From: a virus
Reading direction: 5' to 3' (one strand)
IMG/VR virus record: IMGVR_UViG_3300025276_000024
Coordinates: 1-64,000 of that record
DNA: 64,000 bases
Below are positions 1-64,000 of the stretch, piece after piece. Every line of letters starts with the position of its first letter. Position 1 is the first letter of the stretch. The notes beneath the pieces are model-generated. The model was given only the letters and a program-made list of their open reading frames with translations. It searched no databases and was not told where the DNA came from. The position numbers and the translations under genes were made by a program.

Positions 1-285
1 GCTTTAATTAGTGGTAGACACTAGAGTGATCAATCCCTAGTGTCATTGTAGTCATAAGATATACCGCCAAGTGTTACTACTTAAACCAAACCTTGACACG
101 GTGTAATAAATGAGTTTAGATTACTGTAAGTTCTCTCTTACGCCAACAGCTTATTGGATAGACTCAACCATATTTAGAGTGGTATTTAATCCGTTGCCAC
201 TATTTATTAAGATTACGGGTAATATGTCTATTATCCTATAGAGGAAGAGACAAAGACTACCCTTGTTGTATTGTTGTGTGTATTT

Positions 286-495
286 GTTACTCTTGTAGTA
301 ACGTTAGCTATATTTATATTATTAGTAACACTCATAGTTACAAGAGTGGTAAAAGGTGGTATTTTGTGGGTATATGACCTCCCACTCAGTGTGACACACC
401 TAAATAAAATAAAATAACCACAATAATTATAGTTATTAGTAACATTCCTGACTATATGTAACAATAGTTAGAAGTTATTAGTTTGTTTAAGTAAC
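286..495. repeat. Cluster of GTAAC/GTTAC pentamers
   Basis: Seven copies of GTAAC or its complement GTTAC occur within 210 bases: 286-290, 298-302, 325-329, 337-341, 439-443, 458-462 and 491-495, with an eighth at 73-77. Four are arranged as two inverted pairs (286/298 and 325/337). By rough base-frequency reasoning about one would be expected in 600 bases. Such clusters can be binding sites for an initiator or a regulator. No binding protein is identified. Confidence 0.45.
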
Positions 496-533
496 ATATT
501 CCACAATGGCTCTCATTGTTTAGGAATATGCTA
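491..533. other. Large imperfect hairpin
   Basis: CATATTCC (495-502) pairs with GGAATATG (523-530). Inside it ACAATG (503-508) pairs with CATTGT (514-519), leaving a GCTCT loop and a TTA bulge on the right arm. Outside, GTA (491-493) can pair with TAC (531-533) across one mismatch. The total is about 17 base pairs. No T-tract follows on either side, so it does not look like an ordinary terminator. It could be part of a structured RNA or a protein-binding cruciform. Confidence 0.55.
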
Positions 534-550
534 CATTAAACCTGCTAAAC

Positions 551-582
551 ATAGTTAGGGAGCAGACGTGCTGAAAAGCACG
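551..582 (+). repeat. Motif-plus-hairpin element, copy 1
   Basis: The 16-nt motif ATAGTTAGGGAGCAGA (551-566) is followed without a gap by the hairpin CGTGCT-GAAA-AGCACG (567-582). The same arrangement recurs at 1137 and 1396 with different stem sequences. Read on the plus strand the loop is a GNRA-type GAAA tetraloop. Read on the minus strand it is a hairpin followed by TCTGCTCCCTAA, lying 18 nt beyond the stop of the minus-strand gene at 600-1061. Strand assignment is therefore uncertain. Confidence 0.6.
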
Positions 583-599
583 CCTACAGCCAGACTAGA

Positions 600-1061
600 T
601 TATGCAGTTACAGTCTCCTCCTTGAAGGCCTGCAAGCTCTCTACTGCTTCACCAGTTGAGTTTGCCTCACGAATCTGAGCACCATTTGTGTGTTTCACAA
701 AGGTAGATTGCTCATTGAGGTCATAAACAAGCTCAGTAGTTCTATATATTGCATCATCTCCTGCCATACATACTACGCCTGTGTTACCAGCATACTTAAG
801 ACCATAGGTCAAGTCAGCCTCATTAAGAGGTAGAATTGATTCTTTGACCACAATCTTACCAACAATAGGCTTTGTTAAGTCCATAGAGTTAAGAAGGTCC
901 ATTGGGCCCATTACTAATGCTGACAGAGTCTTATCTGCAAACCAGCCATTCTTGAGCTCAGTTGCCTTTTGCTCAAAGATGATGTATCCTATCTCAGGAT
1001 TCTTGGTCTTGTTGATTGATACTCCTTTGTCATTTACACGTACTGTTACTAAGTTATTCAT
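600..1061 (-). CDS. Conserved-looking small protein of unknown function (153 aa)
   Basis: This is the only minus-strand gene in the window, opposite to all the late genes, as expected for an early gene of a crAss-like phage. The 153-aa product is soluble, with no membrane segment or signal peptide. It has a central AGNTGVVCMAGDDAIYRTTE stretch and a C-terminal acidic tail. The alternating hydrophobic pattern suggests a beta-rich fold. A single-stranded DNA-binding (OB-fold) role is possible from context, but I see no diagnostic motif and do not assign it. The ATG at 1059-1061 follows an A/T-rich leader with no Shine-Dalgarno box. Codons end in C or G more often than in the late genes, which suggests a different expression class or origin. 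Copies of the motif-plus-hairpin element lie on both sides of the gene. Confidence 0.7.
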   Translation of the reverse strand: MNNLVTVRVNDKGVSINKTKNPEIGYIIFEQKATELKNGWFADKTLSALVMGPMDLLNSMDLTKPIVGKIVVKESILPLNEADLTYGLKYAGNTGVVCMAGDDAIYRTTELVYDLNEQSTFVKHTNGAQIREANSTGEAVESLQAFKEETVTA

Positions 1062-1136
1062 AATAAAATTAATTTTGATTAAGACTGTGGTAATACAATC
1101 TCTGAAAGTTTATAAGCACAATTACCTGTGCATTTA

Positions 1137-1168
1137 ATAATTAGGGAGCAGATGCATTGAAAAATGCA
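1137..1168 (+). repeat. Motif-plus-hairpin element, copy 2
   Basis: The motif ATAATTAGGGAGCAGA (1137-1152) runs directly into the hairpin TGCATT-GAAA-AATGCA (1153-1168). Compared with copy 1, the stem sequence differs at most positions but pairing is fully kept and the GAAA loop is identical. That is the signature of a conserved structure. Read on the minus strand it lies about 80 nt upstream of the start of the 600-1061 gene, a plausible promoter distance. Confidence 0.6.
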
Positions 1169-1286
1169 TTATGTGTAGCATGCTGTGTTAGTATATATAC
1201 TAGTAATGAACACAAAACAAATCAATGATGTGTTGATATTTAGTAGTTACCTACGTTGACACAGTAGCACTACACTACTCCACACT

Positions 1287-1319
1287 GATAGATATGCATA
1301 GCCTATCTTTCTTTTTTTT
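1287..1319 (+). terminator. Intrinsic terminator on the plus strand
   Basis: GATAG (1287-1291) pairs with CTATC (1303-1307), with an additional TATGCATA self-complementary core. A T-rich tract follows, TTTCTTTTTTTT (1308-1319). It is oriented to stop plus-strand transcription, yet no plus-strand gene lies upstream in the window. This implies an RNA transcribed rightwards through the leader region. AGATAG just downstream can also pair with CTATCT. Confidence 0.5.
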
Positions 1320-1395
1320 AGATAGACACATTGCATTATCCTACAGTCACAGCCGTGTCCTCACAAAACATGAGGGGGTACCACCGCTGCAAAAA

Positions 1396-1428
1396 ATAAT
1401 TGGGGAGCAGATCATTAGAACCTATTGA
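1396..1428 (+). repeat. Motif-plus-hairpin element, copy 3
   Basis: The motif ATAATTGGGGAGCAGA (1396-1411) is followed at once by TCATTAG-AAC-CTATTGA (1412-1428). Six of seven positions pair, with a single T-T mismatch. The motif differs from copy 2 only at one purine. The loop is AAC rather than GAAA, so this is the weakest hairpin of the three. It lies about 145 nt before the first late gene. Confidence 0.5.
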
Positions 1429-1524
1429 GCACGCAAAACACATAACTTTTGGGAGGGGCAGACTAAAAATTTATATCAGGTGGGGGGCATGTTGTGATAA
1501 AAAAATTTTCATAGGATTTAGAAA

Positions 1525-1545
1525 TTTAGTATATTGTCTTTATAG
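1525..1545 (+). promoter_or_regulatory. Candidate phage-type promoter for the late block
   Basis: TTTAGTATATTGTCTTTATAG matches the recurring late motif TTTGTATATTAT followed by TATAG, seen also at 18503, 20195, 31617 and 49607. It ends 26 nt before the ATG of the first plus-strand gene and has two changes from the consensus. Confidence 0.45.
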
Positions 1546-1571
1546 AAGAGTTACTAACTTAATATTATAAC

Positions 1572-1889
1572 ATGGCTGAATGGGATGACAATAACGAAGC
1601 AGAAGGTTTATCTGAGGTACAACAAATGCAGTTAGATGAAATTTTACTTGACACAGCATATAACAATGCGTGGATGTTATTGTCCGGTGAACTTACATTT
1701 GATGAATTAATGATGACACAGTTTAAAACTGGAAAAGAATTAATAATGGCTTTTGATCCTGACAATGGTCCAAAGGAGGCCGAATTTCAGAACATGATAG
1801 ATTATTATGTTGAACATGAAGAATATGAAAAGTGTGCTAGATTAAGAGACTTAATGGTAGTGGCTTTTCCAAATATATATGAAGCATAA
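1572..1889 (+). CDS. Small acidic protein with UVR-like C-terminal motif
   Basis: This 105-aa acidic protein is the first gene of the rightward block. Its C-terminal third, EEYEKCARLRDLM (about residues 84-96), resembles the UVR motif found in UvrB, UvrC and ClpC-like proteins, a short helical hairpin used for protein-protein contacts. The rest is unrecognised and largely helical. The start is an ATG in an A/T leader (TATTATAACATGG). The next gene begins 5 nt after the stop, so they are co-transcribed. The function is unknown; the UVR resemblance is weak and covers only about 15 residues. Confidence 0.75.
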   Translation: MAEWDDNNEAEGLSEVQQMQLDEILLDTAYNNAWMLLSGELTFDELMMTQFKTGKELIMAFDPDNGPKEAEFQNMIDYYVEHEEYEKCARLRDLMVVAFPNIYEA

Positions 1890-1894
1890 ATATT

Positions 1895-2089
1895 ATGGCA
1901 GCTAAAAAGAAAAAGAGTACAGTAAATAGCAGTGGGAATTATACTAAACCCGGAATGCGTAAAAGGTTATTTAACTCAATAAAGGCTGGTAGTAAAGGTG
2001 GAGGCGCTGGACAATGGTCAGCTCGTAAAGCTCAAATGCTAGCTAAGAAATACAAAGCAAACGGAGGCGGATATAAAACTAAAAAATAA
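1895..2089 (+). CDS. DUF5872-like N-terminal half, small basic protein (64 aa)
   Basis: This lysine-rich 64-aa protein carries the pattern KPGMRKRLFNSIKAGSKGG followed by GQWSARKAQM and a GGGY near the end. From memory this is the N-terminal half of the DUF5872 family, whose members are usually single proteins of about 130 aa. The C-terminal half of that family (SLxxWT, then SGK and ETGE) appears in a separate gene at 2377-2619. The two halves are therefore encoded apart, with two other tiny genes between them. The function of the family is not known; the charge suggests nucleic-acid binding or packaging with DNA. Confidence 0.8.
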   Translation: MAAKKKKSTVNSSGNYTKPGMRKRLFNSIKAGSKGGGAGQWSARKAQMLAKKYKANGGGYKTKK

Positions 2090-2093
2090 AATT

Positions 2094-2261
2094 ATGAAAG
2101 GCGTAAAACATTATTTAAAAAACGGAACTGAATGGAAAGGTGCTAGTCACAAAATGTCTAATGGTAAAATGCATACTGGTAAGACACATACTAAAACTAG
2201 CAAGCCCTTAGTTCACATGAAAGACTTATCTAAAACAGCTAAGGCTAAAGCTAAGAAGTAA
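2094..2261 (+). CDS. Small basic protein (55 aa)
   Basis: An ATG at 2094 opens 55 codons beginning MKGVKHYLKNGTEWKG, with HTGKTHTKTSK in the middle and a KTAKAKAKK tail. The pattern of VKHY, then HTG.THTK.SK and LSKTAK, is one I recall from small proteins of many large phages, with no known function. The start is 4 nt after the preceding stop, in the leader AAATTATG. Its stop overlaps the next start as TAATG. The high lysine content is shared with its neighbours. It is short but has good coding character and tight spacing. Confidence 0.75.
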   Translation: MKGVKHYLKNGTEWKGASHKMSNGKMHTGKTHTKTSKPLVHMKDLSKTAKAKAKK

Positions 2262-2377
2262 TGGCACTTAAAAAGCGTAAAAAGAAAACACCTTGCTGGT
2301 CAGGCTACACTAAAAAGGGCATGAAGAAAAAGGGAAATAAAATGGTAAACAATTGTGTACCTAAAAAGAGAAAGTAA
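2261..2377 (+). CDS. Tiny basic protein with two cysteines (38 aa)
   Basis: The start ATG at 2261 overlaps the preceding stop (TAATG), and its own stop overlaps the next ATG at 2377 in the same way. The 38-aa product begins MALKKRKKKTPCWSGYTKKG and ends in NCVPKKRK. The pattern P-C-W-x-G-Y-x(3)-G-M then N-C-V-P is typical of tiny phage proteins seen near structural genes. The two cysteines may bridge or bind metal. No function is known. The double stop-start overlap makes translational coupling likely. Confidence 0.7.
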   Translation: MALKKRKKKTPCWSGYTKKGMKKKGNKMVNNCVPKKRK

Positions 2378-2619
2378 TGGCTAAGACTAAACAGCAAAAA
2401 AGTCTAACTAGGTGGACTAAACAAAAATGGACAACTGCATCAGGCAAAAAAAGTTCTGAGACAGGTGAAGTTTATGCTCCTAAGAAAACTATTGCTAAGT
2501 TAAAGAGTACTAAAAAAGGTAAAGCTAAACTAGCTGCAGCAAATAAAAAGAAAAGAGCAGCAACAAAGAAAGGTAAACAACATGCTAAGCATGGGCTACA
2601 TAAAGGAAAAAAACGTTAA
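2377..2619 (+). CDS. DUF5872-like C-terminal half, small basic protein (80 aa)
   Basis: This 80-aa, very lysine-rich protein contains KSLTRWTKQKW (residues about 8-18), SGKKSSETGEVY and a C-terminal KKGKQHAKH. In the DUF5872 family as I remember it, these elements follow the GQWSARKAQ/GGGY half found here at 1895-2089 as a separate gene. Both halves keep their conserved residues, so this looks like a stable split rather than a decaying pseudogene. It starts at the TAATG overlap with the preceding gene. The role is unknown; DNA condensation or head packaging is a guess from charge. Confidence 0.8.
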   Translation: MAKTKQQKSLTRWTKQKWTTASGKKSSETGEVYAPKKTIAKLKSTKKGKAKLAAANKKKRAATKKGKQHAKHGLHKGKKR

Positions 2620-2634
2620 TTTAAAAATAAAAAA

Positions 2635-3279
2635 ATGAGTACAATATTACAAGACATGATGGGCATGTTAAAAAGAAGTGGTACAGTTATTCCTAAAGCG
2701 GATAACTATATTACAGTTGCTAGGTTTCCAAACCCACAAGAAAGATTGAAGCCGGCACCTAAGTTACAAACAGAATTAGTTACACTATCTTCGTTAAAGA
2801 CATTCTTTAATGCAGGATCTTCAGATGAGTATGTTAATGCAGCAAATTTTGATGGAGCCACAGATATATTAACTCTAACTAGAGTAGGAGGAACTGCTAT
2901 TACAGTAGACATGGACCGTAAGGACACTAAAGAATTTGTAAACTTTATTGCACTTACTGTTAATGGTGGATCTAATACAGTAATAAATACTAGCTCAAAA
3001 GGTCAATTATTTGTTGTTAGAAGAATAGGGTCAGATGGAACAGGAACACTTCAGTTACCTCCGGCAGCTGGAACAGAGAATTGGAGATACAGAAAAATAA
3101 CTATTTTAACTGATGGTACTACTACAGCATCAAAAACAGTTACACTTGATCCACAAGGAGTAGAAAGAATTAATGGTGCAGCTAGTTTTGTATTAGATAA
3201 AACATATGCATCAGTAACAATTTGGTCTGATGGTGCTAATTGGTTTATACTTTCATCATCTCAAGTAGCTGACTTATAA
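2635..3279 (+). CDS. Virion surface/head-decoration-type protein (214 aa)
   Basis: This 214-aa, beta-rich, Thr/Gly/Ser-rich protein has an N-terminal helix (ILQDMMGMLKRSG). Residues about 79-93, DILTLTRVGGTAITV, resemble the [19 protein letters not shown] unit of the fibre proteins at 23970 and 27395. The C-terminal end, YASVTIWSDGANWFILS, is a pattern common at the ends of phage fibre and capsid-decorating proteins. It is therefore probably an exposed virion component. The stop overlaps the next start as TAATG. Which structure it decorates cannot be told from the sequence. Confidence 0.7.
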   Translation: MSTILQDMMGMLKRSGTVIPKADNYITVARFPNPQERLKPAPKLQTELVTLSSLKTFFNAGSSDEYVNAANFDGATDILTLTRVGGTAITVDMDRKDTKEFVNFIALTVNGGSNTVINTSSKGQLFVVRRIGSDGTGTLQLPPAAGTENWRYRKITILTDGTTTASKTVTLDPQGVERINGAASFVLDKTYASVTIWSDGANWFILSSSQVADL

Positions 3280-3569
3280 TGGCACAGAAAAAAGATGGTA
3301 GATTAGCAAGGGCTGGAGTTTCTGGATTTAATAAACCTAAGAGAACTCCGTCCCACCCTAAAAAATCACACGTAGTTGTTGCTAAGGTGGGTGACAAAGT
3401 AAAGACTATTAGATTTGGTGAGCAAGGTGCTAGTACAGCTGGTAAACCTAAATCAGGTGAGTCAGCTAAAATGAAAGCTAAAAGAAAATCCTTTAAAGCT
3501 AGACATGGAAAAAATATTAAGAAAGGTAAGATGTCTGCAGCTTATTGGGCAGATAAAGTAAAATGGTAG
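3279..3569 (+). CDS. Conserved small basic phage protein (96 aa)
   Basis: This 96-aa basic protein has the pattern RLARAGVSGFNKPKRTPSHP, then KSHVVVAK, TIRFGEQG and RHGKNIKKGKMSAAYWADK at the end. I recognise it as a small protein that recurs, with little change, in many unrelated phages and is always annotated as hypothetical. The C-terminal KGKMSAAYWADKxKW is its hallmark. It is likely structural or DNA-associated, but the role is not established. The ATG overlaps the preceding stop (TAATG at 3277-3281). Confidence 0.85.
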   Translation: MAQKKDGRLARAGVSGFNKPKRTPSHPKKSHVVVAKVGDKVKTIRFGEQGASTAGKPKSGESAKMKAKRKSFKARHGKNIKKGKMSAAYWADKVKW

Positions 3570-3572
3570 ATT

Positions 3573-3821
3573 ATGACGGTAGCACAATTAAAAGAATTAG
3601 GGTTTACTAAACTTGGGCATGATGAAGATAATGACTTTCCAGAAAATTATTATTATTATACAATTGAGTTTGGTGATCTAATATTTCATTCATGTGGCAA
3701 TGATGAGGCAGAAGAAGAAGGTGGATGGTTTATAATAGATCCAGGATACTCAATTAAAATATGGCACTTTTCGGATGCCAAGATTTTAATAGACTTACTT
3801 AGGCGTAATCAAACATCTTAA
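3573..3821 (+). CDS. Small acidic protein of unknown function (82 aa)
   Basis: This 82-aa acidic protein is unlike its lysine-rich neighbours. It begins MTVAQLKELGFTKLG, has a YYYYTIEFGDLIFHS beta segment, and ends in a helix rich in leucine. There is no metal or catalytic motif. The start is 4 nt after the preceding stop, so it is the last gene of this cassette. An AT-rich gap with a promoter-like box follows. The pattern resembles small host-interaction proteins of phages, but this is only an impression. Confidence 0.7.
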   Translation: MTVAQLKELGFTKLGHDEDNDFPENYYYYTIEFGDLIFHSCGNDEAEEEGGWFIIDPGYSIKIWHFSDAKILIDLLRRNQTS

Positions 3822-3860
3822 AATAAATCATTAAACTTTTTTTATTTAAACTATTTTTAT

Positions 3861-3868
3861 TACTTTTG
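3861..3868 (+). promoter_or_regulatory. Bacteroidota-type -7 box
   Basis: TACTTTTG fits TAnnTTTG, the -7 element of Bacteroidota promoters. It sits 26 nt before the ATG at 3895, in the only sizeable gap of this area (3822-3894). No clear TTTG -33 element is present, only T-runs. Confidence 0.4.
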
Positions 3869-3894
3869 TTTTTATTAACACTAAAAACATTATA

Positions 3895-4212
3895 ATGTCA
3901 AATTCAAAAACCAATCCGGAACTTCAAAACAAAGATCCTCAAAAAGAGATGTCTAAAAAAGAGATGTCTGAACGTAGAGAAGAAATAACTACATTCTACA
4001 AAGACAACATTCCTCATTTAGAAGTACAAGCTGATTATGAAACATTATTAGCTGCTATTGAAAAAGCTAGAGCAGAACGTATGCAAGCACAAATGTATAT
4101 GGCTCAACAATATGCTGCACAAAAAGGTGAAGGTGTCCCAGACCCAAATTCAAAAGAAGGGAAAGATTTTCAAGAAGCAATGTCAAAAGCCATGTCTAAT
4201 GAAACAAGTTAA
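3895..4212 (+). CDS. Small charged helical protein of unknown function (105 aa)
   Basis: This 105-aa, mostly helical, charged protein has the core YETLLAAIEKARAERMQAQM (residues about 46-65) followed by a Gln/Ala-rich stretch. Similar short helical proteins stand before the lysis and packaging genes in crAss-like genomes as I recall, but without a known role. The start is an ATG in an A-rich leader, 26 nt after a promoter-like box. Its 3' end overlaps the amidase start by 14 nt in another frame. It may be a virion or assembly helper; this is an inference from context. Confidence 0.7.
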   Translation: MSNSKTNPELQNKDPQKEMSKKEMSERREEITTFYKDNIPHLEVQADYETLLAAIEKARAERMQAQMYMAQQYAAQKGEGVPDPNSKEGKDFQEAMSKAMSNETS

Positions 4213-5119
4213 ATTAGGTAGCAGAGGATCTGACGTAAAAACATTACAAAAAGCATTAGGTATTAGTGTAGATGGGGCTTTTGGTCCTATGACAGAAAAA
4301 GCTGTAGAAAAATTTCAGTTAGATAAAAATTTAATGATAACTGGAGTTGTTGATGCAAACATGTGGGTATTAGTACTGAACATGAAGTATGATGGTGACA
4401 CATCAATTGATGAAGACACTGATTCTGTATCTCAATATTTTACAACAAGCTATGATCAGATTATACATAAACATTATTTACCAAAGGATGAATATCTAAA
4501 AGGTCCAATCAAAAATGATTATATTATGTTACATCATACAGCAGGTAATGCTAATCCTTACAGATGTATAGATCATTGGGGAAGAGATACACGTGGACGT
4601 ATTGCAACTGAGTTTGTATTAGGTGGACAAAATCATAGAAATGGTGATGATGAATTTGATGGTGTAATGGTACAAGCATTTCCTACAGGTGCACAAGGAT
4701 GGCATTTAGGAAGAACTGGTTCTGGTTTTATGAACAGACATTCTGTTGGTCTAGAAATATGTAGTATGGGATATTTAGATGATGACTACAAAACATATGT
4801 TGGATCAAAATGCCACCCAGATCAAGTACGTGAGTTACCTGAACATTTTAAAGGTAAGCTATATTGGCACAAATATTCAGAAGCACAAATTAAGGAAACT
4901 GAAAAGTGGATCAGATTTGTTGGTGAAAGAGATGAAGTAGATATTAGATTAGGTCTTAAACAATATATAAAGAAATATGGTCCTTCAAAAGGATTTGAAT
5001 TTCAAGAAGACGCATTCTATGGTAGAGTAAAAGGTTTATTAACACATACCAATGTAAGAAAGTCTAAATGGGATTGTTATCCTGATCCAGACTTTGTTGA
5101 TATGATAATGAGTTTATAA
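4199..5119 (+). CDS. N-acetylmuramoyl-L-alanine amidase endolysin with peptidoglycan-binding domain
   Basis: This is a predicted endolysin that cuts the bond between MurNAc and L-alanine in host peptidoglycan. Residues about 3-62 form a PG_binding_1 domain (LGSRGSDVKTLQKALG, then VDGAFGPMTEKAV). Residues about 105-300 form an Amidase_2 domain. Likely zinc ligands are His112 or His113 in LHHTAG, His283 in LTHTNVR and Cys293 in KWDCYP, as in T7 lysozyme-type enzymes. I chose the ATG at 4199 (306 aa). The longer in-frame reading from 4058 adds a lysine/glutamine-rich leader lying wholly inside the previous gene, and the PG-binding domain begins right at 4199. There is no signal peptide, so export would need a holin or entry with the virion. 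Neither was identified. Confidence 0.9.
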   Translation: MKQVKLGSRGSDVKTLQKALGISVDGAFGPMTEKAVEKFQLDKNLMITGVVDANMWVLVLNMKYDGDTSIDEDTDSVSQYFTTSYDQIIHKHYLPKDEYLKGPIKNDYIMLHHTAGNANPYRCIDHWGRDTRGRIATEFVLGGQNHRNGDDEFDGVMVQAFPTGAQGWHLGRTGSGFMNRHSVGLEICSMGYLDDDYKTYVGSKCHPDQVRELPEHFKGKLYWHKYSEAQIKETEKWIRFVGERDEVDIRLGLKQYIKKYGPSKGFEFQEDAFYGRVKGLLTHTNVRKSKWDCYPDPDFVDMIMSL

Positions 5120-5121
5120 TT

Positions 5122-5493
5122 ATGGCTATAGTAAGTAAAGTAGAATTAAAACATCAAGTAGATTTAAATAAATCAATTAAGTATCAAATAGTTACTTATT
5201 GTTTTTTTAATGATACACTAATAAGTAATTCAGATTTAAAATTTTTGACAGAGCTATCTAAAATGCAAGGAATTGAATTGACTAAATTCTGTGAAAGTGC
5301 AGTAGCTAAAGGTATATTTAAAAGTTCTCAATCAGCAAGAAATGCAATAACAAAAGCTGAAAAAAAGAACTTACTTGTTAAGAAAGGACATAACAAAAAG
5401 ACTATATCATTAAATCCAGATATTAACGTTCAGTCAGAGGGGTTAGTATTACTGGATTATAAAATATTGGGACGTGAAACCAAAGAGTCATAA
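5122..5493 (+). CDS. Small winged-helix-like DNA-binding protein (123 aa)
   Basis: This 123-aa protein begins 2 nt after the amidase stop. The central part has the helical spacing of a winged helix-turn-helix. A helix, SQSARNAITKAEKKNLL (about residues 73-89), is followed by a basic strand, VKKGHNKKTISLNP. This looks like a recognition helix and wing. Two cysteines are not arranged for zinc. The 3' end overlaps the IHF-like gene by 20 nt. The pair may form a small module for DNA organisation or late-gene control. The assignment is from pattern only; no family was recognised with certainty. Confidence 0.65.
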   Translation: MAIVSKVELKHQVDLNKSIKYQIVTYCFFNDTLISNSDLKFLTELSKMQGIELTKFCESAVAKGIFKSSQSARNAITKAEKKNLLVKKGHNKKTISLNPDINVQSEGLVLLDYKILGRETKES

Positions 5494-5842
5494 AGATTTT
5501 AAAAAAGGAATTGCTGATGAGGTAGGTGTACATCCTACTGTAGTAGATGATTTTATTTCTTTTTATTATAAGAAAGTAAGAGAAAATCTTTCTAACCTTT
5601 CATTTCCTAGAATAAATGTAGAGGGAATAGGAACGTTTTATTTAAGAAAAAATAAGTTAGACAAGGCTATACTAAAGAATAAAAGTTTATTAGGTAATAT
5701 AGCAAAGAGAACTTATAATGGTTTTGCAAAGAGTGAAGATATCCATATTAATATTGTACAAATGGAAAAGGCTATGTTTCAATTAGAAGAAGATATACGT
5801 AATAAAAAAAAATTTAAAAATGTCAAAAACAAAGTGGTCTAA
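5474..5842 (+). CDS. IHF/HU-like DNA-bending protein
   Basis: This 122-aa protein is of the bacterial histone-like HU/IHF class. An N-terminal helical part (FKKGIADEVGVHPTVVDDFI) pairs subunits. The RINVEGIGTFYLRKNKLDKA segment (about residues 46-65) matches the GFGTF..R.R beta-saddle that grips the DNA minor groove. IHF-like subunits next to packaging genes are a hallmark of crAss-like phages. The start is GTG at 5474; no ATG gives the full first helix. It overlaps the preceding gene by 20 nt and the next by 23 nt. The lysine-rich C-terminal tail exceeds normal HU length. Confidence 0.85.
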   Translation: MKPKSHKDFKKGIADEVGVHPTVVDDFISFYYKKVRENLSNLSFPRINVEGIGTFYLRKNKLDKAILKNKSLLGNIAKRTYNGFAKSEDIHINIVQMEKAMFQLEEDIRNKKKFKNVKNKVV

Positions 5843-6158
5843 ATATTTAGATATATTTAAAAATGCTGATAAAATAGCTGATGGCATTAAAAATAATATA
5901 TTTAAAAAAGAACATGTTGAAGCTGTTGCTACTGATAGATTTCAGATATGTATAAAATGTGGATTATTTGATGCTAAAGGAACGGATTGTTTAGCACCAG
6001 GTACTCAACCATGCTGTAGTGAGTGTGGCTGTTCTTTAGCATTTAAAGTAAGATCACTATCATCTGAGTGTCCAAAGGGTTATTGGGACTCTTATACAAA
6101 TGAAGAAGAAGAAGAAATAATAAATAAACAAATAGAATCAAATGGGAATATTAATTAA
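5820..6158 (+). CDS. Zinc-ribbon protein (112 aa)
   Basis: This 112-aa protein has a cysteine cluster. C44-x2-C47 is followed by C57, C65-C66, C69-C71 and C84, in the context CIKCGLF, CLAP, PCCSECGCSL and ECPKGYW. This is a typical phage zinc-ribbon or treble-clef pattern that I recall next to IHF-like genes in crAss-like phages. The N-terminal 35 residues are helical and basic; the C-terminus is acidic (EEEEE). It probably binds nucleic acid or protein partners. It overlaps the preceding gene by 23 nt. No enzymatic motif is seen. Confidence 0.75.
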   Translation: MSKTKWSKYLDIFKNADKIADGIKNNIFKKEHVEAVATDRFQICIKCGLFDAKGTDCLAPGTQPCCSECGCSLAFKVRSLSSECPKGYWDSYTNEEEEEIINKQIESNGNIN

Positions 6159-6234
6159 TTACGTATACAATAATCAAACTACTACAATAAAAACTGGTGA
6201 TCAAACTGGTTATTGGTATACATCAATAGCATAA
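6142..6234 (+). CDS. Possible 30-aa peptide
   Basis: An ATG at 6142 opens 30 codons (MGILINYVYNNQTTTIKTGD...) ending in TAA at 6232-6234, two bases before the ATG of the nuclease gene. It fills the gap between the zinc-ribbon and nuclease genes. The peptide has no recognisable motif. It may be a real tiny gene, or just a spacer translated for coupling; coding cannot be proved at this length. Confidence 0.3.
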   Translation: MGILINYVYNNQTTTIKTGDQTGYWYTSIA

Positions 6235-6236
6235 CT

Positions 6237-7049
6237 ATGGGACTAAAATTTATAGAAGAAGGTCATGTGTATGAAAGTACAGATGAAAAGAAAATAAACT
6301 GGCTTAGTGTAACATCATTTATAGCAAAGTTTAAACCTAAGTTTGACAGAGACGGGCAAGCTAAAAAATCATCTAAGAATAAAAGATCTAAGTGGTATAA
6401 TATGACCCCTAAAGAAATTATAGCAGCATGGGATGGTGAGACAGAAAGAGCTATTAAATTAGGAAACTTTTATCATAATCAAAGAGAAGCAGATATGATG
6501 GAGTTAAATACAATAGGCCGTCATGGTGTTGAAGTACCAATTATAAAACCCATTATAGATGAAGATGGTATTAAATTTGCTCCTAAACAGAAACTGGTAG
6601 ATGGTGTATACCCTGAACACTTAGTGTATTTAAAATCAGTGGGGTTATGTGGTCAAGCAGATGTTGTTGAGATAGTAAATGGATACATAAATATTAATGA
6701 TTATAAAACAAATAAAGAAATAAAAGAAAAAGGATTTACAAATTGGGAAGGTATAACTAACAAAATGTACAAGCCTGTTAATCATTTGGATGATTGTAAT
6801 ATTAATCATTATAATCTACAGCTCAGTATTTATGCGTATATTATTAAGAAGCACAACCCTAAACTTAAAGTAGGTAAATTAACAATACAACATGTAAAGT
6901 TTAAACAAGTAGGGGAAGATACTAATGGATATCCAATAAATGAACACGTCAATGGAGAACCAGTTCTAGAAGAAGTAAAGATATATGAATTACCATATTT
7001 AAAGGATGAGGTAAACTCAATTATAATGTGGTTAAAAGATAACAAATAA
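6237..7049 (+). CDS. PD-(D/E)XK nuclease, RecB/Cas4-like
   Basis: This 270-aa protein has the motif order of RecB-type nucleases. LGNFYH gives His80. GQADVVE gives Asp142. INDYKT gives Asp155 and Lys157, the PD-(D/E)XK core. A downstream NLQLSIYAY helix corresponds to the QxxxY motif. No CxxC iron-sulfur cluster cysteines are seen, unlike Cas4. It probably trims or cuts DNA ends in replication, recombination or packaging. I chose the ATG at 6237. The in-frame TTG at 6213 would add 8 residues, and the family's N-terminal FIEEGHVYE strand starts right after 6237. Such nucleases sit between the IHF and terminase genes in crAss-like phages. Confidence 0.8.
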   Translation: MGLKFIEEGHVYESTDEKKINWLSVTSFIAKFKPKFDRDGQAKKSSKNKRSKWYNMTPKEIIAAWDGETERAIKLGNFYHNQREADMMELNTIGRHGVEVPIIKPIIDEDGIKFAPKQKLVDGVYPEHLVYLKSVGLCGQADVVEIVNGYININDYKTNKEIKEKGFTNWEGITNKMYKPVNHLDDCNINHYNLQLSIYAYIIKKHNPKLKVGKLTIQHVKFKQVGEDTNGYPINEHVNGEPVLEEVKIYELPYLKDEVNSIIMWLKDNK

Positions 7050-7060
7050 AATAAAAGATT

Positions 7061-7399
7061 ATGGCAGTAAATAGAATTCCCTTATACAAAAACAATTACA
7101 TTACATTAACACAGGTACAACCAAATCAAGTACAAGAAACTGATGCTAATGGCACACCATATTTTAAAACACTTTATGAATCAAAGACAGATATCTTTTT
7201 AAATAAAAGTGATATTATATCTGTTGCTAAACTATGGGATGCTAACTCTGCTACATTTATAAATGGACGTAGAATGATTTATATAAAAAACATGCCTATA
7301 CCAGTAATTGTATCAAATTCTTATAATGAAATTAAAGCATTAATGAATAGTGTAGATGAAAATGATCTATATGATTCAGGATGTTCTTGTTCATCTTAA
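7061..7399 (+). CDS. Unknown protein with C-terminal cysteines (112 aa)
   Basis: This 112-aa protein is of unrecognised family. It is beta-rich (NNYITLTQVQPNQ, TDIFLNKSDIISV, RRMIYIKNMPIPVIV), with an acidic helix and a C-terminal GCSCSS. It starts 11 nt after the nuclease stop with ATG in an A-rich leader. It lies in the block leading to the terminase, so an assembly or neck role is possible. Nothing in the sequence shows a catalytic or DNA-binding site. Confidence 0.7.
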   Translation: MAVNRIPLYKNNYITLTQVQPNQVQETDANGTPYFKTLYESKTDIFLNKSDIISVAKLWDANSATFINGRRMIYIKNMPIPVIVSNSYNEIKALMNSVDENDLYDSGCSCSS

Positions 7400-7410
7400 A
7401 TATATAAAAT

Positions 7411-7929
7411 ATGGTAATAAGATTATTTGATATACAAAACAGTAAAGTGGTGGTAACAGAACATTGTTATTCATTACCATTTTTAAAAAAAATAATGGAT
7501 GAATATCCTGAGACACATATGCAAGTATATCAGTATTTATTTTATATGTCTTGTCCTAATCCTGATTTAAATCCTTTCTTTAATCTTCCAGAACATGAGA
7601 AAGAAGATATAATTATAGAAGAAATAGGATTAGAGGAATCACCAGAAGACGGTAAAATCAGATATGCAATGGATATGTGTAAACAAATGTATGAAACGCC
7701 TACATATAGGGCTTACGTGGGTATTAAAGCTATGTTAGATAGATTAGCAAGGTATATGGAGGTTACCCCTATAGAGCATGGTAGAGATGGTAATATGAAC
7801 TCTATGATAAATGCTGCTGCTAAATTTGAGCAAATAAGACAGTCATATAAAGGTGCATTTACAGATATGCAACAAGAACAAGAAAGCTCAGTACGTGGTG
7901 GTGCTGGATTATCTTATGATCAACTCTAA
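7411..7929 (+). CDS. Conserved pre-terminase protein, small-terminase candidate (172 aa)
   Basis: This 172-aa helical protein stands shortly before the large terminase, with HMQVYQYLFYMSCPNPDLNP and a helix YRAYVGIKAMLDRLARYM. The C-terminus is Gln/Ser/Gly-rich. Crassvirales genomes carry a similar protein upstream of TerL, as I remember, without a proven function. Position and helical content make it a candidate small terminase or packaging helper, but no helix-turn-helix is evident. The following 50-aa reading frame begins exactly one base after its TAA. Confidence 0.7.
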   Translation: MVIRLFDIQNSKVVVTEHCYSLPFLKKIMDEYPETHMQVYQYLFYMSCPNPDLNPFFNLPEHEKEDIIIEEIGLEESPEDGKIRYAMDMCKQMYETPTYRAYVGIKAMLDRLARYMEVTPIEHGRDGNMNSMINAAAKFEQIRQSYKGAFTDMQQEQESSVRGGAGLSYDQL

Positions 7930-8082
7930 ATGAGTAGTAAAAAATCCTCATGGCATTTTTGCTACTGGGATGAACCAACTTTTAATAATGATAAACCAAA
8001 AACAAAAGAAAATGGCACAAAAAGTAATACCAGTAGGAAAGAAACTTCTAATAAAACCAAAAAAACAAGAAGAATTAAGTAA
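7930..8082 (+). CDS. Possible 50-aa basic protein overlapping the GroES gene
   Basis: An ATG directly abuts the previous stop (TAA ATG) and opens 50 codons starting MSSKKSSWHFCYWDEP and ending in a lysine/arginine-rich tail. It overlaps the GroES-like gene by 71 nt in another frame. The aromatic N-terminus and the abutting start favour a real gene. The long overlap and the low-complexity second half argue against one. Confidence 0.35.
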   Translation: MSSKKSSWHFCYWDEPTFNNDKPKTKENGTKSNTSRKETSNKTKKTRRIK

Positions 8083-8287
8083 AGGTGGAATTTATATTCC
8101 AGAAGTAGCTAGAAAAATAGAGTACAAAGGAACAATTGTAGGTAAAGGGAAAGATGTAGATGAAATGAACATAGGAGATATGGTTCAATACACTGATCAT
8201 TGTTTACCTACTCCAATGATGCATGATGGCATAGAACATTTACTTATACAAGAAGGTGATGTCTTTGCCATTTTAGTGGATGAGTAG
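8012..8287 (+). CDS. groES: GroES-like co-chaperonin (Cpn10)
   Basis: This 91-aa protein closely follows the Cpn10 plan. It has VIPVGKKLLIKPKKQEE, then the mobile loop SKGGIYIPE with the GGI contact to the GroEL apical domain. These are followed by GTIVGKGKDV, IGDMVQY and a C-terminal EGDVFAIL. It probably replaces host GroES on the host GroEL so that the large capsid protein can fold, as T4 gp31 does. No GroEL gene is seen in the window. I chose the ATG at 8012. An upstream in-frame start at 7970 would add 14 residues not found in the family. Its stop overlaps the terminase start (ATGAGTAG). Confidence 0.88.
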   Translation: MAQKVIPVGKKLLIKPKKQEELSKGGIYIPEVARKIEYKGTIVGKGKDVDEMNIGDMVQYTDHCLPTPMMHDGIEHLLIQEGDVFAILVDE

Positions 8288-10469
8288 AGTTATACCTACA
8301 TATGAGAATGGTTCATGGTCAACAACTGAATTTGACACTGATTTAAAATTTAGAGAATATCTTGAATCTATATTTAAAGAACCAGGTGCATATAATTTTA
8401 ATGAAACTGCATTAAAGTTTAATGAGCAAGCCAGAATTTTTAATGAACAAAGTTTCTATTGTAATAGTCCATTTAGATCAAAGGACTTTATAGCTTACTG
8501 GGATGATCAAAAAATTAAATGTAGAGTAGGAGTCATATATAAAGATAAAGGGCTAGAATGGTACCTTACAAGGGATTATTACATGTGGTTAAACTTCTTA
8601 CCAATCTTTGATAAGGAAGAAAAAAAATATGGCTTTGCAAAAGTAAGAGATGCTCAGTATCATATGGCTTTATATGAAATCATTGCAGAGTTAAATAATC
8701 AACACGCAGCTATATTAAAGAAACGTCAGATAGCTTCATCATATTTTCATATGGGGAAGATTATAAATCAATACTGGTTTGAAGAAGGATCAATTTGTAA
8801 GATTGGTGCATCTTTAAAAGATTATATAAATGATAAAGGTTCATGGAAGTTTTTAGAAGAATATAAAACTTTTCTTAATGAACATACTGCATGGTACAGA
8901 CCTAGTAACCCAGAAAAAGTATTATTGTGGCAACAACAGATTGAAGTTAAAATAAATAACAGAAAAACCTCTAGAGGGCTTAAATCAAAGATTCAAGGTG
9001 CTTCATTTGAAAAGAATGCTACTACTGGGGTAGGGGGTCCATGTACATATTTCTTTCATGAGGAGGCAGGTATTGCAAAAAATATGATGCAGACATATGA
9101 GTACCTACGTCCAGCTATGTCTTCTGGAATGATGACAACAGGACAGTTTATAGCAGCTGGATCAGTTGGTGATCTGGAACAGTGTGGACCATTAAAGGAT
9201 ATGATTCTTAATCCTGGTGCAAATGATATATATGCCGTAGAAACTAACTTAATGGATGCTGATGGTACTATTGCTATGGCAGGATTATTTATTCCAGAGC
9301 AGTGGTCTATGCCACCTTTCATTGATAATTATGGTAACTCACAAATAGAAGAGGCTGTACAAGCAATTAATATTGAAAGAGATAGATGGAAGAATGAATT
9401 AAGTGGAGAACAATTTCAACTAAGGATTTCTCAAAAACCACTTAATATTGCTGAGGCATTTGCATACAGAAAAGAATCTGTATTCCCTCAAGGTATACTA
9501 AGCAAGCAAGTTAAGAGGATAGAGGAAAAAGAATATTCATATGAACTTATTGCTCTTGATAGAGATGAGACAGGTGTAATAGCTAAACGCACTAAAAAAT
9601 TACCTATCTCAACTTTTCCAGTTAGAAAAAAAGAAGTAGATAAAACAGGTACAATAGTTGTTTGGGAAAGACCAGTACCTAAACCATCATTTGGAATGTA
9701 TTATGCTTCTATTGACCCTGTGTCAGAAGGTAAAACCACAACATCTGATTCTTTGTGTAGTATTTTTGTTTATAAAAACGCAGTAGAAGTTACTAGAGAA
9801 TTACCTGGTGGTGATGTAGAGCAATTTATTGAAAAAGATAAAGTAGTTGCAGCATGGTGTGGTAGATTTGATGATATAAATAAAACGCATGAGAGGCTTG
9901 AGTTAATTATAGAATGGTATAATGCTTGGACACTTGTTGAGAATAATATATCCCTTTTTATTCAGCACATGATTGCTAGAAGAAAGCAAAGATATTTAGT
10001 TCCAAAACAACAAATATTATTCTTAAAAGATCTTGGTTCTAATAGAACTGTATATCAAGAATATGGTTGGAAGAATACAGGTACATTATTTAAAAGCCAT
10101 TTAATTTCATATGCAATAGAATTTCTAAGAGAAGTAATTGATGAAGAAACTGATACTGAAGGAAATGTAATGTCACAAACATTAGGTATATCAAGAATAC
10201 CTGATCCAATGTTATTAAAAGAAATGTTAGCATATTATCCTGGATTAAACGTGGATAGACTTGTAGCATTTGGTGCATTAGTTGCATTTGTAAAAATTCA
10301 ACAATCAAATAGAGGATATACAAAGAGACGGGAATCAGAAGGTAATTCCTTGGATAATTCAGAAAAATTGAGTAAATTAAAGTATAATGGTCCTTTTAGA
10401 AATATAGGACGTAATAGGACATTAGGTGGTTCTAAAACTAGAAGATCAGGATTCAAGAATATAAAATAG
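8280..10469 (+). CDS. terL: Large terminase subunit (TerL)
   Basis: This 729-aa packaging motor protein couples ATP hydrolysis to DNA translocation and cuts the concatemer. The N-terminal ATPase has a degenerate Walker A-like loop, KKRQIASS (residues 147-154), and a Walker B, CTYFFHEEA (258-263 for FFHEEA), with two adjacent glutamates. The C-terminal RNase H-like nuclease starts near YYASIDPVSEGK, with Asp479 as the first metal ligand. A basic C-terminal tail follows (KTRRSG). The ATG overlaps the GroES stop by 8 nt. Length and motif style fit crAss-like terminases. The portal gene starts 11 nt later. Confidence 0.93.
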   Translation: MSRVIPTYENGSWSTTEFDTDLKFREYLESIFKEPGAYNFNETALKFNEQARIFNEQSFYCNSPFRSKDFIAYWDDQKIKCRVGVIYKDKGLEWYLTRDYYMWLNFLPIFDKEEKKYGFAKVRDAQYHMALYEIIAELNNQHAAILKKRQIASSYFHMGKIINQYWFEEGSICKIGASLKDYINDKGSWKFLEEYKTFLNEHTAWYRPSNPEKVLLWQQQIEVKINNRKTSRGLKSKIQGASFEKNATTGVGGPCTYFFHEEAGIAKNMMQTYEYLRPAMSSGMMTTGQFIAAGSVGDLEQCGPLKDMILNPGANDIYAVETNLMDADGTIAMAGLFIPEQWSMPPFIDNYGNSQIEEAVQAINIERDRWKNELSGEQFQLRISQKPLNIAEAFAYRKESVFPQGILSKQVKRIEEKEYSYELIALDRDETGVIAKRTKKLPISTFPVRKKEVDKTGTIVVWERPVPKPSFGMYYASIDPVSEGKTTTSDSLCSIFVYKNAVEVTRELPGGDVEQFIEKDKVVAAWCGRFDDINKTHERLELIIEWYNAWTLVENNISLFIQHMIARRKQRYLVPKQQILFLKDLGSNRTVYQEYGWKNTGTLFKSHLISYAIEFLREVIDEETDTEGNVMSQTLGISRIPDPMLLKEMLAYYPGLNVDRLVAFGALVAFVKIQQSNRGYTKRRESEGNSLDNSEKLSKLKYNGPFRNIGRNRTLGGSKTRRSGFKNIK

Positions 10470-10480
10470 AATAGACAGGT

Positions 10481-13231
10481 ATGAGAGTATTAAACGCAAT
10501 GCAAATGAAGAATGGGGCCAAAGCTGAAGGCGGGCCTACATTTTCAAGCTTAACACAGCCGGTTCAGTTCTTACCTTATAAAGAAAAAACTGATGACTGG
10601 GCTGCTTGGAATCTTGACTGGTTAGAATTACAAGGAATAGAATTTTTGCGTGTTAATTCTAGAAGACTATTAAAAAATTACAAACTTGCTAAAGGTATAA
10701 TTGATAAAACAGATTATATAGTTGAACCAGATAATGAGTATAAAGATTTAATGGATACTCTTACAACTGAAAATGAATCTGCATTAGAATTAAAGTTTTA
10801 TCCTATTGTTCCTAATGTTATAAATGTATTAACAGGAGAGTTTGCAAAGAGATATTCTAAAGTACAATTTAGAGCAGTTGATGATGCATCTTACAATGAG
10901 ATGTTAGATCAAAAGAAAGTACAAATAGAAGAAGCTCTTTTATCAGATGCAGAAGCTAATCTAGTTAGAAAGATGATTGAAATGGGTATGGACCCAGGAT
11001 CTGAAGAAGCACAACAACAATTATCACCAGAGGGATTAAAATCTTTACCACAAATAGAAGACTTCTTTAGTAAGTCTTATAGAAGTATGGTAGAGGAATG
11101 GGCATCACATCAACTTGCAGTAGATGAAGAAAGATTTCATATGCAAGAACTTGAAGAAAGAGGATTTAGAGATATGCTTATAGCAGATAGAGAATTCTGG
11201 CATTTCCGTATGTTAGAAGATGACTATGACATTGAACTTTGGAATCCAGTATTAACTTTCTATCAAAAATCTCCAGATCAAAGATATATTGCTGATTCAA
11301 ATTACGCAGGTAAAGTTGATCTAATGACTGTGTCAGATGTAGTAGACAGATACGGATATCTAATGGATAGTAAACAATTAGAATCTTTACAAAAGATATA
11401 TCCTGCTAGATCAGCACAGTATCAAGTAAATGGTTACCAAAATGACGGAGCCTATTATGATGCTACAAGATCTCATGAATGGAATACCAATGCACCTGGT
11501 TTAGCATACAGACAATTTACTAGTAACTATCACAATGATCCAGCTAATGGTGGTGATATTTTAAGTGAGATACTAGATGAAAATGAAGATGTATCTATGT
11601 GGGGAGAAGGCAATTTAATGAGAGTTGCTACAATCTATTGGAAGACACAAAGAAAAGTTGGGCACTTAACTAAGATTGAAGATGATGGTGAAGTAACTCA
11701 AGAAATTATTGATGAAACATTTAAGAAGACAAAGAAAGCTGTTTATGATACATCAATATTTAAACAAAAAAATAAAGAGACATTATTAGAAGGAGAACAT
11801 ATTGACTGGATTTGGATTAATGAAGTTTGGGGTGGTGTAAAAATTGGACCAAACTTACCTGCAATGTGGCAATCCACAATGGGAGATAACATCAATCCAA
11901 TATATATAGGTATTAATAGAACTAAACCAGGTAGATTACCATTTCAATTTAAAGGGGAGACTTCTTTATATGGATGTAAATTACCTGTAGAAGGTAGAGT
12001 ATTTTCTGATAGAAATACTAGATCTACTTCATTAGTTGATCTAATGAAAGCGTATCAAGTTGGGTACAATATGGTTAATAATCAAATTGCAGACATTCTG
12101 ATAGATGAATTAGGAACAGTAATAATGTTTGATCAAAATGCTTTACCACGTCATTCTATGGGTGAGGATTGGGGCAAAAACAATTATGCCAAAGCATATG
12201 TAGCAATGAAAGATTTTCAAATGCTACCATTAGATACTTCAATTACTAATACTGAGAATGCCACCAACTTCAATCACTACCAGACTCTAAATATGGAGCA
12301 AACTAGTAGATTAATGTCAAGGATTCAATTAGCTAATTACTTTAAACAACAATGTTTTGATGCTATAGGAATCAACCCACAACGTTTAGGAGGAGCTGTA
12401 TCAGCTCAAACGGCAACTGGTGTAGTACAAGCTATGCAACAATCATATGCTCAAACAGAAATGTATTTTGTACAACACTCAGATCACTTGATGCCACGTA
12501 TACATCAAATGAGAACAGACTTAGCTCAATATTATTATAGCACTAATCCTAGTATTAGGTTACAATATATTTCTACAGAGGCTGAGAAAGTTAATTTTAC
12601 AATTAACGGAACAGATTTATTACTTAGAGACTTTAATGTATTTGCAACAACTAAGACTAATCATAGAGCAATCTTAGAAAACTTAAAGCAAATGGCCCTA
12701 ACAAATAATACTTCAGGTGCAAGTATATATGAATTAGGAAATATAGTTAAAGCGGACTCAATTGCAGAAGTATCTGATATCTTAAAAGATTCTGAAACTA
12801 GAATTCAGAAACAAAGAGAACAAGATATGCAGCAGCAACGTCAAATGCAGGAACAACAACTTCAAGCTAAAGCTCAAGAAGAGCAACAAAAGCTACAAGT
12901 TGAAATGACTGAGAATGATAAAGATAGGAAAAATGATGTCCTATTAGCAGAAATTAGATCAGCAGGATATGGATCTATGGTTGATTTAAATGAAAATAAA
13001 CAATCTGATTATCAAGATGCTATGAAGGATATTAAAGAAACCACACAGTATAGAGAACAGATGAATTTTAAACGTCAAGAAAGTGCTACTAAATCAGCAC
13101 AAGAGAATAATAGATTGACTGTTGAAAGAGAAAAGATTGCTGCTTCAAGACAAATTGCTGACACTAAACTTCAAATTGCAAAAGAGAACAAAAACAAGTA
13201 TGATATTAAAAATCCAAAGGATAAAAAGTAA
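10481..13231 (+). CDS. Portal protein
   Basis: This 916-aa protein lies immediately after the terminase, the standard portal position. It forms the dodecameric ring through which DNA enters and leaves. The middle contains the typical helical stem and wing regions with many aromatic and acidic residues. Residues about 770-916 are a Gln/Glu/Lys-rich coiled coil (QQQRQMQEQQLQ...), longer than in most portals and likely part of the internal crown or barrel. The size is in the range of crAss-like portals. There is no frameshift or truncation. A 129-nt AT-rich gap follows. Confidence 0.88.
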   Translation: MRVLNAMQMKNGAKAEGGPTFSSLTQPVQFLPYKEKTDDWAAWNLDWLELQGIEFLRVNSRRLLKNYKLAKGIIDKTDYIVEPDNEYKDLMDTLTTENESALELKFYPIVPNVINVLTGEFAKRYSKVQFRAVDDASYNEMLDQKKVQIEEALLSDAEANLVRKMIEMGMDPGSEEAQQQLSPEGLKSLPQIEDFFSKSYRSMVEEWASHQLAVDEERFHMQELEERGFRDMLIADREFWHFRMLEDDYDIELWNPVLTFYQKSPDQRYIADSNYAGKVDLMTVSDVVDRYGYLMDSKQLESLQKIYPARSAQYQVNGYQNDGAYYDATRSHEWNTNAPGLAYRQFTSNYHNDPANGGDILSEILDENEDVSMWGEGNLMRVATIYWKTQRKVGHLTKIEDDGEVTQEIIDETFKKTKKAVYDTSIFKQKNKETLLEGEHIDWIWINEVWGGVKIGPNLPAMWQSTMGDNINPIYIGINRTKPGRLPFQFKGETSLYGCKLPVEGRVFSDRNTRSTSLVDLMKAYQVGYNMVNNQIADILIDELGTVIMFDQNALPRHSMGEDWGKNNYAKAYVAMKDFQMLPLDTSITNTENATNFNHYQTLNMEQTSRLMSRIQLANYFKQQCFDAIGINPQRLGGAVSAQTATGVVQAMQQSYAQTEMYFVQHSDHLMPRIHQMRTDLAQYYYSTNPSIRLQYISTEAEKVNFTINGTDLLLRDFNVFATTKTNHRAILENLKQMALTNNTSGASIYELGNIVKADSIAEVSDILKDSETRIQKQREQDMQQQRQMQEQQLQAKAQEEQQKLQVEMTENDKDRKNDVLLAEIRSAGYGSMVDLNENKQSDYQDAMKDIKETTQYREQMNFKRQESATKSAQENNRLTVEREKIAASRQIADTKLQIAKENKNKYDIKNPKDKK

Positions 13232-13309
13232 GCGTTAGCTATATACTGCAAAAAACTTTCACTTTTATTAAAATTTTTTAAGTTTAACTTGCTAATATAT
13301 TCTAAAAGA

Positions 13310-13327
13310 TTTCCTATATTATATATG
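13310..13327 (+). promoter_or_regulatory. Possible promoter before the scaffold-capsid unit
   Basis: TTTCCTATATTATATATG resembles the recurrent TTTG-TATATTAT motif with CC in place of G. It lies 33 nt before the ATG at 13361, in the gap 13232-13360 that also contains AAACTT/AAGTTT inverted repeats. It would provide extra transcription of the scaffold and capsid genes. The match is imperfect. Confidence 0.3.
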
Positions 13328-13360
13328 TAAGAAGTATTAATATTAAAACCAACAAATATT

Positions 13361-14671
13361 ATGAGTACAATAACAGAAACAAAGCCTGTGAAAAGTAAGG
13401 TAGAACAAAACGTAGAAGTAAATTTAGATGAAATATTCAACGCTGCTCCAAGTGGTGCTGATATGATTCAGGATAATAAGTCTCAAGCAAAAAATATTTT
13501 TTCTGGATTAAATGAAAAAGCTGATATGAGTTTTGCTGATCCTGATAAAGATGATGCTACAGATGTTTTAGCTAAATCAGAGGAAAAAGAAGAATCAGAA
13601 ACTGAAAATGTATCTGATGAAACAGTAGAAGAAAAAGAAACTTCTAAGGATGATGTAGAAGAAATCTTTGGTGAATTAGGTTCTGAAGAACTAACTGAAG
13701 AAGAAGATACTAAAGAAAAAAGAGGTAGAAAATCAATTGATGGTATCTCAGATGTATTTAGTAAGTTGATTAAAGAGGACAAGATTGTACCTTTTGATGA
13801 TGATAAAGAACTTGCAGATTACTCTGCTAAAGATTGGGAAGAGTTAATTCAAGCTAATTTAGATGAAAAAGCTAGACAAGTAAGAAGTGAAACACCAAAA
13901 CAATTTTTCAACAGTCTACCACAAGAACTTCAAATAGCTGCAAAATATGTTGCTGATGGAGGTAAAGATCTAAAAGGATTATTTACTACTCTTGGTCAAG
14001 TAGAAGAAACAAAAACTATAGATTCTAAATCAGTTCAAGGACAGGAGAGAATCATTACTGAATACTTAAGTGCTACTGGATATGGTACTGCTGAAGACAT
14101 TCAAGAAGAAATAGAAATTTGGAAAGACTTAGGTAAGCTTGAAACACAGGCTAATAAGTTTAAACCAAAATTAGATAAGATGCAGGAAAAGGTTGTTGCA
14201 CAAAAACTTCAAGAGCAAGAGCTTAAGAAGAAGCAACAAGAAAATGCATCTCAAGCATACATGAAAAATGTATATGAAACATTAAAAGAAGGTAAATTAG
14301 GTGATCTTAAAGTAGATAGAAAGACTCAAGCTATGTTATATAATGGCTTAGTTCAACCAAATTACCCATCAGTAAGTGGACGTAATACTAATCTATTAGG
14401 ACACCTGCTTGAAAAATATCAATTTGTTGAACCAAATTATTCATTAATATCTGAAGCACTGTGGCTATTACAAGATCCATCAGGATATAAAGCTAAGATA
14501 ATGGATAAAGGTGCACAAAAAAGTGTTGAGAAAACGGTTAGAAAATTAAAAAGTGAACAATCAAATGTAGGAGGTGCGTCATTAGGAGTAAATGAAGCTG
14601 AAAAAGAGAATACAAAAAGAAGTTCAAAAAGAAAGATTCAAAGACCAACCAACATATTTAAACGAATTTAA
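13361..14671 (+). CDS. Scaffold-like head assembly protein
   Basis: This 436-aa protein sits between portal and major capsid, where scaffolds normally lie. Residues about 60-125 are extremely acidic (runs of Glu and Asp). The middle contains a helical domain (AKDWEELIQANLDEKARQV), and residues about 270-320 form a Lys/Gln coiled coil. The C-terminal 30 residues are strongly basic (KRSSKRKIQRPTNIFKRI), as in scaffolds that bind the capsid shell. There is no protease motif. The role is inferred from position and composition. Confidence 0.75.
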   Translation: MSTITETKPVKSKVEQNVEVNLDEIFNAAPSGADMIQDNKSQAKNIFSGLNEKADMSFADPDKDDATDVLAKSEEKEESETENVSDETVEEKETSKDDVEEIFGELGSEELTEEEDTKEKRGRKSIDGISDVFSKLIKEDKIVPFDDDKELADYSAKDWEELIQANLDEKARQVRSETPKQFFNSLPQELQIAAKYVADGGKDLKGLFTTLGQVEETKTIDSKSVQGQERIITEYLSATGYGTAEDIQEEIEIWKDLGKLETQANKFKPKLDKMQEKVVAQKLQEQELKKKQQENASQAYMKNVYETLKEGKLGDLKVDRKTQAMLYNGLVQPNYPSVSGRNTNLLGHLLEKYQFVEPNYSLISEALWLLQDPSGYKAKIMDKGAQKSVEKTVRKLKSEQSNVGGASLGVNEAEKENTKRSSKRKIQRPTNIFKRI

Positions 14672-14731
14672 TTAGAAGTAAATTAAATATAAACAGTAAA
14701 TTAATTATTAACAACAAAAACAATCAAAATT

Positions 14732-16351
14732 ATGGCAACTCCAGTTTTAAATAATGGGATTTTCCTACGTGATACAAGCTACAAAGCAAGTTCACATGTT
14801 GATTCTTATCACCTAACCCAAATGCTTGGTAACCCTGAGCCTATGGATATGGGACCAATTGATCTATGGGCTATGACCCAAAAGGTAGAAATGCCTTTGT
14901 ATCAAATGGCTTCATTCGGTGGAAAGAATACAATCATGGTGGATAACGCTAGAGGTGAGTACAAGTGGCAAACTCCTATTGCACAAGATCTTCCCTACAT
15001 TGTAGCGGATATTGAACCAGGATCATCTAACAAAGGTGTAGACGGTACAACATTTAAGATCAAAATTAACAAGAGGACTTTTGGACATGGTGACATTATT
15101 ACTTATGATAAGTATAATGGACTAGAACTTTACATCACTGCGGATGATATTATCCCAGCAGGTGACGGTTTTGTATACACTGTTCAATTAGTAAACAACA
15201 ACAATGCAGCTATCTTGGATAACAAGTATTTAGCTAAAGGTACAAAGTTCTTCAGAAAAGGTTCTGCAAGAGGTGAGTACGGAGAAAGATTCTCTGACAT
15301 TGAAACAGGTTCTGGTTTCCGTGAATTCTACAACTTTGTAGGAGGAGCAGAAGCACATGTACACTATTCAATTTCTTCAAGAGCAGATTTAATGATCAAA
15401 GGCGGATTAAACGCTGATGGTACTGTACCTGTTACTGAAATTTGGAGAAACTTTAATACAGATCCAAACAATCCATCAGTACCTAGTATTGAAGGACTTG
15501 TTGCAAACATGGGTAAAGCTGGTGCTAGAGAAGCATTTGAAAATGGAACTCTTACAAGAACTTTCATTACAAATATGGAAGCAGCTCACTTATCTAAAAT
15601 TGCTACGGATATTGAAACTTACCTAATGTGGGGTAAAGGTGGTAGAATTAAACAAGATGGACCGGATGATATTAGATTATCTGTAGGTTTATGGTCACAG
15701 TTAGATAACTCTTTCAAAAGAGTATATAACAAGTCATCATTTACTCTTGACATGTTTAAGTCTGAACTTTACAACTTCTACCAAGGTAAAGTTGAATTTA
15801 AAGGGCCAGACCCACAAAGATCACTTGTTGTACAAACAGGTATTGGAGGTATGCAACTTATCAACAAAGCAATTGCTGATGAAGTGTATGGTTCAGGTCT
15901 AGTTCAAAATGCATCTGATATTGGAGCTGTTAAAGGTTCAGGTATGGATTTAGATTATGGTTTTGCTTACACAAGCTTTACTATTCCTTTCTTAGCTAAC
16001 GTTAAGTTTGTACTAAACCCAGCATTTGATAACTTAAACACAAATGACATTGAGAATCCATTAATTGATGGAAGACCTCTAAGTTCATTTAGCTTTATTA
16101 TCTTTGACGTAACTGATGAAGGAAATGACAACATTCACTTGTTGAAACTTTCTTGGGATAATCAACTTAAGTGGTTCTACCAAAATGGTACTATGGACTA
16201 CATGGGAAGAACTCAAGGGTTTGCATCTACTGGTCAGTTTAATGGATACAGAGTTTATATGACTCAAACCATGCCAGCTATCTGGGTTAAGGATCCAACT
16301 AAAGTTCTTAAAATTGTAATGAGAAATCCTATCACAGGAGGATCATTCTAG
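14732..16351 (+). CDS. Major capsid protein
   Basis: This 539-aa protein follows the scaffold and has an intrinsic terminator directly behind it, as expected for the most abundant virion protein. It is rich in Gly, Asp and aromatic residues. It starts with an extended arm (NNGIFLRDTSYKASSHVDSY) and has a long domain consistent with an HK97-type fold with inserts. The N-terminal NPEPMDMGPIDLW and the C-terminal MPAIWVKDPTKVLKIVMRNP patterns fit crAss-like capsid proteins as I remember them. Codon usage is somewhat richer in preferred C-ending codons than in its neighbours, suggesting high expression. The leader is an A-rich 60-nt stretch. Confidence 0.88.
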   Translation: MATPVLNNGIFLRDTSYKASSHVDSYHLTQMLGNPEPMDMGPIDLWAMTQKVEMPLYQMASFGGKNTIMVDNARGEYKWQTPIAQDLPYIVADIEPGSSNKGVDGTTFKIKINKRTFGHGDIITYDKYNGLELYITADDIIPAGDGFVYTVQLVNNNNAAILDNKYLAKGTKFFRKGSARGEYGERFSDIETGSGFREFYNFVGGAEAHVHYSISSRADLMIKGGLNADGTVPVTEIWRNFNTDPNNPSVPSIEGLVANMGKAGAREAFENGTLTRTFITNMEAAHLSKIATDIETYLMWGKGGRIKQDGPDDIRLSVGLWSQLDNSFKRVYNKSSFTLDMFKSELYNFYQGKVEFKGPDPQRSLVVQTGIGGMQLINKAIADEVYGSGLVQNASDIGAVKGSGMDLDYGFAYTSFTIPFLANVKFVLNPAFDNLNTNDIENPLIDGRPLSSFSFIIFDVTDEGNDNIHLLKLSWDNQLKWFYQNGTMDYMGRTQGFASTGQFNGYRVYMTQTMPAIWVKDPTKVLKIVMRNPITGGSF

Positions 16352-16362
16352 GAACTATAATT

Positions 16363-16398
16363 AAAGGGGAGGCAGGTCAAACTTCCTCCCTTTTTATT
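16363..16398 (+). terminator. Intrinsic terminator after the major capsid gene
   Basis: AAAGGGGAGG (16363-16372) pairs with CCTCCCTTT (16385-16393), with one bulged G. A T-rich tail follows (TTTTTATTTTT). It limits read-through from the capsid gene. Confidence 0.85.
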
Positions 16399-16401
16399 TT
16401 T

Positions 16402-16409
16402 AATCTTTA
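16402..16409 (+). promoter_or_regulatory. Possible host-type promoter box
   Basis: AATCTTTA lies immediately after the terminator T-tract and 12 nt before the ATG at 16421. It resembles the TATCTTTG/TATCTTTA boxes at 31251 and 34565. The match to TAnnTTTG is partial. Confidence 0.25.
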
Positions 16410-16420
16410 AAACAAATAAA

Positions 16421-16618
16421 ATGGGACTAGATATAAAATTAGCAAATAAAACATATGAATTTTCAAATTCAAGTGTGTCTAAAATAATCTCTTCAAAATC
16501 TGTTGGGAAAGATATATTAGTCAGAGACTATGCAAATAATGCTGCAGCAAAAGCAGCAGGTTTAGTTAAAGGTGATCTATATCATTCCACAGGAGATTTG
16601 AAGGTTGTAGTAGAATAA
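16421..16618 (+). CDS. Small head-fibre/decoration-type protein (65 aa)
   Basis: This 65-aa protein has the C-terminal pattern YANNAAAKAAGLVKGDLYHS followed by TGDLKVVVE. I recall this motif at the C-termini of head-fibre and capsid-decoration proteins in many phages: a helix of alternating Ala, then G-x-L-Y, then T-G-x-L-K-V. The N-terminus is a short beta arm. Its place right after the major capsid gene fits a capsid accessory role. It is flanked by a terminator before and a stable hairpin after (16632-16653). Confidence 0.75.
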   Translation: MGLDIKLANKTYEFSNSSVSKIISSKSVGKDILVRDYANNAAAKAAGLVKGDLYHSTGDLKVVVE

Positions 16619-16631
16619 AAGTCAAAAACTT

Positions 16632-16653
16632 TAGCAAGGGTAAAACCTTGCTA
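16632..16653 (+). other. Stable hairpin between head genes
   Basis: TAGCAAGG (16632-16639) pairs perfectly with CCTTGCTA (16646-16653) around the loop GTAAAA. The tail is ATTAG rather than T-rich, so termination is uncertain. It may be an RNA-processing or attenuation site. A second, weaker hairpin (ATGCA 16679-16683 with TGCAT 16690-16694) lies just downstream. The rest of the gap 16619-16737 is AT-rich with nothing else visible. Confidence 0.55.
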
Positions 16654-16737
16654 TTAGAAATATTAGTAATAATAGATTATGCATTACGGTGCATTATTTG
16701 ACTAGAGTAATAATTATTAATTTTTAAAAACCAAAAA

Positions 16738-17757
16738 ATGGAAGATTACACAATTGTTGAAAAGTATCAACAACAAAAAAAGAATAGCACAATTGCTATA
16801 CGCCCTTATTTTAATCCAAACAAGGAAAATATGGGATTAGAAACATATGGGTTATCATTACATGATGGAGTATTTCATCAAGAATCTTTAGCATGTTTAG
16901 AGATGAACGGAGTAAAAAGGTATATAACTGGATTAAATGAATTTGATCCTAAAGTTAAATTACTACCTCCTAAAGAAAAGAAAAAGAAAATTGCAGAGAT
17001 CAGACAAGTTGTTTCTGAACTTGAAGCAGAATTGGCAGCTAACGTTGTTGATCCTAATGATAAAGATTTTTGGAACAAGCTTACTGTAATGAAGCCAGAT
17101 AATTCTAAATTTTGGGATAAGATTTCATTAAGATGTGGTAATGACCCAGTATTTTTAGATGCTGATGTTGATCCATATGATAAAATTAAGTTATATGCTA
17201 TAAAAGCAGGAGGATTTTCTATTGTTGCTGGATCATTGAAAGATGCTAAGACTTCTCAAAATAGTCCTAAATTTTATTTAGATACTGTACAGGAAACTCT
17301 TACAACAAGAACTGAACAAACTAAATTAAAGAATAAAGCTTTATCTGCTTTACAAACTTTGTTTGATAGTAACCCTACCAAACTTATGTATGTTTCTAAA
17401 GTAGCTGATGTAGATAGTGTACAGTATACTAAGAATACTCCTAATGATGTTATGTATGAAAATATGGATACATACATAAATGGTAATGGAGGTGAGTCAA
17501 ATAAAAAGAGAGCTGCTCAGCAGTTCCTTGATGTTTCTCAATTAGATATGGAAGAATTAAAAATTAGAGCATTAATCAAGGATGGTTTATATTATAGATT
17601 TATAACTACAAAAGCTGGTGGATGGATTGAGCCAATTGATAGTGGTATTAGAATGGGTAAAAGACCATCTGAAGTTCTTGAGTTTTTGCAAAAACCTAAC
17701 AATGAAGAAGAATTACTTTCTTTGTTAGATAAAGTTGAACCATATTGGAATTCATAA
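16738..17757 (+). CDS. Head-associated virion protein of unknown role (339 aa)
   Basis: This 339-aa soluble protein starts MEDYTIVEKYQQQKKNSTIA. It has a charged coiled-coil segment near residues 78-100 (EKKKKIAEIRQVVSELEAEL) and a Trp/Phe-rich middle. No enzyme motif is seen. It lies between capsid decoration and ring protein genes, a place that holds a conserved virion protein in crAss-like phages as I recall. The leader is A-rich, and the next gene follows by 12 nt. The exact location in the particle is unknown. Confidence 0.7.
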   Translation: MEDYTIVEKYQQQKKNSTIAIRPYFNPNKENMGLETYGLSLHDGVFHQESLACLEMNGVKRYITGLNEFDPKVKLLPPKEKKKKIAEIRQVVSELEAELAANVVDPNDKDFWNKLTVMKPDNSKFWDKISLRCGNDPVFLDADVDPYDKIKLYAIKAGGFSIVAGSLKDAKTSQNSPKFYLDTVQETLTTRTEQTKLKNKALSALQTLFDSNPTKLMYVSKVADVDSVQYTKNTPNDVMYENMDTYINGNGGESNKKRAAQQFLDVSQLDMEELKIRALIKDGLYYRFITTKAGGWIEPIDSGIRMGKRPSEVLEFLQKPNNEEELLSLLDKVEPYWNS

Positions 17758-17769
17758 ATATTATTAATA

Positions 17770-18477
17770 ATGGAAAATAGTACACTCTTAATTAAATTAA
17801 AACAAAGGCTAAATAAATTAGATAGCAATGACTATGATAATATAGAAACATGGCAATTTGTTGAGGCTTTTAATAAAGCACAAATAGAGTGGTGTAGAAG
17901 AAATCTGCATGGAGGTAATATGTATAAAGAAGGGGATGAGTTATCTAAAAAAAGAATAGATGATTTACAACCTTTACTTAGAGAACTAACTTTAACAGGA
18001 ATAGTTACAGATACATATTTCCAATCAAATAATTTTCCAGTTGATACTTATTTAGAATACAAGACAGTAACAACAGATGCAAATCAAGAATGTTGTCCTG
18101 AGCCAAGATCAATGACAGTATATTTAGCTGAAGAGGCTAATGTATCATTGTTAATGAGAGATCCTTTAAAGAATCCTGATTTTGAATGGGGAGAAACATT
18201 CTGCACAATGCTCAATAATACTATAAGAATATACAGGAATAGCAATTTTAATATTGTTAATCCTGTATTAACTTATTATCAGAAGCCTACTTTAATACAA
18301 GTCTTGGGTTCAGTTAATCCATATACAGGAACAGTTAGTACTGTAAATGTAAACTCTGAATTTAAAGATGATTTAGTTGAAGTAATGTTAGATGATACAG
18401 CTGCACTTATGGCTGGTGACATAGAAAACATGTACCAAGCCCAAAGAGGAACACAGGCAGCAGAAAGAAATAATTAA
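17770..18477 (+). CDS. Head-tail connector (ring/adaptor) protein (235 aa)
   Basis: This 235-aa protein has an N-terminal helical part (TWQFVEAFNKAQIEWCRRNLHG), then EGDELSKKRIDDLQPLLREL, and a beta-rich C-terminal half. The helix pattern resembles ring or adaptor proteins that dock under the portal in crAss-like podoviruses. The gene ends before a non-coding stretch with a promoter motif. The assignment comes from remembered family patterns and position. Confidence 0.65.
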   Translation: MENSTLLIKLKQRLNKLDSNDYDNIETWQFVEAFNKAQIEWCRRNLHGGNMYKEGDELSKKRIDDLQPLLRELTLTGIVTDTYFQSNNFPVDTYLEYKTVTTDANQECCPEPRSMTVYLAEEANVSLLMRDPLKNPDFEWGETFCTMLNNTIRIYRNSNFNIVNPVLTYYQKPTLIQVLGSVNPYTGTVSTVNVNSEFKDDLVEVMLDDTAALMAGDIENMYQAQRGTQAAERNN

Positions 18478-18502
18478 TATATTAAGAAATGTTGTTTGTT
18501 TT

Positions 18503-18519
18503 TTTGTATATTATTATAG
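18503..18519 (+). promoter_or_regulatory. Phage-type late promoter motif
   Basis: TTTGTATATTATTATAG contains the exact core TTTGTATATTAT. It starts the unit of the 503-aa virion protein. The 88-nt leader contains a GTAAC-AAGGAA-GTTAC hairpin at 18519-18534 and AGAGG/CCTCT near 18573-18592, unusual for this compact genome. Confidence 0.6.
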
Positions 18520-18606
18520 TAACAAGGAAGTTACGCACAGAGTAAACTGTTAAAATCTTTTTTTATAACCAGAGGGGGTAATGGTCCTCTCACAAATTAA
18601 TAAATT

Positions 18607-20118
18607 ATGGCTTATTTTAATCATGCGTTTAACAAGACGTTTATTGCTGACAGTACCCTAGCGGTTGCTGGTACGGCAACAAGCGCCCTTACTGACGGTC
18701 AACTGGCCTTGGTAAGTGACGGAACATGGGCATCTGTAGCATTACCCGGAGCTCCAGCAGCTGGATCTTTAGGGTATATTGTACAAGGTTCATTTTATTC
18801 CAAAGACACTATTGGTAACAATCCAGGACATGGAGGATACCAAGAATCTGTAAAATCTAAAGGGATTAACCCAAGATATATTACAAGATTATGGGCATCA
18901 AATTGTGCTGTTGCTTCACAAGCAAAAGCTAGCCTTTCATTAGGATCTAACTGTGCACCATGTGGTAAAACTCAATTTATGAGAATTGATGTGAAGGGTT
19001 CACCTGCACTAAGATTTTTAAATCACAATGCATATGCTATTGCTGACTCAGCAAATATCTGTTGTATTGATGGACAAGAATACATTGATCCAACATTAGT
19101 AATAGCTACTATGGCTAAGATGGCTCTTGCAGATCCATTAATCAAGCCGTTTGTTGCTGAAGGAGATGTAGATGGGCTTCTTGAAGGAGCTGGTTTAACA
19201 TTATCTGCTGGAGTAGGTTATACTGTAGCACAGCATAAAACATCTGCTGTTGATTCATTAGGATCTGCTGTTACAGCTTCAAGCCGTACAGGTTTTGTTG
19301 ATGCAGAAGTTAGTGTATTAACTATAAGTGGTACTGGAGTAATACTTACTTTTGATATTGCTCAAGCAGGGGAAAATTACAAAGTAGGTGATGTTGTAAC
19401 TGTTATAGATGCTGCTGCAACTACTGATGCTACATTAACTGTTGCTGCCGCAGGTTTAACTGCTGGTGGTGTTGTTGTTACTAAAACAACAGGAGCTGTA
19501 GTAACTAATGCAGTATATTCTATTGCACAAGCTTTAGATGCAACTTATACTCCTTCTACTGATCCAAATGGAGCAACTAAAGTATCTGCAAAAGTTGATT
19601 TTGTAGGAGCTTATGTTGATACAGTATTTGGTAACTGTTCATTCAGTCCAAATGATCATTATAATGCAGAGCCTGTAGAGATTATTGTTTCTGAATTAGA
19701 TGAAACTGGTAATCCATGTAATGACTGTGGTGTTGCTACGCAAACTCCAGGTTCAATGCAACAAACTCAAGGTGAAGAAGTAGTTAGAGATTTAATTATG
19801 TCTGAAAGATACCGTCAATCTCCTTTTAATACAGGAAATGCTGACAGTTCAAGAATCAGAGAAATTGAAATGTCTAATGAGCTTTTAGCTGCTGTAGATA
19901 GAACAGCTACATACAGAGCATATTACGTACAACATTCTGTGCCAAGATTCAACAATCCTTCTGGAGTGTTTGATAATGACCAGTATGTATACAAAATCTT
20001 TGTAAAATGTAGTGACACTGCTGCACAAGGACAAGCATTAGCTTTACTTACTGCACTGTCCACATGGGCTGAATCAGCAGGTAATTTTGTACCGGTAGAA
20101 ACAAACGTTTACTGGTAG
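18607..20118 (+). CDS. Abundant virion protein, tail- or capsid-associated (503 aa)
   Basis: This 503-aa protein has its own promoter motif upstream and a strong terminator downstream, so it is probably made in large amount. It opens with MAYFNHAFNKTFIADSTLAV. There is a cysteine-rich zone (SNCAPCGKTQ, residues about 116-125, and ICCIDG). The middle is a low-complexity Ala/Thr/Val beta region (about residues 200-330). The end is conserved-looking, with LIMSERYRQSPFNTG, an SNELLAAVDR helix and VETNVYW. The first 100 nt of the gene are clearly more GC-rich than the rest. I cannot name the family; a tail-tube or sheath-like, or capsid-vertex, role is possible. Confidence 0.7.
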   Translation: MAYFNHAFNKTFIADSTLAVAGTATSALTDGQLALVSDGTWASVALPGAPAAGSLGYIVQGSFYSKDTIGNNPGHGGYQESVKSKGINPRYITRLWASNCAVASQAKASLSLGSNCAPCGKTQFMRIDVKGSPALRFLNHNAYAIADSANICCIDGQEYIDPTLVIATMAKMALADPLIKPFVAEGDVDGLLEGAGLTLSAGVGYTVAQHKTSAVDSLGSAVTASSRTGFVDAEVSVLTISGTGVILTFDIAQAGENYKVGDVVTVIDAAATTDATLTVAAAGLTAGGVVVTKTTGAVVTNAVYSIAQALDATYTPSTDPNGATKVSAKVDFVGAYVDTVFGNCSFSPNDHYNAEPVEIIVSELDETGNPCNDCGVATQTPGSMQQTQGEEVVRDLIMSERYRQSPFNTGNADSSRIREIEMSNELLAAVDRTATYRAYYVQHSVPRFNNPSGVFDNDQYVYKIFVKCSDTAAQGQALALLTALSTWAESAGNFVPVETNVYW

Positions 20119-20143
20119 TCTAAATACTTGTTGAATAAATAAT

Positions 20144-20175
20144 AGAGCGGGAGAGAAATCTCCTGCTCTTTTTAT
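20144..20175 (+). terminator. Intrinsic terminator
   Basis: AGAGCGGGAGA (20144-20154) pairs fully with TCTCCTGCTCT (20159-20169), including one G-T wobble, around a GAAA loop. T-rich sequence follows. It is a strong textbook terminator behind the 503-aa virion protein gene. Confidence 0.9.
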
Positions 20176-20194
20176 TTTATATTGTCTGTAATTT

Positions 20195-20214
20195 TTTGTA
20201 TATTATCTATATAG
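20195..20214 (+). promoter_or_regulatory. Phage-type late promoter motif
   Basis: TTTGTATATTATCTATATAG carries the exact core TTTGTATATTAT and a TATAG end. It lies just after a terminator and 19 nt before the ATG at 20234. Confidence 0.6.
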
Positions 20215-20233
20215 TATAACAAAGTAATAAAAA

Positions 20234-20809
20234 ATGGCAAGTAAACACATCCTAAGTTTAGAAATTCCTACAGTATCAAACTGTGATTTATTGTGTATTA
20301 AAGACACAAGTCAATATTCCAAAGAGCTTGCAATTGATTGTGAAGAACTTTTAATTACATTACCTGGATTTAGTGTACCTGTACTTATTAAAGTGGATAA
20401 TGGCTTTGATATGTGTTTAACAGCATGCACATTGGCTATACAAAAAGAAAACTGTGGTACTATCCAAGAAAAAATTCCTGATGGAGTATATATTATTAGA
20501 TATAGTGTATCTCCAAACTCTAAAGTTTATGTAGAATATAATCACTTAAGAGTAACTAGATTGCTAAGTACTTATTATGAAGTATTATGTGATTTAGAAG
20601 TGCAAGCATGTCAACCTGATTCAGATAAACAATCCTTGTTATCTGAAATGAGTTATATAAGAACTGTTATTGACGCTGCTGTAGCTAATGTAGAGTATTG
20701 TCAGTCTGCTGCTCATGGTATGCAATTGTATAATTATGCTAAAAACAGACTAAATAAAATTGCTTGTCCATCAGGTAACTGTGGTTCAAGTTCAAAATAT
20801 TTAATTTAA
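20234..20809 (+). CDS. Cysteine-containing structural protein (191 aa)
   Basis: This 191-aa protein has beta-rich N-terminal and middle regions (VYIIRYSVSPNSKVYVEYNH) and nine or more cysteines. Towards the C-terminus is a helical segment, YIRTVIDAAVANVEYC, followed by GMQLYNYAKNRLNKI. I recall the latter from fibre-cluster proteins of Bacteroidota phages, with no known function. It heads a transcription unit that continues through fibre genes, so a tail or baseplate-associated role is likely. The next gene starts 11 nt after its stop. Confidence 0.65.
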   Translation: MASKHILSLEIPTVSNCDLLCIKDTSQYSKELAIDCEELLITLPGFSVPVLIKVDNGFDMCLTACTLAIQKENCGTIQEKIPDGVYIIRYSVSPNSKVYVEYNHLRVTRLLSTYYEVLCDLEVQACQPDSDKQSLLSEMSYIRTVIDAAVANVEYCQSAAHGMQLYNYAKNRLNKIACPSGNCGSSSKYLI

Positions 20810-20820
20810 AACCAAACAGT

Positions 20821-21000
20821 ATGGCAAATTGCGCACACTGCAACAAACAGTTTACTTGTGGATGTCAGAAGGCATCATTAGGAAATGGTGTTGTTGTATG
20901 TAAACAATGTAAAATAAAAGCTGATGCAGATTTATCTACCTCAAGTAATTTGAATAGAGAATTAGCTAGGCAACAGATTCAAGATTTAAGAAATAAATAA
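20821..21000 (+). CDS. Small zinc-finger-like protein (59 aa)
   Basis: An ATG at 20821 opens 59 codons starting MANCAHCNKQFTCGCQKAS. Cysteines are at C4, C7, C13, C15, C27 and C30. CxxC...CxC and VCKQC form a probable zinc site. The rest is a short helix, RELARQQIQDLRN. The same CxxCxxxFTCGCQK pattern is familiar from Bacteroidota phage genomes. It may fold onto the neighbouring virion proteins. It is tightly packed between its neighbours (11 nt before, 1 nt after), supporting a real gene. Confidence 0.75.
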   Translation: MANCAHCNKQFTCGCQKASLGNGVVVCKQCKIKADADLSTSSNLNRELARQQIQDLRNK

Positions 21001-21001
21001 A

Positions 21002-21544
21002 ATGGCTAAAGCAACTAGATCATCTTCTAATGCAGAACAAGTAAAAGAGTTAGCACTACTAAAAAGGATTAATGTAGAACAGACTTTTGCACAGCAAGTA
21101 TATGCTAATTTTCAAGCTATACGTTTTGGTATAGAAGCATGTTGTTATACAGATATGGAATTAGCCATCTTAAGAAAAGATATATGTGATTGGCAAAATG
21201 CAACAAGTAATAAAGTAGTAGTAGCAACAGATACAAAAGGAGTCTTTGTTGAACCATTAGCTAAATTAAATACTAAAGCAAGTGTAAGTTGTCCAGCAAC
21301 ACCTAGTAGTGTTTGTACAATTTTAGACTTAGAAAGAGTACTAGCTGATACAGGTACATACTCACAATGTTTTGATGTTGATTCTAAAACATGGACAGTA
21401 ACACATAATCTAGGTAAATATCCATCAGTTACAGTAGTAGATGGTGATAACAATGTAGTTGTAGGTAATGTACAATATATAACTACACAACAATTAAAAA
21501 TAACATTTAGCATACCTTTTAGTGGTTGTGCTTTTCTAAATTAA
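21002..21544 (+). CDS. Tail-fibre-associated protein (180 aa)
   Basis: This 180-aa protein has a helical N-terminal half (EQVKELALLKRINVEQTFAQ). The C-terminal beta domain contains WTVTHNLGKYPSVTVVDGDN, then VVGNVQYI and ITFSIPFSGCAFLN. This C-terminal unit occurs at the ends of many phage fibre and baseplate proteins. It is probably a connector or short fibre in the tail. It is co-transcribed with the large fibre gene that follows 25 nt later. Confidence 0.7.
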   Translation: MAKATRSSSNAEQVKELALLKRINVEQTFAQQVYANFQAIRFGIEACCYTDMELAILRKDICDWQNATSNKVVVATDTKGVFVEPLAKLNTKASVSCPATPSSVCTILDLERVLADTGTYSQCFDVDSKTWTVTHNLGKYPSVTVVDGDNNVVVGNVQYITTQQLKITFSIPFSGCAFLN

Positions 21545-21569
21545 ATATAAATAACTTAAAACAATAACA

Positions 21570-23879
21570 ATGGCAATACAATTTCTTTCTGGGTTAAACA
21601 TTGATGGAAACATTGACTTAAACTCTAATCAGATAAAAGAGGTCAGAATAGATAACCTTAGTGCAGCTCCAACAGGATCCCTAGGAAGAATTTACTATGA
21701 TGACGCTACAAATAAACTTAGACTCTATAATGGAGCCTGGGTTGATTTAACAACAGGTGCAGATGGTGACACCACCTATACAATAGATGTTCCAACTGGA
21801 ACAACTAGTATTAACTTAAAAGGTACTGATGGAACAGATGATCCAATTGAACTTGCAGGTAGTGGATTACTAGCTGTAACTAGAACAAGTGCAAGTAAAT
21901 TAACGTTTAGTACTACTGCTACAGATAATGTAGGTACAGTTACAGACGTAGATGCAGGTAAAGGTATTCTTATTACAGGTACATCAACTGTAAAACCAAC
22001 AGTTTCTATAGACTACGCAGGTGCAGACAATGCAATCTTAGTTGCTTCAGCTGCAACACCAGTTGGTGGAGATACAATGTGGTTTTCTGATGCAGATGAT
22101 TCTGGTATTAAAAAAGCTACAATATCTAGTTTTCCAGGATTTGGAAAGGATGGTACAGTAACTGCTGTAGGAGCTAGTGCTGGTTTAAAAACAAATATAG
22201 CATTAGGAGCTGATATAACAAGTACAGGTGATGTAGAAGTAGATTATGTAGGAACAGATAACGTTATTTTATCAGCAGCTGATGGTACAGCTGTAGATGT
22301 AGCTTCTACAGATAAGATAATTATAAATGATGCTGATGACACTATTGTTAAGTTTGTAAATATATCACAAATTACTGCAGCAATTGGTGGTGGTACTGTA
22401 ACAAGCATTGATGTAAGTGGTGGAACTACGGGTTTAACAACAAGTGGTGGTCCAATTACAAGTAATGGAACAATTACACTAGCTGGCACACTAACTGAAG
22501 CAAATGGTGGTACTGGACAAACAGTTTATGCAGTAGGTGATTTACTATATGCTACTGCTACAAATAGACTATCTAAATTACCAATAGGATTAAAAGATCA
22601 AGTATTAAAAGTAAATGCAGCTGCAACAGCTCCAGAATGGGCAGCAGATGCTAATGCAGGTGGTACAGTTACAAGTATTAATTTAAAAGGTGATACAGGA
22701 ACTGGTACTGCTATAACAAGCAGTGGAGTATTTGCTATTGAAGGTGCTGGTAATATTTCTACAGCAATGTCTGGAGATACATTAACTATAAGTACTTCAG
22801 CAACAACTAACGTTGGTACTGTAACAAGTGTAACTGCAGGTGATGGTATGACACAATCAGGTACCTCAACTGTTGATCCAACATTAAATGTTGTTGGTGG
22901 TGATGGTATAACAGCCAATGCAGATGATATAGAAGTAGACAGTACAGTTATAAGAACATCTGGTGCACAAACTATGGCTGATGTAAAAACCTTTACATCT
23001 TTACCAACTATACCAACCACTCCATCAGCTGGAACAGACGCTGCTTCTAAAAATTATGTAGATACAAGTATTTCAGGATCTGGATCATTAATCTTCCAAG
23101 GAGGATATGATGCAACAAGTGCAGCACCAACAGGAGCAGCAGTTCTTAAAGGATTTACTTATGTAGTAACAGTAGCAGGTTCAGGAGATCCAGCAGGATT
23201 TTGGAATCCTGTTTTAGAAGTTGGTGATTTAATTATTGCTAACCAAAACAATCCTACAGATGCAACAGAATGGACAGAGGTCAACAAGAATGTTGATTTA
23301 GCTACTACAACAATTCCAGGTATTGCATCATTTGCAGCAGCAACTTTTGATGTAAGTGCAGCAGGTGAGGTTACAGTTAAAGCAGGTGGAATTTCTGATG
23401 CACAATTAGCAAGTACATTTAATAAGATCATTGGTATTGACACAGATATTAACACAAGCGGTGTTGATGTTGTTGATCAAATTAGTTTAACTGACGGTGT
23501 TGTTGGAACATTAACTACAAGAACCTTACCTACATCATTACCTGGTTCAGTTGGGGTAATTGCCACAGCAACAGCAGCAGAGGTAACGGCAGGAGTTGTA
23601 ACTAATAAAGCAGTAACACCAGCTACATTAGCAGGATCACATGCTGCACAAGGTTATTCAGCTACATTTCCAGCTGGAGCTGCAACAACATTTCAAATCA
23701 GAGGTACTACACACGGCTTAGGTACTGGACCATTAGTAGTTCAAATATATGATACAGTAAAAGGTGTACAAACTTTTATGGATGTAGATGTTGATCCAGC
23801 TAATGGAAATATTGATTTAGCTTGGACAACTAGTGTTGGAGCAAATGCATATACAGCAGCAGTTTTAAAAGTCTCCTAA
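21570..23879 (+). CDS. Tail fibre protein (769 aa)
   Basis: This 769-aa, Thr/Ala/Gly/Val-rich fibre has the N-terminal segment MAIQFLSGLNIDGNIDLNSN that is shared in part with the next fibre gene (MAIQFLSATNIDGSVTAK). A GRIYYDDATNKLRLYNGAW module follows. Beta repeats with the unit GTVTSI...GTGTAITSSG cover residues about 120-470. A domain near residues 495-570 contains GFWNPVLEVGDLIIANQN. The C-terminal part ends in a HGLGTGPLVVQIYD beta domain. No chaperone or protease motif is visible. It probably binds a host surface receptor. A terminator follows. Confidence 0.8.
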   Translation: MAIQFLSGLNIDGNIDLNSNQIKEVRIDNLSAAPTGSLGRIYYDDATNKLRLYNGAWVDLTTGADGDTTYTIDVPTGTTSINLKGTDGTDDPIELAGSGLLAVTRTSASKLTFSTTATDNVGTVTDVDAGKGILITGTSTVKPTVSIDYAGADNAILVASAATPVGGDTMWFSDADDSGIKKATISSFPGFGKDGTVTAVGASAGLKTNIALGADITSTGDVEVDYVGTDNVILSAADGTAVDVASTDKIIINDADDTIVKFVNISQITAAIGGGTVTSIDVSGGTTGLTTSGGPITSNGTITLAGTLTEANGGTGQTVYAVGDLLYATATNRLSKLPIGLKDQVLKVNAAATAPEWAADANAGGTVTSINLKGDTGTGTAITSSGVFAIEGAGNISTAMSGDTLTISTSATTNVGTVTSVTAGDGMTQSGTSTVDPTLNVVGGDGITANADDIEVDSTVIRTSGAQTMADVKTFTSLPTIPTTPSAGTDAASKNYVDTSISGSGSLIFQGGYDATSAAPTGAAVLKGFTYVVTVAGSGDPAGFWNPVLEVGDLIIANQNNPTDATEWTEVNKNVDLATTTIPGIASFAAATFDVSAAGEVTVKAGGISDAQLASTFNKIIGIDTDINTSGVDVVDQISLTDGVVGTLTTRTLPTSLPGSVGVIATATAAEVTAGVVTNKAVTPATLAGSHAAQGYSATFPAGAATTFQIRGTTHGLGTGPLVVQIYDTVKGVQTFMDVDVDPANGNIDLAWTTSVGANAYTAAVLKVS

Positions 23880-23894
23880 GTGTAAATACAATCT

Positions 23895-23940
23895 AAGGGG
23901 AGTCTAAACATACTATACGTTTATGGCTCCCTTTTTTTTA
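23895..23940 (+). terminator. Intrinsic terminator after the first fibre gene
   Basis: AAGGGGAGTC (23895-23904) pairs with GGCTCCCTT, with one bulged G and one wobble. The loop is long, and eight T's follow. It separates the two fibre transcription units. Confidence 0.75.
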
Positions 23941-23947
23941 AATTTAT

Positions 23948-23955
23948 TATCTTAG
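23948..23955 (+). promoter_or_regulatory. Possible host-type promoter box
   Basis: TATCTTAG lies between the terminator and the ATG at 23970 (15 nt). It resembles the TATCTTTG boxes seen elsewhere in the window, with a change near its end. No clear -33 element is seen. Confidence 0.25.
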
Positions 23956-23969
23956 CAAAAACATAAATT

Positions 23970-25508
23970 ATGGCAATACAGTTTTTATCAGCAACAAATA
24001 TAGACGGAAGCGTTACAGCAAAAATAAGTGCTGATTCAAATTCTACATATACTGGGATTGTTATATCTGAAAATGGATTATTAAAATATAGAACCAAAGC
24101 TCAAATACTTAGTGATATTGGTGCTACAAATAATGTGGGTACAGTTACTTCAATAACAGTACAAGGTACCACAGGATTAAGTGGTAGTGGAACAATAACA
24201 ACAAATGGTACAATAACACTAACTAATATTGATAGAGGTTCATCACAGTTTATATATAAAAACATAGCAGCTGATTCAGGAGGAACAGCAGTAGCTAATA
24301 CTAATAATGATACAATAACTTTTGCTGGATCTGGTGCAGTTAAAACATCAAGAAGTGGTGATGTAATAACAATAACTTCTACTAACTCTAGTAACAATTT
24401 TGTAAGTTCAGCATCTTTTGCTACTGCTACTGGTGTATTAACACTTAATAGATCAGGTCTTAGTGCAGTAACAGTAGATCTTGATGGTAGATATGTTACA
24501 AGCTCAGGTGTTACAAGTGTTGCAACAGGTAACGGAATATCAGGAGGTATAATAACTACTACTGGTACTTTAACTGTTGGAGCAGGTAATGGTTTATCAC
24601 AGTCAACTACTGGTTTGTTAATGTCAGGTTCTTATACTGGAAATTATTCTATAAAAGGCGGTTTAACAACTGAAGCAACTATTAATATTAACAATCCTGC
24701 ATCTGATAAAAAAATATCATTTGATAGAACTGGAGGAAAAGCTATGTCAATAGAACATGACGCAACATCAATGTATTTTTACAATGAAACTGATGCTGTG
24801 ACAATGTTTAAAATGTTTAACGCTGGTTCAGCAACAGTAACAGGTGATTTTACTGTTAATGGTGGTGATATTGTTTTAGGTGGAACAGGTAGAATACAAG
24901 GAGTTGATACAGTAAGTTCAAATACAGATGCAGCTAATAAGTTGTATGTAGACAATGCTGTAAAGGTAAAGTCTATTACACCTAATGCACCTGCATCTTT
25001 GAAATTATCTATAGTTGGAGAAACAATTGAGGTATTATTTGATGCATCAACAACAGCAGGTATAGATTACTATCAAGTATGGTCATCTGATGATGGGGGT
25101 GATTTTGGAATTATAGGTCAAATACCAATAACAGATATAGCAGCTACAATGACTGTTGTAGATACAACATTCAATACAGGTGGTAATATGGCATATAGAG
25201 TATATGCTGTAAGAGATGGTGTTTATTCTGCACCTAAAACAGCAAATATTAATTATACAGTTGCTGCATTAAATGTATCTAGCTTATCAGTTATTAATTT
25301 TAACACAGCATATTATGTACAGTATGAAAAACCATCATCAAGATTTATAGATCATATAGAAATATATATGGATTCTCAAACAACACAAGCAGCATTAAGT
25401 AGATCTAATGCAGGAATAGTATACAGTGGACAAAATGCAGCATATATGCAAAATGTAGCAAAGAGTAGAAACTTTCATCAGTTTTGGGTTGAAGTAGTAA
25501 CATCATAA
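23970..25508 (+). CDS. Tail fibre protein with FN3-like domain (512 aa)
   Basis: This 512-aa fibre shares the start MAIQFLSATNIDGS with the preceding fibre, and the unit [20 protein letters not shown] with the collagen-like fibre. Residues about 330-430 look like a fibronectin type III domain (PNAPASLKLSIVGETIEVLF through AYRVYAVRDGVYSAP). That domain is usually an adhesion module or spacer in phage fibres. The C-terminus is a small beta domain ending in FHQFWVEVVTS. It probably takes part in receptor binding. The next gene starts 2 nt after its stop. Confidence 0.78.
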   Translation: MAIQFLSATNIDGSVTAKISADSNSTYTGIVISENGLLKYRTKAQILSDIGATNNVGTVTSITVQGTTGLSGSGTITTNGTITLTNIDRGSSQFIYKNIAADSGGTAVANTNNDTITFAGSGAVKTSRSGDVITITSTNSSNNFVSSASFATATGVLTLNRSGLSAVTVDLDGRYVTSSGVTSVATGNGISGGIITTTGTLTVGAGNGLSQSTTGLLMSGSYTGNYSIKGGLTTEATININNPASDKKISFDRTGGKAMSIEHDATSMYFYNETDAVTMFKMFNAGSATVTGDFTVNGGDIVLGGTGRIQGVDTVSSNTDAANKLYVDNAVKVKSITPNAPASLKLSIVGETIEVLFDASTTAGIDYYQVWSSDDGGDFGIIGQIPITDIAATMTVVDTTFNTGGNMAYRVYAVRDGVYSAPKTANINYTVAALNVSSLSVINFNTAYYVQYEKPSSRFIDHIEIYMDSQTTQAALSRSNAGIVYSGQNAAYMQNVAKSRNFHQFWVEVVTS

Positions 25509-25510
25509 TT

Positions 25511-25681
25511 ATGGCAGGAATGGAACCAGGGACAACAAGAGAGTATTGGGAAAATTGCTTAGCTGAATATGAACTAGCTTTGGAAGAAGAATTTAATATG
25601 CAACCTGGAAAAGGGTTTAATGATGATATTATACAATTATTAAAATTTGAGATAAACGAATGTTTAAAACAACTAGCTTAG
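25511..25681 (+). CDS. Small acidic helical protein (56 aa)
   Basis: An ATG at 25511 opens 56 codons starting MAGMEPGTTREYWENCLAEY. The protein is acidic and helical (ELALEEEFNMQPG, then [17 protein letters not shown]). It starts 2 nt after the fibre stop and overlaps the next gene by 22 nt. It may be a fibre chaperone or assembly peptide, by analogy with small genes between fibre genes, but no motif supports this. Confidence 0.6.
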   Translation: MAGMEPGTTREYWENCLAEYELALEEEFNMQPGKGFNDDIIQLLKFEINECLKQLA

Positions 25682-27393
25682 AAAGAGCAGACATAAAAAG
25701 GATAGTAGGAGCAGCCGCCAATGATTATGGGGGTCAATATGCTATTGTACCCGTTACAAAAAGAGGTATGAGTAATGTTACTACATCTAGTGGTAGTGGT
25801 GAATATGATGGTGGAGATAGAGTTATTGGCTATAATAATGGATATGAAATTGATGGTGACTTAATGTTTACTACAGGTTGGGGTGATGGATTTGCTGTTA
25901 GAAGATTGAATAATGACGGTACTATGACAAGGCTGTTTTATGACTCTTACTTTTTATGGAGAGATACATCATCAACATATAACCATTTAACATCTGTTGC
26001 TATTGATACAAAAAATAAGATAGGTGTAGTAATGACATATAATGTTGAGGGCTATACTACTTTTGATTACAGTGGATGTGTAAACGGAGGATCTACTTTT
26101 GTTAAAGATCCAAGACCTACACATAGTAATCCAGACACTTTTATAGGATCACAAGATCTTGCTGGTGGTTATGTAAATAGAGTAGGTGGTGGTTATTATA
26201 GTGGGATGTGTGCTGCTGGAGAATGGATATGGGCGGCTGATCATGATTCACATCATTACAAAAAAGTAATGCGTAGAAACCTTAAAACTGGTGCAGAAGA
26301 AAGACTATCAACAGATGATACTAAAGTAATGTATCCTGGTTCAGCACCTGAAGATAGAAATGGATATAGAGGAAAGTGTTTTTATGATGAAGTAAATGAT
26401 AGAGTTTTAAACTCTAGATTTTACAATGCTAATTTTGTATTAATATTAGATGCATCAACGGCAAACCCAAAAACAGTATGGTGTGATATGTCTGATGCAG
26501 GTCAAGGAGATGATGGTTATGAACATGGTTGGTTTATACCAAACCCTAAAGATGAACCTAATATCTTTTGGACAGGTTGTAATTCTAGATTTACTAAAAT
26601 GGATGTAACACCATGTTTTTCAGGGAACACTGCTACAATACTAGATATAAGGTATGTTGAATCACAGACTCCTGGTAATAACTTTGCTGTAGAATTTAGA
26701 GCAGGTACAAAGTATAGAACTGTTACAGGTGGACAACCTACTGATTTGATGCCTGGGTATCCTAACTTTATGCCTACATCTTCAGATAGAGGAAAAGCTA
26801 TGAACCCAGGATGGATAGATTTTGATAATAACAGAGTAGTAACTCTTTTGAGATATAATAATATTACTGAAGATACTACTTCATTAGGTAGGGGTAGATC
26901 ATACAGATCTGATTATGGGAACAATATAGTAAGAATGTATTCTGAAAACGGAACACCATGGTGGGTGCAAACAGGATATGGAAGTGATGGTCATGGATTT
27001 AGAATTTGGAGTGATACTTATAGAAATGAATTAATAGGAAATTGGGAAATTAGTTATGGTGATTATACACTAGATAACAGTGCAGATATAAATTTTGTTT
27101 TTTGGGATGCTGTTGATTGGTTTATACCTTCAAGCTGTTCATTAAGCTATTTTGCTTCTAATGATGGTGGAACAACATTTGAATCAATTAATCCTAGAAC
27201 AGTACATACATTTAGTTCAACAGGTACAACTCTTCAAGTAAAAGCAGTGGCAACAGGATTTCCTGATAAAGCTCCATATAAAATGTCAGACGGAAAAGAT
27301 ATATTAGTTTATGGATCAATGTTTAGTGCACAGATGGATGCTTCAATTGAATTACAAATGACTAGGTTTAAATTAAAAGGAAAAAAAGTATAA
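25660..27393 (+). CDS. Large fibre-cluster protein, possible beta-propeller (577 aa)
   Basis: This 577-aa protein is rich in Gly, Asp, Trp and Tyr. It has repeated short segments of the type [36 protein letters not shown] and [10 protein letters not shown], spaced like the blades of a propeller. The C-terminal 100 residues form a beta-sandwich-like region ending in a basic KLKGKKV. No enzyme motif could be assigned. Position between fibre genes suggests a receptor-binding tip or tailspike, possibly sugar-binding. It is coupled to the next gene, with one base between stop and ATG region. Confidence 0.65.
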
Positions 27394-27394
27394 C

Positions 27395-30754
<3,360 letters not shown>

Positions 30755-30758
30755 TAAT

Positions 30759-31241
30759 ATGAAAAAGAAAGCAAAAAATAAAGTCCAAAAGAAAGGGCTT
30801 ACAATAACATTAAGGGGTAGACAACCTTCTCAAATAGCTATTTTAAAATTAAAAAATGCTGTTGAGAAAAAAGAAACAGAACAAAGAAAGAAAGAAAAAC
30901 CTTTTATTAGATATAGTTTTCATATTGAATCTGTTGAGGTAGATGGCAATAACTTATTGGAGGAAATTGTATTTCTTTATAAGGGTACAATGGTTATACC
31001 TAAATCACAAAAAGATAATTTTGATCAAGGTTCTTATTCAGTAAATGGAACATACGTAGTTCCTCATAATATTGATCATGTAGTTAGATTACAAGATTTT
31101 AACCAAATTAAAAGAAAAGATGTCATAGACTTACTATCAAAGAATGTAAGAGAAGATTATGTTAAAGGTATGAGAGAAATGATTCATAAACAATTGATGC
31201 CTGAATACAAAATAATTACTGATCTTCCTTGGAAGTCTTAA
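30759..31241 (+). CDS. Unknown basic protein after the collagen fibre (160 aa)
   Basis: This 160-aa protein has a very basic N-terminus (MKKKAKNKVQKKG), then a Lys/Glu coiled-coil-like helix. A beta domain follows (IRYSFHIESVEVDGNNLLEE, then VFLYKGTMVIP), with a C-terminal helical end. It starts 4 nt after the fibre stop, so it may assist fibre attachment or folding. No family is recognised. A host-type promoter for the next gene overlaps its last codons. Confidence 0.65.
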   Translation: MKKKAKNKVQKKGLTITLRGRQPSQIAILKLKNAVEKKETEQRKKEKPFIRYSFHIESVEVDGNNLLEEIVFLYKGTMVIPKSQKDNFDQGSYSVNGTYVVPHNIDHVVRLQDFNQIKRKDVIDLLSKNVREDYVKGMREMIHKQLMPEYKIITDLPWKS

Positions 31242-31258
31242 TATTTTATCTATCTTTG
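31229..31258 (+). promoter_or_regulatory. Host-type (Bacteroidota) promoter
   Basis: TTG (31229-31231) and TATCTTTG (31251-31258) are 19 nt apart. This fits the Bacteroidota -33 TTG/TTTG and -7 TAnnTTTG consensus. The ATG at 31290 is 31 nt downstream. The -33 part lies inside the end of the preceding gene. Confidence 0.55.
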
Positions 31259-31289
31259 CTAATAATAATTATTAAAACCAAATATTGAG

Positions 31290-31550
31290 ATGGCTAAAAA
31301 AGCAAAAAAAATATCTGCAAAAGAACTTGAAAATATCAAGTCACTTCAAGAAAAAATCAATACTGTAATTATGAATTTAGGTAATGCAGTAGTAGTACAA
31401 AATCAACTTACTTCAACTCATGTAGGTTTACAAGAAGAGTGGAAAGAAGAAACTTCTAAGCTAGAAAAAAAGTATGGTAATGTAAACATTAGTTTAGAAG
31501 ACGGTGCAATTTCAGAAATTGTAGAAGAAGTTCCTTTATCAGCAGTATAA
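31290..31550 (+). CDS. Small coiled-coil protein (86 aa)
   Basis: This 86-aa protein is dominated by a coiled coil (residues about 12-62: ELENIKSLQEKINTVIMNLG and onward through a Glu/Lys helix). A KYGNVNISLEDGAI turn follows. The pattern of helix, then KYG and a short beta end, is familiar from small phage proteins of unknown role. It has its own host-type promoter and lies before a strong hairpin, so it forms a single-gene unit. It may be expressed earlier or independently of the fibres. Confidence 0.75.
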   Translation: MAKKAKKISAKELENIKSLQEKINTVIMNLGNAVVVQNQLTSTHVGLQEEWKEETSKLEKKYGNVNISLEDGAISEIVEEVPLSAV

Positions 31551-31573
31551 CATCCTTTCATATTTGTTAGTAT

Positions 31574-31619
31574 AAAATTTTTTAAGACCAGCATTTCTTG
31601 TTTGGTTTTAAAAAATTTT
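31574..31619 (+). terminator. Long-stem terminator hairpin
   Basis: AAAATTTTTTAAGACCA (31574-31590) pairs along its whole length with TGGTTTTAAAAAATTTT (31603-31619), with one wobble, around a 12-nt loop. With A- and T-runs on both arms it could work in both directions. Its right arm overlaps the promoter motif that begins at 31617. Confidence 0.6.
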
Positions 31620-31640
31620 GTATATTATTAATGTATATAG
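31617..31640 (+). promoter_or_regulatory. Phage-type late promoter motif
   Basis: TTTGTATATTAT begins at 31617 and is followed by TAATG and TATATAG up to 31640. The ATG of the VWA-fibre gene lies 39 nt downstream at 31679. Its first bases belong to the right arm of the terminator hairpin. Confidence 0.55.
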
Positions 31641-31678
31641 TTTACAACAAAACATTACATTAGATAAATAACATTAAT

Positions 31679-33895
31679 ATGATCCCAACAAATTCAAGTG
31701 GCACAACCAATGGGTGTGACAATATATCATCTAATTGCGTTATATGGCAAGGTCCAGACATTACATGTATAGATTTATGTAGTGGAGATACAATTAGTGA
31801 AGTCACATTTAAATTAGCAACAAAGGTATGTAAGCTTATTACTGATGGTGTAGCAGCAAATCCAAGTTTAGTTGGTTTAGATCTCAAATGTTTAAATATT
31901 GTAGGAGTAACTCCTACCACCTTAGTTCCTGTACTGCAGGAAATGGTAGATTCTATATGTAGAAATACAGCATCAGGTGGGGGAAGAAGTAATACAACTA
32001 CATTACCTATAATGACTTTACCTGCATGTTTGCAGTATAATAATAAAGAAGGTAATCCAGTAACTTCATTACCACTAGATCAGTTTGCTACTCTTATAGC
32101 AAATCAAGTATGTACTAATTTAGCTAGTATAAATCTTATTAATTCTACATTAACTAGTTATAGTTCTAGATTAGATGTATTAGAAGCTTGCGTGTTACCT
32201 TGTTCAGGTGGTGTTGTAGAAGCTCAAATTGTTCCTACTTGCGTTAGTAATATAGGAACTTTAACTAATGTCTCAGTAGTAGTACTAGCATTAGAAAGTG
32301 CATTTTGTGCATTTAGGAGTGCAGTAGGTTTAGTTAGTGCAATCAACGGTGCAGTTTCACAAAGTGGTTTAACTGGATCAAGTAAACAATTAGCAGCATC
32401 AACTGGTACATATAGTGGTATAACAGGATGGAATAATAATCCTAATACATTAGCTGAATCAGTACAGAATGCATGGGTTGTAATTGATGATATGTATGCT
32501 GCAATAACAAGTGTTCAAAATAATTGTTGTCCAGGTGGATGTGAAAGTGTAGTATTTGGATATACTACAGCAAATACATTAACAAGTGGATTTATTACGG
32601 ATGTTGTGTTTAACTTTATACCTTCTAGTATACCTAGTACATTTACTGATTCATCTGGTTATAGTCAAATTACTATTACAGATGCTTTAGGTGCTTCAAT
32701 AAATCAAGTGGTAAGTGTTAGTTCATTACAAAACAATACAACAGGTATTTCAATTAATACAGGTTCATTAAATACTTTTCAAAATTTATCTGTAAGTGTA
32801 GACTTTAGAGTAACTGACGGTTCAGATACATGTGAATCAAATTCAGCAAGTGTAATATCAGGTATAGTACCTTGCCCAAACACAACAATAACAAGTATTA
32901 CAGCAACAGGCTTTACATTAAATATTGCTAATGTATTAGGAACTACTGCGGTATATACTATAGATATATTAGATCCATCAAATGTAGTTGTAGCTACATA
33001 CACACAAAATAGCCCATCAGGTAATTTTGCACATGCATTTACTGGTTTAATTGCTAATACAGCATATAATATCAGAACTACAATAGTAATACAAGGAGCT
33101 ACTAAAATTTGTAATTTAATTCCTGTCTCAACACAAGCAGCTGGTTCACCATGTTCAGCTGGATTAGATGTAGCATTTATATTAGATTATTCAGTTTCTA
33201 TGGAGCCTTCAGTAAAAGTTCTTAAATCAGCAATGGGAGGTGTAACAACTACCATAGCTAATCAAGTTGGAGGAAATAACTATAGACTAGGTTTAGTTAC
33301 TGTTGATGAAGATACTTCAGAGTTACCTAATTATGCAGCTTGTACAGATTACACAAGTTTACCTGCATCACAAAAAATCTCAAATACTGGATCAGCTGGA
33401 ACAAACCAGTACTATACAGCATGGGAGATGTTTGCTACGAATAACAAAACAAGCTTTGAATCTACCTTTGCAAAATTAAATGGTGGAGTTGTAGGTGGAG
33501 CTGGATGTATTCAAATGGGTGATGGAGCAGGTTCAGCAGAACCAATGGATATTGCAATTGAAAATGTAGTTGGTGCAAATAATTTTGTTGGAGCATATAA
33601 TTCTAATATTGCTAAATATGTTTTAGCATTTACAGATCAGCTACCATCAGGAGAAGGAAATGCAATGTCATCTACAGTATATGCAAGAATACTAAGCTTA
33701 ATTACGACATGTAACAATAAAGGTATTAAAGTCTTTGTCTTTGGTGCAGGTGTTAATTTAACTTGGGATAATGGTGGAACAATTTCTCCAGCAATATATC
33801 CTTGGAGAGAGTTAGCAACTCAAACAAGTGGTGGATATTTTGCAAATATTGATCAACCAACAATTCAGAATGCAATAATTAATGGATGTGCATAA
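31679..33895 (+). CDS. Tail adhesin with C-terminal von Willebrand factor A domain (738 aa)
   Basis: This 738-aa protein has a Cys-containing N-terminal region (about 1-290), FN3-like beta domains (about 295-490), and a VWA domain (about 495-738). The VWA metal site (MIDAS) is seen as Asp503-x-Ser505-x-Ser507 in LDYSVSM, with Asp653 in FTDQLPSG as the later acidic ligand. VWA domains bind protein ligands through a divalent cation. In a virion this fits attachment to a host surface protein. It is flanked by its own promoter motif and followed 24 nt later by another FN3-type gene. Many cysteines suggest disulfide or metal stabilisation. Confidence 0.82.
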   Translation: MIPTNSSGTTNGCDNISSNCVIWQGPDITCIDLCSGDTISEVTFKLATKVCKLITDGVAANPSLVGLDLKCLNIVGVTPTTLVPVLQEMVDSICRNTASGGGRSNTTTLPIMTLPACLQYNNKEGNPVTSLPLDQFATLIANQVCTNLASINLINSTLTSYSSRLDVLEACVLPCSGGVVEAQIVPTCVSNIGTLTNVSVVVLALESAFCAFRSAVGLVSAINGAVSQSGLTGSSKQLAASTGTYSGITGWNNNPNTLAESVQNAWVVIDDMYAAITSVQNNCCPGGCESVVFGYTTANTLTSGFITDVVFNFIPSSIPSTFTDSSGYSQITITDALGASINQVVSVSSLQNNTTGISINTGSLNTFQNLSVSVDFRVTDGSDTCESNSASVISGIVPCPNTTITSITATGFTLNIANVLGTTAVYTIDILDPSNVVVATYTQNSPSGNFAHAFTGLIANTAYNIRTTIVIQGATKICNLIPVSTQAAGSPCSAGLDVAFILDYSVSMEPSVKVLKSAMGGVTTTIANQVGGNNYRLGLVTVDEDTSELPNYAACTDYTSLPASQKISNTGSAGTNQYYTAWEMFATNNKTSFESTFAKLNGGVVGGAGCIQMGDGAGSAEPMDIAIENVVGANNFVGAYNSNIAKYVLAFTDQLPSGEGNAMSSTVYARILSLITTCNNKGIKVFVFGAGVNLTWDNGGTISPAIYPWRELATQTSGGYFANIDQPTIQNAIINGCA

Positions 33896-33919
33896 AAGAA
33901 AAAAATAAAAAATAAAAAA

Positions 33920-34480
33920 ATGGCATGTAATTGTACAAAATGTAGTCAAAAATGTGGATGTGCTGATACAGCAATCACTAATGCATGTACATACACTGAT
34001 TGTAGTGTAGGTAGTGAAAGATGTGATGATGTTCAGTGTGCATCATGTGTAAGTTATTGTGGTACTTCATTTCAAATTGGAGCTGCTAATGCACAGATAA
34101 CAATAACTTCTGGGGAAAGATTAGATTCTATTATTCAGAAGTACGCTATGATATTAGCAAATGGATTAGGTAGTTGTACATCAAATGATACTCAACATGA
34201 TCCATACAATGTATATGCAGGAACAGTAACAAATAGTACAATTTCAGTATTATGGGATGGTATATATAGTAGTAGTAATGGAGTTAATGTTTATATTGAT
34301 ACTCAAGTTAGTCCAAGTGGATGGGTATTACAAAACACAAGTCCAATAGTTGTTACAACAAATAACTTTACTATTTCAAATTTAGTGGCTAGTACAGCAT
34401 ATAAAATAAAAGTTGTTGATAATGGGAACTCAGCTTCCTGTAAACCAATAGAAATACTTATTTCTACATTAGCAACATAA
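33920..34480 (+). CDS. Cys-rich N-terminus plus FN3-like domain protein (186 aa)
   Basis: This 186-aa protein begins MACNCTKCSQKCGCADTAIT. About 14 cysteines lie in its first 55 residues, probably a metal-binding or disulfide-rich knot. A helical linker follows (LDSIIQKYAMILANGLG). The C-terminal domain, about residues 98-186, looks like FN3 (GTVTNSTISVLWDGI through TAYKIKVVDNG). A similar Cys-rich start is known to me from small proteins in Bacteroidota phages. It probably pairs with the VWA adhesin encoded just before. A terminator follows. Confidence 0.7.
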   Translation: MACNCTKCSQKCGCADTAITNACTYTDCSVGSERCDDVQCASCVSYCGTSFQIGAANAQITITSGERLDSIIQKYAMILANGLGSCTSNDTQHDPYNVYAGTVTNSTISVLWDGIYSSSNGVNVYIDTQVSPSGWVLQNTSPIVVTTNNFTISNLVASTAYKIKVVDNGNSASCKPIEILISTLAT

Positions 34481-34528
34481 AAGAACAACATGCAAGTGGT
34501 TTGTTGGTTTTCTACTGCAAACGTTGGA

Positions 34529-34562
34529 AGAGGCTGGGTTTCACCTGGTCTCTTTTTTTTTT
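34529..34562 (+). terminator. Intrinsic terminator after the adhesin unit
   Basis: AGAGGCTGGGT (34529-34539) pairs with ACCTGGTCTCT (34543-34553), including three G-T wobbles, around TTC. A tract of ten T's follows. Confidence 0.85.
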
Positions 34563-34564
34563 AC

Positions 34565-34572
34565 TATCTTTA
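34565..34572 (+). promoter_or_regulatory. Host-type promoter box
   Basis: TATCTTTA matches TAnnTTTG except at the last base. It stands right behind the terminator T-tract and 27 nt before the ATG at 34600. No clear -33 TTG is seen, because the region is a T-run. Confidence 0.35.
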
Positions 34573-34599
34573 CAATAAAAAATCTTAATAAAAAAATCA

Positions 34600-35823
34600 A
34601 TGGCTAATTTAAAACAAAAAGTTCTAGACAGTTTAAAATGGAAAAAACATCCTTCTTATTGTGCTGATAAATTAAATATCACAGAAGACCAATATGTAAA
34701 ATTAAAGAAAAGCATTTTACGTGAAAGAAAAGTCAAAAAGAAAAAATCAATATTCTTTAATAAAGCTGCAGATAATGCACAACTAGTTGAATCAATTGAT
34801 TTAGAAAGAGGAGAAGGAAAAATATCAGGAACATTTGATTATGAACCTAAAAGTGCTGAAGAAATAATTTCTTTATTAAAGATAGATACAAATAAATGGA
34901 AGCTATCACAATATTGGAATAAACAAATGGGTGATCATTGGAGAGTGTCAGCTTTAGTTTCTCAAGTTAAAAATCCAGAAGAAAAATTATTTGAAGAGTT
35001 ATTAGCAAATTGGAATCCTAAAACATATAAAATACCCAAAGTAAATTTAAAGAAAATTAAATCAGATGAACCTGTGTGTGGTGTAATATCTTTACAAGAT
35101 ATACATTTTGGTAAAGAAGGTAATGACACCATAGATAAAGATTTTGAAGATACTGTTACATATCTTATTAACAAAGCTGCTCCAGTAAACTATATAGAAA
35201 GAATGTATTTTGTAGTAGGAGGAGATATAATTAATATGGATACCTTTTCTGGTACAACTACAGGCGGAACTCCAGTAGACAACTGCATGAGTGCTACTCA
35301 GGCTTACGTACAGGCATTTGATGCTATGCATTGGGCTATTAACTACATTAAAGCTTTCTGTAAGGAATTAGTGGTTGTATACGTCCCAGGTAATCATGAT
35401 AGATTATCTTCATATCATTTAGTGCATGCTTTATCTATGTCAATAGAAAGTACAGAGATAACTTGGGATACTAAATATGAAGAAAGAAAAGTACATGTAT
35501 GGCATAATAACTTTAATGCTTTTGAACATGGAGATAAACGTAGTAAAAATAATCCATTAATATATGCTTCAGAATACCCAAAACAATGGGGTGCTACAAC
35601 TAATAGAACATTATTTAAAGGACACATTCATACAGATAGGAAAGTTGAGTATATGACTTCAAATGAAACAGCAGGTTTTATAGAAAAGACTTTACCAAGT
35701 TTAGGAAAAACAGATTACTATCATTACAGCAATAAATTTGTAGGCAACAGGAGGTCAGGTAAACTTGAACTGCAACATCCTACAATGGGTAATATATGTG
35801 AATTAACATACCAAGCTTTGTAA
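34600..35823 (+). CDS. Calcineurin-like metallophosphoesterase (407 aa)
   Basis: The 407-aa protein has all metal-binding motifs of the superfamily. These are D167-x-H169 (QDIHFG), GGD with D209, GNHD (N265-H266-D267) and GHIH with H342 and H344. An N-terminal segment of about 45 residues (LDSLKWKKHPSYCADKLNIT) looks like a small helix-turn-helix DNA-binding region with a basic end. This pairing suggests a nuclease or phosphatase acting on DNA, similar in core to Mre11/SbcD. RNA or protein substrates are not excluded. It is a single-gene unit between two terminators inside the structural block, so it may be expressed at another time than its neighbours. Confidence 0.85.
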   Translation: MANLKQKVLDSLKWKKHPSYCADKLNITEDQYVKLKKSILRERKVKKKKSIFFNKAADNAQLVESIDLERGEGKISGTFDYEPKSAEEIISLLKIDTNKWKLSQYWNKQMGDHWRVSALVSQVKNPEEKLFEELLANWNPKTYKIPKVNLKKIKSDEPVCGVISLQDIHFGKEGNDTIDKDFEDTVTYLINKAAPVNYIERMYFVVGGDIINMDTFSGTTTGGTPVDNCMSATQAYVQAFDAMHWAINYIKAFCKELVVVYVPGNHDRLSSYHLVHALSMSIESTEITWDTKYEERKVHVWHNNFNAFEHGDKRSKNNPLIYASEYPKQWGATTNRTLFKGHIHTDRKVEYMTSNETAGFIEKTLPSLGKTDYYHYSNKFVGNRRSGKLELQHPTMGNICELTYQAL

Positions 35824-35825
35824 AG

Positions 35826-35861
35826 ACCTCACTTTTAATTTCATTAAGTGGGGTTTTTTTT
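35826..35861 (+). terminator. Intrinsic terminator after the phosphoesterase gene
   Basis: ACCTCACTT (35826-35834) pairs with AAGTGGGGT (35846-35854), with one wobble. A run of eight T's follows. Confidence 0.85.
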
Positions 35862-35879
35862 GTAAATTATAAATATAAC
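35859..35879 (+). promoter_or_regulatory. Variant phage-type late promoter motif
   Basis: TTTGTAAATTATAAATATAAC differs from the core TTTGTATATTAT at one base. It begins in the terminator T-run and ends 4 nt before the ATG at 35883. The messenger leader would be very short. Confidence 0.45.
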
Positions 35880-35882
35880 TGT

Positions 35883-36449
35883 ATGATCAACAATTTTAAA
35901 AAACCTAATTTAAATGCTCCTAGATATAGGGAAAAAAGATTAGGGTTATTAAATGAAGAAACAATAAAAGAGTTTAAAGAGAAAAAACCTTTATACTCTG
36001 ATATAGATAGTATAAAATTAAAAAAAATAATTAAGACATATAATGTTAGACTTTGGAATGCTGTAGTAGATAATAGAGATGGTGTTGAGTTACCTGATTC
36101 ATTAGGATATCTTTTTATAGGTACATGTCCTTCTTCAAAATCAGTCAATACAAATTATGCATTATCAAATCAATATGGTAAAGTCTTACAAAACAAAAAT
36201 TGGGAAACAGATGGCAACTTAGGTAAAATATTTTATACAAACTATTCAACTAAATATAGATTTAAAAATAGAGAGTTGTGGAGGTTTGTAGCATGTAGAG
36301 ATTTCAAAAGATCTGTTGCAAAATTTTATCCCATTAATTGGACAAAGTATGTAGTAATGAAAAACAAATATAAGGTGGCTCATTTATATGATGAAAATCC
36401 TGAAGAAACTAGCAAAGCATTAAAGAATTATAATGAATTTGAAAAATAG
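35883..36449 (+). CDS. Conserved crAss-like virion/assembly protein (188 aa)
   Basis: This 188-aa basic protein contains LGYLFIGTCPSSKSVNTNYA, NWETDGNLGKIFYTNYSTKY and RFVACRDFKRSVAKFYPINW. I recall this combination from a conserved gene standing next to the ring protein genes in crAss-like phages. Its function is not known to me. The N-terminal 50 residues are lysine-rich and helical. The next gene starts 5 nt after its stop. Neighbour genes point to a tail-assembly or connector role. Confidence 0.7.
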   Translation: MINNFKKPNLNAPRYREKRLGLLNEETIKEFKEKKPLYSDIDSIKLKKIIKTYNVRLWNAVVDNRDGVELPDSLGYLFIGTCPSSKSVNTNYALSNQYGKVLQNKNWETDGNLGKIFYTNYSTKYRFKNRELWRFVACRDFKRSVAKFYPINWTKYVVMKNKYKVAHLYDENPEETSKALKNYNEFEK

Positions 36450-36454
36450 AAAAC

Positions 36455-37129
36455 ATGGCAACAATAGCAGAAGTAGTATCTAGAATTAGAGGTCAAGTAA
36501 AAGCAGGAGTTCAAGATGCTTTTGTTACTGATAGATATATCTACAGCTTAATAGAAAAGTATGCTCAGTTTTTAATGAGAAGACAAGACTATGCAAATAA
36601 ATTATTAAAATTTAATTCAGTATGGAAAACATTACCATATGTAGAATTAATTGACGTAGATAAAATAGAAGCTCATTGTGCTGGTATACAAAGTGGATGT
36701 ACAATAAAACGTACAAAATTAAAGCTACCTTCAATGTTTGAAGGGTACTGGGGTCCTTTAATCCGTACTATTAGTTCAATAGATGGATCACAAGAATTAC
36801 AAGGAACTCAACCTGGCACATATACTTCATTAACAAAAACAACTTCTTTTAGATATAATAAAACTTTATATTTTTGGTGGTTAGATGGATATATTTATTG
36901 TCCTAATATAGCATGGGATGCAATTAAAGTAGAAGGTGTATTTGATTCTGATATAACTAATTGGGATTGTGATACTGAAAATGATTGTACACCTAGGTAT
37001 AATCAAGAAATATATATACCAGAAGCATTGTTTGCAGAAATAGAAAGTCAAGTTATTGCTACTATGTCAGGTACATTACAAATACCATCTGAAGATTCAG
37101 ATAATAAACGTAACCTAGCTAGAACATAA
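36455..37129 (+). CDS. Head-tail adaptor/ring protein, P22 gp4-like (224 aa)
   Basis: This 224-aa protein has an N-terminal helical bundle (VVSRIRGQVKAGVQDAFVTD, then RYIYSLIEKYAQFLMRRQD) followed by a beta-rich part. The helices with FVTDRYIYSLI are typical of the P22 gp4-like adaptor (tail accessory) proteins as reported in crAss-like phages. The protein would extend the portal channel. It is co-transcribed with the following ring protein, 11 nt away, and the tail hub. Confidence 0.7.
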   Translation: MATIAEVVSRIRGQVKAGVQDAFVTDRYIYSLIEKYAQFLMRRQDYANKLLKFNSVWKTLPYVELIDVDKIEAHCAGIQSGCTIKRTKLKLPSMFEGYWGPLIRTISSIDGSQELQGTQPGTYTSLTKTTSFRYNKTLYFWWLDGYIYCPNIAWDAIKVEGVFDSDITNWDCDTENDCTPRYNQEIYIPEALFAEIESQVIATMSGTLQIPSEDSDNKRNLART

Positions 37130-37140
37130 AAATTATAACA

Positions 37141-38094
37141 ATGGGAGTATCACAAAAATATAGAACTTTTAGTCAATTAATGGAGGATGTCTCTATTGAT
37201 TTTTCAACATACGCATTAGAAGGTTTGATTGAACCAGCACAATTAATTAAAGTTGCAACAAGAGTAAACTATGATTTAGGTCTTAAGATTCATAGAACTA
37301 AAGAAGTTATTATAGATATTGAACATGGCAGAGGTCAAATGCCTATGGATTTTCAATATTTAAATTATGCATTTAGATGTGGTTCATATACTATTAATCA
37401 GACAATGCCTTCAGGAACACATATTGAAACATTTAATGATGTACCATATGTACCTGCACCAGGTGAAGTTGCTCCTTGTGAAGATGGAAAAGTATGTAAA
37501 GATGTATGTGTAGTCAAAACTTGTGATGATAAAAATAGTTATCAATTGGTACAAAGAGTTGGTCCAAATAATTTTAGAACATTTAATACTTGGACGGAAT
37601 TAAGAATTAAAGATGTAAATGATAAAGTATGTTATTGTCCTAGTTTAGGTGCACAAGCAATAGACATTGCTGAGATTAAAGACGGTTTTTTAGTTACAAC
37701 ATTTAGAACAGGTAAAGTTTATATTAGTTACCAAGGTGCAATGGAAAATGCTGAGGGAGATCTATTAGTATTAGATCAACCATATTGTAATGAATATTAT
37801 GAATATGCAATAAAACAAAGAATATTAGAAAACATGGTTTGGAATGGTGAGAATGTTTCTCAACAATTACAACTAGTTGAAGGAAGGTTAAGGGGTGCAA
37901 GGAATAATGCATTAAGTTTTGTCAATACACCAGATTTTGCAGATATGAGAAAGGTGTGGCATATGAATAGAAGAGCACAATATCATAATTATTATAACAT
38001 GTTTTTAAGTTATGCACCTTCTAATCCAAGAGTAGTTAGTGCACCCAATACATTACCAAGTTCAACAGCAACAACAGCATGTCCAACTTGTTAA
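37141..38094 (+). CDS. Ring/connector protein (317 aa)
   Basis: This 317-aa protein begins MGVSQKYRTFSQLMEDVSID. It has EVIIDIEHGRGQMPMDFQYL (about residues 57-76) and a Cys-rich loop (PCEDGKVCKDVCVVKTC, about 118-134). A conserved-looking YEYAIKQRILENMVWNGENV helix follows. It sits between the gp4-like adaptor and the tail hub, where crAss-like phages encode a second ring protein. The Cys-rich insertion may bind metal. The C-terminus is low-complexity and ends in two cysteines (ACPTC). Confidence 0.7.
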   Translation: MGVSQKYRTFSQLMEDVSIDFSTYALEGLIEPAQLIKVATRVNYDLGLKIHRTKEVIIDIEHGRGQMPMDFQYLNYAFRCGSYTINQTMPSGTHIETFNDVPYVPAPGEVAPCEDGKVCKDVCVVKTCDDKNSYQLVQRVGPNNFRTFNTWTELRIKDVNDKVCYCPSLGAQAIDIAEIKDGFLVTTFRTGKVYISYQGAMENAEGDLLVLDQPYCNEYYEYAIKQRILENMVWNGENVSQQLQLVEGRLRGARNNALSFVNTPDFADMRKVWHMNRRAQYHNYYNMFLSYAPSNPRVVSAPNTLPSSTATTACPTC

Positions 38095-38108
38095 ACAAGT
38101 AATATATT

Positions 38109-41100
38109 ATGGCAAAAAAAAAAGAATCTAATCCTACTCCTACTCCAAGAAATGGATCATCATCAGTAAATATAAATTCATTTAATAAAGGAATGAACAA
38201 GGATGTTGCTCCTTCATTTGAAAGTCAACAATCTTGGTGGCATGCACGTAATGCAGCAAATAATTCAGAAGACGGTGATTTAGGATTAATAGGTAATGAA
38301 CCATCTAACTTACAATGTGGTGTAATTCCCTATACAGTTATTGGTGCAATACATAGATTTGGTGATGAATGGATAGTTTACTCAACAGATAATATCAGTT
38401 CAGAAATAGGTAGGTTTGATGATAGTGAATGTAAGTATACTACAATAGTAAATGATCCTTGTTTAAATTTTAGTACAAAACATTTAATAACTGGTGCAGC
38501 AAAAGAAAACTTTGATTGTACGTGGGAAGTGTATTGGGATGATGCTAATAATCCATCTAGAGCATTTAATATTGATAATGTACCATATAAAAAAGTTCAA
38601 ATTACCGGACCACTTATTGATGGAGATCCATGTGTTACTTTTGAAGTTATTGAACCTAAGCAATTAAATTGTGAAGAGATTAGATTAGCTCCGTTGTTAG
38701 ATACACCGTGTGTTAAACTTACTCAAGCTACTGATGGTGGTATGATACGTAATGGTACATATCAAGCATTTATAGCATATGTAGAAAATGAACAACGTGT
38801 AACAGATTATATAGGTGTATCAAATTTACAAACTATATGGAGTCATGAAGGTGGCTCAGGATCATTAGAAATAACTTTAACTAATTTAGATCAATCATAT
38901 TTCTTTTATGAATTGATTATATTAAGAAGAAATCAAGGACAAACATCAGCAAAGAAAATTGGTCTTTACAGTACAGAGCAATCATCAATTAATATTGATT
39001 TTATTGATGAAGCATTGGTAGCCATAGATTTAAAATTAATTCCATTGCGTAGTCCTGCATATGAAAAGTCAGAATCAATGTTTGTTGTAAATGACTGGTT
39101 AATTAGACAGGGACCTACTGAACAGTTTGATTTTAATTATCAACCTATAGCAAATAATATCACAACTAATTGGGTAGTAAATCAAGTAAGTAGTAAGTAT
39201 TATATATTAGGTGGAAACAAATTAGGTTTCATGCGTGATGAACAATATGCATTTTTTATAAGGTGGATATATAATACAGGTGAAAGGTCATCATCATATC
39301 ACATACCTGGAAGAGCACCTAGAGATTATACATTACCTAGTGGTATAGATAAATTAGAAAATGAACCTATTTCTGGAGATAATACAATAGGGACTGAACC
39401 TCTTTTTCACGTTTATAATACAGCTGATGCAATATCTTTAAATATTAGTGAAGTACAAGAAGATGACTCATTAGTTATTGCAAGAGGTGAGATGGGTTAT
39501 TGGGAATCAACAGAACTTTACCCATCTAACAGACCAGATATTTGGGGTGATTTATGTGGTAAACCTATTAGACATCATAAAATGCCTGATGAATCTCTTG
39601 GCGGTTCAGCTTCACCTCTACATATAAGTACAACAACTGGAGATTTAATTAATTTAATAGGTGTTGAGTTTTCAAATATAGGTAGGCCTAAATATAATAA
39701 TGGATCATATATAGAAAATATTGTTGGCTATGAAATATTACGTGGGTCAAGACAAGGGGCAAGATCCATATTAGCAAAGGGTATGTTTAAAAACATGCGT
39801 AAATATAGAATTCCTAATGCAGAAAATTTATTAGGGAACTCTCAAGGTTTATACCCCAATTATCCATATAACTCATTACAAGATGATGTATTCTTTTTTG
39901 ATGCTGGTAATAATCCAGATGCTGAAGATACACTAACAACAGGTTGTGATAATTTTACACAATCAATAAATGCTTATCCTCCATTAAGTGGATATACTAA
40001 AGATGTATTTACATTTAGTGCACCAGATTTAATGTTTGCCAAGCCTTTTTTAAATGCTTATGAAACAAAAATATATGGAGCAATACATGGTAAAGCAAAT
40101 GGTTCATTTGTACCTTCTGAAGACCATCCACAATTTAAATTATTAAGACCCAAAGCGGCTACTCTAGCTTGTGTGATTGGTATTGGTTATGCATTAAATG
40201 CTGTACAAGGAACTCAGTCTAAGGGTTTAAACCCATTACAAGCAAATAACCTTGCAGGTGCACCTTTTGTTGGTGTAGTTCCTCCTGTGTTGTCTGTTGG
40301 TTATCCTACTATTGGTACTGCTAGTGGTGGAGGTCTTTCATTATTTAATCTTCTTCAAGGTTTATTAATGGATACTTTACTAGATGGAGTTGTTGATATG
40401 GGTGATTTATATTCTGGTGGTGTTCTATCTCAATTAGTATACCAAGCAGAAAATACAGCTAACTTAATTAAAGCTTCTGTAGTTCCTGGTGCATCAGGTG
40501 GTGGTACTACATCTAATACAACATTTGATAAACCAGAAGGATCACTACCAACACTTTTAAGAGCCTTTATAGGTATATCAATGGCTCAAAAAAATATTGC
40601 TATAGGAGGTAATGAAATTATTGATCTATTTTATAATCTTGTAGATGAAGCTGACTTTGTATATAAATATAATTCAGTAGGTTTTTATAATACTTTTGAA
40701 AAAGTTAACCGCAATAATATATTCAGAACTAAAAATCATGATGCAAATTATTTAGGTTCTTCATTTCAAACTTTTGATGGTATAAAATATAAAATTAATA
40801 ATTTATTTAGACCATCCACAATAGCTGTATCAACAGTTAATGAATTAGATAATCCACCTGTAATAGATAATTCTAGATTTTCATTAGGGGGTTATATAAA
40901 TCAAAATGGTAGTACTGTTGATTTTGAAAACAAGTATATGAAGAATCCATCTGGGGCAAGTTCAATACAAACAAATATTTCAGCTTTATATGGTGCATTA
41001 AAATATAACTTTGATAATCAGTACGGACAGCTAGATGGAGTTAAGCAAATACAGATGCGTGGTTGTGTAGAACCAATAGGAGGATTAGATAAAGACGGAA

Positions 41101-44100
41101 ATGCTATACCTGATCAATTTTTATACACAAGTAAACCTATCTTTAGTGGAGATGTTTCTATAAACAGATATACTGAAAAATGTATAATGCCAATCTTTAC
41201 AAACTTTCTAAAAGGCCAACCTAATTTTTATTCATTTGACTATAGTTTATATGTAAATATTCCTTATCCTAGATTCTGGTTGAACTCTACTAAATTTGAT
41301 ATTAGTGGTATTGCACGTGAAGTAGCAACATTAGGACTTAGCCCAGGAAGTTATGCAGATGCATTACCTACAGCAAAGTATTATTTAGATAGAGGATATG
41401 ACAACTGTCAGGGTGGTGGATTTTTTAATAGTTTATTTGGTGGTGGTGGTGACTTAAATCCAGCATGGAATATGTTGTATGCTTATATGTATACACACAT
41501 AAATGGGATAAATGAATTTTTTGTTGAGACAGAAATAAACTTAGCATATAGAGATTGGGAAGACATGCCTAGTAAAAGGTTTTATGATCCATATGAATTT
41601 AATGATTTAGGTGTATTGTTTCATCCTGATAATATTAAAGCAGATAACTTTTATAAGTATGATGATTCATTATCTGCTTCAAAGTTTCCTACACAAATGG
41701 GATCTTATGGTCAAATACAACCTAGAGATTATGATCCATACGTAGCAGCAAATTGTTATATAAGTTATCCTAAGAGATTAATATATTCTTTACAAGCTCA
41801 AGAAGAATCTAAAAGAGATTATTGGAGAGTATTTTTAAATAACAATTATAAAGATTTTAAAAATGAAGTTAGTATAATTAAACCCATAAATAAAAGTGGA
41901 GCAATTATATTTTTTCCATATCTATCACCACAAATGTTTCAGGGTTTAGATACATTAAAGACAGAAACAGATACTAAGCTTACTATAGGTGACGGAGGTT
42001 TATTTAGTCAGCCATTTCAGAATATAGCTAATGCAGATATATCTAATGAATATGGTTCATGTGAAAGTTTAAGAGGAGTTATAAATACACCTATGGGATT
42101 ATTTTTTATATCTCAACAACAAGGTAAAATATTTCAATATGCTGGTAAAGGGTTAGATCCTATATCTAATAATGGAATGAAGTGGTGGTTTAATAAATAC
42201 TTACCTTCTAGATTTATTAGACAATTCCCAGCATCTGAAAATTCACAATGGACTGATAATCCTGTTGCAGGAGTTGGATGTCAAGTAATGTATGATTCAG
42301 TAGATGATGTAGTATACTTTATGAAAAAGGATTATCAACTAAAGCCACAATTTATTGCAAGTGCAACATTTAGAGATGCTCCAACTAAACCAGTAACAAT
42401 TACTATATCAAGTAAACTAGCTGGTAGTGATACTAGAATTCCTATTGACATTGGTGATCCATTATATTTTGATGATTGTTCTTGGACGATTAGTTATGAT
42501 CCTAAATCTAAAGCATGGATTTCATTTCATGACTGGCATCCTGAATTAGCTTTACCAAGCATAAATCATTTTTTTACAACTAAAACTATTGAGACAACAA
42601 TACCTCAATGTCCTCCGGGATACAACTTTAATCCTATTACAGGTTTATGTGAGATAGGTGTAAATACATCAGAACTAGCAGATGTAATTATAGATCAAAT
42701 AGCATCTACAGTTTCAGGTGGTCCTACTGCTTGTAAATTAGATCTTGTAATATCAATGGATGTATCAGGAAGTACTATTAGTTTTGGTAGAAGACAGGCT
42801 CAACAGGCTTTTATGACTATATTATTAAATGATCCCCAAGTAGTCAACTTAATGTCTAATAGTCAAATGCAAGTTGGATTTTGTACTTGGGATAGCAGCA
42901 GTACAACATTTAATATACCTAACGGGGGGAGTACAGTAACAATGAGTCATTTAGTAACTGAAAATCAAGCTACCACCTTTATGAATAATAATTGGACGAA
43001 TGGTTCTACTAGTGTTGCATTAGGATTACAAACTGGATTTAATATACTTAGTAATGTATCAAATTCAACATTGGGTGATAGGACAGCAGATGCTGATTAT
43101 AGAGCAATACAGATTTTAATTACTGATACAACTGATGCCGCAGGAACTAATGCTGGACAAAATTATACATCTCAAGGTACTGGTACTGCTCCTAGTTATA
43201 TGTCTGTTTATGCTATGTACTGTGGAGCTTCTAGTTCTATTCCACCGACTGCAGGAGTATTAAATGATATATCTATGACTAGTGGACCTGTTAATGTTGA
43301 TCCATATCAATGGGGTATTAATGCATCAGATTCTTCTACTAGTCAAGCAGTAGCATCAGCAATTGCAGGTGCAGTATGTGGTACGGATTATGTATGTGAT
43401 TGTCCATCAGGATACACTAAAGTATTTTTTGATCCAACTACAGCAACTTATACAGCATCAAGTGGAGAATGTGATGACAGTGATAGAGCACCTGTCTGTA
43501 GAAAAGTAACATGTGATTGTCCTATATCTACAGTACCGGGTTCTGTTGTAACTCAGTCTGGTGCATGTCCTACTGGAGCAGATATATATAATTTAGATGG
43601 AACAGGTAATTGGACTGACCCAAATCCATTAGTATGTAATTATTTTTACTTTGATCAAATAGCTGCTAATTATAGAGTTGGGGGATTTTGGAGACATAAT
43701 GTAAGATGTGATTCATTTGTAAATTATTATGGTGAGGATTATCCTTGGGAAATAGATTTAATATCTAACACAGGACAAGCAGTTAATACAATAAGAAGTT
43801 TTGAATATCAATTAGAAACATATGTATATAAAGGAGATCCTCAATATAACATGTGTGGAGGAGATAAGTGGGAAGATTTAGATTATAATTTTGATGCATC
43901 TATTATATATAATAATGATCAAGTATCAGGACTACTAGTTTTAAATACTCAACCAGTTAATAATCCATGGGGTAATTTAACTTATCCTATTGTTGGTTTT
44001 AATAATATTGATATACTAGTTTCTAAAGTTGAACATAAGTTTAGATTTAATCAGTTTTGGGATATTACTAATGATAGAGGAGAATTTACAAATGTAGAAC

Positions 44101-44297
44101 AATCTATATTTGATACATCATGTAATGGTTATGTAAGACCATTAAATTCCATAAATCTAAATTATAATAAACCACAAACACAACGCAAGAAATTTAGACA
44201 CTACTCTAATAATATTATATTACGTAGAAATGTATCTGGAAATAGAAAGATGTTGCTTAGACTAAATAATACTAAACTTTTACTATCACAAAGATAA
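38109..44297 (+). CDS. Tail hub/stabilisation protein with inserted VWA domain (2062 aa)
   Basis: This is a giant 2062-aa tail protein. The N-terminus NINSFNKGMNKDVAPSFE, the HLITGAAKENFDCTWEVYWD block and the C-terminus RKKFRHYSNNIILRRN, then RKMLLRLNNTKLL, are patterns I recall from the conserved tail hub or stabilisation protein of crAss-like phages. In those, SWTISYDP..SWISFHDWHP (here about residues 1455-1475) runs soon into the WRHN..CDS block (here about residue 1861). Between them this protein carries a Cys-rich linker and a VWA domain (about 1540-1760; MIDAS DVSGS from Asp1551, later ITDTTDAAGTN). A second Cys-rich linker (CDCPSGY, then CDCPIS) follows. The stop overlaps the next start (TAATG). 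Confidence 0.82.
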   Translation: MAKKKESNPTPTPRNGSSSVNINSFNKGMNKDVAPSFESQQSWWHARNAANNSEDGDLGLIGNEPSNLQCGVIPYTVIGAIHRFGDEWIVYSTDNISSEIGRFDDSECKYTTIVNDPCLNFSTKHLITGAAKENFDCTWEVYWDDANNPSRAFNIDNVPYKKVQITGPLIDGDPCVTFEVIEPKQLNCEEIRLAPLLDTPCVKLTQATDGGMIRNGTYQAFIAYVENEQRVTDYIGVSNLQTIWSHEGGSGSLEITLTNLDQSYFFYELIILRRNQGQTSAKKIGLYSTEQSSINIDFIDEALVAIDLKLIPLRSPAYEKSESMFVVNDWLIRQGPTEQFDFNYQPIANNITTNWVVNQVSSKYYILGGNKLGFMRDEQYAFFIRWIYNTGERSSSYHIPGRAPRDYTLPSGIDKLENEPISGDNTIGTEPLFHVYNTADAISLNISEVQEDDSLVIARGEMGYWESTELYPSNRPDIWGDLCGKPIRHHKMPDESLGGSASPLHISTTTGDLINLIGVEFSNIGRPKYNNGSYIENIVGYEILRGSRQGARSILAKGMFKNMRKYRIPNAENLLGNSQGLYPNYPYNSLQDDVFFFDAGNNPDAEDTLTTGCDNFTQSINAYPPLSGYTKDVFTFSAPDLMFAKPFLNAYETKIYGAIHGKANGSFVPSEDHPQFKLLRPKAATLACVIGIGYALNAVQGTQSKGLNPLQANNLAGAPFVGVVPPVLSVGYPTIGTASGGGLSLFNLLQGLLMDTLLDGVVDMGDLYSGGVLSQLVYQAENTANLIKASVVPGASGGGTTSNTTFDKPEGSLPTLLRAFIGISMAQKNIAIGGNEIIDLFYNLVDEADFVYKYNSVGFYNTFEKVNRNNIFRTKNHDANYLGSSFQTFDGIKYKINNLFRPSTIAVSTVNELDNPPVIDNSRFSLGGYINQNGSTVDFENKYMKNPSGASSIQTNISALYGALKYNFDNQYGQLDGVKQIQMRGCVEPIGGLDKDGNAIPDQFLYTSKPIFSGDVSINRYTEKCIMPIFTNFLKGQPNFYSFDYSLYVNIPYPRFWLNSTKFDISGIAREVATLGLSPGSYADALPTAKYYLDRGYDNCQGGGFFNSLFGGGGDLNPAWNMLYAYMYTHINGINEFFVETEINLAYRDWEDMPSKRFYDPYEFNDLGVLFHPDNIKADNFYKYDDSLSASKFPTQMGSYGQIQPRDYDPYVAANCYISYPKRLIYSLQAQEESKRDYWRVFLNNNYKDFKNEVSIIKPINKSGAIIFFPYLSPQMFQGLDTLKTETDTKLTIGDGGLFSQPFQNIANADISNEYGSCESLRGVINTPMGLFFISQQQGKIFQYAGKGLDPISNNGMKWWFNKYLPSRFIRQFPASENSQWTDNPVAGVGCQVMYDSVDDVVYFMKKDYQLKPQFIASATFRDAPTKPVTITISSKLAGSDTRIPIDIGDPLYFDDCSWTISYDPKSKAWISFHDWHPELALPSINHFFTTKTIETTIPQCPPGYNFNPITGLCEIGVNTSELADVIIDQIASTVSGGPTACKLDLVISMDVSGSTISFGRRQAQQAFMTILLNDPQVVNLMSNSQMQVGFCTWDSSSTTFNIPNGGSTVTMSHLVTENQATTFMNNNWTNGSTSVALGLQTGFNILSNVSNSTLGDRTADADYRAIQILITDTTDAAGTNAGQNYTSQGTGTAPSYMSVYAMYCGASSSIPPTAGVLNDISMTSGPVNVDPYQWGINASDSSTSQAVASAIAGAVCGTDYVCDCPSGYTKVFFDPTTATYTASSGECDDSDRAPVCRKVTCDCPISTVPGSVVTQSGACPTGADIYNLDGTGNWTDPNPLVCNYFYFDQIAANYRVGGFWRHNVRCDSFVNYYGEDYPWEIDLISNTGQAVNTIRSFEYQLETYVYKGDPQYNMCGGDKWEDLDYNFDASIIYNNDQVSGLLVLNTQPVNNPWGNLTYPIVGFNNIDILVSKVEHKFRFNQFWDITNDRGEFTNVEQSIFDTSCNGYVRPLNSINLNYNKPQTQRKKFRHYSNNIILRRNVSGNRKMLLRLNNTKLLLSQR

Positions 44298-47200
44298 TGG
44301 GAAATAAAAAAAGCACAGGACTACCAGGAGGACCAAATGAATTTCTAAAAGATATTACACAACATATATCTGTAGATGGTTATAAACGTTATAGTGAAGA
44401 TGTAAACAATCCTTATAATGTTATTGAGTCAGGTAATATAACTATGGAAGATGTAGATTTTCCTGTTATGGGAACAGATAACTTAGGTAATAGTCAAATG
44501 ATGACACCTGGTAATAACTATCAGTTTCCAGGTGACAAAGTGTTTGAAATACCCATGGCTCAATATGGTATTAAAAATCAATACCCACTTCCAAAGAGAA
44601 ACGGTATTAGAGAGAACTATGATGCAGAAGGAAATGTCAATGGTGAGTCTTCTCATATAATGAGAACAGAAACTTTAGATGAAGTTAATTGGTTTTCTTT
44701 TCCTACTTTATTTCAAGATGAAGATGGTACTTGGGTTGACATGTCTAAAGAGGCAGAAAAAGACTGGAGACCTGCATATGAAGAAGCCAAAAGAAGAGGA
44801 GAAGTTATAGAGTTTGGTGAAGATAAAGATGCTGCTTTTAAATTTGGAGAAGGTTCTTGGAAACCTAAAATGAAACGTGGAGGTGGTTTACTAAATAAAA
44901 CCATGTCTTGTAATAGCTGTGGTTGGGAATGGAAAGCAGCAGATGGTGGAGCTGATGTATCTACATGTCACAAGTGTGGTGGGAGCGCATTACCTAAAGC
45001 TCAGTTTGGAAACAATGGAGAACAAACATTTTTACAAGCTATTACTAATCCAATTAGAAAAGCAGTGGCTGATAATATTTATCCTTATACTTATATGGAT
45101 CCGGTTGATAGGTTTTGGAATGCAATGAAAGGTGATAAAAATACTCATGATAATAGAAGTGATAATGCTAATGAAAACCCTGCATGGATGAATGAGAGGA
45201 CAGATCTTCTAAATTTATATATGGGTCAACCTCAAAAACATAATACAATAGAAGAGTCTCTTTATAAACCAACTAAGTCTAAAAATCCAGATGCAACTTA
45301 TTATACTTCTAAACAAACTGAAAAATCACTTATAAAGATGCTTCAGCGTAATGGGTGGAATGATTTTGATACATTAAAGAATTTTGGTGGGGTTTTAGGT
45401 CAGTTTAAAGTAGACAAAGGTGAAGATGAAAAAGGTAAGTATATATCATACTATGATGTGTGGGATGTAGAACCTTTAGATAATGTATTGTCAAAAGACA
45501 TGCAAAGCAAATTTGGAGTAAATGCTCCTGAAATATATGGTAGAATATATATAGATGATGTAAAAGATGTTCCAGCATACAGTAAAACTTTTGAAAGAAG
45601 TAAATTACCTGAAGGTCAGTACGGTGGCCGTTTTATGCAAGATGCTGGAGAAACTGAATTTGAAGATAATATCCAAACTGTACAATTACCTGAAGTAACA
45701 GTAACTGGAAATAAAGAAAAAAAAGGTTTTGATTGGAAGAATTTACTTAACAATACACTAAACCCTTTATATATTGCAGATAATGCATTACAGCTTTTAG
45801 GTACACCTGCTAATTTAGTTAGAGAAAGTATAGAAGGTATTAGTGGTAAAGGTGATGGTAAATTTAATTGGGGTAACATAGTACCTGATGTATATGGTAC
45901 TACTATACTTGATGATGATGCTAAACAAAAATCAGTATCACAAACTTTAGGTGTAGATAATTTTTGGGGAGGATTGGCACTTGACATGCTAACAGATCCT
46001 ACTACATATATTGGTGCAGGTATAGTAAAAAATCTTGTAAAAACTGGAGGTAAAAAAACAATACCTTCTGTATTAAAAGCTATTAAAGCTCCAATTAAAA
46101 AACAACTTAAAAAAATACCAAGAAAAGTAAACACACCTATTGTAGGTACAGACATGGTAATGACTACTAATTCTAAAATAGGTGAACTTGTTGATAAAAC
46201 AGGTATACCAAAAATGTTTTGGCCTAAAGGTTTTAACTACGGACCTGATGAATTTGGTAGAAGGTTTGTTGCAAGTGCAACTAATGAAAGTGGAGATATT
46301 GTTGATTTATCTAAATATACTGATGAAGTAGGTGATTATTTTTCTTTTGACAATGCCTTTGTAAAAAACCCTTTTACTGCTGGAAGAACAATGAATGCTA
46401 TGGAAGAGCTTGTACCTAAGTATGGTATTATGAAACAAAACACTTTAACAGGTTCATTAAGTGAAGATTCATTTAGTATGGCGTTAAACCGTTTAAGGAA
46501 CCCAAAGAAATTTTCAGATGCAACAGACTATGGACAAACCACTTTCTTAAATAGATCTGGTACTAATAGAACTATTGCAGACGGACCTGCAAGTAATTTT
46601 TTAAAAGATAAAGGTTTATTTGATGCTAGTGAAGTTAAAGCATTAGAACTTAAGTATGGTAAAATATTTGAACGCTTACAAAATAAAGGATTGTTAAATG
46701 ATGAGTTCCGTGGTTTAGGAATTAGAGGTGTAAAGTTAGATGGGTTAGCAGATGAAGTTTATCAAGTAGGTGTACCAAATATAGCATTGCAAAAACTATT
46801 TCAAGATGGTGGTGGTATAAGCCCTGATGTTTTATATAAGCAAGCGTTTATTGAATCTAGCTTAGATCCAAATGCAGCAAATGAAAAAGGATACAAAGGT
46901 TTAGGACAAATAGGTAGTGATATAATTGAAGATTATAAAAAAGCAACAGGTGTAGAGGAAGTAGATCCATTTAATCCTAAACAAAATAGTGATATACAAA
47001 AATGGTCAATGAATGAATTATATAACTCTTCATTTATAAATAAAGAAGGCCAGTTAGATTCTGTTAGATTAGCTAAAACATTAGCATCTTACAATTGGGG
47101 TAGAGGTAATGTTAGATCCTTATTAAATGAATTAAAAGAAGAAGGTGTAGATATATATAACTCAAGTGATTGGACATCCAGATTACCAAGGGAAACACGG

Positions 47201-49576
47201 GAATATATAGATATGATTCTTAACAATGCAGATACTGAAGGAAGACCTGATGTACAGGAAAATTTTAATAAAGTAAATACAGATGAAAAATATAAACAAT
47301 ATAAAGATTTATATACAATGCAATATGGAGGAGAAGACTTCCAACCTTATGATACTTCATTAATACCTGAATTTGCACCAGTTAATGAAGTAGATAAATA
47401 TATTGGTCCTTATAAAAGTGATTATACTCCAGTAGAAGGAGAATATGGTTATGACCCAACTAAAGAAGTAAAAACTAAACCTAATAGTAGAACATATAAA
47501 GTAGAAGCTGGAGATAACTTAACAAGAATAGCAGAAAAATATGATACTACAGTAGATGAAATTGTAACTCTAAATAATATTGACAACCCAAGTCAGATAA
47601 ATATTAATCAAGAAATTATTTTACCTGAGAGTAAAACTAAGTTTGCTGTTTATAATGTTAAGGCAGGAGATACATTAGGTAGAATAGCTAAAACATTTGG
47701 TACATCTACTAGAAAATTAAAAGAAGCTAACTCTCTTAGAGATATTAATAAAATTAATGTTAATCAACAATTAAAAATACCTCAAGAATCATATGAGCAA
47801 TTAGATGAAGTTAAAGAAAGTTGGATTGATGTAGATGTTTTAGATCAAGATAGAATGATCATTAATAGTGATGGATCAGATGAAGATATTATTAAAAAAT
47901 CACAATTAGTTAATGACCCTAATTCTCCTTATGTTATAGTAAATAAAAAAACAAAACGTTTAGAAGTTTGGAGAGGTGGTAAATCTATACTAGACTTTGA
48001 AGTACTAACTGGTGCTAATGAAGGTGACGCACAAACAGTAACTAAAATGTGGGATCTTAATGGTGATGGTATAATTACTGATGAGGATAAAAGAAATGGT
48101 AAATGGATACCTAATTGGGCTGCAGGAAATAAAAATACTGGGGCAGGTAAATTTTATATAAATGCTAGTTATGAAGACTCACCTAATAAATATGGTGGTA
48201 AAGGTGTACCTTCTTTTAATTTATTTACTGATGGTACTGACATAGATGTAGCAACAGCAATACATGGGCCTACTGCAAATAGAACTGGATTATTTGATGA
48301 TAATAATTTAGAAAACAATAAAGCAAGTAATGGATGTATAAATGGTCAATGTACTGATATGCAAGCATTATATGATTTAGATTTACCTAAAGGTACTTCA
48401 GTATATATTTTACCAGAAGATGAAGGTAATCAATTCCAATGGGTAGATGGTGAAGCGGTTATGAGAATGTCAGGTGAAAATAGAAAGAAGTATGGTTCAT
48501 CATATTTAGATTCACAGGGTAATAAACAAACAAGTCAAGGTTCTAACTATGCTACAAACACATTAAACTATAAACCAATTAGACCTGTATTTAATACAGA
48601 ACTCTTTGAAAAAGAAGTATATAATGAATCACGTATTGGAGATTATTTTACTTCTGATACTAGTGACAAACAAGAATTTGAAACAACAACAAAGCCCTTT
48701 ATAAATGCTTTGGTTGCAAACAAACAAAAAATCATGGTTACTGCTAGTATACCTAGTGATGTATATAATGATATAGCTAGAATAGCTTTTGGTATATATG
48801 GTAACGAATCTAAATTTGGTGATACACACAGTGGTTCTGGAAATCTTTTAAGAGGAGCTCAGAAAAAAGTAGCTGATATGAATAAAAAAGGTGAGTTACC
48901 TGTTATAGGATCTACATCTATGTTACCTACTGTAACTTCTTCACCAGATGTATTTAAAAAATATGATGGATATTCATTAGATAACATTACAAGTGCTGAG
49001 CCTTTCTATGAAATAAATGCAAGAGGAAATGATAACAGTGTTGGTCTAACACAATTAAGATGGTCTAATGTAGCTAATGAAGGTCTCACTAATGAAGAAA
49101 TAATTGCAGGTAAAGAATCTGATTTACTTAAACAGTTTTATGAGTTTGATATAAAATCAAATAAAGATTTATTAGATCCTGAAAAAGCAGCAATAGCAAC
49201 AGTTCTTAGATTGGCTTTTTTAGCTAATAATAGGAAGGGTGTAGATAGAAACAATTTATTTGAAACATTACCTAGACACTGGGGAGGGTCTAGTAAAGAT
49301 GGTGGTAAAACATATACTACCAATGTTATGAATAATGCTAAATATTTAAAATTTCAACAACTAGATAAGTATTTGCCTGGGTTTAAAAGAGGTGGAGAAA
49401 AACAAGATCTAGAAATGTACAAAGGTTATATGGAAGGTCTATATGATGGTACAGAAAAAGAAGTTGAAGCAAAGAATTTATATGATAAGCTTAATAGGCT
49501 TCATTATAATGATGCTAAAACCCTAGGTAACATGAGTCCTCCTAATTATATTATGACTCATTTGTATAAACCTTAA
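44297..49576 (+). CDS. Giant virion cell-wall enzyme: transglycosylase, LysM, L,D-transpeptidase domains (1759 aa)
   Basis: This 1759-aa protein combines several peptidoglycan-related domains. A zinc ribbon has C205-x2-C208 and a second CxxC near 225-228. A first transglycosylase-like (SLT) domain has catalytic-type Glu853 in FIESSLDP and GYKGLGQIG. Two LysM domains lie at about 1066-1112 and 1119-1164. A YkuD-type L,D-transpeptidase domain has His1323 in AIHGP and Cys1347 in SNGCIN. A second lysozyme/SLT-like domain has Glu1504 in YGNESKFG and NSVGLTQLR. An EF-hand-like DLNGDGIITDED loop lies within the transpeptidase domain. It is probably injected or tail-borne and opens, binds and perhaps re-crosslinks the wall during DNA entry. 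Confidence 0.8.
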   Translation: MGNKKSTGLPGGPNEFLKDITQHISVDGYKRYSEDVNNPYNVIESGNITMEDVDFPVMGTDNLGNSQMMTPGNNYQFPGDKVFEIPMAQYGIKNQYPLPKRNGIRENYDAEGNVNGESSHIMRTETLDEVNWFSFPTLFQDEDGTWVDMSKEAEKDWRPAYEEAKRRGEVIEFGEDKDAAFKFGEGSWKPKMKRGGGLLNKTMSCNSCGWEWKAADGGADVSTCHKCGGSALPKAQFGNNGEQTFLQAITNPIRKAVADNIYPYTYMDPVDRFWNAMKGDKNTHDNRSDNANENPAWMNERTDLLNLYMGQPQKHNTIEESLYKPTKSKNPDATYYTSKQTEKSLIKMLQRNGWNDFDTLKNFGGVLGQFKVDKGEDEKGKYISYYDVWDVEPLDNVLSKDMQSKFGVNAPEIYGRIYIDDVKDVPAYSKTFERSKLPEGQYGGRFMQDAGETEFEDNIQTVQLPEVTVTGNKEKKGFDWKNLLNNTLNPLYIADNALQLLGTPANLVRESIEGISGKGDGKFNWGNIVPDVYGTTILDDDAKQKSVSQTLGVDNFWGGLALDMLTDPTTYIGAGIVKNLVKTGGKKTIPSVLKAIKAPIKKQLKKIPRKVNTPIVGTDMVMTTNSKIGELVDKTGIPKMFWPKGFNYGPDEFGRRFVASATNESGDIVDLSKYTDEVGDYFSFDNAFVKNPFTAGRTMNAMEELVPKYGIMKQNTLTGSLSEDSFSMALNRLRNPKKFSDATDYGQTTFLNRSGTNRTIADGPASNFLKDKGLFDASEVKALELKYGKIFERLQNKGLLNDEFRGLGIRGVKLDGLADEVYQVGVPNIALQKLFQDGGGISPDVLYKQAFIESSLDPNAANEKGYKGLGQIGSDIIEDYKKATGVEEVDPFNPKQNSDIQKWSMNELYNSSFINKEGQLDSVRLAKTLASYNWGRGNVRSLLNELKEEGVDIYNSSDWTSRLPRETREYIDMILNNADTEGRPDVQENFNKVNTDEKYKQYKDLYTMQYGGEDFQPYDTSLIPEFAPVNEVDKYIGPYKSDYTPVEGEYGYDPTKEVKTKPNSRTYKVEAGDNLTRIAEKYDTTVDEIVTLNNIDNPSQININQEIILPESKTKFAVYNVKAGDTLGRIAKTFGTSTRKLKEANSLRDINKINVNQQLKIPQESYEQLDEVKESWIDVDVLDQDRMIINSDGSDEDIIKKSQLVNDPNSPYVIVNKKTKRLEVWRGGKSILDFEVLTGANEGDAQTVTKMWDLNGDGIITDEDKRNGKWIPNWAAGNKNTGAGKFYINASYEDSPNKYGGKGVPSFNLFTDGTDIDVATAIHGPTANRTGLFDDNNLENNKASNGCINGQCTDMQALYDLDLPKGTSVYILPEDEGNQFQWVDGEAVMRMSGENRKKYGSSYLDSQGNKQTSQGSNYATNTLNYKPIRPVFNTELFEKEVYNESRIGDYFTSDTSDKQEFETTTKPFINALVANKQKIMVTASIPSDVYNDIARIAFGIYGNESKFGDTHSGSGNLLRGAQKKVADMNKKGELPVIGSTSMLPTVTSSPDVFKKYDGYSLDNITSAEPFYEINARGNDNSVGLTQLRWSNVANEGLTNEEIIAGKESDLLKQFYEFDIKSNKDLLDPEKAAIATVLRLAFLANNRKGVDRNNLFETLPRHWGGSSKDGGKTYTTNVMNNAKYLKFQQLDKYLPGFKRGGEKQDLEMYKGYMEGLYDGTEKEVEAKNLYDKLNRLHYNDAKTLGNMSPPNYIMTHLYKP

Positions 49577-49606
49577 ACCCTAAAGATTAGTGAATCTCCC
49601 TAATTA

Positions 49607-49631
49607 TTTGTATATTAATAATATAATTATA
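49607..49631 (+). promoter_or_regulatory. Phage-type late promoter motif
   Basis: TTTGTATATTAATAATATAA starts at 49607 and keeps TTTGTATATTA of the core. It ends within about 6 nt of the GTG at 49637, implying a very short or absent leader, unless translation starts at the in-frame ATG at 49679. Confidence 0.45.
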
Positions 49632-49636
49632 TCAAC

Positions 49637-52348
49637 GTGGATTTAAACAAAATAAGTGTAAAACAGCAAGGTGGACAAATGATTCCAGGTGAACCTGGTA
49701 TGCAATCACAACAACCTATGCATCAAATGCCTGATGGTTCAATGATGCCGGGTGCAACACATGGTGAACAACCTATGATGGGAGCTCAAGAGGAAATTGA
49801 CCCTCAAGTAATGCAAATTACAGAATTATTTAACACATCAATTCAAGAAGGTAATAAACCACATGATGTAGTTATATCTTTGATTGAACAACAAGTAGAT
49901 CAAAATCTTATAGGTCAAGCCCTTATGCAACTTGGTATGGAACAAGAAGCAATTGTGCAATTGTTTCAGGAAGTACAACAAATGCAACAACCTCAAGAAC
50001 CATCAGCTGAGCAGATCAATAATAATCCACAACAGATTTCAAGGGCAGAAGCTATACAAGAAGAAGCTCCAGGTATGGACATGAATATAACTTCTATAGA
50101 TCAAGCTAAGTCTGGTATAGAAATTAAGCCAGAGAACAAGGGAAAGTTTACTAGATGGGCTAAAGCCCGTGGTATGACCGTTCCTGAAGCTGCTAAGAAG
50201 GTTATGTCAAATACTAAGGCTTACCCACCATCTGTAGTTAAGATGGCTAATTTTGCAAAGAATGCAGCAACTTTTAAAAAACAAGAGGGTGGAGCAACAG
50301 ACTATACAGAAGGGGTAAGACAAAGAGAAGGTTCTTATAATCCTCCTAATAGAAAGTATACTTTAGATCCAAGATTTAAAGCACAGACAGGTACAGAAAC
50401 TTCTACAGCTAATACAGGAACACAGGGTCAGGAGAATCTCAACATGATGAATGCTATTACAGCAGGGAAAGTAAATTTTACTGACACAAGTAAACCTAAA
50501 CCAAAAGGACCAGGTTTTATTGAGGGTTTAGAAAATGAAGGTATTCTAGAGCCAGGACCAATGTATGTCAATCCTGCTATATATAATCAAGGCAAATTTA
50601 ATTTGGGTAATGCAGCTAATGCTCTACTTGGTGGTTATGAAGATATGTTTAGTGGAAGAGACACAGATGGTGATGGTGTTAAAGATGGTTCATTTAGAGA
50701 TTGGAAAGGCAAAACAATTAAAAATAAAATGAACAAAGTTGCTAATGCAACATATGATTTAGAACTTAATTTAAGTGATGAAAATAAAACTGCTGCCAAA
50801 AATTGGTGGGAACAGTTTAAAATAGAAAACCCTGATGAAACTCAACAAAAAGATTTATTGGGTAATATTATACAAACAGAAACTGAAAAGCAAATCAATA
50901 AGGCAAATGCACCAAGTGGATTATCAGATGTTTCTGCTAAATTAATAGAACAATGGAAAGCTGGTTCTGCTGCTACAAAAGCATATATTGAAAGTATATT
51001 AAAACAACAGGGAAAAACTATACCAGCTGAAGAAGAAGTTGAAGAAGAAGTTGAAGTAGAGGTAGAAAAAGAAGAAGTATTAAGAAATGGTGGTTCATTA
51101 CCAAGAGCTCAGTATAGTTTTCCAGATGGTCCAGGTAGCTATGATGGTAGCTATGGTGGTGGTAAATATACTTTTCCGGATGGGTTTGACTCTAGCACAA
51201 TGGACTTTAGTAATTACTTTAAACAATTTCAAACAACTGATTATAATAGAGATACTCGTAATGCAGCAGATGCTGTTTTACAATCAGCAAATCCTACATT
51301 AGGGCCTACTCCACTACAACAGCAAACCAATCAAATGATGCAGAACTTAGCATCAGGACCACAAAATGTTAGCACTAAGGCAAAAGAAGAAAAAGGATTA
51401 GTAGAAGAAGTAAAACCTGAAACTGCAGAAGATCTTTACAAAAAAATAGATCAAGGAAGTTTAGATGTAAACTATGGTGGTGTTGGTGGATTTATTGATA
51501 GAGTTAAAAATGGCAAAGTTGCAACAGCTTTTGGAGATGTAAGTGATTTTCTTGTAAAAGGTGCAGGTGTAGTTAATGATTATTTTGATGAAGTAGAGCA
51601 AGAAGAAGCTATGCAAGATATGAGAGTTGGTTTGTCTGCTGATAATATATATGGAACTAAGACAGATGCATTTAATAAAAGAGGTACCTTTGATATTAAT
51701 ACTGGGATAATGGGTAGTGAAGGTGATGCTACTACAGGATTATATATGAGCAAAAAAGGTGGGGGTGTTAATAACCCAGGCTTTAAAGCATTGCCACCAG
51801 AAGCGCAACATAACATACTTAAGTTTATGCAAAATGCAGGTGAGATAGTTGAAGTTCCTGCCGAGGAAGAGCAATTAACTGTAGCACAAGATACGTTACA
51901 ACCACTGCCAAAAGAATTTAGAGAAAGTGAACTAGGAAAACAACTTTATAATTTAAGTCAACCATCACAAGAAGAAGTAATGTCTGTATGGGATCAAGCT
52001 AAAAATATTGATTCAATAGGTACCGGTTTAGATTTCTTTTCAGAAGTATCTAAAAAAGATTTACAACGCCTTTTACAAGAAGCTCAAATAGAAAAGCAAG
52101 ATGTAAGAGATTATGTTTATGATCAACCTTTTTATCAAGATGCTAGTGGAGTAAGTAAATTTGGAATTAGATCAGCAATGAAAATTAAAGGATTAAAAAA
52201 AGGGGGAGAAGCTGCGTACTTAGCAAATAGAGATAGAGTTATAAAAAGAGAAATGGCTAAAGCACAAGGTGGTGGTGAAATAGTACAAGTAGATTCAAGA
52301 ATGTTGGCAAAATTAATTGCAGCTGGAGCTGACATAGAAAAATTATAA
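49637..52348 (+). CDS. Large virion (cargo-type) protein (903 aa)
   Basis: This 903-aa protein has a Gln/Met/Pro-rich N-terminus. A conserved module, IKPENKGKFTRWAKARGMTV, followed by SVVKMANFAKNAATFKKQ, lies at about residues 165-215. I know this pattern from giant virion proteins of crAss-like and other large phages. A DTDGDGVKDG calcium-type loop lies near residue 340. Several short GG segments (KQEGG, LRNGGSLPRAQ, KKGGGVN, LKKGGEA, KAQGGGE) separate domains. The start is GTG at 49637. The alternative ATG at 49679 would remove 14 residues. It is probably ejected into the host or lines the capsid interior; no enzyme domain is recognised. Confidence 0.72.
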   Translation: MDLNKISVKQQGGQMIPGEPGMQSQQPMHQMPDGSMMPGATHGEQPMMGAQEEIDPQVMQITELFNTSIQEGNKPHDVVISLIEQQVDQNLIGQALMQLGMEQEAIVQLFQEVQQMQQPQEPSAEQINNNPQQISRAEAIQEEAPGMDMNITSIDQAKSGIEIKPENKGKFTRWAKARGMTVPEAAKKVMSNTKAYPPSVVKMANFAKNAATFKKQEGGATDYTEGVRQREGSYNPPNRKYTLDPRFKAQTGTETSTANTGTQGQENLNMMNAITAGKVNFTDTSKPKPKGPGFIEGLENEGILEPGPMYVNPAIYNQGKFNLGNAANALLGGYEDMFSGRDTDGDGVKDGSFRDWKGKTIKNKMNKVANATYDLELNLSDENKTAAKNWWEQFKIENPDETQQKDLLGNIIQTETEKQINKANAPSGLSDVSAKLIEQWKAGSAATKAYIESILKQQGKTIPAEEEVEEEVEVEVEKEEVLRNGGSLPRAQYSFPDGPGSYDGSYGGGKYTFPDGFDSSTMDFSNYFKQFQTTDYNRDTRNAADAVLQSANPTLGPTPLQQQTNQMMQNLASGPQNVSTKAKEEKGLVEEVKPETAEDLYKKIDQGSLDVNYGGVGGFIDRVKNGKVATAFGDVSDFLVKGAGVVNDYFDEVEQEEAMQDMRVGLSADNIYGTKTDAFNKRGTFDINTGIMGSEGDATTGLYMSKKGGGVNNPGFKALPPEAQHNILKFMQNAGEIVEVPAEEEQLTVAQDTLQPLPKEFRESELGKQLYNLSQPSQEEVMSVWDQAKNIDSIGTGLDFFSEVSKKDLQRLLQEAQIEKQDVRDYVYDQPFYQDASGVSKFGIRSAMKIKGLKKGGEAAYLANRDRVIKREMAKAQGGGEIVQVDSRMLAKLIAAGADIEKL

Positions 52349-52350
52349 TT

Positions 52351-55344
52351 ATGGCAAAAATTAAAATAAATAAATTACCACAAGGTTTTAGTATCCGTAA
52401 TGGAAATGTTGTAGAAGACAATACTATGAAAGATGGTGGAATGACTACAGGTGATCAAGCTGATTATGGTTTGGTTACAACTCCACAGGCATACTATGGT
52501 GAGACTAATTTTAACAATTCACAAGATGAATCAGTTAGATACAGTTTATCAAGTGTACCTAGAGAAGATGCAAATATAGAAGCAGAAGGTGGAGAAACAG
52601 TATTAACTGATTTGAATAATGATGGTACATTTGGTTTATATGACATACAAGGTCCTAGGCATGGAAGTGGTGGTGTTCCAATGTTTTTGCCTGATCAATC
52701 ATTTATTTTTTCTGATACTAGAAAACTAAAGTTTACTAAAGATGAAATGAATGAGTTTAATGTAGGAGGTAGTAAGAAAACCCCTGCTAAAATATCTAAG
52801 AAATTTGGACTGCAAGATTATTATGCTGAATTAGATTCACAATATGCTGATAACATATCTGCAACAAGTGCAGAGTTAATGTTAAAGAAAAACATGAATG
52901 ATTTATCTAAATTAGCATTTGTACAAGAAGCTAAAAAAGATTTTTCTGATGGTGTACCTTTAGCATCACATCCTTATTTAGTTTCTATAGGGGAAGACCC
53001 AATAGAGTTTACAGCTAAAGTAGAAGAAATATCAAGGAAAGAAGCAGAGGCCAAAGCACTAGCAGCATTACCCATTGAGCAACAGCAACAGATAATGATG
53101 ATGCAACAAATGATGGCTCAACAAGAACAACAACAGGGTATGCAACCACAAGGTATGCAACAGCAAATGCCACAACAAGGTATGCCTTCACCTATGGAAG
53201 AATTTATGCCTCAAGTAGGTGAGCCAGGTTTAGCTATGGAAAACAATGCTATGTTAGGAACTGCAATGTTTGGTTCTGAGTTAGGAGATTTCTTAACTAA
53301 AGCACAAGGGGGTGAGGAAATAGTATATGAGACAGTAGATACTGGAGATACTAATGATGGAGGTGTAACAACAGTTAATGATGGGTTTGGTTCATATTAC
53401 GTACCTCCAACTAGTGCCGCTGAAGAAGGTAAGTATTATCTAAATAAAAACACTGGTCAAGGTTATCAATTTACAAATGGAAAGTATGTTGAAGTAGAAC
53501 AGGTTACTCTTGATAGTGACAATAAAGTAGTCAGACCTCAAGTAGAAGTAGAAGAAACTTCTGAGGAAGTTGCATCAGGACCCACTAATGACGTTGCTGT
53601 GGAAGCTGTAACAACAGATAAAACTGTAGAGGCTACTGATAAACAAGTAGAAACTGTTGTTGATTCTGGGGGTAACAAAAACCCTTATAAAGCAGGAAGT
53701 GAAAAAGCTATAAAGTTTGATAAATTTATTGCTGATGGATATACTCCTACTATAGTAAAAGATGGTAAGAAGAGTAAAATATCTTTTGTACGTGAGGCAA
53801 AAGATGGTAGAACAATAAAAGGAGCTACTGAGGTTCAGGTATTTGATCAAGATAAAATAAAGGGTGCAGGTGGTTTAGGTGATACATATACTCCTGATAT
53901 TAGAGCTCAAGAAGAATTAAATAATGATCCTGATGTTGGTGATGTAGCTACATTTATATCTGGTAAGTTTTCTGGTAATAAATTACCTGACACACAATCA
54001 AGGAATACTGATGGTTTTGGATATGGTTCAGATATGTTTTCTAGTGAAGAATCTGAAGAAGATTTTTATTACAGAAATCAGACTGTTATAGATGAATTAA
54101 AAGCAGATGGTGTTGACTTCCAGTTTAACATGGATATGAAAGATCCAAACTATGATGCAAATTGGAGAGGCTTTCAAAACAAGTATGAAGAGAAAAGAAA
54201 AGAATACTTTGAGAAAAAAAATGTTCAATATATACCATACTTCTTTACAGATGAAGTATTACAAGAAAGACTTAAAAATGATCCTGATACTTATGATACA
54301 GATGGAGATGGTAAGTTAGATAAAGAATGGAAAAAAAGAAGGTTTGATGGTAAGAGAGGTGGTTATACTGTAAATGCTCCTGGGTTTGATATGAATTATC
54401 AAGCAAGAGATGAGCAGTTTATGGAACTTGATGAAGAACCACCAGAAACCAAAATACCACCAGTAGTCAAACCACCACCAAAAAAAGAATGGTGGAAACA
54501 AGATCAAAATAATATTCAAGCTTTAAATAATATTGATGATGAATTGTACCTGCCTTGGGCACCACAATTAGAAGATCAAAAAATTGATTATGTTTTGGAT
54601 GATTATACAGGCCGTGTTAATGCTAACCTTGCAAGTCAAAATACTATGGCTCAAGCATTAGGGGCATATGGTCCACAAGCTATTGCAAGAAGTAATATTC
54701 AAGGAAAAACTTTAGATGCTAATGCAAAAGCTATAAATCAAGTAAATCAAAACAATGTTAAAACAATGAATAGAGTAGCAACTATGCAACCTCAACTTGA
54801 TATGAAAGTTGATATGGCAAACAATGCTACAAATAAACAACTGTATGATGATACTACAGTAGCTCTTCAAAATGCTAATAACTTTGATAATTGGAAGACT
54901 GGTAAAATGAATGATTTATATAATGCTGGAATAACCAATGCAGCAAATACTTATAATATGAATCAGCTATATGATTATTATAATGTAAATACACTAAAAG
55001 GTGGGGATGTTGAATTTGGCCCTAATGGTAAAAAATTAATGAAAGATTCTTCTGGTAACTCAGCTCAGCAAAATATTGAGAATTACCAAGAGCTCCAAAA
55101 ACTAATGGGTAAAGATGAAAAAGGTAATCAACAGCAAGTTCCTGAATGGTTATTTAATCAAACTTATGGTACTACTCCACCAAATGCAAGTAGAACAAAT
55201 GGTCAAAATGAATTATTAAATAATTCAGGAGTAACTGGATATGACGCAGCTGGTAATAAAGTTGGTGGAGCAAGAAAAGGAAAAGAAATAAAGAAGTTAT
55301 CAAAGTGGGCAGTACCTTTTTACAGTGGTAAAATGGGATTATAA
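52351..55344 (+). CDS. Large virion (cargo-type) protein (997 aa)
   Basis: This 997-aa protein has EGGETVLTDLNNDGTFGLYD followed by GPRHGSGGVPMFLPDQSFIF (about residues 76-115). I recall this block as typical of crAss-like giant virion proteins. A Gln/Met/Pro-rich stretch (about 235-300) is followed by an acidic segment, a DTDGDGKLD loop near residue 650 and a proline-rich PPVVKPPPKKEWW segment near 705. The rest is helical with many Asn and Gln. It starts 2 nt after the preceding stop. It probably travels with the DNA or forms part of an ejection apparatus; no catalytic site is seen. Confidence 0.72.
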   Translation: MAKIKINKLPQGFSIRNGNVVEDNTMKDGGMTTGDQADYGLVTTPQAYYGETNFNNSQDESVRYSLSSVPREDANIEAEGGETVLTDLNNDGTFGLYDIQGPRHGSGGVPMFLPDQSFIFSDTRKLKFTKDEMNEFNVGGSKKTPAKISKKFGLQDYYAELDSQYADNISATSAELMLKKNMNDLSKLAFVQEAKKDFSDGVPLASHPYLVSIGEDPIEFTAKVEEISRKEAEAKALAALPIEQQQQIMMMQQMMAQQEQQQGMQPQGMQQQMPQQGMPSPMEEFMPQVGEPGLAMENNAMLGTAMFGSELGDFLTKAQGGEEIVYETVDTGDTNDGGVTTVNDGFGSYYVPPTSAAEEGKYYLNKNTGQGYQFTNGKYVEVEQVTLDSDNKVVRPQVEVEETSEEVASGPTNDVAVEAVTTDKTVEATDKQVETVVDSGGNKNPYKAGSEKAIKFDKFIADGYTPTIVKDGKKSKISFVREAKDGRTIKGATEVQVFDQDKIKGAGGLGDTYTPDIRAQEELNNDPDVGDVATFISGKFSGNKLPDTQSRNTDGFGYGSDMFSSEESEEDFYYRNQTVIDELKADGVDFQFNMDMKDPNYDANWRGFQNKYEEKRKEYFEKKNVQYIPYFFTDEVLQERLKNDPDTYDTDGDGKLDKEWKKRRFDGKRGGYTVNAPGFDMNYQARDEQFMELDEEPPETKIPPVVKPPPKKEWWKQDQNNIQALNNIDDELYLPWAPQLEDQKIDYVLDDYTGRVNANLASQNTMAQALGAYGPQAIARSNIQGKTLDANAKAINQVNQNNVKTMNRVATMQPQLDMKVDMANNATNKQLYDDTTVALQNANNFDNWKTGKMNDLYNAGITNAANTYNMNQLYDYYNVNTLKGGDVEFGPNGKKLMKDSSGNSAQQNIENYQELQKLMGKDEKGNQQQVPEWLFNQTYGTTPPNASRTNGQNELLNNSGVTGYDAAGNKVGGARKGKEIKKLSKWAVPFYSGKMGL

Positions 55345-55368
55345 ACTTAAAGGGTTTATATAAAACAC

Positions 55369-55390
55369 TTTGTAAACTTATATAATTATA
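55369..55390 (+). promoter_or_regulatory. Weak variant of the late promoter motif
   Basis: TTTGTAAACTTATATAATTA starts at 55369 in the 59-nt gap before the ATG at 55404. It keeps TTTGTA and a TTAT, with changes at several positions. Confidence 0.3.
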
Positions 55391-55403
55391 TTAATTTTAC
55401 ATT

Positions 55404-58400
55404 ATGGCAACATACGTTAAAGGAGTAGAAACATACTTACCAGATATTAAACCGTTTACACCGGATTATAAATTCTTGTCTGCAGTTTTAGAGACTAGAA
55501 CAGATAAGTATGATAGAAACTATAAAGCTACAAATGACTTATATAATAAAGTTGTTTATGCAGACTTAGCAAGAGAAGATACTAAAGAAAGAAGGGATCA
55601 ATATGCAGAACAAATTGCTCCTAACATTGAACAAATATCAGGATTAGATTTATCATTGCAATCAAATGTTGATGCAGCTAAAGGTGTGTTTGCCCCTTTC
55701 TATGACGATGATATGACTGTAAGAGATATGGTATATACCTCAAGGTTTAGAGACCAGAATAGGCAAGCACAGAACTTATTAAATTCTCCTGACCAAACTG
55801 TACAAGATCAGTATTGGGAAGTTGGTAAACGAGCTATGCAATATCAAATGGATGAGTTTATTAATGCTGATCCAGATAAAGCTATGTCTATGAGGTTACC
55901 AGAGTTTGTTCCTCAAGCTAACTTATTTAAGATGAGTCAACAGTTGTTAGAAAACATGGACCCACCTCTTAAAATGAAGATGGATAGATTTGCTAAAGTT
56001 GCAAATCCTAATTTTAATCCAAATCAAGATGTATCAAAATCAAACCCAAAAGAAATAGCAAATACTGATTGGGTTATTACTGAGCAAAATGGTTCTTTAG
56101 TAACTGGTGCTGCATTACAAACAATACGAGCAAGTTTAATTGATAATGCTGGAGTACAAAAAGCATATCAGACTGAGGCTTATGTAAAAAGTATGGACTG
56201 GGCTACACAAGCTGTAGAAAGCGGAAGTGCAGGTTCACTTGCTAATGGTCAAGAAATGTGGGCAACTGAAACTGTTAGAAGAATAGAAGCAGTAAATCAA
56301 TATAAATTAAATAATGATTTAAAGAGTTTAGAAAAAGCAGAAAAAGCTGCAGTAACATGGGCAAATTATAAAGGTGGTAAAGGTCTTGTACCTGGTAGTC
56401 AATTAGATAACTTAGATAAAGAACAATTATCTGATATAGAAAAATATAAATTAGATATTGAAGCTAAGAAAAGAATAGCTAATGAGGCCGTATTACCTTC
56501 TCCAACAAATCAGAACCTATTAAATAAAGCATATAGTTTATATATGCAAAGCAATATTTTAAATGATATGCAAGAGTCTGCACAATCATGGAGTGCTAGA
56601 GACTACATATATGAAATGAATCCTAATGAGTTTGCTCTTAAAGAAAAACAGTTTAAGTACAACATGGCTGAAATTTCAGCACGTAGTACTAATGCTTTTA
56701 ATCAAGCAAAGTATAATGCAGATAGAAAAGATAATAATACTTTATTAGATAAAGGCTACCAATATGATGACGCAGGTAATTTGGTGAAAATGCCTTGGGC
56801 TGAAGGTGGTGGTGGAGCAAATAGTGGTTTAGGAGCTTTCCTTAATCAAGGAGGAGTAACTATTGGTGATGCTAATACAATTGAAGGAGCGGTAGATAAG
56901 GACGGAGATGTTTCTCCAAATTCAGATATTATGGAAACAGCTAAAGCTGACCATGGTCTTCATATGCAAAATGTAGGTAGAGAGCAAATTTCTATGTTGT
57001 TAGGTTCAACGGGACAAGTGGGTATGTTACAACAGCTTAATCCTAAAGGAAATACTGGTGATGATAATCAAAGGTTTAGAATTAATTTAGGAGGTAGAGA
57101 AGTTGTAGGTGATTTACAGGAAATAAGAAAAGAACTTTCACAACCTATGAATAGAGATGGTTCCGGTGGTTTAAAATATCTTAATGATATTAAAAACTTG
57201 TATACAGAGCAACAACTTCTTTTTAATGATACAAGACAAGTAACTAAAGATAATATAGAAACTACACAAGGTGATGCTAATCAAAGGACACAATATGATG
57301 ATCTATATGATTTGATGTCAGGACCTAATGGTACTAATATAAAAATGAAAGCTGGTGATGTATTTATAAAAGAAGCATATAAGACATATAAACAAGCCTT
57401 TGATCAAAATCAAATATTAGAAACAGCAAGAAAAGATAGTGACATAAGAGGGTTTATGGATGCAGGAATGCCAACTCTTTTTGCTGAAGGATCAAACATG
57501 CCTTACAGTCTAAAAGAATATCAAGATGCAGTTATAGAAGGAGTTAAAAACGGTACTATAAAAAACTATGATGAATGGGGATGGGATATTGGTACAAGTG
57601 AAAGAAACTATTTAATTCCACTAAGGGAAAAGGTACAAGGGAAACCAAGTACTAGTATTTCACCAACAACTGGTGTAGTTACCACATCAGATGGTTCATA
57701 TATGAGAGATGTATTTGAAGCAGATGGTGTTACTCCAGTAATGACTGTAGATGTCAGAGCTATTAGAGCTGAGGCAAAACAAGTATATGATGAATTAAAG
57801 ACTAATCTTAATGCTGCACTTACAGATCAAAAAGATGCTAATACAAATTCAGCTTCTTTTAATTCTATTAAGTATGGTATAGAGGGTGGATACGCAGATG
57901 TCATTAGTAATTTTACATATAACTATACTGTTAATCCGTTATCACGGGATGCTGATAGTGAAAATGAAGTTATCAATTTTGTAGGACAAATGAGAGATAT
58001 GGATTCTAAAGGTTTACCATATGGAATAGGCGTAGGTAAATTAGGTAATGTAGGTGAGTTAACAGAAAAAGATCCATTAGCTATTAAGGTTAGGGATAGA
58101 TTGATGAAAGATCTTCAAACTTGGATTAATAACCCTAAGAGATCTAACACTGCAGCAATTGCTCCTATATTTAATTTAGCTTACAAGCCTGTTTTTGGTA
58201 GAGCAAAAGAAGCTAATAAAGTTCATGCTGGTTATGAAGTTGGTAATATAGATGCTTGGCTTGCATCATATGTAAAAGGCGGAGTCAATGATGAGTATGG
58301 TGTATTTTCCAGGGATGATTTAAAAAGGCTTAAGGGTATTGGTGATGATAATGAAGGTTCAGGTATATTTGTTGTATTTGATCAAGAGTATGATTTAAAT

Positions 58401-58775
58401 ACTAAAGCTAAAAAGAATGATTATTATTCTAGTACTGAAGTAGATATATTAAGTGGAGATGATAGTGGCTATGCTGACTACAAAGTTCCTAATGATAATG
58501 GTATAACACCAACTGCTGAGTTTAGAGTTATTAAAAATGGTACTGGTGATTATTCAGTTCAATATTCTGTCAATACATATAATCCAAAACCTGCAGATCC
58601 AGACTTAGCAGCAAACTGGTCAGAATATACTCAAGAGACGGGAACAGTACCTATGGACTTTAAACATGGACTACGTGGTATAGATGTACAAGTTCAAAAT
58701 TATCTCTTTGAATATAGAAATACTAGAGATAATAATCAGCGCCTAAGACAAAAAGATGAGGCTATTAATAAATAA
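55404..58775 (+). CDS. Large virion (cargo-type) protein (1123 aa)
   Basis: This 1123-aa helical protein begins MATYVKGVETYLPDIKPFTP and contains DYKFLSAVLETRTDKYDRNY, then YADLAREDTKERRDQYAEQI and ISGLDLSLQSNVDAAKGVF. I recall these segments closely from a conserved large protein upstream of the virion RNA polymerase gene in crAss-like phages. It has no transmembrane segment and no catalytic motif that I can see. Helical, charged composition fits an ejected internal protein. A small spacer of 11 nt separates it from the next giant gene. Confidence 0.78.
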   Translation: MATYVKGVETYLPDIKPFTPDYKFLSAVLETRTDKYDRNYKATNDLYNKVVYADLAREDTKERRDQYAEQIAPNIEQISGLDLSLQSNVDAAKGVFAPFYDDDMTVRDMVYTSRFRDQNRQAQNLLNSPDQTVQDQYWEVGKRAMQYQMDEFINADPDKAMSMRLPEFVPQANLFKMSQQLLENMDPPLKMKMDRFAKVANPNFNPNQDVSKSNPKEIANTDWVITEQNGSLVTGAALQTIRASLIDNAGVQKAYQTEAYVKSMDWATQAVESGSAGSLANGQEMWATETVRRIEAVNQYKLNNDLKSLEKAEKAAVTWANYKGGKGLVPGSQLDNLDKEQLSDIEKYKLDIEAKKRIANEAVLPSPTNQNLLNKAYSLYMQSNILNDMQESAQSWSARDYIYEMNPNEFALKEKQFKYNMAEISARSTNAFNQAKYNADRKDNNTLLDKGYQYDDAGNLVKMPWAEGGGGANSGLGAFLNQGGVTIGDANTIEGAVDKDGDVSPNSDIMETAKADHGLHMQNVGREQISMLLGSTGQVGMLQQLNPKGNTGDDNQRFRINLGGREVVGDLQEIRKELSQPMNRDGSGGLKYLNDIKNLYTEQQLLFNDTRQVTKDNIETTQGDANQRTQYDDLYDLMSGPNGTNIKMKAGDVFIKEAYKTYKQAFDQNQILETARKDSDIRGFMDAGMPTLFAEGSNMPYSLKEYQDAVIEGVKNGTIKNYDEWGWDIGTSERNYLIPLREKVQGKPSTSISPTTGVVTTSDGSYMRDVFEADGVTPVMTVDVRAIRAEAKQVYDELKTNLNAALTDQKDANTNSASFNSIKYGIEGGYADVISNFTYNYTVNPLSRDADSENEVINFVGQMRDMDSKGLPYGIGVGKLGNVGELTEKDPLAIKVRDRLMKDLQTWINNPKRSNTAAIAPIFNLAYKPVFGRAKEANKVHAGYEVGNIDAWLASYVKGGVNDEYGVFSRDDLKRLKGIGDDNEGSGIFVVFDQEYDLNTKAKKNDYYSSTEVDILSGDDSGYADYKVPNDNGITPTAEFRVIKNGTGDYSVQYSVNTYNPKPADPDLAANWSEYTQETGTVPMDFKHGLRGIDVQVQNYLFEYRNTRDNNQRLRQKDEAINK

Positions 58776-58786
58776 ATCAACATTAG

Positions 58787-61700
58787 ATGGAAAACGAATC
58801 TAAAGGCCCTTTATCAGAGGAAATAGTATCACAACAAAGACCTGCCCCAAGTATTATACCTGAAGGGCAGTTCCGCTTTGAACCAATTGCTGATTTGTTT
58901 GAAACTCCTGAAACTAACTTTAATGATCTATTAATGAGTGGACCATTAGCTGCTGATGAAATATCAGGTGTTAATGAATATAAAGCTGATATAGATAAGT
59001 ATGGTATAAGTGCTATGGCTTCTTTAGGTGTAGGTGTTCCAAGTTTTGCAACTGATACATATAATCCAATTGCTCAGGATCAACCTGATAAGAGTACATT
59101 TTCTAAAATGCAAGAGCTTTCTACTCTGCCAAATGCACCCGTGTCTACTAATAGATTAGCTCCTGTGTTTTCAGGAATGAGACAAACTCAATTTTTGAGA
59201 TATTATAATCATCCTGAATTTGATAAGTTAGGTTTTTCACCATATGCAAATATGGAGAACTTTTATAATGAGAATTCTACTATATGGGATGATATGGAAA
59301 GAATGAGAGGACAATGGTTTTCTCTAGCCGGTACTGGATTAAATTCTGTATATGGATCACTTACAAGTGGTACTGATTACCTAGAACCAGACTTAGCTTC
59401 TGCTTCAGAATTTGAAGATATAATGGCAATCTCTTCTTCTACTAGAGGTGGAGTAGGTGGTTTCATTAATAACTTAGCTGCTAACTCTGCATACACAGGG
59501 GGTATACTTGCATCAATAGCAATTGAAGAAGTAATACTTGCAGGAGCAGCAGCATTACAAGGTGGTATGAATCCTGTTTCTGATGCAGCTCTTATAGCAA
59601 GAACCGCTAAGAATACAGTAACAGGTACAAAAGCTCTTTATAGTTTTACAAAATTATTTGAGAGAACAAGAAAGATATTACAAAAAGCTAAAGAATTAGA
59701 AACAGCAAGAGATTTTTTTACTGCTGTAAAATCAGGAGGTAAAATGTCACTTAATCTATTAGGTAAAGGATTTACACCTAATACAGTAAAGGCATTTAGA
59801 AATATTAAGACTGCTGAAAATGCTGGTCAGAATATGTCTAATCTAGCTAAGATGTCTACTAAGTTTGGTGGATTTTATAGAGACCTTAGAGCAGTTAATT
59901 TAGCAATGGCTGAATCTAAACTTGAAGCAGGAATGGTTTACAACCAGGTAATGAGACAAGGTTTAACAGAGGCATCTAATAAAAATATGGGTAAAGGACC
60001 CGGAGAAGATTTTGAAGGAGATATAGCCAATGCAGCAAACAATGCATCATTCAAAGCTATGTTAGCTAATGCACCTTTAATTTATGCAAGTAACTGGTTT
60101 GTTATTGGTAATGCATTAGGTGGTTTTCAAAGAGGAATACAAAGAACATTAGGTAATACATTTCAAAAAGGTTTTGCTAAAAATATAGTTAATACTGCAG
60201 GTAAGAAAGTAGTAAACTCTGCTGGTGAATTAATTAAAAGCCCATTTAAATATGTAGGCAATAGCTTTTCAAACATGTGGGGTAAGGTTAAAGCTGGTGG
60301 CTTTAAAGGTCTTACCGGTGCAGGTAGTATAGCAATGCTTGATTATTTTGCTGCTAACGTTGCAGAAGGTATACAAGAGATTGGACAGGAAGCTATCTCA
60401 GCAGCAACTGTAGGTTACTATACTGAAATACTAGATAATCCTGCACAAGGAGGTATTGATTTAAGAAATCAAATGATAATGTCTGCAATGGGTGATCAGT
60501 TTTCTGCTGAAGGAGCCAATGTATTTTTATCTGGTTTTCTTATGGGTGGATTAGTATCTGGTCCACAAAAATTATTCTTTCAAGGTGTACCTTCTATATA
60601 TAATTATGGGCTTCAGCAAGCTGGTATTGGTTTAGCATCTAAGTCTCAAAAAGAAGCATACGCAGAATACAAGAAGAACAGAGAGGAAATGATTGATGAG
60701 GTTGTGAAATCTTATAATAAATCATGGGATACTCAAGCATATGACCCTTCAGACTTATTTGATCTTACAAGAATGAACTTTATGGTTCAAAAGGAAGCAG
60801 CAGAAAGTATCAGAAAGAATGTATTTAGCCAAGACAGGTTCGGTGTTATAGATGCAAAAGATGCATCTAAATTTTCACAGTATAATTATATGTTTGCTAC
60901 AGGAGGATCAGCTAATTTTAAAAATCAATTACAAGGATTTCTAGAATTATCAGATGAAGAACTCATACAAGCATTTCCTAATGTATCTAAACAAGATAAA
61001 CAATCTGGAAAGTTAAGAGAACGTATTACTAGTATGATGACTAGTATGGATAAAATTGAAGATTCCTATAATAGGAATAAAGATAAAAATGTAAACCCAT
61101 TTAATAAAAATAAGTACAATAGAAAGACTCAAGAAACAGAATATATTGCTGAAGCATTAAATCAATATGCATATGATCATGTGCGTTATTTACAAATGTT
61201 TACTGAGAACGGTTTTAACAGAGCGTTAGAAAGAGCAGATGGTATTTATTCTATATTAGAATCTGAACCATTATTTAAAGGCATGTCTGCTAATGATATA
61301 ACAGTTTTACTAGACTCAGATTCAATAGAGAAAGAAATATCAATGCTTCAACAACAAATTGCAGCTACTGAAGGTGCTGACAAAGGTCTTGGAGAAAGCA
61401 ATAAAACCAAAAGACAAAAAATTAAAAGGTTGACAGCAATGTATAAGATTGTTACTGACCCACAAAATAGATTTAAGAATGGAACCTTTAAAAGAAATAA
61501 ACTTTTAAAAGGAAAACTAAGAAGTGAATTTAAAAATTATGTAAGATTCATGGCATCTAGTAAAGGTGAATTTGTATCTGAAGATAAAATAGATACAGCA
61601 CTTGAACAGATAGTTGATTATGGTGCTCTTAAAGGTAGAGCAAGGGTATATGATAAAGCCATTCAGTATTTACAGAATCCTGAAAAGTTTGCTGAGATAC

Positions 61701-64000
61701 AACAAAGACAGTATGAAGTAAATAAAGTTATATATGGTAAGAGAGCTGAGATTACTAGAAGATCTGTAGAGAAGTATACAGAAGTAGTTGAAGCCAATGA
61801 GTTTGTAAACCAATTGGCTAAAGAAGGAATATTTGCTGACATTGGTGAAATGGAAATGTTTTTAAAAACAGGAAATATTAATTTCTTACAAACATTTTAT
61901 GATGATAATGGTTTGATAAATCCTGCTGTGCATGAAATTAAACATGGCATGATTCAAAGGCTAATTGGAGATTGGAAAAGTACTAGAAAAGATGTTAAGC
62001 CAGAAGAAGAAAAATCTGAGGAAGAGGCAGCTGTAGAACAAACAGAAGACTCAAGAAATAAATTAGATACACTATTAGATAAAGCAGGTATTACAATTGA
62101 TATTGATACTACAACTAATAGCCCATTAGTTGTTAAAGCATTAAAGAAAAACTATGCTTTATATAGAGCTAGACAAACTAGACTAGGTCTACCTATTTTA
62201 GATAGTGTTGAATGGGCTAATTCAGCTGAAGCATTAGATGTTAGGAATACAGTAAATGCACTAAAAAGAATTTGGGCATCAGGTGAGGCATCTGTGAATA
62301 GTGCAGATGGAACTTTAATATTTAATAATCCAAAAGAGTCAGATATAATTAATGGTGATATTGGATTTGAGGAATTTTTACAAGATTCAGAAGTTTTAAT
62401 TAATAATCCTTTGGTTCAAAGTGTTTTAAATCAAAGTACATTAGATCTATCTAATATAGTTTCAATGGCTGAAACAGAGTTAGAAGAAGGTGAATCTTTA
62501 CCAGATACTCCACAAAGACAATTCTATAAAGGAGGCCTTGCTGGAGATATATATAAAATAACAACTTTTGATAAAACTAATAACACTACAGATGTATCAT
62601 ATCAAATTTTAGATAAATCAGGTAACCCATTATCAAAAGAGTATTTAGATTTTCTAGATGACAACTTTGCATCTGTACAGGGTACTTTTCTAGAGAAAGA
62701 AGCACAGATAGCAAAAGATGCATTAGATGCCTTAGATGAGACTATGCCAGATACAACAGAGTTTTCTTTTGATGGTGTTGGTGGTTTAACATATGGTCAG
62801 CCTGTCTATAAAGGAAGTGTTAAATATATAGTAGTTCAGAAGCCTCAGTATTCAAATAGATTTGGAGATAACCAAAAACTTAAAGTTATTAAAGAGTCTG
62901 AAAATGTTGGACCAATATCAGAAAGAAAGTTTGAATTTATTGAACAAGGTGATTTTGCTAACAACTTTACTGTTGAAGAAACAACGTTTAATTTATTACC
63001 TGATTCTGTTACTAAGATTCAAATAAAAGATCTAACAACTTTATATCCTCATACAAACTATACTGAGCTAGGTGCTGGAGAAAATTCAATAGCAAGGGAA
63101 AGTGCTATACGTAGTGATAACCTAAAGGCTAAAGATAGATTTAATATGATATTGTCTGAACTAAGCCCTAGTGAAATTGAAGGTTTAGAATTTGTGGTGT
63201 CATTAGATCCTAATGGAGGTAATGTAAGGGGAGCTTATACAGCAAAAAATAGAGATGGTAAAATATATAAAGAAGCAAATCCATTAATTGATGCACGTAC
63301 TAGTAAGTATATTATAGGTGTGAGAATTGCTAATCCAAAATTAAGGGCTGATATAAACAATAAGCTTATTGATAGTGGGATGGAAATTTCTAATAGCCCA
63401 GAAGAAGTATTTGCATATTTAAATAATGAAGCTTTTATAATTAGAGATCAACGTACAGGAAAAGAAATTGATCCTAGATCAATGAATAATGAGCAAGCAA
63501 GTAATGTTATATTACAACCAAATAAAAACTTGACACTTGAAGAAAAACAAGCGGCTCTTAGCAAAGTACAAAATGACTTTGCATTAAATGCATTAATAGT
63601 TCAATCATTTGATAAACTAGATATAGGTAGTACACCTCAATACTTTGTAGCAGGTAGTAAAGAATTACCTTTTACAATTGACCTTACAGCTGGGGGTGGT
63701 AAAGTTGCTTATGCAAAATCAAGAGAAAGGGTTTATCCTATTCCAATGGATGCATTACAATATGATACAGCAGACAGTGAAGGTAATTTATTTGTTTTTA
63801 ATTTAAAATATAATAAAGAAACAGGGCAAAGAGACTATGACTTTACTACAAATCTAAAAGGTGCTGAGAGAGATGCACTTGAAGATGCTGTTGAGTTACA
63901 ACTTAAAAAGCAAAATCAATGGGATAATCTATTACGTGCTGGTAAAGGTACTGATAGATATCTTGCTATGGTTAGATTACCTAATGGTACATTTGCCAAA
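58787..64000 (+). CDS. Giant virion protein, 3' end cut by the window (at least 1738 aa)
   Basis: An ATG at 58787 opens a frame that appears to run to the last base, at least 1738 codons. The N-terminus starts MENESKGPLSEEIVSQQRPA. The region SGMRQTQFLRYYNHPEFDKL and IWDDMERMRGQWFSLAGTGL resembles giant internal proteins of crAss-like phages. Hydrophobic stretches lie near residues 230-255 (GILASIAIEEVILAGAAALQ) and near 430. In crAss-like genomes this position is held by giant proteins that include the virion RNA polymerase. I did not see its DxDGD active-site motif in the part I read, so the polymerase identity is only a possibility. It starts 11 nt after the preceding stop. Confidence 0.7.
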   Translation, partial: MENESKGPLSEEIVSQQRPAPSIIPEGQFRFEPIADLFETPETNFNDLLMSGPLAADEISGVNEYKADIDKYGISAMASLGVGVPSFATDTYNPIAQDQPDKSTFSKMQELSTLPNAPVSTNRLAPVFSGMRQTQFLRYYNHPEFDKLGFSPYANMENFYNENSTIWDDMERMRGQWFSLAGTGLNSVYGSLTSGTDYLEPDLASASEFEDIMAISSSTRGGVGGFINNLAANSAYTGGILASIAIEEVILAGAAALQGGMNPVSDAALIARTAKNTVTGTKALYSFTKLFERTRKILQKAKELETARDFFTAVKSGGKMSLNLLGKGFTPNTVKAFRNIKTAENAGQNMSNLAKMSTKFGGFYRDLRAVNLAMAESKLEAGMVYNQVMRQGLTEASNKNMGKGPGEDFEGDIANAANNASFKAMLANAPLIYASNWFVIGNALGGFQRGIQRTLGNTFQKGFAKNIVNTAGKKVVNSAGELIKSPFKYVGNSFSNMWGKVKAGGFKGLTGAGSIAMLDYFAANVAEGIQEIGQEAISAATVGYYTEILDNPAQGGIDLRNQMIMSAMGDQFSAEGANVFLSGFLMGGLVSGPQKLFFQGVPSIYNYGLQQAGIGLASKSQKEAYAEYKKNREEMIDEVVKSYNKSWDTQAYDPSDLFDLTRMNFMVQKEAAESIRKNVFSQDRFGVIDAKDASKFSQYNYMFATGGSANFKNQLQGFLELSDEELIQAFPNVSKQDKQSGKLRERITSMMTSMDKIEDSYNRNKDKNVNPFNKNKYNRKTQETEYIAEALNQYAYDHVRYLQMFTENGFNRALERADGIYSILESEPLFKGMSANDITVLLDSDSIEKEISMLQQQIAATEGADKGLGESNKTKRQKIKRLTAMYKIVTDPQNRFKNGTFKRNKLLKGKLRSEFKNYVRFMASSKGEFVSEDKIDTALEQIVDYGALKGRARVYDKAIQYLQNPEKFAEIQQRQYEVNKVIYGKRAEITRRSVEKYTEVVEANEFVNQLAKEGIFADIGEMEMFLKTGNINFLQTFYDDNGLINPAVHEIKHGMIQRLIGDWKSTRKDVKPEEEKSEEEAAVEQTEDSRNKLDTLLDKAGITIDIDTTTNSPLVVKALKKNYALYRARQTRLGLPILDSVEWANSAEALDVRNTVNALKRIWASGEASVNSADGTLIFNNPKESDIINGDIGFEEFLQDSEVLINNPLVQSVLNQSTLDLSNIVSMAETELEEGESLPDTPQRQFYKGGLAGDIYKITTFDKTNNTTDVSYQILDKSGNPLSKEYLDFLDDNFASVQGTFLEKEAQIAKDALDALDETMPDTTEFSFDGVGGLTYGQPVYKGSVKYIVVQKPQYSNRFGDNQKLKVIKESENVGPISERKFEFIEQGDFANNFTVEETTFNLLPDSVTKIQIKDLTTLYPHTNYTELGAGENSIARESAIRSDNLKAKDRFNMILSELSPSEIEGLEFVVSLDPNGGNVRGAYTAKNRDGKIYKEANPLIDARTSKYIIGVRIANPKLRADINNKLIDSGMEISNSPEEVFAYLNNEAFIIRDQRTGKEIDPRSMNNEQASNVILQPNKNLTLEEKQAALSKVQNDFALNALIVQSFDKLDIGSTPQYFVAGSKELPFTIDLTAGGGKVAYAKSRERVYPIPMDALQYDTADSEGNLFVFNLKYNKETGQRDYDFTTNLKGAERDALEDAVELQLKKQNQWDNLLRAGKGTDRYLAMVRLPNGTFAK

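Follow-up and report, generated by a model that had tools for sequence, protein, structure and literature searches.

The question raised by this locus is what is served by a short motif that recurs in three copies between two divergent gene modules of an uncultured crAss-like phage. The stretch of DNA analysed, here called the window, comprises the first 64 kb (64,000 nucleotides) of a virus record with a total length of 114,829 bases. The structural genes run rightward from position 1572, and from the opposite end of the record the replication genes extend leftward; the leftward genes include those for a DnaB-like helicase, a DnaG-like primase, a UDG, and an SSB-like protein. The first 1.57 kb between these modules, referred to as the control region, holds a single leftward gene (Table 1). 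The terminase and the portal protein were crAss-like, yet far from those of every named phage; the best match of the portal among named phages was 31%, to Leptolyngbya phage Lbo-JY46, and no close DNA relatives were found among the named phages. It was also noted that a repeat of 210 bp, located at window positions 1-210 and at record positions 114598-114807, one copy at either record end, was 98.6% identical, with the sequences diverging afterwards. Probably the genome is circular or terminally redundant and its join bears a strain variant. The phage also codes for a GroEL-type chaperonin (L071:12398-14032, record 91398-93032) and for both ribonucleotide reductase subunits.

The first-pass annotation had placed the motif at positions 551, 1137, and 1396, and all three occurrences of ATARTTRGGGAGCAGA were exact matches on the plus strand. 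The nonamer GGGAGCAGA was found 3 times in the whole genome, every time in the control region and never on the minus strand, and the three copies scored 27.7 to 35.3 bits with a weight matrix, compared to a best score of 12.2 bits in six random first-order genomes. A weaker fourth match of 17.8 bits at window positions 56964-56988 was located within a coding region and probably arises by chance.

Relatives were gathered via the terminase and via the first rightward gene. Broad pattern scans yielded mostly chance matches in unrelated contigs, and loci were kept only if their neighbour genes were homologous. A scan with the single protein encoded by the leftward gene gave no relatives; these were recovered later through the neighbouring genes. 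From the loci fetched, we defined 2 groups: group A, which consisted of the window, L073, L079, L081, L153-L170, and L187 and represented about 7 to 10 distinct lineages, and its sister group B, which consisted of L009, L092, L094, L129, L141, L151, and others. The order in group A was copy 1, the leftward gene, copy 2, about 259 nt, copy 3, and the rightward genes, and in group B copy 1, a different leftward gene, and copy 3, the leftward genes of the 2 groups belonging to different families.

The relatives contained a common element at the same places, TGCA-N5-TAGYTnGGGAGCAGA, which is about 25 bp long, oriented, and non-palindromic, and which was conserved across 33 distinct copy-1 and copy-2 sequences and 27 distinct copy-3 sequences. 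The first-pass annotation had suggested a search for additional copies ahead of early genes, but none emerged; in this genome and in ten long relatives, three of which were 114 to 116 kb, the element was limited to the one control region, save for scattered one-mismatch matches in two orientations. The element was not present in the examined parts of phi14:2 and Leptolyngbya phage Lbo-JY46.

Table 1. Features of the control region, in window coordinates.
Feature	Position	Strand	Description
Copy 1 of the 25-bp element	542..566	-	plus strand CTGCTAAACATAGTTAGGGAGCAGA; putative leftward start element by the best reading
Copy 1 hairpin	567..582		CGTGCT-GAAA-AGCACG on the plus strand
Gene for 153-aa protein	600..1061	-	39% identical to the SSB-like protein of the same phage; the shorter of the two paralogs
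Leader hairpin N2, leftward mRNA	1081..1102	-	stem GAGATTGT/ACAGTCTT, loop ATTACC
Leader hairpin N1, leftward mRNA	1116..1131	-	stem GCACA/TGTGC, loop GGTAAT, complementary to the N2 loop
Copy 2 of the element	1128..1152	-	plus strand GTGCATTTAATAATTAGGGAGCAGA; minus-strand gene 76 nt further
Copy 2 hairpin	1153..1168		TGCATT-GAAA-AATGCA
Conserved block around copy 3	1374..1458		GGGGGTACC, element, ACCTMTYRAGC-AYGC-AAACACA, AACTTTT, G-run
Copy 3 of the element	1387..1411	-	plus strand CTGCAAAAAATAATTGGGGAGCAGA; no conserved hairpin; first rightward gene 175 nt on

Two other noncoding segments stood out. A second strongly conserved block, which occurs once in the genome, was located to the left of copy 1 at window positions 215-254 (ACGGGTAATATGTCTATTATCCTATAGAGGAAGAGACAAA); its surroundings were 92% identical to L163, and the rest about 74%. 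At window positions 1501-1550, about 35 to 70 nt ahead of the first rightward gene, we observed a conserved AAAAATTTTTATAG..TATATTG..CTTATAGAAG, which is a candidate host-type late promoter. Repeats of GTAAC were considered as iterons and rejected, the control region not being enriched in a genome-wide comparison.

According to the first-pass annotation, every copy of the motif was fused to a hairpin. The perfect 6-bp stems with a GAAA loop described for two of the copies were seen directly after copies 1 and 2, and hairpins adjoining the motif were confined to these two copies and to group A. The stems CGTGCT, TGTGCT, GCCTGT, CGTGCAT, TGCATT, GGCATT, and AGGCATT were all paired, with either GAAA or GGAA in the loop. 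Among 10 distinct copies, all 60 stem cells were paired and 5 of the 6 pairs were changed on both sides; the covariation score was 0.90 versus 0.27 in shuffles, and none of 500 shuffles matched the percentage paired or the score. Judged by this covariation, the claim of a selected structure tied to the repeated motif holds for copies 1 and 2, both of which have a genuine hairpin. The z-scores for RNA folding of copies 1 and 2 were -1.9 and -3.2 on the plus strand, and -5.0 and -2.6 on the minus strand.

The third hairpin was not borne out. Its folding was no better than that of shuffles (z +0.1), and it was not kept across the 27 distinct copy-3 sequences, of which only L143 and L151 had a 5-bp stem there, unrelated to it. 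All 16 distinct copy-1 elements of group B were also without an adjoining hairpin, and conservation of pairing in the relatives thus extends to copies 1 and 2 of group A, but not to copy 3 or to copy 1 of group B. Instead of the hairpin, the latter had a second GAGCAGA-like repeat, usually about 16 to 31 nt downstream (L009, L018, L129, L141, L151, and others). A downstream AGCAGA-like repeat was present in 16 of the 16 distinct elements, with 18 exact AGCAGA matches compared to 0.5 expected from shuffles, and the 40 nt following the element were 69% purine.

The leftward gene provides a reference for the direction of the element. The phage's own SSB-like protein (record 111934-112515), to which the 153-aa protein is paralogous, has an acidic tail ending in EEETFDL. 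An AF2 model of the 153-aa protein with a pLDDT of 83 gave only weak matches to OB folds (PriB, SSB), with a best E-value of 0.07. In a structure comparison, the leftward-gene product of group B matched SSB weakly and, in one clear case, an unnamed protein of Virus NIOZ-UU157. We use SSB-like as a reasoned label for the putative role of the leftward gene product. Copy 2 was described in the first-pass annotation as located about 80 nt upstream of this gene, which agrees with the distance in the window and with the range of 76 to 85 nt (82.2, sd 2.5) in group A. In group B, the distance from copy 3 to the leftward gene was 52 to 69 nt (62.0, sd 3.6).

A structured leader starts 6 nt past copy 2, and the hairpins N1 and N2 lie between copy 2 and the leftward gene. 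The 6-nt loops of N1 and N2 were complementary in 12 of 12 group A sequences, in four compensated versions (GGTAAT/ATTACC, GGCAAT/ATTGCC, CGTAAT/ATTACG, and GATAAG/CTTATC). All 133 cells were paired, 10 of 19 pairs were changed on both sides, and none of 500 shuffles was as good. This pattern strongly supports a leader with kissing hairpins on the mRNA of the leftward SSB-like gene. The wobbles in the leader were G.U in the minus-strand RNA, which indicates that a leftward RNA spans the leader and that its start coincides with copy 2 or lies to the right of it. An Rfam search of window positions 1-1700 gave no family above the gathering threshold, and the best chance matches were far below it. 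At the copy-3 leaders of groups A and B, RNAalifold recovered almost no consensus structure, although single sequences showed outer stems, and a leader structure is therefore claimed for copy 2 only.

Since the oriented element is located directly before leftward leaders, and leftward is the early and replication side, we adopted the reading that it acts as a directional signal at which leftward (minus-strand) transcription of early genes starts. We favour this reading tentatively, at slightly below an even chance. Read leftward, the element is TCTGCTCCC-n-ARCTA-N5-TGCA, and transcription would start inside or just to the right of the motif and continue into the structured leader. The mRNA of the SSB-like gene would be started by copy 2 in group A or by copy 3 in group B, and copy 1 would start the unit that follows leftward, in the direction of the replication genes. 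In group A, the stretch just upstream would extrude the hairpin, with the template (plus) strand bearing a G..A tetraloop, and at copy 1 of group B the second GAGCAGA would occupy the place of the hairpin. The likeliest enzyme would be the phage's own virion RNA polymerase. As would be expected for a promoter of a crAss-like virion RNA polymerase, the element is upstream of early and replication genes, in the right direction, and at a constant spacing before the leftward SSB-like gene. We infer that the motif is the promoter itself and is used by the virion polymerase, with the hairpin aiding opening or recognition.

Several observations fit less well with leftward start elements. In most phages, copy 3 also keeps a constant distance, about 175 nt, to the first rightward gene, and there are only three copies for about 25 kb of leftward genes. 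Copy 1 is about 0.3 to 1 kb away from the next leftward gene, and the block at 215-254 could be the real promoter. Copy 2 could also be a leader element, if the transcript begins further to the right, and the stretch between copies 2 and 3 also folds better as minus-strand RNA, with 31 G.U versus 6 A.C cells.

The same fold is in line with an RNA element on leftward transcripts, in which the hairpin and UCUGCUCCC would form a processing, stability, or protein-binding site and the true promoter would be at copy 3 or elsewhere. One gene is flanked by units of hairpin and motif, as with processing sites, copy 1 of group A is located about 12 to 26 nt past the stop of the SSB-like gene (except in L079), and its stem on the minus strand can be extended to 10 or 11 pairs, into the TCTGC of the motif. 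However, copy 3 is without a hairpin, the element is equally conserved where the structure is absent, and in most group B phages shown the SSB-like gene's own intrinsic terminator lies between the gene and copy 1, which places copy 1 to begin a new unit. We consider an RNA element unlikely. Copy 1 was also rejected as an intrinsic terminator of the minus strand, as there is no U-tract and the hairpin in L079 persists 375 nt away from the gene.

The evidence for the strand on which the hairpin acts was mixed: the extension of the copy-1 stem points to the minus strand, whereas the GAAA and GGAA loops, which are GNRA loops on the plus strand, and a G.T wobble on that strand in L079 point to the plus strand, although such arguments build on few events and this was the sole wobble in the motif hairpins. 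The plus-strand loops speak against leftward start elements and for the other reading in the first-pass annotation, a rightward T7-like transcript start in which an AT-rich segment is followed by a +1 at GGGAGCAGA and by an RNA with a 5' GNRA hairpin. The form resembles TATAGGGAGA; like a T7 class III promoter, the element is oriented and about 23 to 25 bp long, with ATA..GGGAG(C)AGA on the plus strand, but it differs in position and gene direction. Copy 3 alone faces the rightward genes closely, whereas transcription from copies 1 and 2 would read the SSB-like gene in antisense or enter noncoding DNA, and the leader adjoining copy 2 has minus-strand polarity. A T7/N4-type polymerase (PF00940) was absent from seven records, a weak negative as the control genomes also gave no match. 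In cultured Crassvirales, the structural genes are transcribed by the host RNA polymerase (PMC10136315). A T7-like start thus has little in its favour and is, in our judgement, improbable.

A different kind of alternative is that the element serves replication or packaging as a DNA site recognised by an initiator, a primase, or a terminase. It is located between divergent modules, beside the start of the structural genes and next to an SSB-like gene. Large noncoding blocks are conserved around copy 3 and to the left of copy 1, a hairpin or purine-rich DNA would favour opening of the strands, and the contigs of several relatives begin near the copies. However, the region is internal in three relatives of about 115 kb, which gives no evidence of a fixed genome end, spacings of about 600 and 259 bp between copies would be unusual among origin repeats, and the constant distance to gene starts and the directly abutting mRNA leaders suit transcription better. 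We regard a replication or packaging site as rather unlikely.

If the element is a leftward start signal, it invites comparison with the N4 early promoters proposed as a model in the first-pass annotation, in which the 5' G and the 3' A of the loop are required and the start is a +1C (PMC4496689). Like these, the control region has a cluster of sites in the same direction that would serve early genes and an injected polymerase, and, in the leftward reading, a hairpin upstream of the start, a template-strand loop with G..A, and a conserved C 3 nt past the hairpin. SSB activates the N4 promoters, and an SSB-like gene adjoins the motif here. The differences are that the stems of 6 to 7 bp have 4-nt loops, compared to 3-base loops in N4, that a long sequence outside the hairpin is conserved, that the hairpin is missing in copy 3 and in group B, and that the polymerase would be crAss-like (double-psi-barrel) rather than T7-like. 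An N4-type hairpin promoter was rejected on the loop size and on the hairpin-less copies; as the hairpin is dispensable across the clade, the element is at most an N4-like variant. Of the 2 earlier readings, the minus-strand one fits better: its direction is upheld by the spacing, the polarity of the leader, and the replication genes, but its assignment to the N4 type is not, given that the hairpin is often absent.

In studied Crassvirales, a virion RNA polymerase transcribes the early and replication genes and the host RNA polymerase the late ones, a programme that has been likened to that of N4 (PMC10136315). The phage studied here contains an open reading frame of 4639 amino acids (record 58787-72706; covered by window positions 58787-64000 and L070) with ADFDID at residue 3648. 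We take this to be the DFDxD signature reportedly described by Drobysheva and colleagues in 2021, and the product is presumed from it to be a giant virion RNA polymerase. A sequence search of this open reading frame against solved polymerase structures gave no match, and an assignment based on such a short motif counts against the leftward start reading.

Two other systems bear resemblance to the element. On the minus strand, the hairpin beside a linear element similar to GCTC..TAA recalls the lambda nut and rrn boxA-boxB sites. Unlike these, the element is found at putative transcript starts and past a terminator, the hairpin is not constant, and there was no Rfam match above the cut-off; antitermination of the boxA/boxB type was rejected as a resemblance only. 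The vRNAP and nvRNAP promoters of P23-45, mapped by ONT-cappable-seq, are likewise linear motifs without a hairpin, used by phage polymerases of crAss-like structure (PMC10770324). They belong to another phage and another motif, and occur in many copies per genome (14 AT-rich and 7 GC-rich), compared to three here.

At its most specific, the leftward reading would make the element a promoter of a crAss-like virion RNA polymerase, assisted in one subclade by a hairpin on the template strand, and, with a polymerase of an unrelated family, a convergent counterpart of the early promoters of N4, governing an SSB-like gene with a new kissing-loop regulator leader; in this full form, we consider the proposal doubtful. 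The crAss-like phages are very abundant, yet no published promoter of their virion RNA polymerase was found in the literature searched. Separately, the kissing-loop leader is a strongly supported candidate for an RNA that controls the SSB-like gene. The presence of the hairpin in one subclade and its absence in another offers a natural comparison of polymerase recognition by linear DNA, by a hairpin, or by both combined.
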